Of a DNA stretch of 45,707 bases, positions 1 through 45,707 are shown one piece after another. Every line of letters begins with the position of its first letter. The stretch's first letter is position 1. Source of the stretch: Asaia bogorensis (GTDB lineage: Bacteria; Pseudomonadota; Alphaproteobacteria; SHVZ01). The notes below the pieces were generated by a model. That model did not search any database. It was not told the origin of the DNA and worked only from the letters and a program-made list of their open reading frames with translations. The DNA lies in the NCBI GenBank assembly GCA_945897335.1, contig CAMDFP010000005.1, forward strand, positions 1-45,707, in the 5' to 3' direction. The position numbers were made by a program, and so were the translations under genes.

Positions 1-920
1 CCGCGGGCCAGAGGTGCGGCGCTCTTGCCGTGCATGCCGTCCGGGGCGGCGACGCCGGCGGCGTCCAGCACCGTCGGCATCAGGTCCTGCAGGCCGACCA
101 TACGGTCGTTGACGGTGCCGGCCGGGAACTTCGCCGGCCAGCTCATGACGAACGGGATGCGGATGGAATCGTCGAAGCAGACGAACTTGTGCTCGCCGTC
201 CTCGCGATAGAGGAAAGTGTCGCCGTGATCGGCGAAGTAGATCACCAGCGTGTTGTGGCGCTGGCCGTTCCTGTCCAGCGCATCGAGGATGCGACCGGTT
301 TCGTAGTCGATGGCGCTGACGCCGGCATAGTAGCCGGCGAACGGCACGCCCTTGTTGCGGTAGGGCTCGTAGAACTCCTTCGGCGCCGTGTAGGGGTCGT
401 GCGGCGGGTAGTAGCCCTGGACCATGACGAAAGGCGCGTCGCCTTGCTTGCGTGAATCCAGGAACTGGATGCATTTGTCGGTCTGCAGGCCCGGCCGCCA
501 GACGCCCGAGTCGAGCCCGCCGATCCAGTGATGGACCCGCGAGTTGAACGTGGTCTCCCAGACGTCGAAGTATTTCGGCTGCTTCTCGCCGAGATGCCAT
601 TTGCCGAAATGGGCGGTGGTGTAGCCGGCGGCCTTCAGCACGTCGAAGAGCGTGGTGCGGACGCCGGCCATGGTCGCGAACGCGTCGTCGACGCCGTAGA
701 CGTTGTCGATCAGCTTGTGCTTGTGGGGATATGTCCCCGACCACATCGTCCCGCGCGCCGGCGTGCAGACCGGCCAGGTCGTATAGGCGCGGGTGAAGCG
801 CACGCCCTCGCGCGCCAGGCGATCGACCTCCGGAGTCTTGGTGAAGACGTTGCCGTAGCAGCCGAGCGAGTCCGCCCGCTGCTGGTCGGGCATGATCAGG
901 ACGATGTTGGGACGCGTCAT
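1..920 (-). CDS. Sulfatase (arylsulfatase-type), 3' end outside window
   Basis: This is the N-terminal 306 residues of a sulfatase-family hydrolase, which cleaves sulfate (or phosphonate) esters with a formylglycine. The protein opens MTRPNIVLIMPDQQRADSLG, the usual metal-binding strand of the alkaline-phosphatase fold. The formylglycine motif C-T-P-A-R is complete with Cys52 as the residue to be converted; it is followed by the expected SGTYPH segment. A second metal site, FADHGDT, lies near residue 230. No signal peptide is visible, so a cytoplasmic enzyme is likely. The ATG at 920 lies 31 bp after the stop of the upstream binding-protein gene, so it is probably the last visible gene of that operon. 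The substrate cannot be told. The C-terminus lies beyond base 1. Confidence 0.9.
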   Translation of the reverse strand, partial: MTRPNIVLIMPDQQRADSLGCYGNVFTKTPEVDRLAREGVRFTRAYTTWPVCTPARGTMWSGTYPHKHKLIDNVYGVDDAFATMAGVRTTLFDVLKAAGYTTAHFGKWHLGEKQPKYFDVWETTFNSRVHHWIGGLDSGVWRPGLQTDKCIQFLDSRKQGDAPFVMVQGYYPPHDPYTAPKEFYEPYRNKGVPFAGYYAGVSAIDYETGRILDALDRNGQRHNTLVIYFADHGDTFLYREDGEHKFVCFDDSIRIPFVMSWPAKFPAGTVNDRMVGLQDLMPTVLDAAGVAAPDGMHGKSAAPLAR

Positions 921-951
921 AGTCTTTGCTTCGCTCCGGATGCGTGAATGA

Positions 952-2502
952 CTAGTCGAGCCAGACGCCCCAGGCCCGCGGGATGCGGTAGGGCTTGAAG
1001 TTCTTGACCTCGCTCCGGACCGCCTGAAGCAGGCCGTTGTCGCCGAGCTTGACGGCATAGGCCTGGTCGGTGACCCGCGTGTAGAAGCGATCGGCCGCCG
1101 CCTTGCGCTCCGCCAGGGTCGGCTTGCTCTTCAGCTCGTCGAAGGCGGTATCGAGGATCGGGTCGCGGAACTTCTGCAGGTTCTTCGGTCCCGTCCAGAA
1201 GTTGGGAAGGCCATAGGGGCCGATCGAGGGGGCGAGGCCGAACTCGCCGACATAGACGCTCCAGCCTTCCGGCTGCTGCGACTTGGCGATGTATCCGGGC
1301 GAGTCGTACATGTCGACGCGCGCCCTCATGCCGGCGGCCTTCAGCTGCTCGGCCATGACCTCGGCCTGCGCCTTCACGATGGCGATCTGGGAGCTGGCGA
1401 TGATGATGACCTCTTCGCCCTTGTAGCCGGCCTCGGCCAGGAGCTGCTTCGCCTTGGCCGGATTCGCCTGGTTGTAGACGGCCTTGCCGACCTCGGCGGA
1501 GAAGTACTGGCTCTCGGGATAATTGAAGGCGTGGTCGAGGCGATAGACGCCGTCGGTCGAGATCGCCATGACTTCGTCGGCGTCGACCGCGGCCTGGATG
1601 GCGCGCCGCACGCCGAGCTTCTCGGTCGGGCCGCCGCCGGGGCCTGAATTCAGGATGGTGAATGCCATGCTCCAGGGCATCAGGGTCACCACCTGGATGT
1701 CCTTGCTGTCCTTCAGGCGCTTCGCGGTCAGGCTCGGGATCTGCTCGGAGAAATGCGCCGCCCTGGTTTCGAGTGCGGCGATGCGCGCATTCGCCTCCGG
1801 CACGATGCGGAAGTTGACGCCGTCGACATGGACGACCTTGCGGCCGGAGAAGCCGTCGCGCTCGCCGGTGCCCTCGTTCGCCGTGTAGCCGTCGAAGCGC
1901 TTCATCTTGACGTGGCTGTCGGGAACGAACTCGACGAGCTGGAAGGGACCGGTGCCGATCGGGTTGGTCTTGTTGCCTTCCTTGGCGGCTTCCTCGGACG
2001 GGATGATCACCATCGGCGCGCGCGGCGAGCTCAGCTGCTCGATGAAGCTCGGCACGCGCTCGCTCAGCGTGATCGTCAGCGTGTATTTGCCCGGCGCCGC
2101 CACGGCCGTCACCTTGGCGAAGTCGGCACGGTCGAAACCGATGCGGCCATAGCGCTCGACGCTCGCCTTGGCGTCCTCGCTGGTCATCTCCTTGCCGTTA
2201 TGGAACTTCACGCCCTGACGGAGCGTGAAGGTGTAGGTGAGGCCGTCGGTGCTCTCCTCGACCTTGGATGCCAGATCCGGGATCGGGTTCGAGCCTTCGT
2301 CGCGGGTCACCAGCATCTCGTAGAGATGCATGGTGACGTTGCGCACCGCCTGCTCGGTCGAGGTGATCGCGTCCAGCGAGCGCGGCGTCGATTGCTGGAG
2401 ATAGACCAGTTCGCCGCCGCGCTTCTGCGCATGCGCGGTGCCCGCGGCGAGGATCAGCGAAGCGGCCGCGACGAACGCGACCCGCGAGGTGCGCGAGATC
2501 AT
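952..2502 (-). CDS. ABC transporter substrate-binding protein, family 5 (peptide/nickel/opine type)
   Basis: Periplasmic solute receptor of the SBP_bac_5 family, 516 residues, near the family norm. The start at 2502 is preferred to the in-frame ATG at 2553 because GGGGAGG sits just upstream and the protein then begins with a classic signal peptide (basic MISRTSR, a hydrophobic stretch, cleavage after AHA near residue 25). The mature part starts GGELVYLQQS and carries the family pattern with LYEMLVTRD and the YTFTLRQGVKFHNG strand near residues 85-120. It follows the ureohydrolase gene by about 107 bp and precedes the sulfatase by 31 bp. No permease or ATPase genes lie beside it, so its transporter partners are elsewhere; the DppBCDF set at 25797-29787 lacks a binding protein, but pairing is only a guess. 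Confidence 0.92.
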   Translation of the reverse strand: MISRTSRVAFVAAASLILAAGTAHAQKRGGELVYLQQSTPRSLDAITSTEQAVRNVTMHLYEMLVTRDEGSNPIPDLASKVEESTDGLTYTFTLRQGVKFHNGKEMTSEDAKASVERYGRIGFDRADFAKVTAVAAPGKYTLTITLSERVPSFIEQLSSPRAPMVIIPSEEAAKEGNKTNPIGTGPFQLVEFVPDSHVKMKRFDGYTANEGTGERDGFSGRKVVHVDGVNFRIVPEANARIAALETRAAHFSEQIPSLTAKRLKDSKDIQVVTLMPWSMAFTILNSGPGGGPTEKLGVRRAIQAAVDADEVMAISTDGVYRLDHAFNYPESQYFSAEVGKAVYNQANPAKAKQLLAEAGYKGEEVIIIASSQIAIVKAQAEVMAEQLKAAGMRARVDMYDSPGYIAKSQQPEGWSVYVGEFGLAPSIGPYGLPNFWTGPKNLQKFRDPILDTAFDELKSKPTLAERKAAADRFYTRVTDQAYAVKLGDNGLLQAVRSEVKNFKPYRIPRAWGVWLD

Positions 2503-2609
2503 GGGTAGCCTCCCCTGGAAGGACCGTCGATTTTCCTTTGACGCTAACAGCAATCCTGTCCGATCGGAAAGACGTAACGGCCGGCGGCTGCGCGACGGGA
2601 GGTTGGGCC

Positions 2610-3566
2610 TCAGGCGGCGTTGCGCCGCTTCGCCACGGCGTCGGCGACGATGCAGAGGATCTCGAACATGAGGGTGGCGCCGACCAGTGCCGTATTGCCG
2701 GTCTGGTCGAAGGGCGGTGCCACCTCGACCACGTCGCCGCCGACGAGGTTCAGGCCCTGGAGGCCGCGGAGCATCATCAGCGCCTCCAAGGTCGAGAAGC
2801 CTCCGACCTCCGGCGTGCCGGTTCCCGGCGCATAGACCGGATCGAGCCCGTCGACGTCGAAGCTGACATAGGTCGGCCCGTCACCGGCGATGCGCCTGGC
2901 TTCGGCGATCACGCCCTTCGGCCCGAGCTCGTAGAACTCCTCCATGTAGATCACGCGCATGCCGGACTCATGGCTGAACTTCCAGAGATCCGGATCGTTC
3001 AGAGATCCCCGGATGCCGATCTGGATGGTGCGCTTGGGATCGAGCAGGCCTTCCTCGACCGCGCGGCGGAACGGCGCGCCGTGGTGGAACTTGGATCCCA
3101 GGTAGTCGTCGCCGGTGTCGCAATGGGCGTCGAAATGCACCATGCCGACCGGACGATGCCGGGCGATGCCGCGGAACACCGGCAGCGTCACCGAATGATC
3201 GCCGCCGCAGGAGACCGGCGCCAGGCCGGCGCCGTGCAGGCGCGTGTAGAAGGCGCCGATCTCGTCAAGGCTGGTGACGAGATTGTAGGGGCTCTGCACC
3301 CAGGCATCGCCGAGATCGGCGACCTTGCAGATCTCGAAGGGCGACACCTTGGTCGATTGGTTCATCTTCCGCATGAAGCTCGACATGTTGCGGACTTCGC
3401 GCGGCCCGTGCCGGGCGCCGGTGCGGTTGGTGACGCCGCCGTCGAAGGGAATGCCGACGAGGCCGATGTCGAGCCCGCGCCAGTCCTCGGCGTAGGGCGC
3501 CCGCATGAAGGTCGGGATGCCGGTGTAGCGGGGGCGGACCTGCGGGTCGGCGAACTCGTCGGTCAT
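2610..3566 (-). CDS. Ureohydrolase of the agmatinase/arginase family
   Basis: Mn-dependent hydrolase that releases urea from a guanidino compound (agmatine, guanidinobutyrate or similar), 318 residues. The three metal-site signatures are present: GGDHSVT (121-127), HFDAHCD (144-150) and SFDVDGLDP followed by PGTGTPEVGG near residue 235-250. The chosen ATG at 3566 gives a normal family N-terminus; the frame stays open far upstream but that part overlaps the neighbouring gene and is a GC-rich shadow. The gene is 17 bp after the aconitase-X small subunit, suggesting co-transcription. Substrate is open: the usual agmatinase loop residues cannot be judged by eye, and the setting with an AcnX dehydratase and a family-5 binding protein hints at catabolism of an imported amino-acid-like or guanidino compound. 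Confidence 0.9.
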   Translation of the reverse strand: MTDEFADPQVRPRYTGIPTFMRAPYAEDWRGLDIGLVGIPFDGGVTNRTGARHGPREVRNMSSFMRKMNQSTKVSPFEICKVADLGDAWVQSPYNLVTSLDEIGAFYTRLHGAGLAPVSCGGDHSVTLPVFRGIARHRPVGMVHFDAHCDTGDDYLGSKFHHGAPFRRAVEEGLLDPKRTIQIGIRGSLNDPDLWKFSHESGMRVIYMEEFYELGPKGVIAEARRIAGDGPTYVSFDVDGLDPVYAPGTGTPEVGGFSTLEALMMLRGLQGLNLVGGDVVEVAPPFDQTGNTALVGATLMFEILCIVADAVAKRRNAA

Positions 3567-3583
3567 TCGGGACCTCCAGGCGT

Positions 3584-3994
3584 TCAGTCGAGGGTGACGC
3601 GCGCGCCTTCGACATGGGCGCGGCGTCCTTCGGATAGAAGAGCGAAGTCGTCTCGCGACAGCTTGACCATCGCCAGATCTCCATACCCCATCTCGCGCGC
3701 GACCAAGGCGCCGAGCGCCAGGATGGCGTCGGTCTCGCGCAGCAGGATCGCCGCCGGCGCGATCTTGGCGTGGATCAGTTCCAGCAGCACCGCCGAGGAG
3801 GAGCTGGACCCGCGCAGCTCGGCGATGGCGACGACATGGCCGGTCAGGCACGCGCCATGGCGCGGATGGCGCGGATCGGTGATGCGGGCGGTCTTCGGAT
3901 CGACGCCGCCCCAGAAGCTGATCGGATGATCGATCTTGAGGATCGCGCCGTCGCCGCTCGCTGAAATCAGGGCTTCGCCGACGAGTGCGGTCAT
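3584..3994 (-). CDS. Aconitase-X swivel domain protein (small subunit, DUF126)
   Basis: Small subunit of a two-chain aconitase-X (AcnX) dehydratase, 136 residues. The segment LRGSSSSSAVLLEL near residues 59-72 is the serine-rich swivel-domain motif that carries the catalytic Ser in this family; the upstream stretch HPRHGACLTGHVVAI is also typical. Its ATG overlaps the stop of the large subunit by 4 bp (ATGA), so the two chains are translationally coupled. Characterised bacterial AcnX enzymes of this split kind dehydrate cis-3-hydroxy-L-proline to pyrroline-2-carboxylate; archaeal ones act on mevalonate 5-phosphate. The hydroxyproline role is the more likely here but is inferred from taxonomy, not from specific residues. 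Confidence 0.88.
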   Translation of the reverse strand: MTALVGEALISASGDGAILKIDHPISFWGGVDPKTARITDPRHPRHGACLTGHVVAIAELRGSSSSSAVLLELIHAKIAPAAILLRETDAILALGALVAREMGYGDLAMVKLSRDDFALLSEGRRAHVEGARVTLD

Positions 3995-5226
3995 TGCCAG
4001 ACCCGCTCCTCGCGGCGCACCCGGCCGGCGACGGCCGAGGCGACACAGTCTTCGAGGCTGCCATAGACCACCTCGTATCCCAGGTTCGCCGGGCCGTAAT
4101 GGGCGAACTTGCCGGAATTGGTCATCAGCACGCCCCCGCCCGAAGGCAGGATCGGCGTCACCACCACGCAGGTGTCGGCGACGATGACGGCGCCGGCGGC
4201 TTTGAGATCTGTGAGATCCGTTCGCTCCACCAGGTCGCGCCGCGTGCAGACATAGACCGGCACTTTGAAGCGCCGGCCGGCGGCGAGGCGGCCGAGTTCG
4301 GCGAACTCGGCCTCGCTGAAGTGCGGACTGCCGAGAGCTATGCAGTCGACGGCGCCGTCGCCGGTGGTCGACAGGCGGTCGCGGGCGGCGCGGATCATCT
4401 CGCCGGTCAGGCGGACGGTGCGGGTCGGGCCGCCTTGGGTCGCGGCGGAAAGCGTCGGCGCCTCCGGCGTCGAGCCGACGACATGGAAGAGGCCGACGGC
4501 GCCGGCGGAGGCGGCGGCGGCGCCCAGCGCCTTCAGGCGATCCTCGTCCTGCCCGGGTTCCAGACCGGTGATCGCGGCGATCTCCGATCCGATCTCGGCG
4601 CCGAGCCAGGTGCCGAGGACGGGATAGAAGACGTCGGCATCGCGGAGCGCCGGCGACAGGGCGGAGGTGTCGACCACCACCGTCGCCCGCCGGTTTTCGC
4701 GCCGATGCAGGCCGTAGTCGGGCGCACGGCCGACCAGCGCGCAGGCGATGTCGAGGAAATCGCCGTAGCGATTGGTGCGGGCGCCGAGGACGGAGTTGCA
4801 GAAGGCGACGGCATTGGATTCGCCCCAGGCGACGTCGGTGCCGGTGGCGGGGCGATGGCCGGCCTGGTAGGGCGCGCAGGTCCAGGTCGCACGACAGCCG
4901 AGCGTCTCGTAGGACCGCATCATGCGGAGCGACATGTCGCGATGGCGGGCGTCGCCCTTCACGCGTTCCGGATGCAGGAGGTCGAGCGCGCCGACGTTCA
5001 GCGTCGTCGGCACCACCACCCGGCCGCCATCGGCGACCAGGCGCTCGGCGAAATAGGTGCCGGAGTCGCCATGGTAGAGGCAGCCATCGACATGGGCGGA
5101 TGCGATCGGCAGCAGGCGCGTGGCGCCGAGCAGGCGGCCGGTCTCGGCGACCAGCCGCATCGCCATCGCGGCTGCCGCGCCGTCCGCGCCCTCGGCGATC
5201 CGCCGCTCGTGATCAGTGAGATGCAT
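3991..5226 (-). CDS. Aconitase-X catalytic domain protein (large subunit)
   Basis: Large, Fe-S-bearing subunit of an AcnX dehydratase, 411 residues. Recognisable family segments are SAHVDGCLYHGDSG near residue 45, TTLNVGALDLLHP near 80, TCAPYQAGHRP near 125 and WGESNAVAFCNSVLGARTNR near 140-160; the conserved cysteines in these blocks are candidate cluster ligands. Start 5226 (MHLTDHERRIAEG) is preferred to the ATG at 5241, since the AcnX fold begins with L-T-x-x-E and the longer form would reduce the 40-bp space to the divergent gene at 5267. It leads the minus-strand operon AcnX-L, AcnX-S, ureohydrolase, solute-binding protein, sulfatase. Probable substrate cis-3-hydroxy-L-proline (inference). 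Confidence 0.88.
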   Translation of the reverse strand: MHLTDHERRIAEGADGAAAAMAMRLVAETGRLLGATRLLPIASAHVDGCLYHGDSGTYFAERLVADGGRVVVPTTLNVGALDLLHPERVKGDARHRDMSLRMMRSYETLGCRATWTCAPYQAGHRPATGTDVAWGESNAVAFCNSVLGARTNRYGDFLDIACALVGRAPDYGLHRRENRRATVVVDTSALSPALRDADVFYPVLGTWLGAEIGSEIAAITGLEPGQDEDRLKALGAAAASAGAVGLFHVVGSTPEAPTLSAATQGGPTRTVRLTGEMIRAARDRLSTTGDGAVDCIALGSPHFSEAEFAELGRLAAGRRFKVPVYVCTRRDLVERTDLTDLKAAGAVIVADTCVVVTPILPSGGGVLMTNSGKFAHYGPANLGYEVVYGSLEDCVASAVAGRVRREERVWQ

Positions 5227-5266
5227 GCGCCATGCTAGCATCGGCCGGCCGACGGAGGGCCATCAC

Positions 5267-6232
5267 ATGCGCGTCGTCCTGCTCCTCACCGTCCTTCTGC
5301 TCGCAGGCCCGGCGAATGCCGCGCCGGTCAAGGTCGAGGTCCAGGAATTCGCCGTGCCCGCCGGATCGGGTCCGCACGACGTCGCCGCCGACCCGTCGCC
5401 GGGCGGCTATGTCTGGATCGCCCAGCAGCGCGCCGGCGCGCTCGGCCGGCTCGATCCCAGGACCGGCAAGGTCGACCACATCGCGCTTGGCTCCGGCTCG
5501 GCGCCGCACGGCGTCATCGTCGGGCCTGACGGGGCGCCCTGGCTGACCGATGGCGGCCAGAACGCCATCGTCCGGGTCGATCCGAAGACCGAGGCGGTGA
5601 CGGTCTGGCGGCTGCCTGAGGAGGGCGGCTATGCCAATCTCAACACTGCCGCCTTCGACGGCAAGGGGCGGATCTGGTTCACCGGCCAGAACGGCATCTA
5701 TGGCCGCCTCGACCCGGCCAGCGGCGAGATGAAGGTGTGGGACGCGCCGAAGGGGCGCGGTCCCTACGGAATCACCGGCACTCCGAAGGGCGGCATCTTC
5801 TATGTTTCGCTCGCCGCCAGCCATCTGGCCGAGATCGATGTCGAGAGCGGCGAGCCCAGGGTGATCCAGCCGCCGACCGCCGGCCAGGGCGCGCGGCGCG
5901 TCTGGTCGGATTCCGAAGGCCGCCTCTACATCAGTGAATGGAACTCAGGGCAACTCAGCCGCTACGAGCCCGAGACCAAGGCCTGGAAGCTGTGGAAGCT
6001 GCCGGGCACGCGCCCGCGCGCCTATGCGGTCTATGTCGACGAGCGCGACGCCGTGTGGGTCAGCGACTGGGGCGCCAACGCCATGCTCCGCTTCGATCCG
6101 GAGACCGAGACCTTCCAGATCTTCGGCAACCGCGAGCCCAACGCCAATGTCCGCCAGATCTTGGGGCGGAAGGGCGAGGTGTGGACGCCGGAGTCGGGCC
6201 TCGACCGCATCGTCGTCTACCGTTTCCAGTGA
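5267..6232 (+). CDS. Secreted beta-propeller protein, Vgb/streptogramin-lyase-like
   Basis: Predicted periplasmic propeller of 321 residues. The ATG at 5267 follows GGAGGGC and gives a clear signal peptide (MRVVLLLTVLLLAGPANA). The mature protein is built of repeated blade motifs: GPHDVAADPS, APHGVIVGPDG, GPYGITGTPKG, RAYAVYVDERD and paired L/RFDPxT or RxDPxT turns, as in virginiamycin B lyase and NHL/SMP-30-like propellers. Lyase activity on antibiotics is not implied; most chromosomal members have no known substrate. Its stop overlaps the GTG of the following cytochrome c gene (GTGA), so the two proteins are probably made together, which suggests a periplasmic redox or sensing partnership. 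An in-frame ATG at 5216 overlaps the divergent gene and lacks a signal peptide at the N-terminus. Confidence 0.85.
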   Translation: MRVVLLLTVLLLAGPANAAPVKVEVQEFAVPAGSGPHDVAADPSPGGYVWIAQQRAGALGRLDPRTGKVDHIALGSGSAPHGVIVGPDGAPWLTDGGQNAIVRVDPKTEAVTVWRLPEEGGYANLNTAAFDGKGRIWFTGQNGIYGRLDPASGEMKVWDAPKGRGPYGITGTPKGGIFYVSLAASHLAEIDVESGEPRVIQPPTAGQGARRVWSDSEGRLYISEWNSGQLSRYEPETKAWKLWKLPGTRPRAYAVYVDERDAVWVSDWGANAMLRFDPETETFQIFGNREPNANVRQILGRKGEVWTPESGLDRIVVYRFQ

Positions 6233-6597
6233 GAGTGCTTCTCGCGCTTCTGCTGGTGGTGGCCGCGGAAGCGGCTTCGGCGCAGGACCTGCAGCGGGGA
6301 CGCAGGGTCTTCACCCGCTGCATCGCCTGCCACAGCCTGGAGGCGGAGCGGGGACCGGCGCCCGGCCCCGGCCTGGTCGGCATCGTCGGCCGCGCGGCCG
6401 CGGCGCTTCCCGACTTCGAGTATTCGCCGGCGCTGATCGAGGCGGGGCGCAAGGGCCTGGTGTGGACCGAGGATGCGCTCGACCGCTTCGTCGCCGACAC
6501 CGAGGCGTTCCTGCCGGGAACGGTGATGGGGTTCCTCAGCATCCCCAATGCCGGGGACCGGCGGGCGCTGATCGACCTTCTCAAGAGTATCCGCTGA
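6229..6597 (+). CDS. Class I monohaem cytochrome c, exported
   Basis: Small periplasmic electron carrier, 122 residues. The GTG start at 6229 overlaps the stop of the propeller gene (GTGA); a second GTG at 6235 is possible. A hydrophobic signal peptide (VRVLLALLLVVAAEAASA) precedes the mature protein. The haem site C-I-A-C-H is at residues 31-35 and the probable axial methionine is Met100 in PGTVMGFL, a pattern of cytochrome c2/c550-type proteins. The longer open frame that starts at 5938 runs inside the propeller gene and is an artefact. Coupling to the propeller suggests it donates to or accepts electrons from a periplasmic process involving that protein; this is inference. Confidence 0.88.
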   Translation: MRVLLALLLVVAAEAASAQDLQRGRRVFTRCIACHSLEAERGPAPGPGLVGIVGRAAAALPDFEYSPALIEAGRKGLVWTEDALDRFVADTEAFLPGTVMGFLSIPNAGDRRALIDLLKSIR

Positions 6598-6654
6598 GCG
6601 GATGACGGCGAGTCGGTGCTTGCGTCGCCTCTCGCCTTCGGTCATTCCCGCGCC

Positions 6655-7509
6655 ATGCCGCTTCGCCATATTGCGCTCGCCGTCCTTGTCGCTGCCGTCT
6701 GGGGCTGCAACTTCGTCGCCATCCGCTGGGGGCTGGACGCCTATCCGCCGCTCCTTTTGATCGCGCTCCGCTTCGTCGTCTCCGCGGTACCGGTGCTGAT
6801 CGTGCCGCGACCGGCGATCCCTTGGCCGCTCCTGCTCAGGCTCGCGCTGTTCCTGTTCGTACTCCAGTTCGGCTGCCTGTTCGCCGGCATGCAGCTCGGC
6901 ATGACCCCGGGCATGGCGTCCATCCTGATGCAGAGCCAGGCCTTCCTGACGCCGGCCTTCGCCGCGCTCGCGCTCGGCGAGCGGGTGACCGGACGACAGC
7001 TGGCGGGCGGCGCGGTGGCGTTCGCCGGCCTGGCGCTGGTCGCGACCACGGTCGATGCCTCGATGACGGTGGTGGGATTCCTCCTGACTCTGGCCGCGGC
7101 CGCAAGCTGGGCGATAGGCAACGTCATGCAGAAGAGCATGGGTCCCGTCGACCGCTTCGCGCTGACCGTTTGGCTCAGCCTGGTGCCGCCTGTCCCGGCG
7201 CTGATCGCCTCGCTCGCGTTCGAAGATGGCGTGCTCGACGCGCTGTTGCAGACGGGCTGGCGCGATGTCGGTGCCGTGCTCTATCTCGCGGTGATCTCGA
7301 CCTGGCTGGGATATGTCGTCTGGGGCCGTCTGCTCTCGCTCTATCCGATGGCGGCGGTCAGCCCTTATGCGCTGCTGATCCCGATCTTCGGCATGGCGTC
7401 ATCCGCGCTGGTGTTCGGCGAGCGCTTCGGGCCCGAGCGCCTGGGCGGAGCGGCCCTGGTGCTGTTTGGCGTCGGCATCGCCACCTTCACTTTCGGCAGG
7501 CGGAGTTGA
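6655..7509 (+). CDS. EamA/DMT-family inner-membrane exporter
   Basis: Ten-helix drug/metabolite transporter, 284 residues, made of two EamA halves. The first half starts with ALAVLVAAVWGCNFVAIRWGL, the family's first helix with its W-G-x-N-F signature; the halves join near residue 140 (AAAASWAIGNVMQKSM, the repeat of that signature). ATG 6655 is chosen since the first helix begins right after it; a GTG at 6616 would add 13 residues with no clear function, and neither has a strong ribosome site. Members export amino acids or small metabolites; the substrate is unknown. It follows the cytochrome gene by 57 bp and precedes the valine-catabolism genes by 54 bp. Confidence 0.88.
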   Translation: MPLRHIALAVLVAAVWGCNFVAIRWGLDAYPPLLLIALRFVVSAVPVLIVPRPAIPWPLLLRLALFLFVLQFGCLFAGMQLGMTPGMASILMQSQAFLTPAFAALALGERVTGRQLAGGAVAFAGLALVATTVDASMTVVGFLLTLAAAASWAIGNVMQKSMGPVDRFALTVWLSLVPPVPALIASLAFEDGVLDALLQTGWRDVGAVLYLAVISTWLGYVVWGRLLSLYPMAAVSPYALLIPIFGMASSALVFGERFGPERLGGAALVLFGVGIATFTFGRRS

Positions 7510-7563
7510 CCGCCTTGCCACAGCCCCTGTAGACCGCTGCATCCCCAGGAGAGGTTGCCTTCC

Positions 7564-8607
7564 GTGACCGAGACCTCAGACATCCGCTTCGCGGTCGAAG
7601 GCGGCGTCGCTTTCGTGACGCTGTCGCGGCCGAAGGCGCTGAACGCGCTGACGCTCGACATGATCCGCGCCTACTACCCGCGCCTCAGGGCCTGGAACGA
7701 GGATCCGGCGATCCGCGCCGTGGTGATCTCGGGCGAAGGCGAGAAGGCGTTCTGTGCCGGTGGCGACGTCCGTGCCGTCTATGACTCGGTCAAGACCACG
7801 CCCAGCGACATGTACCGGACCTTCTTCCAGGAAGAGTACCGTCTCAACCGCCTGATCCACCGCCTGTCCAAGCCCTATGTCGCGCTGATCGACGGCATCA
7901 CCATGGGCGGCGGCCTTGGCCTCTCGCGCCACGGCTCGCACCAGATCGCGACGGAACGCACGCTGGCATCGATGCCGGAGACTGGCATCGGCCTGTTCCC
8001 GGACATCGGCGCCACCTGGTTCCTCAACCAGTGCCCCGGCAAGATCGGCCTCTACCTGGCGCTGACCGGCGCTCGGGTCCGGGCGGCCGATGCCGTCCAT
8101 GTGCGCTTCGCCACCCATTACGCGCCGTCCGCGGCGCTCGAGGGATTCCGAAAGGACGTCGCTGCCGGCGCCGACGTCGAGGCGGCGATCGCCGCGATCG
8201 CGACCGATCCGGGCCCGGCGCCGCTGGCATCGGTCAGGGCCGAGATCGAGCGGACCTTCGCCGGCGACTCGGTCGAGGCGATCCTGGCGGCGCTGGCCGC
8301 GGAAGACTCGGACTGGGCGCGCGAGACCCTGAAGATCCTTCAGGCGAAGTCGCCGACCAGCCTGAAGGTCACCTTCGAGCAGCTCCGCCGCGGTGCCGGC
8401 CTCGCGATCGAGGAAGTGCTGGTCATGGAATACCGGATGACCCAGGCGTTCATGTCCGGACACGAGTTCTTCGAAGGCATCCGCGCGGTCCTGATCGACA
8501 AGGACCAGTCGCCGAAATGGCGGCCGCCGACGCTGGCCGAGGTGACGGCGGCGGACGTGGCGCGCTACTTTGAGCCGCCGGCCACGGGCGACCTGGTGTT
8601 CGCCTGA
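7564..8607 (+). CDS. 3-hydroxyisobutyryl-CoA hydrolase (valine degradation)
   Basis: Crotonase-fold thioesterase, 347 residues, releasing 3-hydroxyisobutyrate from its CoA ester. The GTG at 7564 has AGGAGAGG nine bases upstream; the TTG at 7555 is too close to that site. Signatures that separate it from short enoyl-CoA hydratases are FCAGGDVRAVYD near residue 62-73, MGGGLGLSRHGSH near 115 and MPETGIGLFPDIGATWFL near 140, which holds the catalytic Glu and Asp of the hydrolase family, plus the long C-terminal extension (EYRMTQAFM). The next gene, 21 bp downstream, is 3-hydroxyisobutyrate dehydrogenase, which uses its product, so the assignment is well supported by context. Confidence 0.93.
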   Translation: MTETSDIRFAVEGGVAFVTLSRPKALNALTLDMIRAYYPRLRAWNEDPAIRAVVISGEGEKAFCAGGDVRAVYDSVKTTPSDMYRTFFQEEYRLNRLIHRLSKPYVALIDGITMGGGLGLSRHGSHQIATERTLASMPETGIGLFPDIGATWFLNQCPGKIGLYLALTGARVRAADAVHVRFATHYAPSAALEGFRKDVAAGADVEAAIAAIATDPGPAPLASVRAEIERTFAGDSVEAILAALAAEDSDWARETLKILQAKSPTSLKVTFEQLRRGAGLAIEEVLVMEYRMTQAFMSGHEFFEGIRAVLIDKDQSPKWRPPTLAEVTAADVARYFEPPATGDLVFA

Positions 8608-8628
8608 GGCCCCAAGGGGAGGAAACGA

Positions 8629-9519
8629 ATGGCGCGGATCGGCTTCATCGGACTCGGCAACATGGGCGGGCCGATGGCCCGCAACCTGGTCAAGGCCGGC
8701 CACACGGTCATCGGCTTCGACCTGATGAAGGGGAATCTCGATGCCGCCACCGGCGTCATCCCGGCCAAGTCAGCGGCCGAGGCCGCCTCCGGTGCCGAGG
8801 CCGTGGTCACCATGCTCCCGGCCGGCGCCCATGTGCGGGACGTGCTGGCAGGGGCAGGGGGCGTGCTGGCGGCGATGAAGCCGGGTGCGCTCCTGATCGA
8901 TTCCTCGACCATCGACGTCGCCACCGCGCGGGCGATGGAGGCGGACGCCAAGGGGAAGGGCGTGCTGCTGGTCGATGCCCCGGTCTCCGGCGGCGTCGGT
9001 GGCGCCGAGACCGGAACGCTGACCTTCATGGTGGGCGGCACTGAGGAGGCCTTCGCCAAGGCCCAGCCGATTCTCGAGAAGATGGGAAAGACCATCGTCC
9101 ATGCCGGGGGGCCGGGGAACGGCCAGGCGGCCAAGATCTGCAACAACATGATCCTCGGCATCTCCATGATCGCCACATCCGAGGCTTTCGCGCTCGCGGC
9201 AAAGCTCGGTCTCGACGCCCAGAAGCTGTTCGACATCAGTTCCAAGTCCTCGGGCCAGTGCTGGTCGATGACCAGCTACTGCCCGGTGCCCGGCCCGGTG
9301 CCCGCATCCCCCGCCAATCGCGGCTACAAGGCCGGATTCACCGCCGCGATGATGCTGAAGGACCTGAAGCTCGCCCAGGAGGCCGCCGCCGCCGCAGGCG
9401 CCCTGACCCCCCTTGGGGCCGAGGCGGCGCAGATCTACGGGTTGTTCTGCGGCCAGGGCAATGCCGCCCTCGATTTCTCGGGCGTCATCGGCTTGTTTCA
9501 GGACAGAAAACCGGCCTAG
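8629..9519 (+). CDS. mmsB: 3-hydroxyisobutyrate dehydrogenase
   Basis: NAD-dependent oxidation of 3-hydroxyisobutyrate to methylmalonate semialdehyde in valine breakdown. The protein has 296 residues, exactly the family size. Residues 5-16 (GFIGLGNMGGPM) form the Rossmann dinucleotide site; DAPVSGGV (116-123) is the substrate loop; the catalytic Lys169 sits in GQAAKICNNM. A good ribosome site (GGGGAGG) precedes the ATG. It is 21 bp behind the matching hydrolase and forms a two-gene catabolic unit with it. The methylmalonate-semialdehyde dehydrogenase and acyl-CoA dehydrogenase of the pathway are not in the window. Confidence 0.95.
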   Translation: MARIGFIGLGNMGGPMARNLVKAGHTVIGFDLMKGNLDAATGVIPAKSAAEAASGAEAVVTMLPAGAHVRDVLAGAGGVLAAMKPGALLIDSSTIDVATARAMEADAKGKGVLLVDAPVSGGVGGAETGTLTFMVGGTEEAFAKAQPILEKMGKTIVHAGGPGNGQAAKICNNMILGISMIATSEAFALAAKLGLDAQKLFDISSKSSGQCWSMTSYCPVPGPVPASPANRGYKAGFTAAMMLKDLKLAQEAAAAAGALTPLGAEAAQIYGLFCGQGNAALDFSGVIGLFQDRKPA

Positions 9520-9621
9520 CGCCCCCGCCGCCGGTGGCATATTGTAACTGTTCATGATAAAGCGCCCCGGGGCTCGGGTCGGGGAGTGCTCGGGGGTTAG
9601 AAAGTCGCGAGCGAGGTCGAT

Positions 9622-10107
9622 GTGCGCGGAGCTTATCTAGAGGCGATCCGGCTGATCGAGCGGCTGCATAGGCAGTTCCTCGAGGTCGTTAAGACGGAAT
9701 TGGACCGTCAGGGCATCGAGGACATCAACAACGTCCAGGCTCTGATCCTGTTCAACATCAGCGAGGACGAGCTGACCGTCGGCGAGCTGACGAACCGGGG
9801 CTATTACCTCGGCTCGAACGTCTCGTACAACGTGCGCAAGATGGTGGAGAACGGCTACCTGACCCAGGAGCGCTCCGCCCACGACCGCCGTTCGATCCGA
9901 ATCCGGCTCTCGCCCAAGGGGCTCGACCTCTGCAAGCGAATCGCCGCGATGTTCGACACCCACGCGGCGGCGATCTCCCAGGGCACCCTCAAGGACGACC
10001 AGGTCAAGACCGCGAGCCAGACCTACCGCGAGCTCGAGCGGTTCTGGGCCGGCCTGCTGGACTACGGCACCCGGGTTCCGCGACTCGGCGCGACCACGGC
10101 CGCCTGA
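9622..10107 (+). CDS. MarR-family winged-helix regulator, LdtR-like
   Basis: DNA-binding regulator of 161 residues. The GTG at 9622 is the only usable start because the frame is closed at 9598; AGCGAGG lies just upstream. The winged helix spans about residues 45-105: LTVGELTNRG (helix 2), GSNVSYNVRKMVENGYL (recognition helix) and the wing with RSAHDRRSIRIRLSPKG. The sequence looks like the LdtR branch found in many alphaproteobacteria, where it controls an L,D-transpeptidase and envelope stress; that naming is from memory of the family. It stands alone between mmsB and proS with about 100 and 135 bp of untranslated DNA on either side, so it has its own promoter. Confidence 0.85.
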   Translation: MRGAYLEAIRLIERLHRQFLEVVKTELDRQGIEDINNVQALILFNISEDELTVGELTNRGYYLGSNVSYNVRKMVENGYLTQERSAHDRRSIRIRLSPKGLDLCKRIAAMFDTHAAAISQGTLKDDQVKTASQTYRELERFWAGLLDYGTRVPRLGATTAA

Positions 10108-10242
10108 GGCTCTATTCCGTCGTTGATCGGGCGTCAGGCGCGTCGAGGCAACCCGACGGCGCCCTTGATGCTTGTTGCGGTAATAGAATCTCCCTCCTGC
10201 TAGAGTTCCAGCCCTCCCGCCTAAGCCTACCCAAGGATCGTC

Positions 10243-11565
10243 ATGCGTCGCTCCCAGCTCTTCCTGCCGACCCTGAAGGAAACCCCGACCGAGGCGCAGA
10301 TCGTCTCGCACCGGCTGATGCTGCGTGCCGGCATGGTCCGTCAGACCGCGGCCGGCATCTACGCCTGGCTGCCGATGGGATTCCGGGTCCTTAAGAAGAT
10401 CGAGCAGATCGTGCGCGAGGAGCAGGACCGCTCGGGCGCGCAGGAACTCCTGATGCCGACCATCCAGTCGGCCGATCTCTGGCGCCAGAGCGGGCGCTAT
10501 GACGACTACGGCAAGGAGATGCTGCGCATCAAGGACCGGCACGAGCGCGACATGCTGTTCGGGCCGACCAACGAGGAGATGATCACCGAGATCTTCAAGT
10601 CCTCGGTGAAGAGCTACCGCGACCTGCCGAAGAACCTCTACCACATCCAGTGGAAGTTCCGGGACGAGGTCAGGCCGCGCTTCGGCGTCATGCGGGGCCG
10701 GGAGTTCCTGATGAAGGACGCCTATTCCTTCGACCTCGACTTCGCGTCGTCGAAGCACGCCTACAACAAGATGTTCGTGGCCTACCTCAAGACCTATGCC
10801 CGCATGGGGCTGAAGGCGATCCCGATGCAGGCCGACACCGGCCCGATCGGCGGCGATCTCAGCCACGAGTTCATCATCCTGGCCGACACCGGCGAGAGCC
10901 AGGTCTTCTGCCACAAGGACTATGTCGACTTCGACATCTCCAGCCAGGCGATCGATTTCGACGACGTCGCCGGTGTGGAGAAGGTGGTCGAGCGCTGGAC
11001 CAGCCTCTACGCCGCGACCGACGAGAAGCACGACGCCGCAGCCTTCGAGAAGATCCCGGCCGACAGGCGGGTGACCGCGCGCGGCATCGAGGTCGGCCAC
11101 ATCTTCCATTTCGGCACCAAGTATTCCGAGCCGCTGGGCGCCAAGGTGACCGGACCGAACGGCGAGACCGTGACCGTGCTGATGGGCTCCTACGGCATCG
11201 GCGTCTCCCGCCTGGTCGGCGGCATCATCGAGGCCAGCCACGACGACGCCGGGATCATCTGGCCGGAATCGGTGGCGCCCTGGGGCGTCGGCATCGTCAA
11301 TCTCAAGAGCGGCGACGCCGACTGCGACAAGGTTGCGGGCGACCTCTACGCCAAGCTCGACAAGGCCGGCCGCGAGCCGCTGCTCGACGACCGCGACGAG
11401 CGGCCGGGCTCGAAGTTCGCCGACATGGACCTGATCGGCCTTCCCTGGCAGATCGCCGTCGGCCCGCGCGGGCTCAAGTCGGGCATCGTCGAGGTGAAGA
11501 ACCGCAAGACCGGCGAGAAGCAGGAGCTGACGCCCGAAGCGGCGCTGAACCGGCTCTCGGCCTGA
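10243..11565 (+). CDS. proS: Prolyl-tRNA synthetase, short bacterial form
   Basis: Charges tRNA-Pro in the cytoplasm. The 440-residue length matches the short alphaproteobacterial class that lacks the large editing insertion between motifs 2 and 3 of other bacterial ProS. N-terminal [18 protein letters not shown], the class II motif 1 region ([19 protein letters not shown]), motif 2 ([20 protein letters not shown] near residue 140-165) and motif 3 ([16 protein letters not shown] near 310) are all visible, followed by the anticodon-binding domain. AAGGAT precedes the ATG. Its stop overlaps the ATG of the lolC-type gene (TGATG), so the three genes proS, lolC/E and lolD form one translation-coupled unit. 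Confidence 0.97.
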
Positions 11566-12812
11566 TGGCAGCTTTCGGCACCTTCGAGCGGATGATGGCG
11601 ACGCGCTATCTGCGTTCGCGCCGTCAGGAAGGCTTCATCTCGGTCATCGCCTGGTTCTCGCTGATCGGCATCGCGCTCGGCGTCGCCACGCTGATCATCG
11701 TCATGAGCGTGATGAACGGCTTTCGCCACGAGTTGATCACCCGAATCGTGGGATTCAACGGCCATGTCACCATCTACAGCCAGGCCGGTCCGGTGCCGGA
11801 CTACGAGGAGGTGACGAAATCCGTCGCCGGCATCGCCGGCGTCGTCTCGGCCGCGCCGATCATCGACGGCCAGGTGATGGCGACCGCCAACGGCATCGCC
11901 TCGGGCGCGCTGGTCCGCGGCGTGCGGCTCGAGGATATCGTCTCGCGGAAGACCTTCGACGGAAAGCTCCGGGGCGGCAGCCTCGCCGTGTTCGATGAGG
12001 ACGAGGTCGTGGTCGGCTACCGCCTGGCGCAGAAGCTCAGGCTGGCCACCGGCGACAAGCTGACCCTGGTCGCGCCCACCTTCCAGGCGACCGCCATCGG
12101 CAGCGTGCCCCGGACCCGGGCCTATACCGTCGTCGCCACCTTCGACGTCGGCATGTCCGACATCGACGGCGGCTACGTCTTCATGCCGCTTTCCGCCGCC
12201 CAGCTGTTCTTCCGCCTGCCGGAAGCGGCCTCGGGCGTCGAGGTCATGCTGGACAATCCGGAGCGGACAGCCGAGTTCCGCGCGCTGGCGCAGAGCCGGC
12301 TCGGCCAGAACTACCGGCTGTTCGACTGGCAGCAGGCGAATGCGGGCATCATGAACGCGGTCAAGGTGGAGCGGAACGTCATGTTCCTGATCCTGACCCT
12401 GATCATCCTGGTCGCAGCGTTCAACATCATCTCGTCCCTGATCATGCTGGTGAAGGACAAGACCCGCGACATCGCCATCCTCCGCACCATGGGGGCGACG
12501 CCGGGCTCGATCATGCGGGTCTTCTTCATGAGCGGGGCGGCGGTCGGCGTGCTCGGCACCTTCGCCGGGTTCGGCCTCGGCATGGCCTTCGCGCTGAACA
12601 TCGAGACGATCCGCCAGTGGATCCAGTCGCTCTCCGGGGCCGAGCTGTTCTCGGCCGAGGTCTATTTCCTGTCCCAGCTTCCGGCCCGGGTCGAGCCGCC
12701 CGAGGTCATCCTCGTCGTGGTGATGGGGCTCGGGCTCTCCTTCCTCGCCACACTCTATCCGGCCTGGCGGGCGGCCCGGCTCGATCCGGTCGAGGCGCTC
12801 CGCTATGAGTGA
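11565..12812 (+). CDS. lolC: Lipoprotein-releasing ABC transporter permease (LolC/LolE family)
   Basis: Inner-membrane subunit of the Lol complex, which extracts lipoproteins for transport to the outer membrane; 415 residues. A first membrane helix at about residues 25-45 follows the conserved [18 protein letters not shown]; then comes a large periplasmic domain (about 50-265) and three C-terminal helices typical of the MacB/FtsX fold, ending in [19 protein letters not shown], the family's C-terminal motif. Many alphaproteobacteria have a single LolF-like or LolC-type permease used as a homodimer; only one is seen here. The ATG overlaps the proS stop, and its own stop overlaps lolD by 8 bp. 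Open frame far upstream is only a shadow within proS. Confidence 0.93.
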
Positions 12813-13488
12813 ACCGGCGCTGGCGCTCCGGGGGGTCACCCGCACCTTCAAGCAGGGCGGCGAGCGGGCGTTGAAGGTGCTGCGCGGCATCGACCTGACC
12901 CTGGTCCGGGGCGAACTGGTGGCGCTGGTCGGGCCTTCCGGCGCCGGCAAGTCGACCCTGCTGCACATCGCCGGACTGCTGGAACGCCCCGATGGCGGCT
13001 CGGTCGAGGTCGGCGGCATCGCCTGCTCGACGCTCAGCGACGCCGACCGCACCCGCATCCGGCGCGATACCGTGGGCTTCGTCTACCAGTTCCACCATCT
13101 GCTGCCGGAGTTCTCGGCAATCGAGAACGTCATGCTGCCGCAGCTCATCGCCGGGCTCTCCAAGCGCGAGGCGAAGGAGCGGGCGCGCCAGCTCCTGGCC
13201 ATGGTCGGTTTGACCGAGCGGGCTTCGCACCGGCCCGGCCGTCTCTCCGGCGGCGAGCAGCAGCGGGTCGCCATCGTCCGCGCCATCGCCAACGTGCCGC
13301 GGGTCCTGCTCGCCGACGAGCCGACCGGTAACCTCGACCCGACCACGGCCGAAGGCGTGTTCCAGCAGCTTCACAAGCTGGTCAAGGCGACCGGGCTCTC
13401 GGCGCTGATCGCCACCCATAATCTCGACCTCGCGCGCCGCATGGACCGGATGCTCGAGCTCAAGGACGGGGCGGTCGTCGCCGTCTAG
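12805..13488 (+). CDS. lolD: Lipoprotein-releasing ABC transporter ATPase LolD
   Basis: Cytoplasmic ATPase that powers the LolCDE complex, 227 residues. Walker A is GPSGAGKST (43-51), the signature is [10 protein letters not shown] (147-156) and Walker B is VLLADE (167-172) followed by [27 protein letters not shown] in the middle is the Q-loop segment characteristic of LolD. The ATG lies inside the end of the permease gene (8-bp overlap), a standard lolC-lolD arrangement. Confidence 0.96.
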
Positions 13489-13550
13489 GCGGAACCGGTT
13501 CGATCTGGCCGCGTTGTACCGGCGAAATCCCCACCTCCGGTGCCCCTGCC

Positions 13551-14018
13551 ATGATGCACACCAGCCTCGTCCCCGCCGTCCCTGGTGAGCTTCGGCAGGC
13601 GTTCGCCACGGCGCGCGAGCGCGCCCAGTACGCCTCGTGCGAACGCCGGCGGAGCAAGCTGGTGCTCTGCGTCGACGACGACATGAACATCCGCGACATC
13701 GTCCGGCACAGCCTGGGCGAGGCGGGCTACCCGGTCCTCGTCTGCCGGGACGGCCTCACCTCGCTGTCGCTGCTGGCGCGCTTCGAGCCGCGCCTCATCC
13801 TGCTTGACGTGGAAATGCCGGAGCTGAACGGGTTCGAGCTCCTGAAGGAGATCCGCGAGCGGTTCCAGACCCTGCGGGCCAAGGTCATCGTCCTGACCGG
13901 CCGGCAGGGCCTCGAGGATGTGCGGGCGGCGCAGAACCTCGGCGCCGACGACTACCTGATCAAACCCTTCACCCGCGGCAACCTCGTCAGACGGCTCGAC
14001 CGCTGGTGCGGCGTCTAG
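13551..14018 (+). CDS. Receiver-only response regulator
   Basis: Stand-alone receiver domain of 155 residues with a 35-residue N-terminal extension. The acidic pocket is D42-D44 in LCVDDDMN, the phospho-acceptor is Asp86 (LLDVEMP), and the switch Thr116 and Lys138 (LIKPF) are present, so the domain looks functional. No output domain follows. The last 32 bp overlap, tail to tail, the Hpt gene on the other strand; together with the second response regulator this makes a compact phosphorelay locus without a kinase. Start at 13551 could also be the next codon, also ATG, with no effect on the domain. Confidence 0.88.
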   Translation: MMHTSLVPAVPGELRQAFATARERAQYASCERRRSKLVLCVDDDMNIRDIVRHSLGEAGYPVLVCRDGLTSLSLLARFEPRLILLDVEMPELNGFELLKEIRERFQTLRAKVIVLTGRQGLEDVRAAQNLGADDYLIKPFTRGNLVRRLDRWCGV

Positions 14019-14355
14019 GCCGGCCGCCTTCGAGCACGCGGACCGTCGTCCGCAGCCGTTCGAGCCCCTGTTCGATCTCTTCGACCGCCGGCTCGTCCAG
14101 GCCGGCGCCGGAGCCGATGGCATGGTCGAGCCTTTCTTCCAGATCCGCCGCCGTGTTCGACAGCGCCCGGAAGCCGAAGGTCGCGCCCGAGCCGGCGAGG
14201 CGATGGACGCCACGCTGTAGCCGTGTGGCCGCCTCGACGTCGCCGCCGATGCGGAAGCGGGCCCAGTCCTGCAGGATTTCATCCATCGCCGGGTCCAGCC
14301 GCTCCAGATAGGTGCGGCGGAGGTCGGCGAGACCGTCCTGGAGCCGGCTACCCAT
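13987..14355 (-). CDS. Hpt-domain histidine phosphotransfer protein
   Basis: Single Hpt helical bundle, 122 residues, relaying phosphate between histidine kinases and receivers. The phospho-histidine motif is H-R-L-A-G-S-G-A-T-F-G-F with His51. The ATG overlaps the stop of the upstream response regulator by 8 bp (ATGGGTAG), so the two are coupled. The 3' end runs 32 bp into the end of the plus-strand response regulator at 13551-14018. The Arg-rich C-terminus (GGRPRRRTSGRAV) is just the part encoded by the overlap and probably has no separate function. A cognate hybrid kinase must be elsewhere. Confidence 0.85.
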   Translation of the reverse strand: MGSRLQDGLADLRRTYLERLDPAMDEILQDWARFRIGGDVEAATRLQRGVHRLAGSGATFGFRALSNTAADLEERLDHAIGSGAGLDEPAVEEIEQGLERLRTTVRVLEGGRPRRRTSGRAV

Positions 14356-14770
14356 GGGCGCCTTTCCACAGCGTCTGGACGCGGGCGGCGAGCGCTATGG
14401 GATCGAAGGGCTTGGCGATGACACCTAACGCGCCCATCGCGTGGAAGCCGTTGGCCGCGTCCGGATGCGCCCGGCCGGTCATGAATATGACGGGCAGGTC
14501 CGAAAAGTCCGGCTGGTGCCGGAGGGCTTGCAGGGTCACCGGCCCGTCCATGCCCGGGAGGTTGGCATCGAGGAGGAGAAGATCGGGGTGGAAGCGCTTG
14601 GCAGCGCCGACCGCCTTCTGGCCCGAGCAGCAGACCTCGACGGTGAAGCCGCCCGCCTCCTGCAGCGCCAGCGCTGCGGCGGTGCCGATCACAGGATCGT
14701 CCTCGATGACGAGAATGCGGCTTAAATTCTGCTCGTCCATCTCGTTCAACCTGGCGGCGATAGCAGTCAT
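14348..14770 (-). CDS. Receiver-only response regulator (partner of Hpt protein)
   Basis: Single receiver domain, 140 residues. Acidic residues E23-D25 (IEDDP), phospho-acceptor Asp68 in LLLDANLPGMDG, Thr98 (FMTGR) and Lys120 (IAKPF) complete the active site. ATG 14770 is preferred to the internal Met11 because AAGGGGGAC is correctly spaced in front of it. Translationally coupled to the Hpt gene behind it. No DNA-binding or enzymatic output domain is attached, so signalling is by protein contact or phosphate relay. Confidence 0.88.
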   Translation of the reverse strand: MTAIAARLNEMDEQNLSRILVIEDDPVIGTAAALALQEAGGFTVEVCCSGQKAVGAAKRFHPDLLLLDANLPGMDGPVTLQALRHQPDFSDLPVIFMTGRAHPDAANGFHAMGALGVIAKPFDPIALAARVQTLWKGAHG

Positions 14771-14848
14771 GCGACGTCCCCCTTCTCAACGCAAACGGTT
14801 GATCGGTAAGGAGGTTCCGTTGCCGTTCGGTGACCGGCAGGTGACGCC

Positions 14849-15652
14849 TCAGGTCTTGTGACCGATGGAAAAGTCGTTCTTTCCAGTGCGGTCCTGGCCC
14901 CGCAGGAGCCAGAGCGGACGGCGGGCGAAGTCGACCACGTAGCCGCTCTTGTCGTTGGTCTCCATCAGCCCGCGATCGAAATGCGAGGTCGCCGGCATGT
15001 AGCGGATGGCGACACCGGCACGCCGTTTGGGCGAGCGGTTCGGGGCCGAGCCATGGATCATGTAGACGTCGTGCAGCGACATCTGGCCGGGCTCGAGCTC
15101 GATGTTCGCCGCCGTCGCCTCGTCGAAGGTGCCGTCGACCGTCCGCTGAGTAAGGACCAGGTCCTTCCGGTCCTCGGTCAGGTGCGGATGCAGCACCTTG
15201 CCTAGGTGCGAGCCCGGGATCACCCGAAGGCAGCCGTTCTCGACGGTCGACGGATCGAGCGCCACCCAGACGGTGCATGTTGCGATCGGCCGGATCGGCC
15301 AGTACTGGCCGTCCTGGTGCCAGGGCACTTCCATGCCGTCGCCGCCCGGCTTGCAGAAGATCTGGCAGCCCCAGAGGATGATATCCGGGCCGATGACGTC
15401 GGCGACCAGGTCGAGGATCGCCGGGTCCTGGGCGAGCTCCAGGAAGGCCTTGCTGCCGCGGATGCCCTCGGCGTTCTTGCCCTCGATATGGATGCTGACC
15501 AGGCGCTCCGGGCGGACGGTCGGGTTGTCGCGGATGAGCTGGTCCAGCACGCCCCGCAGCGCATCGATGCGCGCCGCCGGTACGCGGTAGCGGGGGACGA
15601 CGTAGCCGTCGTCGCGGTACTTGGCTTTTTCGTCGGCGTCGAGTCCGGGCAT
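14849..15652 (-). CDS. Phytanoyl-CoA dioxygenase (PhyH) family Fe(II)/2-oxoglutarate oxygenase
   Basis: Non-haem iron oxygenase of 267 residues. The iron triad is visible as His112-x-Asp114 in VPWHQDGQYWP and a distal His200 in VYMIHGSAPN, followed by the Ser/Asn/Arg cluster (SPKRR, 207-211) that binds 2-oxoglutarate. WVALDPSTVENGCLRVIPGSH (129-149) is the strand pair typical of PhyH proteins. It is the last gene of the minus-strand amidase operon, two bases after the first amidase stop, so it probably hydroxylates an intermediate or the substrate of that pathway. The exact substrate is unknown; bacterial PhyH proteins act on many small molecules. Confidence 0.88.
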   Translation of the reverse strand: MPGLDADEKAKYRDDGYVVPRYRVPAARIDALRGVLDQLIRDNPTVRPERLVSIHIEGKNAEGIRGSKAFLELAQDPAILDLVADVIGPDIILWGCQIFCKPGGDGMEVPWHQDGQYWPIRPIATCTVWVALDPSTVENGCLRVIPGSHLGKVLHPHLTEDRKDLVLTQRTVDGTFDEATAANIELEPGQMSLHDVYMIHGSAPNRSPKRRAGVAIRYMPATSHFDRGLMETNDKSGYVVDFARRPLWLLRGQDRTGKNDFSIGHKT

Positions 15653-15654
15653 GG

Positions 15655-17055
15655 TCAGATCTCCGGGCGGCTGTCGCGCCAGCCGGCCGCCTGCTCGTAG
15701 GCGTGGCCGCAGCGGAGAACCAGGGCGTCGTCATGGGGCTTGGCGGCGATCTGCATCGACAGCGGCAGCCCCTCCTTGGTGAAGCCGGTGCAGACGCTGG
15801 CGGCGGGCGCGCCGGTGATGTTGAAGGGGGTCATGACCAGCCGGCCGCGGCCCATGACCGAGGGCAGGTCGTAGAGCTCGTCGAGGGTCGGCGCCGGCGC
15901 CAGCGAACAGCCGGTCACCGCCACGTCGACCTTGGCCAGCGCCTCGTCATAGGCCCGGCAGAGGAGGGTGCGATGGCGGAGTGCCTGGATGTAGTCGGCG
16001 GCCGACAGCATGGCGCCCGACAGCAGCCGCTCACGGGTGACGCGGGCGAAGATCTCGGGCCGGGTGCGGAGGTCGCGCTCGTGGATCGCATAGGCCTCCG
16101 CCTGCAGGATGACCCGACAGCAGGCATCCCATTCGCCGAGCGCCGGCAGATCGATGTCGACCAGCTTGGCGCCGAGCTTTTTCAGGACCAGGAGCGCCTC
16201 CTCGATCGCCTTCTTCGCCTCCCGCGTCGCCTCCACGTCCTTCTCGAAGAAGCGGCGGATGACGCCGACCTTCATGCCCTTGATGCCGTCCTTCAACGCG
16301 CGGGTGAAGCTCGGAAGCGTCTCCGGCGCCGAGGAGGCGGGATCTGCCGCATCCGGCCCGGCGATCGCGTCCAGCATCATCGCGCCGTCTTCCAGCGTCC
16401 AGGTCATCGGCCCGCAATGATCCAGCGAGAAGGAGAGCGGGTAGACGCCGGCGCGGCTGACCAGGCCATAGGTCGGCTTGAAGCCGGCGATGCCGCAGAA
16501 GGCCGAGGGGCCGCGGATCGAGCCGGAGGTGTCCGAGCCCATGGAGGCGGTGACGAGGCCGGCGGCGATCGCTGATCCTGAGCCGGAGGACGAGCCGCCG
16601 GTGAAGTGGCCTTCCTTCCAGGGGTTCACCGCCGGCGGAAAGGGCAGGTCCTTGGCCGGACCGCCGGTTGCGAACTCGTGCGTGGCGAGCTTGCCGACCA
16701 GCACCATGCCGGCCTGGCCCAGCTTCGCCGCCACGGTCGAGTCGGCCTTCGGCACGTTGTGGAGCAGCACCTTCGAATGCGCGGTCGTGCGGACGCCCTT
16801 GGTCGAATAGATATCCTTGAGGCCGAGCGGGATCCCGTGCAGCGGGCCGATGCGCTTTCCCGTCTTGATCTGGCTATGCGCCTTCTTCGCCGCCTTCCGC
16901 GCGTCCTCGCCGAGGACCAGCACGAAGGCGTGCAGCGTCTTGTTCAGCTTGGCGATGCGATCCAGCGAGGCGTCGACCAGGTCGACCGGCGAGAGTCTGC
17001 CGCGCGCGATCCGTCGAGAGGCCTCGGCCACGGTGAGGTAGTGGAGCTCGGTCAT
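15655..17055 (-). CDS. Amidase-signature family hydrolase (first of three)
   Basis: Cytoplasmic amidase of 466 residues with the Ser-cisSer-Lys triad: Lys80 (GLKDIY), the Ser cluster 155-157 in TGGSSSGSGSA, and nucleophile Ser179 in GSDTSGSIRGPSAFCG. Start 17055 leaves a 4-bp gap to the gene upstream; an ATG at 17088 would overlap it by 29 bp and lacks a better ribosome site. It is clearly diverged from the two amidases upstream of it (different N-terminus, no ECNS segment), so it probably hydrolyses a different amide in the same pathway. GatA of the tRNA amidotransferase is unlikely because no GatB/GatC gene is next to it. Confidence 0.92.
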   Translation of the reverse strand: MTELHYLTVAEASRRIARGRLSPVDLVDASLDRIAKLNKTLHAFVLVLGEDARKAAKKAHSQIKTGKRIGPLHGIPLGLKDIYSTKGVRTTAHSKVLLHNVPKADSTVAAKLGQAGMVLVGKLATHEFATGGPAKDLPFPPAVNPWKEGHFTGGSSSGSGSAIAAGLVTASMGSDTSGSIRGPSAFCGIAGFKPTYGLVSRAGVYPLSFSLDHCGPMTWTLEDGAMMLDAIAGPDAADPASSAPETLPSFTRALKDGIKGMKVGVIRRFFEKDVEATREAKKAIEEALLVLKKLGAKLVDIDLPALGEWDACCRVILQAEAYAIHERDLRTRPEIFARVTRERLLSGAMLSAADYIQALRHRTLLCRAYDEALAKVDVAVTGCSLAPAPTLDELYDLPSVMGRGRLVMTPFNITGAPAASVCTGFTKEGLPLSMQIAAKPHDDALVLRCGHAYEQAAGWRDSRPEI

Positions 17056-17059
17056 TCGG

Positions 17060-18529
17060 CTAGCCTCGGCGGCTCGGGTGGAAGACATGGGCCGGCTCGG
17101 CCTCGTAGGGGAGATCGCGCGGGATGCGCGCGAGCGCGTCGCGATTGGCGCGGTCGGCCTCGGCGGTAGACGCCATCAGCGCCGCATCGAGCGTGAGCCC
17201 GGCGCGGCGTACCATTGCCGCGACCGGCTGCGCCTTCGGCAGGTCCGGTGCCGGCAGGCGGCCGATCAGGCCGAAGGCCCAGTCGGCCAGCGCCAGCAGG
17301 GCGCGGTCGCCGCCCCGAGGGCCGACGAGCTGGACGGCCAGCGGCAGGTGGTTGGGGCCGAGACGCACGGGAAGCGTCACGCAGGGCGTGTCGACGAAGG
17401 TCCAGAGGCGGTTGAACTCGGCATCGCCGGTCCAGGAAAGGCCGCGCGGCGCCTCGCCGGGAGCCGACGGCGTCAGGATGGCGTCATAGCCTTTCAGGAA
17501 CTCATCGACGGCGGCGATGCAGTCAGTCCGCGTCGCCTCGGCCTCGGCGATGAGCGCCGGCGAGCAGGCGAAACCGATGCGCAGGCGGTCGCGGAAGCTG
17601 ACGCTCATCAGCTTGCGGTGGTCGCGCCATTCGGCTTCGAAGGCGCGGGCGCCGCCGACATGCATCAGCACTTCCTGGGCGGCGAAGGCGGCATCGCAGA
17701 CGGACGGCAGCTCGACCCGCTCGATCGTCGCATGCGGCGCCAGCTTGGCGGCAGCCTCGTCCAGCGCCTCCTGGCCGGCCATGTCCAACGGCACGCGGGC
17801 GGCGGTGCGGACGACGGCGATCCGGGGCTTGCCGGTGAGCTTGGGCCTGGTGTCCTTCACCCCGGCAAGGACGGCGTGGAACAGCAGCAGGTCGTCGGGC
17901 GTCCGCGCGTAGCCGCCGAGCGTGTCGAGATCGGCCGCCAGCGGCTGGATGCCGCGGAGCGAGAGCGCGCCGCGGGTCGCCTTGAAGCCGACGCAGCCGC
18001 AGAAGGCGGCCGGGCGGATCACCGATCCCGCCGTCTGGGTCGCGAAGGCGAGCGGCAGGAGGCCGGCGGCGACCGCGGCTGCCGAGCCCGAGGACGAGCC
18101 GCCCGGCGTGTGGGCGAGGTTGTAGGGGTTGCCGGTCGGGCCTGGATGGCGGCCGGCGAACTCGGTCGTCACCGTCTTGCCGAAGGCGACGGCCGAGGCC
18201 TTCCGGATTGCGACTACGCAGTCCGCATCCGCCGCCGGCCGATGGCCAAGCCGGATCGGCGAGTTGCACTCGGTCGGCATGTCCTTGGTGTCGATGATGT
18301 CCTTGACCCCGACCGGCACGCCGGCAAGCGCGCCCTTCTTCGCGGCCTTGTCGACGGCGCGCGCCTGGGCCAGCGCCAGATTGGGATCGAGATAGGCGAA
18401 GGCGCGAAGGCGCGGCTCGACCGCGGCGACGCGCCCGAGATAGGCCTCGGTCAGTGCCTCGGCCGTGAGCTTGCCGGAGCGGACGGCAGATGCCGCCTCG
18501 CGGGCGGAGAGATCGGCGGGGTCGGCCAT
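17060..18529 (-). CDS. Amidase-signature family hydrolase (second of three, paralogue of the third)
   Basis: Amidase of 489 residues. Lys76 (GVKDII), Ser145-147 in TPGGSSSGSAAAVAAG and nucleophile Ser169 (ATQTAGSVIRPA) form the catalytic triad. It shares residue-for-residue register with the next amidase (MxDPADLSAR start, DMPTECNS at 83-90, identical motif positions), showing a tandem duplication that has since diverged. The nucleophile loop has Ala in place of the usual second Gly (TAGS against TGGS in its paralogue). Stop-to-start spacing to both neighbours is 2-4 bp. Substrate unknown; context suggests an amide freed by the cyclic amidohydrolase or creatininase-like enzyme nearby. Confidence 0.93.
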   Translation of the reverse strand: MADPADLSAREAASAVRSGKLTAEALTEAYLGRVAAVEPRLRAFAYLDPNLALAQARAVDKAAKKGALAGVPVGVKDIIDTKDMPTECNSPIRLGHRPAADADCVVAIRKASAVAFGKTVTTEFAGRHPGPTGNPYNLAHTPGGSSSGSAAAVAAGLLPLAFATQTAGSVIRPAAFCGCVGFKATRGALSLRGIQPLAADLDTLGGYARTPDDLLLFHAVLAGVKDTRPKLTGKPRIAVVRTAARVPLDMAGQEALDEAAAKLAPHATIERVELPSVCDAAFAAQEVLMHVGGARAFEAEWRDHRKLMSVSFRDRLRIGFACSPALIAEAEATRTDCIAAVDEFLKGYDAILTPSAPGEAPRGLSWTGDAEFNRLWTFVDTPCVTLPVRLGPNHLPLAVQLVGPRGGDRALLALADWAFGLIGRLPAPDLPKAQPVAAMVRRAGLTLDAALMASTAEADRANRDALARIPRDLPYEAEPAHVFHPSRRG

Positions 18530-18531
18530 GG

Positions 18532-20007
18532 TCAGCGCCTCCGGCTCGGCGGGAAGACATGCGCCGGCTCGACCTCGTAGCCGAGATCGCGCGGCAGCTT
18601 CGCCGCCATGTCCTGCAGGACCCGGTCGCCTTCGACCCAGGCTGCGCTCAAATCATCGGAGAGGTTGTTGAGACCGGCGCGACGGGCGAGCGCGGCCATC
18701 GGTTTCGCCGCCGGCAGCTTCGGCGCGGCGATGGCGCCGAGGATCTCGAACGCCCAGCCGGAAAGCGCCAGCAATGCCCGGTCGCCGTCGCGCGGGCCGA
18801 CGAGCTGGAGCCCGACGGGCAGGCCGCTGGGCCCGAGGCCGACGGGAAGGCTGACCGAGGGCGTGCCGAGGAAGGTCCAGAGCCGGTTGAACTCGGGACT
18901 GCCGGTGGATTGCAGGCCCTTCGGCGCCTCGCCGGGCGCGGCCGGTGTCAGGATCGCGTCATAGTCGGCGAAGAAACGCGCGGTGGCGGTGATCGCAGCG
19001 GCGCGGGTCTCCTCCGCCTCGGCGATGCGGGCGGATGAATGGCCGCGGCCGTGCTCGATCGCATCGAGAAGGCCGACGCTGAGGAGATCGCGGTGGCGTT
19101 TCGAAAGCTCGTCGAAGGCACGCGCGATGCCGACCGAGATCAGGACGTTCTGGGCCTCGAACCCGCGCTCGCAGATCGCCGGAAGCTCGACTTGCTCGAT
19201 CGTCTCCGCGCGCGGGGAGAGGCGGCGGGCGGCGTCATCGAGGAGATCCTCGCTGGCCGGCTCGACCTTGGACCAGGCCGAGGTGCGGACGACGGCGAGT
19301 CGAGGCCGCCCCGTCACCTTGGGCTTCGCATCCTTCACGCCGGCAAGCACGGCGTGAAACAGCAGCGCGTCGTCGGGTGTGCGGGCATAGACGCCCAGCG
19401 TGTCGAGCTCGGCGGCCAGGGGATGCACGCCCTTAAGCGAGAGCGACTCGCGGGTCGCCTTGTAGCCGACGCAGCCGGAGTACGAGGCGGGCCGGATCAC
19501 CGACCCGCCGGTCTGAGTGCCGAAGGCGAGAGGAACCAGGCCGGCCGCGACGGCAGCGGCCGAGCCGGACGAGGAGCCGCCGGGCGTGTGGGAAAAATTG
19601 TAGGGATTGGCGGTGGGGCCGGGGCGGGAATTGGCGAACTCGGTGGTCACCGTCTTGCCGAAGACGATGCCAGACGCCTTCCTGACCGCGGCGACGCAGT
19701 CGGCATCGGTCTCCGGCCGCCGGCCGGCGTAGATCGCCGAGTTGCACTCGGTCGGCATGTCCCTGGTGTCGATGATGTCCTTGACCCCGACCGGGACCCC
19801 GGCGAGCGCACCCTTCTTCGTCGTCTTGTCGACGGCGCGGGCCTGGGCGCGGACCAGGTCGGGGTCGAGATAGGCGAAGGCGCGGAGCTGCGGCTCGATG
19901 GCAGCCGCACGCTCCAGATAGGCCTCCGCCAGCACCTCCGCCTTGAGTGACCCCGCAGCGACCCCTTTGGCCGCGTCGCGGGCCGAGAGATCGGCGGGGT
20001 CGCTCAT
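18532..20007 (-). CDS. Amidase-signature family hydrolase (third of three)
   Basis: Amidase of 491 residues, second gene of the operon. Triad: Lys76 (GVKDIID), Ser145-147 (GGSSSGSAAA), Ser169 in GTQTGGSVIRPAS, the canonical form. Its ATG follows the stop of the amidohydrolase gene by one base. The C-terminus (EPAHVFPPSRRR) matches that of its paralogue (EPAHVFHPSRRG), confirming full-length tandem duplication. Cytoplasmic, no signal peptide. Confidence 0.93.
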   Translation of the reverse strand: MSDPADLSARDAAKGVAAGSLKAEVLAEAYLERAAAIEPQLRAFAYLDPDLVRAQARAVDKTTKKGALAGVPVGVKDIIDTRDMPTECNSAIYAGRRPETDADCVAAVRKASGIVFGKTVTTEFANSRPGPTANPYNFSHTPGGSSSGSAAAVAAGLVPLAFGTQTGGSVIRPASYSGCVGYKATRESLSLKGVHPLAAELDTLGVYARTPDDALLFHAVLAGVKDAKPKVTGRPRLAVVRTSAWSKVEPASEDLLDDAARRLSPRAETIEQVELPAICERGFEAQNVLISVGIARAFDELSKRHRDLLSVGLLDAIEHGRGHSSARIAEAEETRAAAITATARFFADYDAILTPAAPGEAPKGLQSTGSPEFNRLWTFLGTPSVSLPVGLGPSGLPVGLQLVGPRDGDRALLALSGWAFEILGAIAAPKLPAAKPMAALARRAGLNNLSDDLSAAWVEGDRVLQDMAAKLPRDLGYEVEPAHVFPPSRRR

Positions 20008-20008
20008 G

Positions 20009-21169
20009 TCAGCTCGTCCGTCCGGGCTTCGGCGTGCCGTCGAACCACCACTTGCCGCCTACCACCATGCCGGCATTCACCAGGCGGTGCTTGCCGATCA
20101 GGGTCTCGCCGAGCACGTCCATGTATTCGAACTTGCCCTTGCGGTGGTCGAGGACGACGGCGTCGCCGGCGGCGCCGACCTTGAGGGTGCCGAGATCCGG
20201 CCGTCGGATCGCCTTGGCCGGGTTGATCGTGGCGGCGCGGATCACCTCGTTCAGCGGCATGCCGAGGCAGAGGAACTTCGACAGCGTCACCAGGTTGTCG
20301 ATGGCTCCGTTCTCCACCGAGAGGCAGTGGATGTCGGACGAGATGCAGTCCGGATAGAAGCCGTTCTCCATCATCTCGCGCCCGGTCTTGAAGCCGAACG
20401 AACCGGCGCCGTGGCCGACGTCGAAGAAGATGCCTCGCGCGCGGGCCTCGTTGATCTCCGAGCGGACGCGGCCGGTGCCGTCGATCGGGGCGTTGGGGAA
20501 GGGGCGGAAGCAATGGGTCAGGACGTCGCCCGGACGCATGCGGTCCAGCACCTCGCGGCGCGAGGGTGGCGGATGATCGAGGTGGCACATGACCGGCAGG
20601 CCGAGGTCGTCGGCGACCTCGACCGCCATGTCGAGCGGCATGTGGCCCGAGTCGCCGCCGGCGCCGCGGCCGACGCGCACCTTGATGCCGACGATCATGT
20701 CGCGGTTTTCGTCGGCGACGCGCCGGCACTCGCCGAGGTCCATCAGCCGCAGGTCCTGGCACTCGCCGACCATCGTGGTCTTCGAGAAGGCGTAGATGCC
20801 GGGGAAGGAGATGTTGAGGTAGGCGACGATGCGGACCGGGCAGGGCTCGATGATGTGCTTGCGGAAGCCCATGAAGTTGGCGGGGCCTGAGGAACCGGCG
20901 TCGACCAGCGTCGTCGACCCGCCCTGTTGCGCGGTCAGCACCGGCTCGACGCCGAGCGAGGTGCCGAGGTGATAGATGTGCGTGTGCAGGTCGATGATGC
21001 CCGGCACCACCAGCTTGCCGGAGACGTCGCGGGTCACGCCCTTGGGCGAGGCCTTGAGGTCGGGGCCGACGGCCGCGACCTTGCCCTTGTTGAAGGCGAC
21101 GTCGGCGGTCGAGTCGAGATCCTGGCTCGGGTCCACGACCCGTCCACCCTTCAGCACCAAATCATACAT
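20009..21169 (-). CDS. Amidohydrolase/deacetylase-family metalloenzyme (dihydroorotase-like)
   Basis: Metal-dependent hydrolase of the amidohydrolase superfamily, 386 residues, first gene of the operon. MYDLVLKGGRVVDPSQDLD opens the beta-sandwich; the metal motif HTHIYH follows in VPGIIDLHTHIYHLG near residue 55-65; further ligands lie in MCHLDHPP, LTHCFRPFPN and SSDIHCLS. This layout fits the amidohydrolase/deacetylase subfamily close to dihydroorotase and D-aminoacylase rather than urease or dihydropyrimidinase. ATG 21169 has AAGGGGAAGG in front of it. A plausible promoter lies at 21200-21228. It likely opens a cyclic amide/imide or removes an acyl group, feeding the three amidases. Confidence 0.9.
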   Translation of the reverse strand: MYDLVLKGGRVVDPSQDLDSTADVAFNKGKVAAVGPDLKASPKGVTRDVSGKLVVPGIIDLHTHIYHLGTSLGVEPVLTAQQGGSTTLVDAGSSGPANFMGFRKHIIEPCPVRIVAYLNISFPGIYAFSKTTMVGECQDLRLMDLGECRRVADENRDMIVGIKVRVGRGAGGDSGHMPLDMAVEVADDLGLPVMCHLDHPPPSRREVLDRMRPGDVLTHCFRPFPNAPIDGTGRVRSEINEARARGIFFDVGHGAGSFGFKTGREMMENGFYPDCISSDIHCLSVENGAIDNLVTLSKFLCLGMPLNEVIRAATINPAKAIRRPDLGTLKVGAAGDAVVLDHRKGKFEYMDVLGETLIGKHRLVNAGMVVGGKWWFDGTPKPGRTS

Positions 21170-21278
21170 AGAGAAGCCTTCCCCTTGAGAGTGCGCGGTA
21201 CTATCGGAAAAATGTTTCGTTCCGGCAAGTTTGCTGGAATCGTGGCGCGCCCCGCAAGGATAACGGAAGGAACGAACG
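21170..21278. promoter_or_regulatory. Divergent promoter region with inverted repeat (candidate operator)
   Basis: This 109-bp space separates the minus-strand amidohydrolase/amidase operon from the plus-strand creatininase gene. It holds an inverted repeat at 21220-21239, TTCCGGCAA-GT-TTGCTGGAA, with 9-bp arms and one mismatch. On the minus strand TTGCCG (21223-21228), a 17-bp spacer and GATAGT (21200-21205) resemble a sigma-70 promoter (4 of 6 matches in each box) whose -35 box lies inside the left arm. A repressor bound there could block the operon and also affect the divergent gene. The boxes are weak matches and are proposed, not proven; no regulator gene is adjacent. Confidence 0.45.
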
Positions 21279-22052
21279 ATGGAAGTCGAATGGTCGCGCC
21301 TGAAGGCGCATGAGCTGCGCGATCTCGCCAAGCGGGACGCGATCGTGCTGGTCCCGATCGGGGCGACCGAGCAGCACGGCCCACATCTGCCCGTGATGGT
21401 CGACTACCGGCTGGCGACCGAGGTCTGCCACCGGGCCGCACGCATCGTCGCCAAGACCGACCCGATCGCCGTCACGCCGACGCTGCCCTTCGGCATGTCG
21501 GAGCATCACATGCCGCTAGGCGGCACCATCACCCTAGACTTCCCGACGATGCTGTCGACCTTCCGCTGCGTCGTCCGCTCGCTGACCCAGCACGGCTTCC
21601 GCCGGATCTTCATCCTGAACGGCCACGGCGGAAACACGGCCCCGCTGGACGTGATCGTCACCGAGCTCACCATCGAGTTCAAGATCCCGCTGGCCTACGC
21701 GACATACTGGGGGATCGGCGAGAAGCGGATCGCGGCTCTGCTCGACCGTCAGAAGGCTTTGCTGCATGCCTGCGAGGCCGAGACCTCGATGATCATGGCG
21801 CTGGCGCCGGAGCTGGTGGACTCGGAGTCGCTCTCGCAGATGCACGGGCCCTACATCCCCGGCAACTCCTCGATCGCCGGCGTCAACCCGGCCGCCTATC
21901 GCTGGCGCTACATTCCGTCGCGCTCGCCGAACGGCGTCATCGGCGACGCCGCGACCGCATCGGCCGAGAAGGGCGAGAAGCTGCTGGAAGCGATCGCCGA
22001 GGAACTGGCGATCACGGTCGTGAACAAGGAGTTCTGGAACACGCCGATCTGA
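21279..22052 (+). CDS. Creatininase-family amidohydrolase
   Basis: Zn/Mn hydrolase of 257 residues, the normal size for creatininase-fold enzymes (creatininase, formamide hydrolases such as FAPy deformylase or MftE). Metal ligands are readable: Glu31 and His33 in GATEQHGPHLP, Asp42, His116 in LNGHGGN, and Glu168 in CEAETS. GGAAGGAACG precedes the ATG. It is divergent from, and shares a control region with, the amidase operon, so it may open or cleave the same substrate. True creatinine use is unproven: no creatinase or sarcosine oxidase gene is in the window. Confidence 0.92.
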   Translation: MEVEWSRLKAHELRDLAKRDAIVLVPIGATEQHGPHLPVMVDYRLATEVCHRAARIVAKTDPIAVTPTLPFGMSEHHMPLGGTITLDFPTMLSTFRCVVRSLTQHGFRRIFILNGHGGNTAPLDVIVTELTIEFKIPLAYATYWGIGEKRIAALLDRQKALLHACEAETSMIMALAPELVDSESLSQMHGPYIPGNSSIAGVNPAAYRWRYIPSRSPNGVIGDAATASAEKGEKLLEAIAEELAITVVNKEFWNTPI

Positions 22053-22062
22053 GAGGGCGATC

Positions 22063-22098
22063 CCCTTCCTTCCCCATGCCGGGGTGGGGAAGGAAGGG
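22063..22098 (+). terminator. Hairpin terminator candidate after the creatininase gene
   Basis: A perfect 13-bp inverted repeat (CCCTTCCTTCCCC at 22063-22075 and its complement at 22086-22098) with a 10-base loop begins 10 bp after the stop codon. No T-run follows, so it may end transcription weakly or protect the 3' end of the mRNA. Confidence 0.55.
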
Positions 22099-22135
22099 TG
22101 GGTCGCAGAGGCCTATTTCGGATAGGATCCGGCCC

Positions 22136-22180
22136 ATGTCCAAGCGACGTCTCGCCGTCGGCATCGTCATCGGCATCTGA
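22136..22180 (+). other. 14-codon upstream reading frame abutting the MFS gene
   Basis: A short frame reads MSKRRLAVGIVIGI and stops with TGA at 22178-22180, directly against the ATG of the MFS transporter (TGAATG). Basic start and hydrophobic end resemble the beginning of a membrane or secreted protein. It could be a leader peptide giving translational coupling, or the relic of a deleted gene. No strong ribosome site is visible in front of it. Confidence 0.3.
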
Positions 22181-23503
22181 ATGCTGCATGTCCTCGCCAA
22201 CCGGACCTACCGCCATCTCTTCCTCGCCCAGGTCATCGCCCTGGTCGGGACCGGCCTCGCCACGGTGGCGCTCGGGCTGCTCGCCTACGACATCGCCGGC
22301 GCCGATGCCGGGGCGGTGCTCGGCACGGCGCTCGCCATCAAGATGATCGCCTATGTCGGCGTCGCGCCGGTGGCGGCGGCTTTTGCCGAGCGCCTGCCGC
22401 GCCGCGCGATGCTCGTCGGCCTCGACCTGGTGCGGGCCGCGGTTGCGGTGATGCTGCCGTTCGTGACCGAGATCTGGCAGGTCTACATCCTGATCTTCTT
22501 GCTGCAATCGGCCTCCGCCGGCTTCACTCCGACGTTCCAGGCGACCATTCCCGACGTGCTGCCGGATGAGCGCGAATACACGCGGGCACTCTCGCTCTCG
22601 CGCCTTGCCTATGACCTCGAGAGCGTCGTCAGCCCGATGCTGGCGGCGATGCTGCTCACCGTCATCGGCTTCCACGACCTTTTCGCCGGCACCGTGGTCG
22701 GCTTCCTCGCCTCGGCCGCTCTGGTCGTCTCGGTCGCGCTGCCGAGCCCTAAGCCCGGCGAGCGCCGGGGCATCTACGACCGCACCACGCGCGGCCTCCG
22801 CATCTACCTCGCGACCCCGCGTCTCCGCGGCCTGCTGGCGCTCAATCTGGCGGTGGCGGCGGCGAGCGCCATGGTCATCGTCAACACCGTCGTGCTGGTG
22901 CAGGCGGGGTTCGGCCTGACCCAGCGCTCAACGGCTCTCGCGCTCGCGGCCTTCGGCGGCGGTTCGATGGTCGCGGCTTTTCTCCTGCCGCGACTCCTCG
23001 ACGACATTCCGGATCGGAGCGCCATGCTCGTCGGCGCCGGCATTCTGGTCCTCGGCCTGTTCGCCGGCGCTGCCGTTTCGAGCTACGAGGCGCTGCTGGC
23101 ACTCTGGTTCGTGATCGGCCTCGGCTACTCCCTGGCGCAGACGCCGTCCGGCCGGTTGCTCCGCCGATCCTCGCAGCCGGAGGATCGGCCGGCGCTGTTC
23201 GCGGCCCAGTTCGCGCTGTCGCATGCCTGCTGGCTGATCACCTATCCCGTCGCCGGATGGCTCGGCGCCAAGGCGGGACTGTCGGTCGCCTTCGTGGCGC
23301 TCGCGGTCATCGGCGGGCTGGCCGTGCTCCTGGCGACGCAGCTATGGCCGGCGCACGATCCCGACGAGATCGAGCATGTCCATGACACGCTGGAGGCGAG
23401 CCATCCCCACCTCGCCGGGACGGCCGGCGACGGTAAGCCCGTACGCCACAGCCATGCCTTTGTGATCGACAGCCATCACCCGGAATGGCCGCGCTCGGCC
23501 TGA
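22181..23503 (+). CDS. MFS transporter with histidine-rich C-terminal tail
   Basis: Twelve-helix major-facilitator protein, 440 residues. Helix 1 (LFLAQVIALVGTGLATVALG) and the cytoplasmic loop FAERLPRRAMLVGLDLVRA after helix 2 are typical of the exporter branch. The last 53 residues (about 388-440) form a hydrophilic tail with nine histidines in HxH and HH groups (EHVHD, SHPH, RHSH, SHH). Such tails are known from nickel/cobalt exporters of the NreB kind, so divalent metal efflux is a reasonable guess; the tail may instead be a feature of an uncharacterised alphaproteobacterial subgroup. The gene is followed by a strong hairpin overlapping its stop codon. Confidence 0.88.
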   Translation: MLHVLANRTYRHLFLAQVIALVGTGLATVALGLLAYDIAGADAGAVLGTALAIKMIAYVGVAPVAAAFAERLPRRAMLVGLDLVRAAVAVMLPFVTEIWQVYILIFLLQSASAGFTPTFQATIPDVLPDEREYTRALSLSRLAYDLESVVSPMLAAMLLTVIGFHDLFAGTVVGFLASAALVVSVALPSPKPGERRGIYDRTTRGLRIYLATPRLRGLLALNLAVAAASAMVIVNTVVLVQAGFGLTQRSTALALAAFGGGSMVAAFLLPRLLDDIPDRSAMLVGAGILVLGLFAGAAVSSYEALLALWFVIGLGYSLAQTPSGRLLRRSSQPEDRPALFAAQFALSHACWLITYPVAGWLGAKAGLSVAFVALAVIGGLAVLLATQLWPAHDPDEIEHVHDTLEASHPHLAGTAGDGKPVRHSHAFVIDSHHPEWPRSA

Positions 23504-23533
23504 AGCGCGGGTCCGGATCGGACCCGCGCTTCA
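23501..23533. terminator. Bidirectional hairpin terminator between MFS and RidA genes
   Basis: A perfect 14-bp stem (TGAAGCGCGGGTCC at 23501-23514, complement at 23520-23533) with loop GGATC lies between two convergent genes and includes the MFS stop codon. It is placed to end transcription from both sides; only a short, broken T-run follows on the plus strand. Confidence 0.7.
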
Positions 23534-23536
23534 AGC

Positions 23537-23998
23537 CTATTTCACCTCGACGATCGCCTCGATCTCGACCGGGATACCCGAGGGCAGGCTGCCCATGCCG
23601 ACGGCGGAGCGGGCGTGGCGGCCCTTGTCGCCGAAGACCTCGACGAAGAGATCGGAACAGCCGTTGATCACCTTGGGCTGCTCGCCGAACTCGGGCGTGC
23701 CGTTGACCATGCCCAGCACCTTGACCACGCGCTCGACGCGGTCGAGGTCGCCTAAGAACTCTTTCAGCACCGCGATCAGCACGAGGCCGACCGAGCGGGC
23801 GTGCTTGTAGGCGTCCTCGACCGAGACGTCCTTCGGCACCTTGCCGGAGGGACGCGGCTTGCCCGGCTCCGCCAGCGGACCCTTGCCGGCGAGATAGACC
23901 GTGTTTCCGGTCTGCACGGCATGAACGTAGTTGCCGGCCGCGGCCGGCACCGGCGGGAGCACGATGCCGAGCTCCTTCAGGCGCGCTTCGATCTTCAT
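23537..23998 (-). CDS. RidA family protein (tandem copy 2)
   Basis: YjgF/YER057c/UK114-type protein of 153 residues, in the longer Rid subgroup. The segment HARSAVGMGSLPSGI near residues 128-142 aligns with the RidA active-site strand, and the Arg of H-A-R-S matches the Arg that binds the imine carboxylate in true RidA, so deaminase activity on enamine/imine intermediates is possible. It is 2 bp behind a near-twin gene at 24001-24462. Such pairs may hydrolyse different reactive imines or aminoacrylate-like intermediates made during breakdown of nitrogen compounds. Confidence 0.9.
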   Translation of the reverse strand: MKIEARLKELGIVLPPVPAAAGNYVHAVQTGNTVYLAGKGPLAEPGKPRPSGKVPKDVSVEDAYKHARSVGLVLIAVLKEFLGDLDRVERVVKVLGMVNGTPEFGEQPKVINGCSDLFVEVFGDKGRHARSAVGMGSLPSGIPVEIEAIVEVK

Positions 23999-24000
23999 GG

Positions 24001-24462
24001 CTACTTCACCTCGACGATGGCTTCGATCTCGACGGTGATGTTCATGGGCAGGCTGCCCATGCCGACGGCGGAGCGGGCGTGACGACCCTTGTCGCCGAAG
24101 ACCTCGACGAAGAGGTCGGAGCAGCCGTTGATCACCTTCGGCTGGTCGCCGAACTCCGGCGTTGCGTTGACCATGCCCAGCACCTTGACCACGCGATTGA
24201 CGCGGTCGAGATCGCCCAGATGATTCTTGAGCACGGAGATCAGCGTGAGGCCGACGGTGCGGGCGTCCTGATACGCCTTCTCGATGGTGACGTTGCCGCC
24301 GACCTTGCCCGAGGGCATCGGTCCGCCCTTCGGATCGAAGGGGCCCTTGCCGGCGAGATAGACGAGGTTGCCGCTCTGCACCGCATGGACGTAGCTGCCC
24401 ATCGGCGGGCCGGGATCCGGCAGGGTGATGCCGAGCTCTTTCAGTCGCTCTTCGATCTTCAT
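24001..24462 (-). CDS. RidA family protein (tandem copy 1)
   Basis: 153-residue RidA-family protein, the same length as its neighbour and with most of the sequence identical (for example PKVINGCSDLFVEVFGDKGR in both, and HARSAVGMGSLP with the conserved Arg130). N-terminal differences (LPDPGPPMGSYVHAVQSGN against LPPVPAAAGNYVHAVQTGN) show the pair is not freshly copied. It is the first gene of the pair, facing the SDR gene across 91 bp that must hold both promoters. Confidence 0.9.
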   Translation of the reverse strand: MKIEERLKELGITLPDPGPPMGSYVHAVQSGNLVYLAGKGPFDPKGGPMPSGKVGGNVTIEKAYQDARTVGLTLISVLKNHLGDLDRVNRVVKVLGMVNATPEFGDQPKVINGCSDLFVEVFGDKGRHARSAVGMGSLPMNITVEIEAIVEVK

Positions 24463-24553
24463 GATGGGCTCGCGTTCTGGTCGGAGAAAGATTGCGGCGA
24501 CACGCTACGAGGTTTCCCTTAGGAAATGAAGCCTGCCCGAACCAGGAGACACC

Positions 24554-25336
24554 ATGCGCATCGCCGATCTCGAAGGAAAGTCAGCCCTCGTCACCGGGTC
24601 GTCGACCGGCATCGGAGCCGCGGTCGCCATCGCGTTCGCCCGCGCCGGAATGAAGGTCGCCGTCCACTACAATGCCAGCAGGGAGCCGGCGGAGAAGGTC
24701 CTGGCCGAGGTCGAGGCCGCCGGCGCCAAGGCGATCCTGCTTTCCGGCGACGTCCGCAAGAGCGCGGCCTGCACCGGCCTGGTCGAGGCGACGGTGAAGG
24801 CCTTCGGCCGGCTCGACGTGCTGGTCAACAATGCCGGATCGGTGGTGGCGCGCGTGCCGGCCGAGGACGCGACCGACGATCTCTACGATGAGATCATGGA
24901 TCTGAACGCGCGCTCGGTCTTCGCCTGCAGCCGGGCGGCGGTGCGGGCTTTCCTTGCCGCCGGCTCCGGCGGCAAGGCCACCGGCAACATCATCTCGACC
25001 ACCTCGGTCGCCGCCCGCAACGGCGGCGGCGTCGGCTCCATCCTCTATGCCGGCGCCAAGGGTTTCGTCTCCAGCTACACCCGCGGCCTCGCCAAGGAAA
25101 TGGCGCCGACCGGCATCCGCGTCAACGCGGTGGCGCCCGGCATCATCCGCACGCCGCTGCACGACCGGCTGACCAAGCCGGAAGCCTACAAGGCCATGGT
25201 GGAGGCGACGCCGATGCGCCGCGACGGCACGTCCGAGGAATGCGCCGGCACTTACATCTACCTCGCCTCCGACACGCTTTCGAGCTTCGTCACCGGCCAG
25301 GTGATCGAGGTCAATGGCGGCCTGCTGATGCCGTAG
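24554..25336 (+). CDS. SDR-family NAD(P)-dependent oxidoreductase
   Basis: Classical short-chain dehydrogenase/reductase, 260 residues. Cofactor motif TGSSTGIG (residues 15-22), NNAG near 92, catalytic Ser in STTSVAARNGG and the Tyr-x-x-x-Lys pair in YAGAK near 168-172, then the C-terminal VTGQVIEVNGG. CAGGAG lies in front of the ATG. The enzyme resembles FabG-like 3-oxoacyl or sugar/alcohol reductases; the substrate is not evident. It is divergent from the RidA pair and followed by a long gene-free stretch. Confidence 0.9.
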   Translation: MRIADLEGKSALVTGSSTGIGAAVAIAFARAGMKVAVHYNASREPAEKVLAEVEAAGAKAILLSGDVRKSAACTGLVEATVKAFGRLDVLVNNAGSVVARVPAEDATDDLYDEIMDLNARSVFACSRAAVRAFLAAGSGGKATGNIISTTSVAARNGGGVGSILYAGAKGFVSSYTRGLAKEMAPTGIRVNAVAPGIIRTPLHDRLTKPEAYKAMVEATPMRRDGTSEECAGTYIYLASDTLSSFVTGQVIEVNGGLLMP

Positions 25337-25796
25337 ACGGACCGGGGTGCGACGATTCGATGCGGCGAAGCCGAGCGGTCGATCGGGGGCGTCGGCGCGA
25401 TCGGCCCCGGCAAGGTGGCGCCAGGGCACGTTCCCTTGCGACTTCTGGGTGTCGGGACCGGGCAAGAATGACCTCGCCAATGCCGGCTGCCGATAAGCTG
25501 GGCGGTTCCATATTTCTTAACGTGAAACAGCGGTCCGCCGCGGAAATCCACGCCGGATGGGCATCCTTCAAGGGATTGTTGACGGAGCGACAGGCTATGA
25601 GTGACACTGCGAACGGCGCCGGCTTCGGGGGGCTCTCTCGGGGTTGGCAAGCCCAACTAAGGTCGAGGGAGGCACGCGCGGCATCGTCTCCGTCCTGAGC
25701 GGGGACAGGCGCGCGTTGCTGGTCTGGGGAGTCGCCGCTGGCGCCGGATGCGCCGATCTTGATGTTATTTTCGACCGCTCGCCGCGGGGGTGATTG
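25337..25796. other. 460-bp gap between the SDR gene and the dipeptide ABC operon
   Basis: No convincing gene was found. Open frames here are GC-rich shadows; the best plus-strand one (from a GTG at 25521, or an ATG at 25597) ends at 25698 with low-complexity sequence. A 6-bp hairpin GCAAGG/CCTTGC (25410-25415 and 25434-25439) encloses the palindrome TGGCGCCA. The stretch 25500-25600 is richer in A+T than its surroundings and is the likeliest place for the operon promoter. A binding-protein gene, usually first in such operons, is absent. Confidence 0.4.
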
Positions 25797-26738
25797 ATGT
25801 ATGCCTACTTGATCCGACGAATCCTCGCGACCATCCCGGTCATGGCGGTGGTGGCGATCTTCGTCTTCTCGCTGCTGTTCCTCAGCCCCGGCGACCCGGC
25901 GGCGATCATCGCCGGCGATCTCGCGACCGCCGACGACATCGCCCGCATCCGCGAGCGCCTCGGCCTGAACGAGCCGTTCCTCGTCCAGTTCGGCAAGTGG
26001 GTCTTCAACCTCGCGCGCGGCGACCTCGGCGTTTCGATCTTCTCGAACCTGCCGGTCTCCAAGCTGATGCTCCAGCGCCTCGAGCCGACGCTGATGCTCA
26101 CCACCACGACGCTGGTGATCGCCATCTGCTCTGCGGTGCCGATGGGCGTGATCGCGGCATGGAAGGCCGGCACCTTCATCGATCGCGGCGTCATGCTGTT
26201 CGCGGTGCTGGGCTTCTCCTTCCCGTCGTTCGTGCTGGGATATCTCCTGATCTACGCCTTCGCCATCAAGCTCGAGGTGCTGCCGGTCCAGGGCTACACC
26301 TCGATCAGCAAGGGTTTCGGCCCGTTCCTCAACAACATCGTCCTGCCGTCGCTCACGCTCGGCATGGTCCAGGCGGCGCTGATCGCGCGCATGACCCGCA
26401 CTTCGGTTCTCGAGGTGCTGGCCGAGGACTACATCCGCACCGCGCATGCCAAGGGGCTTGCCACCAACAAGGTGCTGATCGGGCACGCGCTGAAGAACGC
26501 CGCCGTGCCGATCGTCACCATCATCGGCGTCAGCTTCGCGCTCCTGATCGGCGGCGCCATCATCACCGAGAGCGTCTTCGCCATTCCGGGACTCGGTCGT
26601 CTCACCGTCGACGCGATCCTCCGGCGTGACTATCCGATCATCCAGGGCGTGATTCTGGTGTTCAGCGGCGCCTACGTGCTGGTGAACCTCGCCGTGGACA
26701 TCATCTACACGTTCCTCGATCCGCGAATCCGCTACTGA
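25797..26738 (+). CDS. Dipeptide-type ABC transporter permease (DppB family)
   Basis: Inner-membrane permease of 313 residues, first gene of the operon. MYAYLIRRILATIPVMAVV is the standard DppB/OppB N-terminus, followed by FLSPGDPAAIIAG and RERLGLNEPF. The EAA cytoplasmic loop reads EVLAEDYIRTAHAKGLATNK near residues 200-220, and the C-terminus ends DIIYTFLDPRIRY, as usual. The ATG at 25797 follows GCGGGGGTGATTG. With the next permease it forms the membrane channel for a peptide, opine, nickel or similar solute. Confidence 0.95.
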   Translation: MYAYLIRRILATIPVMAVVAIFVFSLLFLSPGDPAAIIAGDLATADDIARIRERLGLNEPFLVQFGKWVFNLARGDLGVSIFSNLPVSKLMLQRLEPTLMLTTTTLVIAICSAVPMGVIAAWKAGTFIDRGVMLFAVLGFSFPSFVLGYLLIYAFAIKLEVLPVQGYTSISKGFGPFLNNIVLPSLTLGMVQAALIARMTRTSVLEVLAEDYIRTAHAKGLATNKVLIGHALKNAAVPIVTIIGVSFALLIGGAIITESVFAIPGLGRLTVDAILRRDYPIIQGVILVFSGAYVLVNLAVDIIYTFLDPRIRY

Positions 26739-26767
26739 CGGCCGCGAAGGCAAGGAGTCACCGACCC

Positions 26768-27655
26768 ATGACCGCGACCACCCCCGCCGTCATCGACATC
26801 ATCGAACCGCCGAAGCCGCTTGGCCAGCAGCTCTACGAGTTCTGCCGCCGCAACAAGACGGTCGTGTTCGGCTCGGCGTTGCTGTTCTCCATGGTGTTCA
26901 TCGCCATCTTCGCGCCCTTCTTCGCGCCGGGCGATCCGCTGGCGCTGGCGCCGGCGCGGCGGCTCAGGCCGCCGTCGGAGACCTACTGGTTCGGTACCGA
27001 CATGTTCGGCCGCGACGTCTACACGCGGACGATCTACGGCACGCGCATCTCGCTGATCGTCGGCATCTCCGTCTCCGTGCTCTCGACCCTCGTCGGCCTC
27101 GTCATCGGCATGCTGTCCGGCTACGTCCGCATGGTGGATGCCATCGTGATGCGGATCATGGACGGACTGATGGCGATCCCGGGCATCCTGCTCGCGATCG
27201 CGATGATGGCGCTCACCAAGGCCTCGGTGGAGAACGTCATCATCGCCATCACCATCCCCGAGGTTCCGCGCGTCGTCCGCCTGGTACGTGGCGTCGTGCT
27301 GCAGATCCGCGAGCAGCCCTACATCGAGGCGGCTCAGTCGATCGGAACCAAGTTCCACCGCATCCTGATCAAGCACATCCTGCCCAACATCATGGCGCCG
27401 CTGATCGTGCAGGCCACTTACATCTGCGCCGCCGCCGTCCTGATCGAGGCCGGCCTGTCGTTCCTCGGCGCCGGTACCCCGCCGAACATCCCGAGCTGGG
27501 GCAACATCATGGCGGAGGGTCGGACCTTCTTCCAGATCGCCTTCTGGATCATCCTGTTCCCCGGCCTGTTCCTTTCGGTGACCGTTCTCGCGATCAATCT
27601 CCTCGGCGACGGGCTTCGGGATGCGCTCGACCCGCGTCTCGCCCGCCGCATGTAA
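26768..27655 (+). CDS. Dipeptide-type ABC transporter permease (DppC family)
   Basis: Partner permease of 295 residues. A soluble N-terminus, first helix at about residues 34-55, then [22 protein letters not shown], the DppC hallmark that follows the first helix. The EAA loop is [20 protein letters not shown] near residue 180-200. It ends [15 protein letters not shown], again diagnostic. AAGGAG precedes the ATG, 29 bp after dppB. Confidence 0.95.
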
Positions 27656-27677
27656 AACCGACCGCACAAGGAATTCG

Positions 27678-28719
27678 ATGGTGCAGGCAACGCAGACCAT
27701 GGCCCGACCCGATCCCGGCTCGGGCCAGGCGGAAAAGGTCCTCGAGATCGAGGATCTGAAGACGCACTTCTTCACGCGCGATGGCGTCGTCCGCGCCGTC
27801 GACGGCGTCTCCTACCACGTGCTCAAGGGCGAGACCCTCGGGGTGGTGGGCGAGTCCGGCTGCGGCAAGTCGGTGACCGCGCTGTCGGTCCTACGCCTCA
27901 TCGCCAAGCCCGGGCGCATCGTCCAGGGTCAGATCAAGATGTCCGGGCGCAACCTGCTCGAGCTCTCCGACGAGGAGATGCGCTCGATCCGCGGCAACGA
28001 CATCTCGATGATCTTCCAGGAGCCGATGACGTCGCTGAACCCGGTGCTTACGCTGGGCCGGCAGATCGCCGAGACGATCATGCTGCACCAGGGGCTCAGC
28101 AAGAAGGACGCCTGGGACAAGTCGGTCGAGATGCTGAAGCTCGTGCGCATTCCCGAGGCCGAGCGACGGGTGCACGAGTATCCGTTCCAGATGTCGGGCG
28201 GCATGCGCTAGCGCGTGATGATCGCGATGGCGCTGTCCTGCAATCCCAAGGTTCTGCTCGCCGACGAGCCGACGACCGCCCTCGACGTCACCATCCAGGC
28301 GCAGATCATCCATCTGATGCTCGAGCTCAAGGAAAAGACCGGCACTGCGATCGTGCTGATCACCCATGATCTCGGCGTGGTCGCCGAAACCTGCCAGCGC
28401 GTGGTCGTCATGTACGCCGGCAAGAAGGTCGAGGAAGCGACGGCCGACGAGCTGTTCGAGCGGCCGCTGCACCCCTATACGGTCGGGCTGATGAAGTCGG
28501 TGCCAAGGCTCGACCGCGCCGCGGTCGAGGGGCAGACGCGCCTGACCGAGATCCCGGGCATGGTGCCGTCGCTGAAGAACATGCCGCCGGGCTGCGCCTT
28601 TGCGCCGCGATGTGTCTTCGCGACCGAACGCTGCCGGGTCGAGGTGCCGCCCTTCGAGATGAAGGCCGGCGGTCACTATGCCGCGTGCTTCAATTCCGAC
28701 AAGGTGGCGGAGGCGTATC

Positions 28720-28727
<8 letters not shown>
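27678..28727 (+). pseudogene. Dipeptide ABC transporter ATPase (DppD family) interrupted by an in-frame amber codon
   Basis: The reading frame is a complete DppD-type ATPase of 349 codons plus stop, except for TAG at 28209-28211 (codon 178). Before it are Walker A GESGCGKS (58-65) and the Q-loop [12 protein letters not shown]. The TAG falls in the signature motif, where the sequence runs S-G-G-M-R[12 protein letters not shown]; the normal residue is Gln, so one C-to-T change (CAG to TAG) explains it. After it the same frame continues with Walker [13 protein letters not shown], the H-loop and the oligopeptide C-terminal cysteine region. Products would be a 177-residue fragment without Walker B and possibly a restart at ATG 28218. 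The rest is undamaged, so the change is recent, a sequencing error, or read through. The 3' end overlaps the next gene by 8 bp. Confidence 0.85.
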
Positions 28728-29787
<1,060 letters not shown>

Positions 29788-29817
29788 ACGCATCGCCGTT
29801 CTTCGGAGTCGAGAAAG

Positions 29818-29849
29818 CCCCGGCCTGAGAAGGCCGGGGTTTTTCTTTT
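29818..29849 (+). terminator. Rho-independent terminator of the dipeptide ABC operon
   Basis: Stem CCCCGGCC (29818-29825) and GGCCGGGG (29832-29839), loop TGAGAA, then TTTTTCTTTT (29840-29849). A textbook intrinsic terminator, 30 bp after the dppF stop. On the other strand it lies just after the sugar permease gene and may end that operon too. Confidence 0.92.
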
Positions 29850-30700
29850 CAGCTCTTCACCGCGCCGGCGGTGAGGCCCGAGACCATGTAGCGCTTGAAG
29901 ACGTAGTAGATGGCGGCCGGGGGGAACGAGTAGATCAGCCCCGTTGTCATCAGCAGCTCCCAGGGCGAATCATCGGCCGAGAGGAAGTTGCCGAGCGCCA
30001 CCGGAAGCGTGATGGTCGTGTCCTTCGAGAGCAGCAGGAACGCGTAGAGATACTCGTTCCACGCCAGCAGCAGCGCGTAGGTGCCGATGGCGACCATCGA
30101 GGGCGCCATCAGCGGAATGTAGATCAGGCGGAACAGCTGCATCGGCGTGGCGCCGTCCATTACCGCGGCCTCGTCGAGCTCGACCGGCAGCTTGTCGGAG
30201 GCCTGCTTCAGGACCCAGATGGCATAGGGCGATGCGATGGTCACCATCGCCAGGATCAGCGCCCACTGGCTGTTGAGGAGGCCGTAGATGCCCATGGTCT
30301 TGTACATGGGCACGGCCAGGAACGCGGCCGGGATGAAGTATGTGAGCAGCGCCATGTTCATCACCGTGCGCCCGCCCTTCACCTTGAGCCGGCTGATGGC
30401 GAAGGCGGCCGACGTTGCGATCAGCAGCGTCAGCGCGCCGATCGAGACGGCGATGAACAGCGAGTTCCAGAGCTGCTGCCAGAAATGGATCAGGAAGTAG
30501 TGCTTCTGGGTGAAGACGATCTCGAAATTCCGGAGCGTCGGGTTGTCGGGCCAGAGATGGCCGGCGAAGGCCGAGTCCTTCGGCGATATGGCGAATAGGA
30601 ACAGGTGGTAGATCGGCAGGATGGTCCACAGGAACAGCGGAATGCCGATCAGCAGCAGCTTGGCCTCGGTGGAGACGGCCTGGCGCGAAGGCAGCTTCAT
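29849..30700 (-). CDS. Carbohydrate ABC transporter permease (MalG family)
   Basis: Inner-membrane permease, 283 residues, six helices. The EAA loop is ELDEAAVMDGATPMQLFRLI near residues 195-215, the MalG/UgpE form, and the C-terminus ends YMVSGLTAGAVKS, a classic end for this family. FAFAISRLKVKGGR-like segment (AAFAISRLKVKG) matches the helix-2 region. It overlaps the MalF-type gene by 4 bp and is the last gene of the sugar operon. Confidence 0.94.
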   Translation of the reverse strand: MKLPSRQAVSTEAKLLLIGIPLFLWTILPIYHLFLFAISPKDSAFAGHLWPDNPTLRNFEIVFTQKHYFLIHFWQQLWNSLFIAVSIGALTLLIATSAAFAISRLKVKGGRTVMNMALLTYFIPAAFLAVPMYKTMGIYGLLNSQWALILAMVTIASPYAIWVLKQASDKLPVELDEAAVMDGATPMQLFRLIYIPLMAPSMVAIGTYALLLAWNEYLYAFLLLSKDTTITLPVALGNFLSADDSPWELLMTTGLIYSFPPAAIYYVFKRYMVSGLTAGAVKS

Positions 30701-31575
30701 TTCGACAGCCGCTTCATCATGAAATAGACCAGCGGCAGGACCAGCGGCAGGGCGCAGACGATGCTGGCCATCGCCATGTCGACCTCGTCGAGGCGCAGAT
30801 AGCGGATGCCCAGCGTCGCCAGCACGTGGGTGAGATCGGCGGGGCCGCCGCCGGTCAGGAGGTAGACGCTGTTGAAGTCGCCCAGCGTCCAGATCATCGA
30901 GAGCAGCGTGCAGGTGACGTAGAGCGTCTGCATCGACGGCCAGGTCACGTAGCGAAAGCGGTTCCAGCCTGTGGCGCCGTCGACCGAGGCGGCCTCGTAG
31001 AGGTCGGCGGAGATGGAGAGCCGGCCCGAGAGCAGGATCAACGTCCAGAACGGCAGCGACTTCCAGATATGGACGACGATGGCGAGCGAAAGCGCCAGCG
31101 TCGGGTCATTGAGCCAGTTCGGGCCGTCCTCGGTCGTCAGGTTGAAGATGATCGTGTTGATGATCCCCCATTCCGGATTCAGCATGAATCGCATGGATAG
31201 GATGGTGGGGATCGAGGGCACCGCCCAGGGCAGGATGAAGAGGACCGAGAGCCAGCGGATCCAGACCCGTTGGCGCGTGAAGAACTCGGCAAGGCCGAGC
31301 GCGATCATCATCTTGAGATTGATGCCGACGATCAGGAACACCAGCGTGTTCACGACCGAGCGGGCGAAGATCGGGTCCTCGTAGAGCTTCTCGTAGCTGT
31401 ACGGGTGGCGGGCGAGCCAGAGCCCGTAGCCGATCGGATAGATGACGAAGAGAAGGAAGATCAGGATGTAGGGCGCGATCAGCACCAGGCCCCAGGCCTG
31501 GGCGGCCGACATGCGCCGCGGTGCAGGCCTGGTCGGCCGGACCGTGCCCGCATCGGGAAGGGCGATCGTGGACAT
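30697..31575 (-). CDS. Carbohydrate ABC transporter permease (MalF family)
   Basis: Partner permease of 292 residues. Six predicted helices, the first at about residues 29-50 (WGLVLIAPYILIFLLFVIYP). The EAA loop is DLYEAASVDGATGWNRFRYV, the UgpA/MalF pattern. It follows the binding-protein gene across a 63-bp space that contains a stable hairpin. No MalK-type ATPase gene is present anywhere in this operon, so a shared ATPase from elsewhere is probably used. Confidence 0.94.
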   Translation of the reverse strand: MSTIALPDAGTVRPTRPAPRRMSAAQAWGLVLIAPYILIFLLFVIYPIGYGLWLARHPYSYEKLYEDPIFARSVVNTLVFLIVGINLKMMIALGLAEFFTRQRVWIRWLSVLFILPWAVPSIPTILSMRFMLNPEWGIINTIIFNLTTEDGPNWLNDPTLALSLAIVVHIWKSLPFWTLILLSGRLSISADLYEAASVDGATGWNRFRYVTWPSMQTLYVTCTLLSMIWTLGDFNSVYLLTGGGPADLTHVLATLGIRYLRLDEVDMAMASIVCALPLVLPLVYFMMKRLSK

Positions 31576-31591
31576 CGGACGGGATCGAGGT

Positions 31592-31624
31592 CCCGGCCGC
31601 TCCGTCAGATCCGGAGCGGCCGGG
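31592..31624 (-). promoter_or_regulatory. Intercistronic hairpin between sugar-binding protein and permease genes
   Basis: Perfect 13-bp inverted repeat (CCCGGCCGCTCCG at 31592-31604, complement at 31612-31624) with a 7-base loop, 14 bp past the binding-protein stop. There is no T-run. Such hairpins commonly let the binding-protein message persist at higher levels than that of the permeases, by blocking 3' exonucleases or partly ending transcription. Confidence 0.65.
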
Positions 31625-31638
31625 GAGTCTCCTTCAGG

Positions 31639-33006
31639 TCAGCCCGCGACCTGCTTGATGCGGGCGATCATCTCGTCCACGGCCTTTTCGACCGGGACCT
31701 TCTCGCTGACCACGCGGTTCATCGCCTTGGCCCAGACGTTCTCGTTGTTGAGGATGGTGAACTTGTAGTTCTTGGTGAACTCGAAGGGCACCGTTCCCGA
31801 CTTGAACTGCTGGTAGACCGCCTTGCGATGATGATCGGCCTGCCAGAACGGGCTTTCCTGAGCCTTCTTGGTCACCGGGAACCAGCGGCCGAGCGAGCCT
31901 TCGACATAGGGCGTCAGGTTTTCTTCCTGGACCAGGAAGGTGACGAATTCCTTCGCCCGTGCCTTGTTCTTGGCGTCGGCGAAGATCACGCCGGTCTTGA
32001 CTGCCGAGCGGTACTTCATCGGCGTGCCGTCGGGCTTCCTCGGGAAGCCTGCGGTCGCGATCGCCTCGTCATAGTACTTCTTGCCGAGCGCGCGCTCTTC
32101 CGGCTTGAGGTTGGCGTTGTTGGCGTCGTCGAGCCACTTGGCGGCGATCGAGATCGTCGCGTTGTGGGTCATCACCGTGGTCCGATTGTGGAAGGCGACG
32201 TTGTTGTCCGGGTCCTTCCAGTTCGTCGACGACGGCGGGCTGCAGCCCTTGGTGTAGGGGGCGGTGTAGTCGCGCAGCGCGCTGACCAGGCCGGCCTTCA
32301 CCTTGGGATCGTCGACCAGGAGCTTGCCGTTGTCGTCGACCAGCTTGACGTTGTAGGCGTCGGCGAAAGTCAGGAACGAGTAGCTGGCATCGCTCGAATC
32401 GACGCCCATCGGCATGCCGATGCCGAAGCCCCGGGTTCCGGTCGCCTTGCGGTAGGCGGGCTGGACCTTGTCGCACCAGAACGACCAGTACTCCTTCCAC
32501 GTCCCCGGAACGTCCGCCGGCTTGAAGCCGGCCGTGCTCAGCAGGTCGTTCCAGTACTGGATGTGCATGGTCTGCTGCTTCAGCGGGAAGGCGTAGTAGG
32601 CCTTCTTCTTGGCCTTGTCGCTGTAGAGGAAGGTGGTCGCGAGCGCGCTCGCCTCGAAGGTGTCCTTGATCGGATTGATCGCGTCCGAAATGTCCTCGAG
32701 CTTGCCGTCGAAGGCCCATTTTCCGGTGGTCTGGAAGTCGTAGACGTCGGCATAGGCGACGTCGGGCGGGGTGCCCGAGTCCATCGCCGCGACCGTCTTC
32801 GGGATCATGTCCTGGACCGCGTATTGCGACAGGTCGACCTTGACCCCGCTCTTCTTCTCGAACTTGGCGATCGCCTCGTAGAGCGCGTCGTCCTCGGCCT
32901 TGTAGAAGCCCTTCACCCAGAAGACCGTCAGCTTGTCCTGCGCCTGGGCATGGGCGGAGAACATCAAGGCGGACAGCGCCACGGCACCAAAGATGACTTT
33001 TTTCAT
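31639..33006 (-). CDS. Sugar ABC transporter substrate-binding protein (family 1)
   Basis: Periplasmic receptor of 455 residues. ATG 33006 has GGGAGGAAC in front and gives a clean signal peptide (MKKVIFGAVALSALMFSAHAQA). The mature protein starts DKLTVFWVKGFYKAEDDAL and contains the SBP_bac_1 pattern (FEKKSGVKVDL near residue 50, GTPPDVAYADVYDF near 80, NNENVWAKAMNRVVSEK at the C-terminus). The mature length of about 430 is usual for oligosaccharide or sugar-derivative binders. Given the neighbours, a sugar acid or its glycoside is a plausible ligand. Confidence 0.93.
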   Translation of the reverse strand: MKKVIFGAVALSALMFSAHAQAQDKLTVFWVKGFYKAEDDALYEAIAKFEKKSGVKVDLSQYAVQDMIPKTVAAMDSGTPPDVAYADVYDFQTTGKWAFDGKLEDISDAINPIKDTFEASALATTFLYSDKAKKKAYYAFPLKQQTMHIQYWNDLLSTAGFKPADVPGTWKEYWSFWCDKVQPAYRKATGTRGFGIGMPMGVDSSDASYSFLTFADAYNVKLVDDNGKLLVDDPKVKAGLVSALRDYTAPYTKGCSPPSSTNWKDPDNNVAFHNRTTVMTHNATISIAAKWLDDANNANLKPEERALGKKYYDEAIATAGFPRKPDGTPMKYRSAVKTGVIFADAKNKARAKEFVTFLVQEENLTPYVEGSLGRWFPVTKKAQESPFWQADHHRKAVYQQFKSGTVPFEFTKNYKFTILNNENVWAKAMNRVVSEKVPVEKAVDEMIARIKQVAG

Positions 33007-33117
33007 GCAGTTCCTCCCTACTGAAGGGGAGGTTACCCGCTCGCCGGCTTGTCTGACAACCGTCCCGGCACTCGACCTTGGTCGCAACGTCGTGAGGCGC
33101 ACAATATTTGAGCAGCC

Positions 33118-34290
33118 CTAGCCGAGCAGTCCGCGCTTCGCCAGGTTCCGCATCAGGGCGCTGGTGCCGAAGGTCCAGGGCGGGGCCCTGTCGGTCGGGG
33201 CGACCCGGTTGACCAGGGCGCCCAGGCGTTCGGCCCGGATGGTGACGACGTCGCCGAACTCGTGGGTGAAGCCCAGGCCCGGCTTGGAGCGGTCCTGGGT
33301 CGGGGCGAACATGGTTCCGGAGTAGAGGCAGACGCCGTCCGGGTACTGGTGACTGGGGTTCAGCAGCTGGCCGACCAGGTCGGTCAGGTCGCGGCTGATC
33401 TCGGCGACCGACGACGCCCCCTTCATGACGAACTGGTCCGGGCCGTCGACCCTGAGCTCGACCACGGTGTTCCTCAGGTCGTCGAGGGTGTAGCCCTCGT
33501 CGAACAGGCGGACGAAGGGGCCGATGGCGCTGGACGCGTTCTGGTCCTTGGCTTTGCCAAGGAGCAGGCCGGAGCGGCCCTCGACGTCGCGGAGGTTGAC
33601 GTCGTTGCCGAGGCTGGCGCCGACGATCCTGCCGGCGGCGCTCACGACCATGACGATCTCGGGCTCGGGATTGTTCCAGGTCGACTTCGGATGGACGCCG
33701 ATCTCGGCGCCGACGCCGACCGAGGCCATCGGCGGGCACTTGGTGAAGATCTCGGCGTCGGGACCGATCCCGACCTCGAGGTACTGGGACCAGCGGCCCT
33801 TCTTGATCAGCAGCTCTTTCAGCCGCATGGCCTCCTCGGAGCCCGGCTTCAGCGCTTTCAGGCTGGTGCCGATCTCGCGCTGGATCTCGGCGCGGATGGC
33901 ATCGCCCTTGGTCGGGTCGCCCTTGGCCTGCTCCTCGACCAGCCGCTCCAGCATGCTGGAGACGAAGGTGACGCCCGATGCCTTCACCGCCTGCAGGTCG
34001 ATCGGGGCGAGGAAATAGGGCTTCTTCGCATCGATCGAACCCGCCTCGCTGTTGGCGAGGATCTCGGCGACGCTGCCGAGGCTGGGTCCGGTCGCGGCGC
34101 GAAAGCGCTTCAGCGGATCGGCATCGTTGCAGAGATCCGAGACGGTCGGCGCCGCCTTGGTGATGTCGAACACGCCGGCTTCCGTCACCTTGACGACGGA
34201 GGGGCCCTCGACCGCGGGCAGCCAGACGCGGCCGACGAGGCTGGCTTTGGTCCAGTCGACGGGAAGACAGGTCGCGATATCCAGGGTCAT
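33118..34290 (-). CDS. Fumarylacetoacetate-hydrolase-fold protein, likely 2-keto-3-deoxy sugar-acid dehydratase
   Basis: FAH-family enzyme of 390 residues, longer than simple FAH proteins (about 220-280) and matching the pentose-oxidation dehydratases of Azospirillum and Caulobacter (2-keto-3-deoxy-arabinonate/xylonate dehydratase). The metal site lies in VGVGAEIGVHPKS and PEPEIVMVV, with GNDVNLRDVEGRSGLLLGKAKDQ-like sequence following (positions about 225-265). The C-terminal LYSGTMFAPTQDR and FTHEFGDVVTI are typical. It is 2 bp behind the RraA-like gene and divergent from a keto-deoxy sugar kinase, which supports a role in sugar-acid breakdown. FAH of aromatic pathways is less likely in this setting. 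Confidence 0.85.
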   Translation of the reverse strand: MTLDIATCLPVDWTKASLVGRVWLPAVEGPSVVKVTEAGVFDITKAAPTVSDLCNDADPLKRFRAATGPSLGSVAEILANSEAGSIDAKKPYFLAPIDLQAVKASGVTFVSSMLERLVEEQAKGDPTKGDAIRAEIQREIGTSLKALKPGSEEAMRLKELLIKKGRWSQYLEVGIGPDAEIFTKCPPMASVGVGAEIGVHPKSTWNNPEPEIVMVVSAAGRIVGASLGNDVNLRDVEGRSGLLLGKAKDQNASSAIGPFVRLFDEGYTLDDLRNTVVELRVDGPDQFVMKGASSVAEISRDLTDLVGQLLNPSHQYPDGVCLYSGTMFAPTQDRSKPGLGFTHEFGDVVTIRAERLGALVNRVAPTDRAPPWTFGTSALMRNLAKRGLLG

Positions 34291-34292
34291 GG

Positions 34293-34985
34293 TCAGAACT
34301 TGCCGTATTTGAGGTAAGCCTTCTCGGGATCCATGCCGGCCAGGATCGACTTCCGCATGTCGCTCTCGGTCGAGACCACGCGTTCGGTCTCGGCGACGGC
34401 GTCCGCGGCCATGTCCTTCGGCAGCACGACGATGCCGTCGCGGTCGCCAAGGAGGTGGTCGCCGGTGCGGACCGTGACCGTGCCCATCGTGACCGGCTCG
34501 CCGAACAGATGCTCGTCGGGGATCCAGGTCTCGACGATGTCAGCGGGAGTGTTGTGCGTGCAGAAGACCGGAAAGCGCATGTCGAGGATGAAGTCGGTGT
34601 CGCGGCAGGCGCCGTCGACGACATAGCCGCGGGTCTTCTTCACCATCAGCGCGCGGGCCGAGAGCTCGCCCATCAGCGCGATCGCATGCGTGTTCGGCTG
34701 GCAGACGATGACCTTGCCCGGCGGGATCTTTGAGAGCACTCGAGCCCAACGCAGCAGGGTCTCGTGCTTGGACATGGTCTGATCTACCCGTCCGGAGATG
34801 GTGTAGACCTCGCCCGCCACCTTTACCTTGGGATCGAGGGGGCGGATGGTCGTGGGCAGCACGCAGTTGCCATGGCCCATGCCCTTCAGCACGTCATGCA
34901 CGGCCGAGGCATAGCAGCGGATCAGCCGGTCGCCGAGGCTCACCGTCGATTTGCGGCCTGACGTCGATTTCTTGCGCGCGGCCAT
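34293..34985 (-). CDS. RraA-like protein (possible 4-hydroxy-2-oxo-acid aldolase/decarboxylase)
   Basis: RraA/HMG-aldolase fold, 230 residues. ATG 34985 follows GGGGAGGAT; ATGs further upstream would run into the divergent gene. The metal/substrate motif G-x-V-V-D-G-A-C-R-D (near residue 123-132) includes the Arg-Asp pair used by class II pyruvate aldolases of this fold. DHLLGDRDGIVVLP near 175-190 is the usual second motif. The N-terminal MAARKKSTSGRKS tail is basic and probably disordered. Real RNase E regulation is unlikely; in a sugar-acid operon, splitting a 2-keto acid to pyruvate or oxaloacetate chemistry is more sensible (inference). Confidence 0.85.
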   Translation of the reverse strand: MAARKKSTSGRKSTVSLGDRLIRCYASAVHDVLKGMGHGNCVLPTTIRPLDPKVKVAGEVYTISGRVDQTMSKHETLLRWARVLSKIPPGKVIVCQPNTHAIALMGELSARALMVKKTRGYVVDGACRDTDFILDMRFPVFCTHNTPADIVETWIPDEHLFGEPVTMGTVTVRTGDHLLGDRDGIVVLPKDMAADAVAETERVVSTESDMRKSILAGMDPEKAYLKYGKF

Positions 34986-35034
34986 GTCCGCGTTATCCTC
35001 CCCGGCTTCGATGGCAGGCATTAGAAGGACGCAT

Positions 35035-35970
35035 ATGGCGAGCGTCAAGGAGACCCCGGCCGCGCGCGGCACGGATCGCGTGATCGGCGTCGACTGGGGC
35101 ACCTCGAGCTTCAGGGCCTATCTCATGGATGGCGATGGAGCCGTGCTCGATCGTCGCGAGGCCGCCGACGGCATCCTGGCGGTTCAGGATTTCGACGGCT
35201 GCTTCGAGCGCCATTGCGGCGCCTGGGCGGAGGCGCATCCGCAGGCGCCGATCCTGCTGGCCGGCATGATCGGCAGCCGTCAGGGCTGGGTCGAGGCGCC
35301 CTATTGCCCGTGCCCGGCGGGAGCGGCCGAGATCGCGGCAAGGTTGACGCCTCACGCCACCGCCCGGGGCCGCAAGGTCGCCTTCGTTCCGGGCCTTTCC
35401 TGGCAGTCGACCTCGGGCGCCGACGACGTCATGCGGGGCGAGGAAACGCAGATCCTCGGCGTCGCCGCATCGGGACGGCAGATCCTGGTGCTGCCGGGGA
35501 CGCACAGCAAGTGGGCGGAGGTCGTGGACGGCCGCGTCGTGCGCTTCTCCACCTTCATGACCGGCGAAGTGTTCGCGGCGATGTCCAAGCACACGATCCT
35601 CGGCCGGCTGATGACCGGGGAGGGCCACGACCCGAAGGCGTTTGCCGCCGGCATTGCTGCCTCGGGCGAGGCGGGCGGGTTGCTGCATCACCTGTTCCGG
35701 GTGCGGACGGCCGGGCTGTTCTCGAGATGGCCGGCGGAGTCGTTGTCGTCGCTGCTGTCGGGCCTGGTGATCGGTCACGAGATCAGGGCCGCCCAGGCGT
35801 TCTTCGCGGCCGAGCGTGTGCTGGTGGTCGGTGGTGCCGCCCTGGCGGAGCGCTATGCCGAAGCTCTGGCCACCCTCGGGCTCACGGCGGAGACCGCCCC
35901 GGCCGATGCGGCGGCCCGCGGCCTGGCGCTGCTCGCGCGTCAGATCACCTTGTCGGTCATGTCCTCGTAG
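35035..35970 (+). CDS. dgoK: 2-dehydro-3-deoxygalactonokinase (KDGal kinase family)
   Basis: Sugar-acid kinase of 311 residues in the ASKHA fold. GVDWGTSSFRAYL (residues 16-28) is the phosphate-1 motif diagnostic of DgoK; PILLAGMIGSRQGWVEAPY (77-95), GEETQILG and VLPGTHSKWAEV (near 155-165) are also family signatures, and VLVVGGAAL is the adenosine motif. AAGGAC precedes the ATG. It is divergent from RraA/FAH genes across 49 bp. The 3' end overlaps the convergent PAS gene by 31 bp. The partner aldolase DgoA is not in the window; the RraA-like protein may act instead. Confidence 0.92.
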   Translation: MASVKETPAARGTDRVIGVDWGTSSFRAYLMDGDGAVLDRREAADGILAVQDFDGCFERHCGAWAEAHPQAPILLAGMIGSRQGWVEAPYCPCPAGAAEIAARLTPHATARGRKVAFVPGLSWQSTSGADDVMRGEETQILGVAASGRQILVLPGTHSKWAEVVDGRVVRFSTFMTGEVFAAMSKHTILGRLMTGEGHDPKAFAAGIAASGEAGGLLHHLFRVRTAGLFSRWPAESLSSLLSGLVIGHEIRAAQAFFAAERVLVVGGAALAERYAEALATLGLTAETAPADAAARGLALLARQITLSVMSS

Positions 35971-36419
35971 AGGGCGGCGCCGAGGATGAAGTCGACCTTG
36001 CCGGCACCCTCGGTGACCGGCAGCAGCAGCCGCTCGGTCACCAGGAAGTTGAAATCGGGATTGAACATGGTGGCACCGCGATAATGGCGGACTTCGGCCT
36101 CCTCGCTGCAGATGACGTAGTCCCGGTAGGAGGCCTTCTCGCGGACGTCGGGATAGACCTCGTCCATGGTGCGGCCGATGACGTTCGGGCGCGACACGCT
36201 GGTGATCCCTGATCCGAGCAGCCGGAAGCGGAACCGGAGCGGCGGGCGCTCGACCGCGACCAGGAAGACATCGTGAAGCAGGGGCCCGATCTCGACCGGA
36301 TCGATATCGGACTTCCGCGGCAGACCCTCGGCCGGGCGTTTCGAGCGCCAATAGTCGTAGAGGCGCTGAAGCTTCGGATGCCACGCCGTGCGATCGATCT
36401 CGCCGGTCATGAGCGTCAT
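35940..36419 (-). CDS. Small PAS-domain protein (PAS_5 type), copy 1
   Basis: Stand-alone sensor domain of about 159 residues. The family pattern W-H-P-x-L-x-x-L-Y-x-Y-W near the start, R-x-D-I-D-P-x-E-I-x-P-L-L and RFRFRLLGSGI, then RLLLPV and FILGAALY, matches single-domain proteins abundant in Rhodospirillales. No kinase or cyclase follows, so the partner is unknown. Of several in-frame ATGs (36446, 36422, 36419, 36410), 36419 is best spaced from TAAGGG. It is 35 bp behind a related gene, and its last 31 bp overlap dgoK on the other strand. Confidence 0.85.
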   Translation of the reverse strand: MTLMTGEIDRTAWHPKLQRLYDYWRSKRPAEGLPRKSDIDPVEIGPLLHDVFLVAVERPPLRFRFRLLGSGITSVSRPNVIGRTMDEVYPDVREKASYRDYVICSEEAEVRHYRGATMFNPDFNFLVTERLLLPVTEGAGKVDFILGAALYEDMTDKVI

Positions 36420-36453
36420 CATGGCCCTTAGAGCCACGGCTCGCAACGCCGGC

Positions 36454-36918
36454 TCACAGCTCGTGCCCGTCGGAATCGAAGAAGACGGACAAGCCCAGGA
36501 TCATATCCACCCGCTTTCCGTCGGTCGCCAAGGGCAAGAGCAGGCGCTCGATCTGGACGTGTTCGCGGTCCCAGTCGAACACCGGCGTCCCCAGCCGCCG
36601 GCTGATGCGATGGTCGCGCACGCAGGCGGGATAGTCCGCATAGGGTTGCGCCACGAACAGGTTGGGGTGCGCCTCCTCCATCAGCATTCCGGTCATCTCG
36701 CGATTGCCGGCATAGACCAGCTTGGAGCCGACCAGCCGGTAGCGGAATCTGAGCGGCGCCTCGATTACGTCCAAGAGGTAGATGTTGGGCAGCAGCAGCG
36801 GGATCTCGGCCGGGTCGATATGGCTGCGCGACGGCAGCAGCCCGGTGCCCTCGGGCAGGCGCGTCCGCCAGTACGCGTAGAGCGCGGCGGATTTCGGATG
36901 CCAGCCGGAGGTATCCAT
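36454..36918 (-). CDS. Small PAS-domain protein (PAS_5 type), copy 2
   Basis: 154 residues, clearly related to the gene behind it: GWHPKSAALYAYWRTRLP, SHIDPAEIPLLLPNIYLLDV, RFRYRLVGSKL, IERLLLPLATDGKRVDMILG. The ATG at 36918 is chosen because family members begin a few residues before the W-H-P motif; the ATG at 36954 adds an unrelated stretch. Moderately diverged from copy 1, so this is an old duplication. It may sense a small ligand or act as an adaptor; no signalling output is attached. Confidence 0.86.
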   Translation of the reverse strand: MDTSGWHPKSAALYAYWRTRLPEGTGLLPSRSHIDPAEIPLLLPNIYLLDVIEAPLRFRYRLVGSKLVYAGNREMTGMLMEEAHPNLFVAQPYADYPACVRDHRISRRLGTPVFDWDREHVQIERLLLPLATDGKRVDMILGLSVFFDSDGHEL

Positions 36919-36968
36919 GCACCTACATGTCGATCCTACGACCGCCGGATGCAAGTCCCGGAAATTTT

Positions 36969-39485
36969 CTACCGAGACTCAGGGGGCGGGGCGACTCCGA
37001 AGGTTTCTGGCGGCAGGCCGCGCTGGGTGCGTTCCCACATGGCGAGATAGGCGCCTTCAACATGGCGGCGGTAGCGGTCGGTGTCGAAGAGCGGGTGGGT
37101 GACGCGATTGGCCGCCAGCCTGGCCCGGATCGCGGCGAGTGCCGCCCTGTCCCGCGCAAGCTCCAGCGCCCGGGCCTCATAGGCTGCCGGCGATCCGGCG
37201 ACCAGCTCCGGCAGCCCGACCGCGTGCAGCAGGCTGGCGGCGACACGGCCGACGAAGGTGGTTCCGAGGCAGGTCAGGACCGGGAGCCCCGCCCATAGCG
37301 CATCCGCGGCCGTGGTCTGGGCATTGAACGGAAGCGTGTCGAGGAACAGGTCGGCCTGGCGGTAGCGAGCCAGGTGCTCCTCCATCGACGGCAGCCGCGG
37401 CGCAAAGACCAGGCGGGCGGGATCGATGCCGGCCTCGGCCGCCTCGCGCCGCAGGTTCTCCGTCGCCGATGCCTGGATCTGCTGCAGCCACAGCACGCTG
37501 CCGTCGATCTGGCGGAGAAGCCGCATCCAGATGGCGAACGTCGCCGGGTTGATCTTGTAGGTGTTGTTGAAGCAGCAGAAGACGAACGCGGCTTCTGGAA
37601 GGCCGAGCTCGGCGCGCGACGGCGTCCGCTCGGCGATGCGGCGGGAGGAGTCGGTGGCGAGGAAGGTGTCGGGCAGATAGGCGATCTGTTCGCGATGGAA
37701 GCGGCGGTGCTCCTCGGGGATCGCGACCGGGTCGGCGATCAGGTAGTCGATGAAGGGGGCGTCGGTCGGGCAGAAGAAGTTGACGCTGACCGGCGCCGGC
37801 CGCCAGGCGAAGACGCCGAGCCGGTTGCCGTGCGTATGCCCCATCAGGTCGACGGCGATATCGACCTCCAGGCGGCGCACCAGCTCGGCGATGGAGCGGT
37901 CGCTCTCGTTGCGGACGTCGATGAAGCGGTCGAAGGCGCCTTCCAGGCGCGCCCGCATCGCGCTCGGCTCGGCCGGCCCGAAGGAGAGCGCGGTGACCTC
38001 GAAGCGCCGCCGGTCGTGGTGCTCGAAGAGGCCGGCGAGCAGCACCGAGATCGCGTGCTCGCGAAAGTCCGCCGACAGATACGCGACACTGATCCGCTCG
38101 TGCCCGTACCGCTCTCCGTTCCAGAGCGGCGCCGGCGGGGCCGGATAATTATCGCGGCAGAAGACCTCGCCGCAGACCGACTGGTCCTGCTCCGATCGGG
38201 TGACGGAGAAGAAGGCGAACGGCGTGCAGGCGCGCTGTCTCGCCCGCACCGCCGCCGTTACCCGGTCCGCCTGTCCCTCAAGATCGCGCCAGTCGCAGCA
38301 GTTCATCTGCGAATGCAGCAGGGAGCCCTCGATGTACGGCTCATCCGGCGCGATCTCCAGCAGGATCCTGAAATCCGCAATCGCCTCGCGGTGATGGCCG
38401 AGCGTCCGCAGCAGGTTGCCCCGGTTGCGGAGGGCCTCGACGTAACCGGGCCTGACAGCCAGGGCCCGGCCGTAGTTCGCTAACGCCCGCTCGGCCTGGC
38501 CAAGCTCCTTCAGGGCATTGCCCCGATTGTGCAGGGCCTCGGGATGGGATGGCGCCAGCGCGAGCACTCTGCCGCAAGTTGCGAGAGCCTCGGGCCAGCG
38601 TCTCAGCTCGTGGAGCGCGACGCTGCGGTTGCTCAGCCGCTCGACATGATCCGGAGTGTGCGCGAGGACCTGGTCGAAGCTCTTGAGAGCCTGGTCCGGC
38701 CGCTTGAGAAAAAGCAGGACGACGCCGCGGTTGTTCACGATGTCCGGGTGGCCGGGCACGAGTGCCAGCGCCCGATCGTAGCTTGAGAGCGCCTCTTCCA
38801 GGCGATTCAGCTCGCTCAGGACCTGTGCGCGGCGCCACAGCGTCTCGAAGTGACTGGCCTGGAGCGACATGGCTTTGCGGAAGTCGGCCAGTGACTCGGC
38901 CGGCCTCCCCAGGCTTTGCAGAACCTCGCCTCGGGCAACGATCGCATCGACATAGTCGAGTCGGATCGCACAGGCCCGCCCGAAACTCGCCAATGCCTCC
39001 TTCGGTCGTGCCAGCTGCTGCAAGGCTCTGCCGCGGTTGAAGAAGACGGTCGCCTCGTCAGGGCGGATCGACACCGCGATCTCGAAGTTCCGCCGTGCCT
39101 CGTCGGGGTGACCAAGGTCGAGATGCAGGCTGCCGCGGTTGTTGAGGGCATCGCCGGACCCGGGATCGATCGAAAGCGCCCGGTCGTAGCTGGCCAGGGC
39201 ATCGTTCGGACGGTCCAGGCTTCTCAGGCAGTTGCCGAGGTTGATGTGAGCGGGCGGAAACCCGGGATTGATCCTGAGCGCGCGCCCGATCAATCGCGCT
39301 GCGTCGAGGACGAGGCTTCGTTGCAGATGCGCGACGCCGAGGAAATGCAAGGCATCGAAGTGACCGGGCTCGGCGCTCAGCGCTTGGCGATAGGCCCCTT
39401 CGGCAGTGGCGATATCGCCGACCTGATGGGCCGCCATTCCTCGCCGCAGTGCGTCGGCCGGATCGATGAGTCCCGAGGTGTTCAT
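36969..39485 (-). CDS. TPR-repeat O-linked GlcNAc transferase-like glycosyltransferase, copy 1
   Basis: Protein of 838 residues: an array of about eleven tetratricopeptide repeats (residues about 10-400, with repeated A-L-x-N-R-G-x and A-L-A-x-Y/F-x-R-A motifs) and a C-terminal GT41 (SPINDLY/OGT) catalytic half from about 460. Seen in the catalytic half: HAISVLLAGLF, NNTYKINP with Lys644 (the position of the essential UDP-binding Lys of human OGT), DTLPFNAQTTAADALWAGLP and the C-terminal PLFDTDRYRRHVEGAYLAMW. Two usual features differ: the GYPGT-type loop is replaced by FFCPTDAPF near 570, and the His of the N-x-H-T-T motif is Gln723. It probably glycosylates proteins such as flagellin or surface proteins. 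Its ATG overlaps the stop of copy 2. Confidence 0.9.
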   Translation of the reverse strand: MNTSGLIDPADALRRGMAAHQVGDIATAEGAYRQALSAEPGHFDALHFLGVAHLQRSLVLDAARLIGRALRINPGFPPAHINLGNCLRSLDRPNDALASYDRALSIDPGSGDALNNRGSLHLDLGHPDEARRNFEIAVSIRPDEATVFFNRGRALQQLARPKEALASFGRACAIRLDYVDAIVARGEVLQSLGRPAESLADFRKAMSLQASHFETLWRRAQVLSELNRLEEALSSYDRALALVPGHPDIVNNRGVVLLFLKRPDQALKSFDQVLAHTPDHVERLSNRSVALHELRRWPEALATCGRVLALAPSHPEALHNRGNALKELGQAERALANYGRALAVRPGYVEALRNRGNLLRTLGHHREAIADFRILLEIAPDEPYIEGSLLHSQMNCCDWRDLEGQADRVTAAVRARQRACTPFAFFSVTRSEQDQSVCGEVFCRDNYPAPPAPLWNGERYGHERISVAYLSADFREHAISVLLAGLFEHHDRRRFEVTALSFGPAEPSAMRARLEGAFDRFIDVRNESDRSIAELVRRLEVDIAVDLMGHTHGNRLGVFAWRPAPVSVNFFCPTDAPFIDYLIADPVAIPEEHRRFHREQIAYLPDTFLATDSSRRIAERTPSRAELGLPEAAFVFCCFNNTYKINPATFAIWMRLLRQIDGSVLWLQQIQASATENLRREAAEAGIDPARLVFAPRLPSMEEHLARYRQADLFLDTLPFNAQTTAADALWAGLPVLTCLGTTFVGRVAASLLHAVGLPELVAGSPAAYEARALELARDRAALAAIRARLAANRVTHPLFDTDRYRRHVEGAYLAMWERTQRGLPPETFGVAPPPESR

Positions 39486-41908
39486 GGCTGCGTCGATACC
39501 ATGAAGGTTTCTGGCGGGAGGGCGCGCTGGGCGCGTTCCCACATGGTGAGATAGGCGCCTTCGACGTGGCGGCGGTAACGGTCGGTGTCGAAGAGCGGGT
39601 GGGTGACGCGATTGGCCGCCAGCCTGGCCCGGATCGCGGCGAGTGCCGCCCTGTCCCGCGCAAGCTCCAGCGCCCGGGCCTCATAGGCTGCCGGCGATCC
39701 GGCGACCAGGTCGGGCAACCCGACCGCCTGCAGCAGGCTGGCGGCGACGCGGCCGACGAAGGTGGTGCCAAGGCAGGTCAGTACCGGGAGCCCGGCCCAC
39801 AGCGCATCCGCGGCCGTGGTCTGGGCATTGAAGGGAAGGGTGTCGAGGAACAGGTCGGCCTGGCGGTAGCGCGCCAGGTGGTCCTCCATCGACGGCAGCC
39901 GGGGCGCGAAGACCAGGCGGGCGGGATCGATTCCGGCCTCGGCCGCCTCGCGCCGGAGGTTCTCGGTCGCGGACGCCTGGATCTGCTGCAGCCACAGAAC
40001 ACTGCCGTCGATCCGGCGGAGAAGTCGCATCCAGACGGCGAACATCGCCGGGTTGAGCTTGTAGGTGTTGTTGAAGCAGCAGAAGACGAACGCCGCCTCC
40101 GGAAGGCCGAGCTCGGTCCGCGACGGCGTCCGCGCGGCGATGCGGCGGGAGGAATCGGTGGCGAGGAAGGTGTCGGGCAGATAGGCGATCTGTTCGCGAT
40201 GGAAGCGGCGGTGCTCCTCGGGGATCGCGACCGGGTCGGCGATCAGGTAGTCGATGAAGGGCGCGTCGGTCGGGCAGAAGAAGTTGACGCTGACCGGCGC
40301 CGGCCGCCAGGCGAAGACGCCGAGCCGGTTGCCGTGCGTGTGACCCATCAGGTCGACGGCGATGTCGATCTCCAGGCCGCGCACCAGCTCGGCGATCGAG
40401 CGGTCGCTCTCGTTGCGGACGTCGATGAAGCGCTCGAAGGCGCCTTCCAGGCGTGTCCGCATCGCGCTCGGCTCGGCCGGACCGAAGGAGAGCGCGGTGA
40501 TCTCGAAACGCCGCCGGTCGTGGCGCTCGAAGAGGCCGGCGAGCAGCACCGAGATCGCGTGCTCGCGAAAATCCGACGACAGATACGCCACCCGGATCCG
40601 CTCATGCCCGTACCGCTCTCCCGCCCAGAGCGGCGCGGGCGGGGACGGATAGTTGTCCTGGCAGAAGACCTCGCCGCAGACCGACTGCTCCTGCTCCGAT
40701 CCGGTGACCGAGAAGAAGGCGAACGGCGTGCAGGCACGTCGCCTTACCCGCACCGCCGAAGATACCCGTTCCGCCTGCTCCTCCACATCGCTCCACTCGC
40801 AGCAGTTCATCTGCGCATGCAGCAGATAGCCCGCGGCGTAAGGCCAGGCCGGATCGGTCCGGACGAGAGCGCGAAAATCTGCGATCGCGTCTTCGTAGCG
40901 GCCCATCAGTCTCAGTGTGTTGCCATGATTGGCCCGGGCGTCGGCATAGAGAGGTCGGATCGTCAGAGCCCGGGCATAGCTCGTCAGCGCGGCTGCCGTC
41001 TCGCCTTGGTCCTTCAGCACGTTTCCGTGGTTGTTGAAGGCTTCGACATGTGCGGGGTCGAGCGCGAGTGCCTGGCGGCAGCTGGCGAGCGCTTCGCGCC
41101 ACATCCTGAGGGCGTGGAGGGCCGCGCCGCGGTTGCCGAGCGCGTCCGGCTGGAGGGGCGCTGTCTGGAGCATCCGCTCGAAGCTGGCGAGCGCGTCTCC
41201 CGGGCGCTTGAGGCCGAGGAGAACGACGCCGAGATTGTTCAGCACGTCGGCGTGGTCGGGGTCGATCCCGAGCGCCCGCTCGAAGCTGTCCAGCGCCTCC
41301 GGCAGGCGATCGAGTTCCTTGAGCGTGTTCCCGCGATGCCAGAGCGCCTGGACGTCGTCAGGCGCGATTGCAAGTATCCGGCTGTCGCAGACCAAGGCCT
41401 CGATCGGGCGCCCCAGCCCCGTCAGCGCGTTGGCCCGATTGCGGAAGACGGCGGCAGCGGCGGGCAGGATCGCGAGGACCTTCCGGTAGCTCGCCAAGGC
41501 ATCGCCGAAGCGCCCGAGATCCTGCAGCACGTTCCCGCGATTGTTCAGGGCGTCGATGAAGTCCGGCTGGAGGGAGAGCGCCCGGTCGTAGCTGGCGAGC
41601 GCGTCGCGCGGCCGGTTCATGGCCCGCTGGCAATTGCCGAGATTCGATTGCGCGGTCGCATGCCGCGGGTCGATGCCGAGCGCGTCCCCGATCAATTGCG
41701 CTGCCTTCGGGAGTTCGCCTCGCTGCAGATGCACGACGCCGAGCAGGTGGAGGGCATCGGGGTGGCCCGGCTCGAGGACCAATGTGCGATGGTAGCAGGC
41801 TGCGGCGGCGGCGATGTCTCCGGCCTGATGGCGAGCCAAACCCTGCCGCATCATCTCGGCAGCGGACAGTCCTTCATGCCCGAGTGGCCCGCGGGGAGAG
41901 AGGGTCAT
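39482..41908 (-). CDS. TPR-repeat O-linked GlcNAc transferase-like glycosyltransferase, copy 2
   Basis: 808 residues with the same plan as copy 1: about ten TPR units (to about residue 385) then the GT41 half with Lys617 (NNTYKLNP) and Gln696 (NAQTT in place of NAHTT). From about residue 430 to the end it differs from copy 1 at only about 20 of 390 positions by eye, and the DNA is almost the same (40630-39495 against 38130-36990), while the TPR halves are much more different. The start at 41908 lacks a strong ribosome site, and an internal Met at 41854 is possible; the frame upstream to 42502 is a shadow of the divergent SDR. Coupled to copy 1 by a 4-bp overlap. TPR differences suggest different protein targets for the same chemistry. 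Confidence 0.9.
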   Translation of the reverse strand: MTLSPRGPLGHEGLSAAEMMRQGLARHQAGDIAAAAACYHRTLVLEPGHPDALHLLGVVHLQRGELPKAAQLIGDALGIDPRHATAQSNLGNCQRAMNRPRDALASYDRALSLQPDFIDALNNRGNVLQDLGRFGDALASYRKVLAILPAAAAVFRNRANALTGLGRPIEALVCDSRILAIAPDDVQALWHRGNTLKELDRLPEALDSFERALGIDPDHADVLNNLGVVLLGLKRPGDALASFERMLQTAPLQPDALGNRGAALHALRMWREALASCRQALALDPAHVEAFNNHGNVLKDQGETAAALTSYARALTIRPLYADARANHGNTLRLMGRYEDAIADFRALVRTDPAWPYAAGYLLHAQMNCCEWSDVEEQAERVSSAVRVRRRACTPFAFFSVTGSEQEQSVCGEVFCQDNYPSPPAPLWAGERYGHERIRVAYLSSDFREHAISVLLAGLFERHDRRRFEITALSFGPAEPSAMRTRLEGAFERFIDVRNESDRSIAELVRGLEIDIAVDLMGHTHGNRLGVFAWRPAPVSVNFFCPTDAPFIDYLIADPVAIPEEHRRFHREQIAYLPDTFLATDSSRRIAARTPSRTELGLPEAAFVFCCFNNTYKLNPAMFAVWMRLLRRIDGSVLWLQQIQASATENLRREAAEAGIDPARLVFAPRLPSMEDHLARYRQADLFLDTLPFNAQTTAADALWAGLPVLTCLGTTFVGRVAASLLQAVGLPDLVAGSPAAYEARALELARDRAALAAIRARLAANRVTHPLFDTDRYRRHVEGAYLTMWERAQRALPPETFMVSTQP

Positions 41909-42053
41909 GCGGAAGTCATAGCCGACGACGGCGCTTGTTCCCAATGGATCGGTTGAGGCGGGCGTGGGAGCCGGCGGCGAAACCCGCTCTTGCCCTCGCT
42001 CCGTAGTCGCCGCATCTTCCGCCGTCGTCAATTTCCACATACGGGGATTCGTC

Positions 42054-42830
42054 ATGGCCGATGCCTTCGTCCGCTTCCGTCTGGACGGCCGGGTCGCCGT
42101 GGTCACCGGCGCCGCCTCCGGCATCGGCTTCGCCAGCGCTCGATCCTTGGGCCTCGCCGGTGCCCGCGTCGTCGTCGCCGACATCAATGCCGAGGGCGCC
42201 GACAAGGCGGTCGCGGCGCTGAAGGGGGAAGGCGTCGACGCCAGGGCCCAGGTCTTCGACGTCGCCGACGAGGCGGGCGTTGTCGCGGCAATGGCCGGGA
42301 CCGCCCGGGATCTCGGCCGCATCGACGTGCTGGTCAACAATGCCGGCCTCGCCGCCCGCCAGCCCTCCGAGGCGCTCGAACTGGCCGCCTGGGAGAAGGT
42401 GATCCGCATCAACCTCAACGGCTCCTTTCTTTGCGCCCGCGAGGCCGGGAAGGTCATGCTGGCCCAGGGCCGCGGCAGCGTCGTCAACATCGCCTCGATC
42501 ATGGGGCTGGTCGGCGGCGGGCTCTATCCGAACCTCGCCTATCACTCGACCAAGGGCGCGCTGGTGAATTTCACGCGCGCGCTGGCGGTCGAATGGGCGG
42601 GCAGGGGCGTGCGGGTCAATGCGGTGGCGCCGACATTCGTCCGCACGCCGCTGACCGCGCGGCTTCTCTCCGATGCGGCGATGAAGTCGGCGATCGAGGC
42701 GATGACCCCGCTCGGCCGCCTCGCCGAGGCCGACGAGGTGGCGGACGCGGTGCTCTACCTCGCCTCCGACGCCGCGGCGATGGTCACCGGCCACACGCTG
42801 CCGGTCGATGGCGGCTGGGTGGCCCGCTGA
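42054..42830 (+). CDS. SDR-family oxidoreductase
   Basis: Classical SDR of 258 residues. TGAASGIG (cofactor) at about 19-26, NNAG near 96, Ser in NIASIMGLVGG, Tyr-x-x-x-Lys in YHSTKGAL near 160, and C-terminal VTGHTLPVDGGW. GGGGATTC precedes the ATG. It starts a plus-strand run of four genes separated by 6-18 bp. It resembles gluconate 5-dehydrogenase or sorbitol/alcohol dehydrogenases; no substrate can be named. Confidence 0.9.
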   Translation: MADAFVRFRLDGRVAVVTGAASGIGFASARSLGLAGARVVVADINAEGADKAVAALKGEGVDARAQVFDVADEAGVVAAMAGTARDLGRIDVLVNNAGLAARQPSEALELAAWEKVIRINLNGSFLCAREAGKVMLAQGRGSVVNIASIMGLVGGGLYPNLAYHSTKGALVNFTRALAVEWAGRGVRVNAVAPTFVRTPLTARLLSDAAMKSAIEAMTPLGRLAEADEVADAVLYLASDAAAMVTGHTLPVDGGWVAR

Positions 42831-42836
42831 CGCCGG

Positions 42837-43787
42837 ATGGCGGACGCGCCGGTCGAGATCGTCTGGAACCTGGTGACCGTCGCTGACTGGCGCCGGCTGG
42901 TGGACGGTGCTGGCGGCGCGACCTTGCCGCAGTCCTGGGCCTATGCCCGGGCGATGTCCCTGGCTGAAGGCCAGGTCGCGCATTTCGGCGTGATCCGGAG
43001 TGCGGCGGAAGACATCGGCAGCATCCTCGTCCTCGAACGCCGCGCGCTTGGCCTGTTCTCCCGTGTCTCCCTTCATCGCGGGCCGCTCTGGCTAAGGCCC
43101 GTGAACGAGGCCATCCGCCGGGCCACGCTTCGGCTGCTCCGCCGCCGCTGGCCCCGGCGGCCGTGGCGGCGGATCTCGTTCATCCCGGAGATGCCGGCCG
43201 GCGCGGCGAGCCATCTCCTGCTCGGCGAAGCGGGGTTCCGCCGGGTCGGCGACGGCTACCGCTCGATCCTCGTCGACCTCAGGCTGCCGGAGCCCGAGCG
43301 GCGGATGCGGCTGCGTCAGACCACGCGCCACGCGCTGGGCCGGGCCGAGCGGGCGGGGCTGGAGGTCGAGGTCGACCGCCACGGCAAGAAGACCCTGCCC
43401 TGGCTGCTGCAGCGCTACGACATCGAGAAGAAGCTGAAGGGTTTCCGCGGACCGTCGCTGCCCCTGGCGCTGCATCTGATGAAGGCGGCGCGGAAATACA
43501 ACGAAAGCCTGGTGCTGATCGCGCGCAAGGACGAGGAGCGCCTCGCCGGCATCCTGATGGTCCGCCATGGCGATACGGCGACCTACCTGATCGGCTGGAC
43601 CGGGGCCGAGGGGCGGCGCCTGCAGGCGACCCATCTCCTCCTCTGGCGGGCGATGGAGATCCTCTCGGCCGAGGGCGTCCGTAGCCTCGATCTCGGTGGC
43701 ATCAATCCGGAGGCGGCGGCCGGCGTCACCCTGTTCAAGCGCGGCTTCGGCGGTGAGGAATACGAGCTGATCGGTACCTATACGTAA
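42837..43787 (+). CDS. FemAB/GNAT-like acyl- or aminoacyl-transferase
   Basis: 316 residues with two half-GNAT modules, as in the FemAB and BioF2-like proteins. Seen: the opening W-x-x-L-V-x-x-A-x-x-A-T-L-P-Q-S-W-A-Y-A-R-A segment (typical of FemAB-like proteins), a basic stretch (RRRWPRRPWRR) between the halves, LRQTTRHALGRAERAGLEVE (near 160-180), the acceptor strand LVLIARKDEERLAGILMVR, and YLIGWT...LLLWRAMEILSAEGVRSLDLGGIN, the CoA- or tRNA-binding core. Members add amino acids to peptidoglycan or acylate exopolysaccharides. The gene is 6 bp after the SDR; the link between them is unknown. Confidence 0.78.
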   Translation: MADAPVEIVWNLVTVADWRRLVDGAGGATLPQSWAYARAMSLAEGQVAHFGVIRSAAEDIGSILVLERRALGLFSRVSLHRGPLWLRPVNEAIRRATLRLLRRRWPRRPWRRISFIPEMPAGAASHLLLGEAGFRRVGDGYRSILVDLRLPEPERRMRLRQTTRHALGRAERAGLEVEVDRHGKKTLPWLLQRYDIEKKLKGFRGPSLPLALHLMKAARKYNESLVLIARKDEERLAGILMVRHGDTATYLIGWTGAEGRRLQATHLLLWRAMEILSAEGVRSLDLGGINPEAAAGVTLFKRGFGGEEYELIGTYT

Positions 43788-43805
43788 GTTGAGGCGGCGA
43801 TTAGG

Positions 43806-44471
43806 ATGCGCGCCATGCTTACCTTTCTGCACACGGCCGAATCCAATGTCACCGCCGTCGGCGCCCTCATGTCCGAGCTGGCGCCGGAGATTCCCACCCG
43901 TCACCACCTTGCGCCCGATCTCCTGGCCGAGGCGGTGAAGGCCGCGAAGGTCACGGACGCCGTCGCCGCCGGCGTGCGCGAACGCCTTGCCGATGCGGCG
44001 GCCGGAGCCGCCGTCATCGTCTGCACCTGCTCGACCATCGGCGCGGTCGCCGAAGCCGCGAACGGCACCTTGCCCGTACCGGTGCAGCGCATCGACCGGG
44101 CGATGGCGGAGGCGGCCGTCGCCAAGGGATCGCGCATCCTCATCGCCGCCTGCGTCGCCTCGACCGTCGGTCCGACCTCGGACCTCGTCGCCAAGGTGGC
44201 GCGTGAGGCCGGCCGCGATGTGGCGCTCCGCGTCGTGCTGATCGCCGATGCCTGGCCGAAATTCATGGCCGGCGACGTCCAGGGCTATCAGGCGGCGATC
44301 GTCGAGCGTCTCGTTGCCGAGAAGGGCGATGCGGACGTCGTCGTCCTCGCCCAGGCATCGATGGCCGGTGCCGCGCCCGAGGCCGAGCGTCGTCTCGGTC
44401 TTCCGGTGCTGACCAGCCCCCGGCTCGGCGTCACCGCCGCCATTGCCGCCTGGCGCCGGGCGCGGGCCTGA
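43806..44471 (+). CDS. Asp/Glu/hydantoin racemase-superfamily protein
   Basis: 221 residues. MLTFLHTAESNV starts the first strand; VIVCTCSTIGAVAE near residue 75 holds the first catalytic Cys of the Asp/Glu racemase fold, and IAACVASTVGPTSDLV near 115 gives the second Cys; LAQASMAGAA and TSPRLGVTAAIAAW close the fold. Both Cys are present but embedded in less common sequence, so racemase activity is plausible and the substrate unknown. An alternative ATG at 43815 has a better spaced AGGA. Located 18 bp after the FemAB-like gene. Confidence 0.78.
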   Translation: MRAMLTFLHTAESNVTAVGALMSELAPEIPTRHHLAPDLLAEAVKAAKVTDAVAAGVRERLADAAAGAAVIVCTCSTIGAVAEAANGTLPVPVQRIDRAMAEAAVAKGSRILIAACVASTVGPTSDLVAKVAREAGRDVALRVVLIADAWPKFMAGDVQGYQAAIVERLVAEKGDADVVVLAQASMAGAAPEAERRLGLPVLTSPRLGVTAAIAAWRRARA

Positions 44472-44478
44472 TCCGCCG

Positions 44479-44946
44479 ATGCCGATCATCCAATATGGTG
44501 CGATGCAGCCGCGGTTGCGCGAGCTCTACGCCTTCTGGGACGAACGGCGCCGGCGGTCCGACGGCAAGCTTCCCTCGATCCTCCGGGTCCATGCCGAAAG
44601 CCTGACGCCGTGGCGCAACAACCTGGTGATCATGACGGTGCGGCGCGAGGGCGAGTTCGTCTATCGCTACTATCCCAAGAGCTTCGTCGATCAGTTCGGC
44701 GTCGACATGTCGGGCAAGCAGACGACCGAGCTGCCCGAAGCCCAGCGGGCTTTGCTCGAGCATGAGTATGACTATGTGCGTCAGAAGAAGCGGCCGACCT
44801 GGCGCGTCTACACCGGCGAGTTCGACAACGAGATCGTCACCTGGGAGCGGCTGATCCTGCCCTTCGCCACCGACGGCGAGGCGATCGATACGCTGATGAT
44901 CGGCGTCTACGAGGCCAAGAACGCCGGGCTGTTCGAGATCGCCTGA
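44479..44946 (+). CDS. Small PAS-domain protein (PAS_5 type), copy 3
   Basis: 155 residues, in the same family as the two PAS genes at 35940-36918 but more distant: MQPRLRELYAFWDERRRRSDGKLPS at the front (over about 25 residues it matches the L-Y-x-F-W pattern), then VYRYYPKSFVDQFGVDMSGK, YDYVRQKKRP and ERLILPFATDGEAIDTLMIG, which aligns with the RLLLPLATDG block of copy 2. No output domain. Seven bp after the racemase-like gene, last of the plus-strand run, followed by a hairpin. Confidence 0.82.
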   Translation: MPIIQYGAMQPRLRELYAFWDERRRRSDGKLPSILRVHAESLTPWRNNLVIMTVRREGEFVYRYYPKSFVDQFGVDMSGKQTTELPEAQRALLEHEYDYVRQKKRPTWRVYTGEFDNEIVTWERLILPFATDGEAIDTLMIGVYEAKNAGLFEIA

Positions 44947-44953
44947 CTCGAAA

Positions 44954-44981
44954 CGGCCCGACCGGCTTGCCGGTCGGGCCG
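44954..44981 (+). terminator. Hairpin terminator after the PAS gene
   Basis: Perfect 12-bp stem (CGGCCCGACCGG at 44954-44965 and its complement at 44970-44981) with loop CTTG, 7 bp after the stop codon. No T-run follows; since the next gene on the other strand ends at 45001, it is placed to serve both sides. Confidence 0.65.
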
Positions 44982-45000
44982 AGCGCGACGCCGGTGACGT

Positions 45001-45180
45001 TTAGGCGCTTGTATCGACGACGTTACCGCGATTTGACGGCGGTGCCGACGGTGCAGGGGCCGCGGCGACTTTCTTCGCCTCGTCATTGTCCTTATCCGGG
45101 CCACGTTCCACAGCCTCCGGCGCACTTACACGCGCAAGGGACGGGGAAGGAGTGGCCGGACTGATCGAACCGATTTGCAT
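45001..45180 (-). CDS. Small uncharacterised protein, 59 residues
   Basis: A short frame starting ATG at 45180 and ending TAA at 45001 (MQIGSISPATPSPSLARVSA at the front, GNVVDTSA at the end). AAAGGG lies six bases before the ATG. The product is rich in Ala, Pro, Ser and charged residues (ERGPDKDNDEAKK in the middle) and should be disordered. Small proteins with an M-Q-x-G-S start and a short hydrophobic/TSA-like end occur widely in Rhodospirillales genomes as far as I recall, but no function is known. Codon choice (CAA, ATC, GTA, AAT, ACA, TAA) is less GC-biased than the neighbours. It sits between two hairpin- or promoter-like regions. Confidence 0.55.
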   Translation of the reverse strand: MQIGSISPATPSPSLARVSAPEAVERGPDKDNDEAKKVAAAPAPSAPPSNRGNVVDTSA

Positions 45181-45370
45181 TAGTCGCCCTTTCTAGCGAT
45201 TTGCTGACAGTTGTTTAGGTTGACACATCATCCTTGCCAAAGCCCTACACCGTTCGGTGGAGGCGGTCGGCGACCAGTAGCCCGAGGAGAATGCCGCCAA
45301 TTGGGCAGACCAGCGTCGCTCCGGGCGATCTTGCTGGCAGCAAGAGCAACCAGGAGGTCGGTCCTAGCCG

Positions 45371-45707
45371 TCAGACCGGCAGCTTCGCCCGCGACAAGGG
45401 ACCGGCGACATGCGCCGGCTGGACGCCGAGCGGCGTGCCGCCTTCGCCGCGGCGCTTGAACGGCAGCTCGACCGCGGGCGGGATCGGGCAGACATAGGCC
45501 TTGCCGGTGACCCGCTCCTTAAGTTCCGCCCGGGCCGTGGCCAGGAGTTCGGGGTTCTCGATCGTGTCGATGGCGGTCGCCGCCATCGCCTTGGCGGCAT
45601 GCAGCATGCCCTTGTGCGCGGCCGGCAGCTTGCCCTGCGTCACCAGCTGCCAGGAATGGCCGGGCGTGCCGACGGCGAAGCAGGCGCCCCAGGCCTGCAC
45701 GGTCGGC
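45371..45707 (-). CDS. M20-family amidohydrolase (AbgB-like), C-terminal part only
   Basis: The last 111 residues of a metallopeptidase-like amidohydrolase whose start lies beyond the right edge. The visible sequence (CFAVGTPGHSWQLVTQGKLP, then AAHKGMLHAAKAMAATAIDTIENPE, then VCPIPPAVELPFKR) matches the C-terminal catalytic domain of p-aminobenzoyl-glutamate hydrolase subunit B and related amidohydrolases: the His in GHS and the HKGM block are characteristic. It probably releases an amino acid or amine from an amide. A 190-bp space free of clear genes separates it from the small gene. Confidence 0.85.
   Translation of the reverse strand, partial: PTVQAWGACFAVGTPGHSWQLVTQGKLPAAHKGMLHAAKAMAATAIDTIENPELLATARAELKERVTGKAYVCPIPPAVELPFKRRGEGGTPLGVQPAHVAGPLSRAKLPV

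Follow-up and report, generated by a model that had tools for sequence, protein, structure and literature searches.

How did two neighbouring TPR-GT41 genes come to have nearly identical catalytic halves and strongly different TPR arrays? The pair, here called A and B, lies in the window, the whole stretch of 45,707 nucleotides that was analyzed (contig C5 of genome G000), and an earlier note made from the DNA had proposed gene conversion or recent replacement of the catalytic half. The coordinates it gave for the pair, and the 4-bp overlap, proved correct on ORF calling (Table 1), and from the shared ATGA the two genes are probably co-translated. Both proteins far exceeded the 25-bit cut-off of PF13844 and have the GT41 layout of an N-terminal TPR array followed by a C-terminal GT-B fold, as indicated by a repeat scan and by comparison with solved structures of an AlphaFold model of B, generated from an input alignment of 50 sequences taken from the window and the loci described below. 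No OGT model of NCBIfam was listed for either protein at E 0.001. Three small PAS_5 proteins flank the pair (35940-36446 and 36454-36954 on the minus strand, 44443-44946 on the plus strand), two of their genes following B in immediate succession on the minus strand.

Table 1. Positions in the window of genes A and B, their domains and the sites discussed in the text.
Feature	Position	Strand	Basis
Gene A, upstream TPR-GT41 protein, 808 aa	39482-41908	-	ORF and translation; PF13844 (237.8 bits); TPR families
A, ten TPRs in an unbroken 34-residue register, residues 16-355	40844-41863	-	repeat scan
A, residues 362-808, connector followed by the GT41 catalytic half	39485-40825	-	
Gene B, downstream TPR-GT41 protein, 838 aa	36969-39485	-	ORF; PF13844 (240.5 bits); AlphaFold model, mean pLDDT 95.2
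B, eleven TPRs, residues 9-382; repeat B6 has no partner in A	38340-39461	-	repeat scan
B, residues 389-838, connector followed by the GT41 catalytic half	36972-38321	-	
4-bp ATGA shared by the A stop codon and the B start codon	39482-39485	-	sequence
Estimated synonymous breakpoint, A residue 356, just past the last TPR	40841-40843	-	synonymous-rate scan
CPT replacing the GYPGTxGA loop, in B	37764-37772 (A: 40268-40276)	-	111-domain catalytic alignment; HMMER alignments to solved OGTs
Gln replacing the His of the HTT motif, in B	37317-37319 (A: 39821-39823)	-	111-domain catalytic alignment

When the true starts were used, the TPR halves of A and B shared 51% amino acid identity over 354 aligned residues, bearing out the strong difference described earlier, and the catalytic halves shared 91% over 447 residues without a gap, 39 of which differ. 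Near-identity of the last 390 or so residues was likewise upheld, although the count of about 20 differences was too low: 26 aligned positions differ and a further three positions of B have no partner in A. Long identical stretches of DNA were also observed, the longest being 131, 107 and 77 bp. The earlier note had called for a window-wise comparison of synonymous change, taking uniform divergence as the outcome that would speak against its reading, and divergence was not uniform: dS between A and B was 0.97 (95% interval 0.76-1.25) in the TPR halves and 0.19 (0.14-0.25) in the catalytic halves, where 61 codons carry a synonymous change. A two-rate scan placed a single change in synonymous rate at A residue 356, one residue past the last TPR, with a log-likelihood ratio of 49.7; none of 2000 codon permutations reached this value (maximum 11.6), and the contrast is therefore not due to chance. 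No significant second breakpoint was detected within the catalytic half (permutation p 0.42) or inside the TPR half, and multiple conversion tracts inside the catalytic half were rejected on this ground, the longest run free of synonymous change having p 0.07. These data confirm that the low synonymous divergence restricted to one domain of A and B is real and well bounded.

The contrast also stands out among relatives. In a regression of catalytic on TPR identity over the 820 pairs formed by 41 subfamily members, A and B exceeded the fitted catalytic identity by the widest margin (0.91 observed against 0.57 predicted, z 8.6), and the second-largest residual (z 6.9) came from another tandem pair, at locus L072 in a Xanthobacteraceae MAG. 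Within the genome itself, where 253 pairs from 23 of about 46 GT41 ORFs were compared, the pair with the next highest catalytic identity reached 0.65.

The nearest relative outside the pair, C, is a single gene in a genus mate (G001, L051:7360-9897). Synonymous distances from A to C were 1.15 in the TPR half and 1.04 in the catalytic half, and those from B to C were 1.37 and 0.90, respectively; since both halves lie near a dS of 1 against C and only the comparison of A with B is low, synonymous sites of the catalytic half are not constrained. This bears directly on a simple duplication followed by relaxed or fast evolution of the TPRs with no recombination. TPR halves do evolve faster than catalytic halves in most subfamily pairs, but such a history leaves unexplained a fivefold difference at synonymous sites with non-overlapping intervals, the lack of any comparable contrast against C, and a breakpoint likelihood ratio far above the permutation maximum. 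Short of a constraint peculiar to the catalytic synonymous sites of A and B, of which the comparison with C shows no trace, uniform divergence with relaxed TPRs is ruled out on dS, and we regard a history of this kind as scarcely credible.

Trees of the two halves were compared next to these distances. In the catalytic tree A and B grouped with 100/100 support and a grouping of A with C was rejected (AU p 0.0018), in agreement with the expectation that the GT41 parts cluster by genome. The companion expectation, that TPR parts cluster by copy, is addressed by C as the one relative, because an orthologous A/B pair was absent from the other five of the six genus genomes compared; in this TPR tree C fell beside A (97/56) and a grouping of A with B was not rejected (AU p 0.387). 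Nor was sisterhood of the TPR halves of the L072 pair (AU p 0.42). The evidence for conversion in the window is synonymous distance and not a supported conflict of trees. In a TPR tree of 41 sequences, the trees of this size being built after three of 44 chosen sequences were dropped for short TPRs, the arrays of A, B and C formed one clade (100/99). From a catalytic tree of 111 sequences, one short domain and 18 loci were omitted, of which 10 were Bradyrhizobium near-copies, 6 were distant and 2 were partial. Nine of the ten repeats of A matched best their in-register repeat of B, with B6 as the extra repeat, and this collinearity together with the single TPR clade argues that neither TPR arm came from an unrelated gene, a source which is accordingly disfavoured. 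At A/B-like loci of genus mates strong matches were confined to the GT41 genes, the matches of other window genes being scattered and weaker.

A scan of genome contigs with the catalytic half of B gave at least 77 loci, and the 111 aligned catalytic domains included 23 loci with two or more, counting the window (W) and the genus loci. Significant tracts of low pS, called with capped pS values and with at least 120 codons demanded outside the tract, were present in 14 of 41 within-array pairs as against 6 of 250 between-genome pairs for arrays among the matches listed, the mean catalytic identity of the two sets being 0.65 and 0.68. The tract-bearing within-array pairs came from seven loci (W, L072, L112, L091, L094, L140 and L079) and all 14 tracts lay in the catalytic half, whereas those of the six control pairs were scattered; as arrays were found by their likeness to B and pairs from one locus are not independent, these counts describe these arrays only. 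A second set consisted of 20 stretches, mostly picked for closely spaced GT41 genes, and six stretches of the window's own genome. Of its 88 same-locus pairs, the 32 similar enough for testing yielded four with a qualifying tract, one of them (L182) strong, indicating that conversion is sporadic. Locus L182 holds a tandem GT41 pair (L182:1117-6008) in G045, a genome of 2 contigs that is 100% complete. In this pair most TPR windows are 28-50% alike, and an unbroken run of 545 identical bases covers much of the C-terminal lobe, a pattern which, judged from the DNA, would reflect very recent conversion. No strong tract was found in the other large GT41 clusters of the window genus compared in the second set.

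Several further features of such arrays were observed. Neighbouring genes could overlap by a 4-bp ATGA or GTGA at 9 of 25 array junctions, and at seven loci (L136, L140, L112, L094, L101, L127 and L124) several TPR-GT41 modules are fused in one ORF, in Methylococcales, Chlorobiaceae, Hyphomicrobiales and other lineages; L136 has three catalytic domains in an open frame of at least 3948 residues that reaches the end of the locus. The first residue of the HTT motif is His in some members and Gly in others in 8 of 23 arrays (L136, L112, L094, L073, L071, L078, L091 and L142). Tracts common to the Gly member and the two His members of L112 start at catalytic position 344-345, just past the motif at 336-338. 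The split between His and Gly may mark a difference kept between members. Two genes from different genomes, L087 and L093, have low pS in the TPRs and the first 82 catalytic residues and high pS beyond, possibly because the C-terminal part of the catalytic half was replaced in one of them. GT41 genes are numerous in this group, with about 46 in the 5 Mb of G000, 41-50 matches in each of five genus mates and 47 in one family mate; a first look gave 94 candidates in G000, 65 in G002 and 55 in the next, the most among the genomes listed for a class sample of 240 genomes. Many of the GT41 genes of G000 are clustered, for example on contigs C8 and C124.

An assembly artefact, either collapse of paralogues or a misjoin, has in its favour a fragmented assembly (5.0 Mb in 442 contigs) and the identical runs of up to 131 bp. 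However, the 39 residue differences and 61 synonymously changed codons show that the halves are two separate copies rather than one collapsed copy, the junction near residue 356 falls outside all ten of the longest identical runs, and a like pattern occurs at L182 in a genome of two contigs. We therefore consider an artefact very unlikely.

A more serious competitor is a recent tandem duplication of the whole gene followed by replacement of the TPR half of one copy with a TPR half that is homologous but diverged, taken from a related strain or from a third copy of this lineage that has since been lost. The same dS contrast is predicted, the data fit movement of either half, and C shows that diverged members of the lineage exist within the genus. 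Such a history nevertheless requires two events, duplication and import, and no gene among those compared comes near A or B in its TPR half, the best others being about 40-48% identical. At L182, moreover, the young part is limited to the C-terminal lobe, with old divergence in the TPRs and the N-terminal lobe alike, an age pattern that fits conversion. On balance we judge TPR replacement unlikely. Gene conversion, needing one event rather than two and with no TPR donor having been found for the alternative, is favoured: of what the earlier note had put forward, non-uniform synonymous divergence and clustering of the catalytic parts by genome both stood, and we consider it likely that conversion overwrote the connector and catalytic half in one gene with those of its neighbour. 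A and B would then be tandem paralogues of one TPR-GT41 gene, arising by a whole-gene duplication about as old as the split from C, an age suggested by TPR dS and by the collinearity of the individual repeats. Homologous recombination between the adjacent genes, whether as gene conversion or as a crossover between alleles with the same outcome, would later have transferred the connector and catalytic half and halted at the end of the TPR array, after which about 39 residues of new divergence would have accumulated in the catalytic halves. The outcome would be one donor chemistry with a shared unusual sugar pocket, joined to two different TPR superhelices.

The pocket was compared across the 111 catalytic domains, with residue equivalences taken from HMMER alignments and published papers. 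Two OGT hallmarks are missing from A and B, namely the GYPGTxGA loop that follows the position of L653 and the His that opens the HTT motif. Three residues are absent from the loop, which reads CPT, in A, B and C alone (3/111), and these are also the only domains in which HTT is QTT, the position being His in 89/111. The L653 equivalent is Phe in all three (4/111 overall), as is the gatekeeper at the position of human C917 (16/111). L653 mutants of sOGT, L653F included, are reported to have lowered activity (PMC3660302), and donor size has been proposed to depend on one gatekeeper residue, which is Phe in the UDP-glucose enzyme HMW1C (PMC9715652). By contrast with these changes, Lys is retained at the position of hOGT K842 and SPY K665 in 111/111 domains, A, B and C among them, and His at the H558 position in 107/111; a K665 mutant of SPY is described as inactive (PMC9715652). 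Taken together, the CPT loop, QTT and the two Phe residues, with the K842 and H558 positions kept, suggest that A, B and C may be active with a donor other than UDP-GlcNAc.

Comparison with known systems places the pair within the OGT fold. The best solved relative of the B model is XcOGT (Xanthomonas campestris XCC0866, PDB 2JLB/2XGO; Z 50.0 over 533 residues, 35% identity), which shares the TPR, connector and GT-B layout and the Lys and His at the K842- and H558-equivalent positions. It differs in having NWLAYPGTSGA and YNAHTT in place of NFFCPT and FNAQTT, and its TPR part is shorter, the B model aligning from residue 279. Human OGT (PDB 3PE3 and others) has the same fold (Z approximately 41, 30% identity), with a stretch between its two lobes that is unmatched in B. 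Unlike the human enzyme, A and B have Phe at the L653 equivalent, lack the G, Y and P that follow, and carry Phe for C917 and QTT for HTT. In common with it, Asn occupies TPR position 6 in 7 of 10 repeats of A and 7 of 11 of B, which we take to be the Asn ladder of OGT. Arabidopsis SPINDLY, a GT41 O-fucosyltransferase (Z up to 39.8, 24% identity), is likewise a TPR-GT41 protein with a bulky aromatic gatekeeper (Y744; PMC9715652). It differs from A and B, in which the gatekeeper is Phe and the loop is shortened. The GT41 UDP-glucose transferases HMW1C/NGT have the same fold at only 14-15% identity (Z 29-30) and are not known to carry a long TPR array. A gatekeeper Phe is common to HMW1C and the pair (F517 in ApHMW1C; PMC9715652).

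The earlier note described the diverging TPR parts as target-selecting, a reading that the pattern of change does not specifically support. At positions presumed to form the helix-A face, differences between A and B were fewer (a mean of 4.5 of 10 repeats) than elsewhere (5.75), no focus of divergence on the inner face of the TPRs being seen, and dN/dS between the TPR halves was 0.42, not above 1. Ordinary drift is thus enough to explain the arms. Among 79 stretches compared, the only conserved neighbours that might name a client were a cluster of pilin-like proteins, in 6 stretches, and one of TPR proteins, in 14, and none lay near A and B. A pilin-like gene (GFTLIELMIVVAI) lies in the GT41 stretch of L079, L084, L087, L092, L128 and L136, and its product is a possible client. 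The likeness to Caulobacter FlmG is one of domain roles, a TPR domain for the client and a GT domain for the chemistry: flagellins are reported to be bound by the N-terminal TPR domain and not by the GT domain (PMC7591256). FlmG differs from A and B in being a single gene with pseudaminic acid as donor. By analogy with FlmG, the TPR arms of A and B would each bring their own cytoplasmic proteins, as clients, to a common chemistry, and the ATGA coupling would keep the doses of the two proteins similar.

A wider picture, which we put forward tentatively and consider doubtful as a whole, is that tandem and fused TPR-GT41 arrays form a recombining system of one sugar head and many target arms, in which repeated conversion would keep the donor lobe uniform within an array while TPR arms diverge, with ATGA stitching and, in some lineages, fusion, the pocket of A, B and C having been rebuilt for a donor other than UDP-GlcNAc. 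UGT1-type loci, where variable acceptor halves are joined to one shared donor half, have the same design logic, achieved there by alternative first exons and here, if this is right, by recombination between bacterial tandem genes. Gene conversion itself is a familiar process; what is apparently new, to us at least, is that GT41 arrays use it repeatedly, and so is the pocket shared by A, B and C. A title and abstract search of open-licence literature found no publication on domain-restricted gene conversion in bacterial GT41 genes. The finding means that the catalytic halves of bacterial OGT paralogues recombine separately from the TPRs, and consequently that whole-gene trees of the GT41 family can mislead. 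The CPT/QTT/Phe pocket is a natural variant for probing donor choice in GT41. For the question of how OGT-type enzymes select their clients, A and B, which in nature combine a single chemistry with two different arms, are ready for a comparison of clients.
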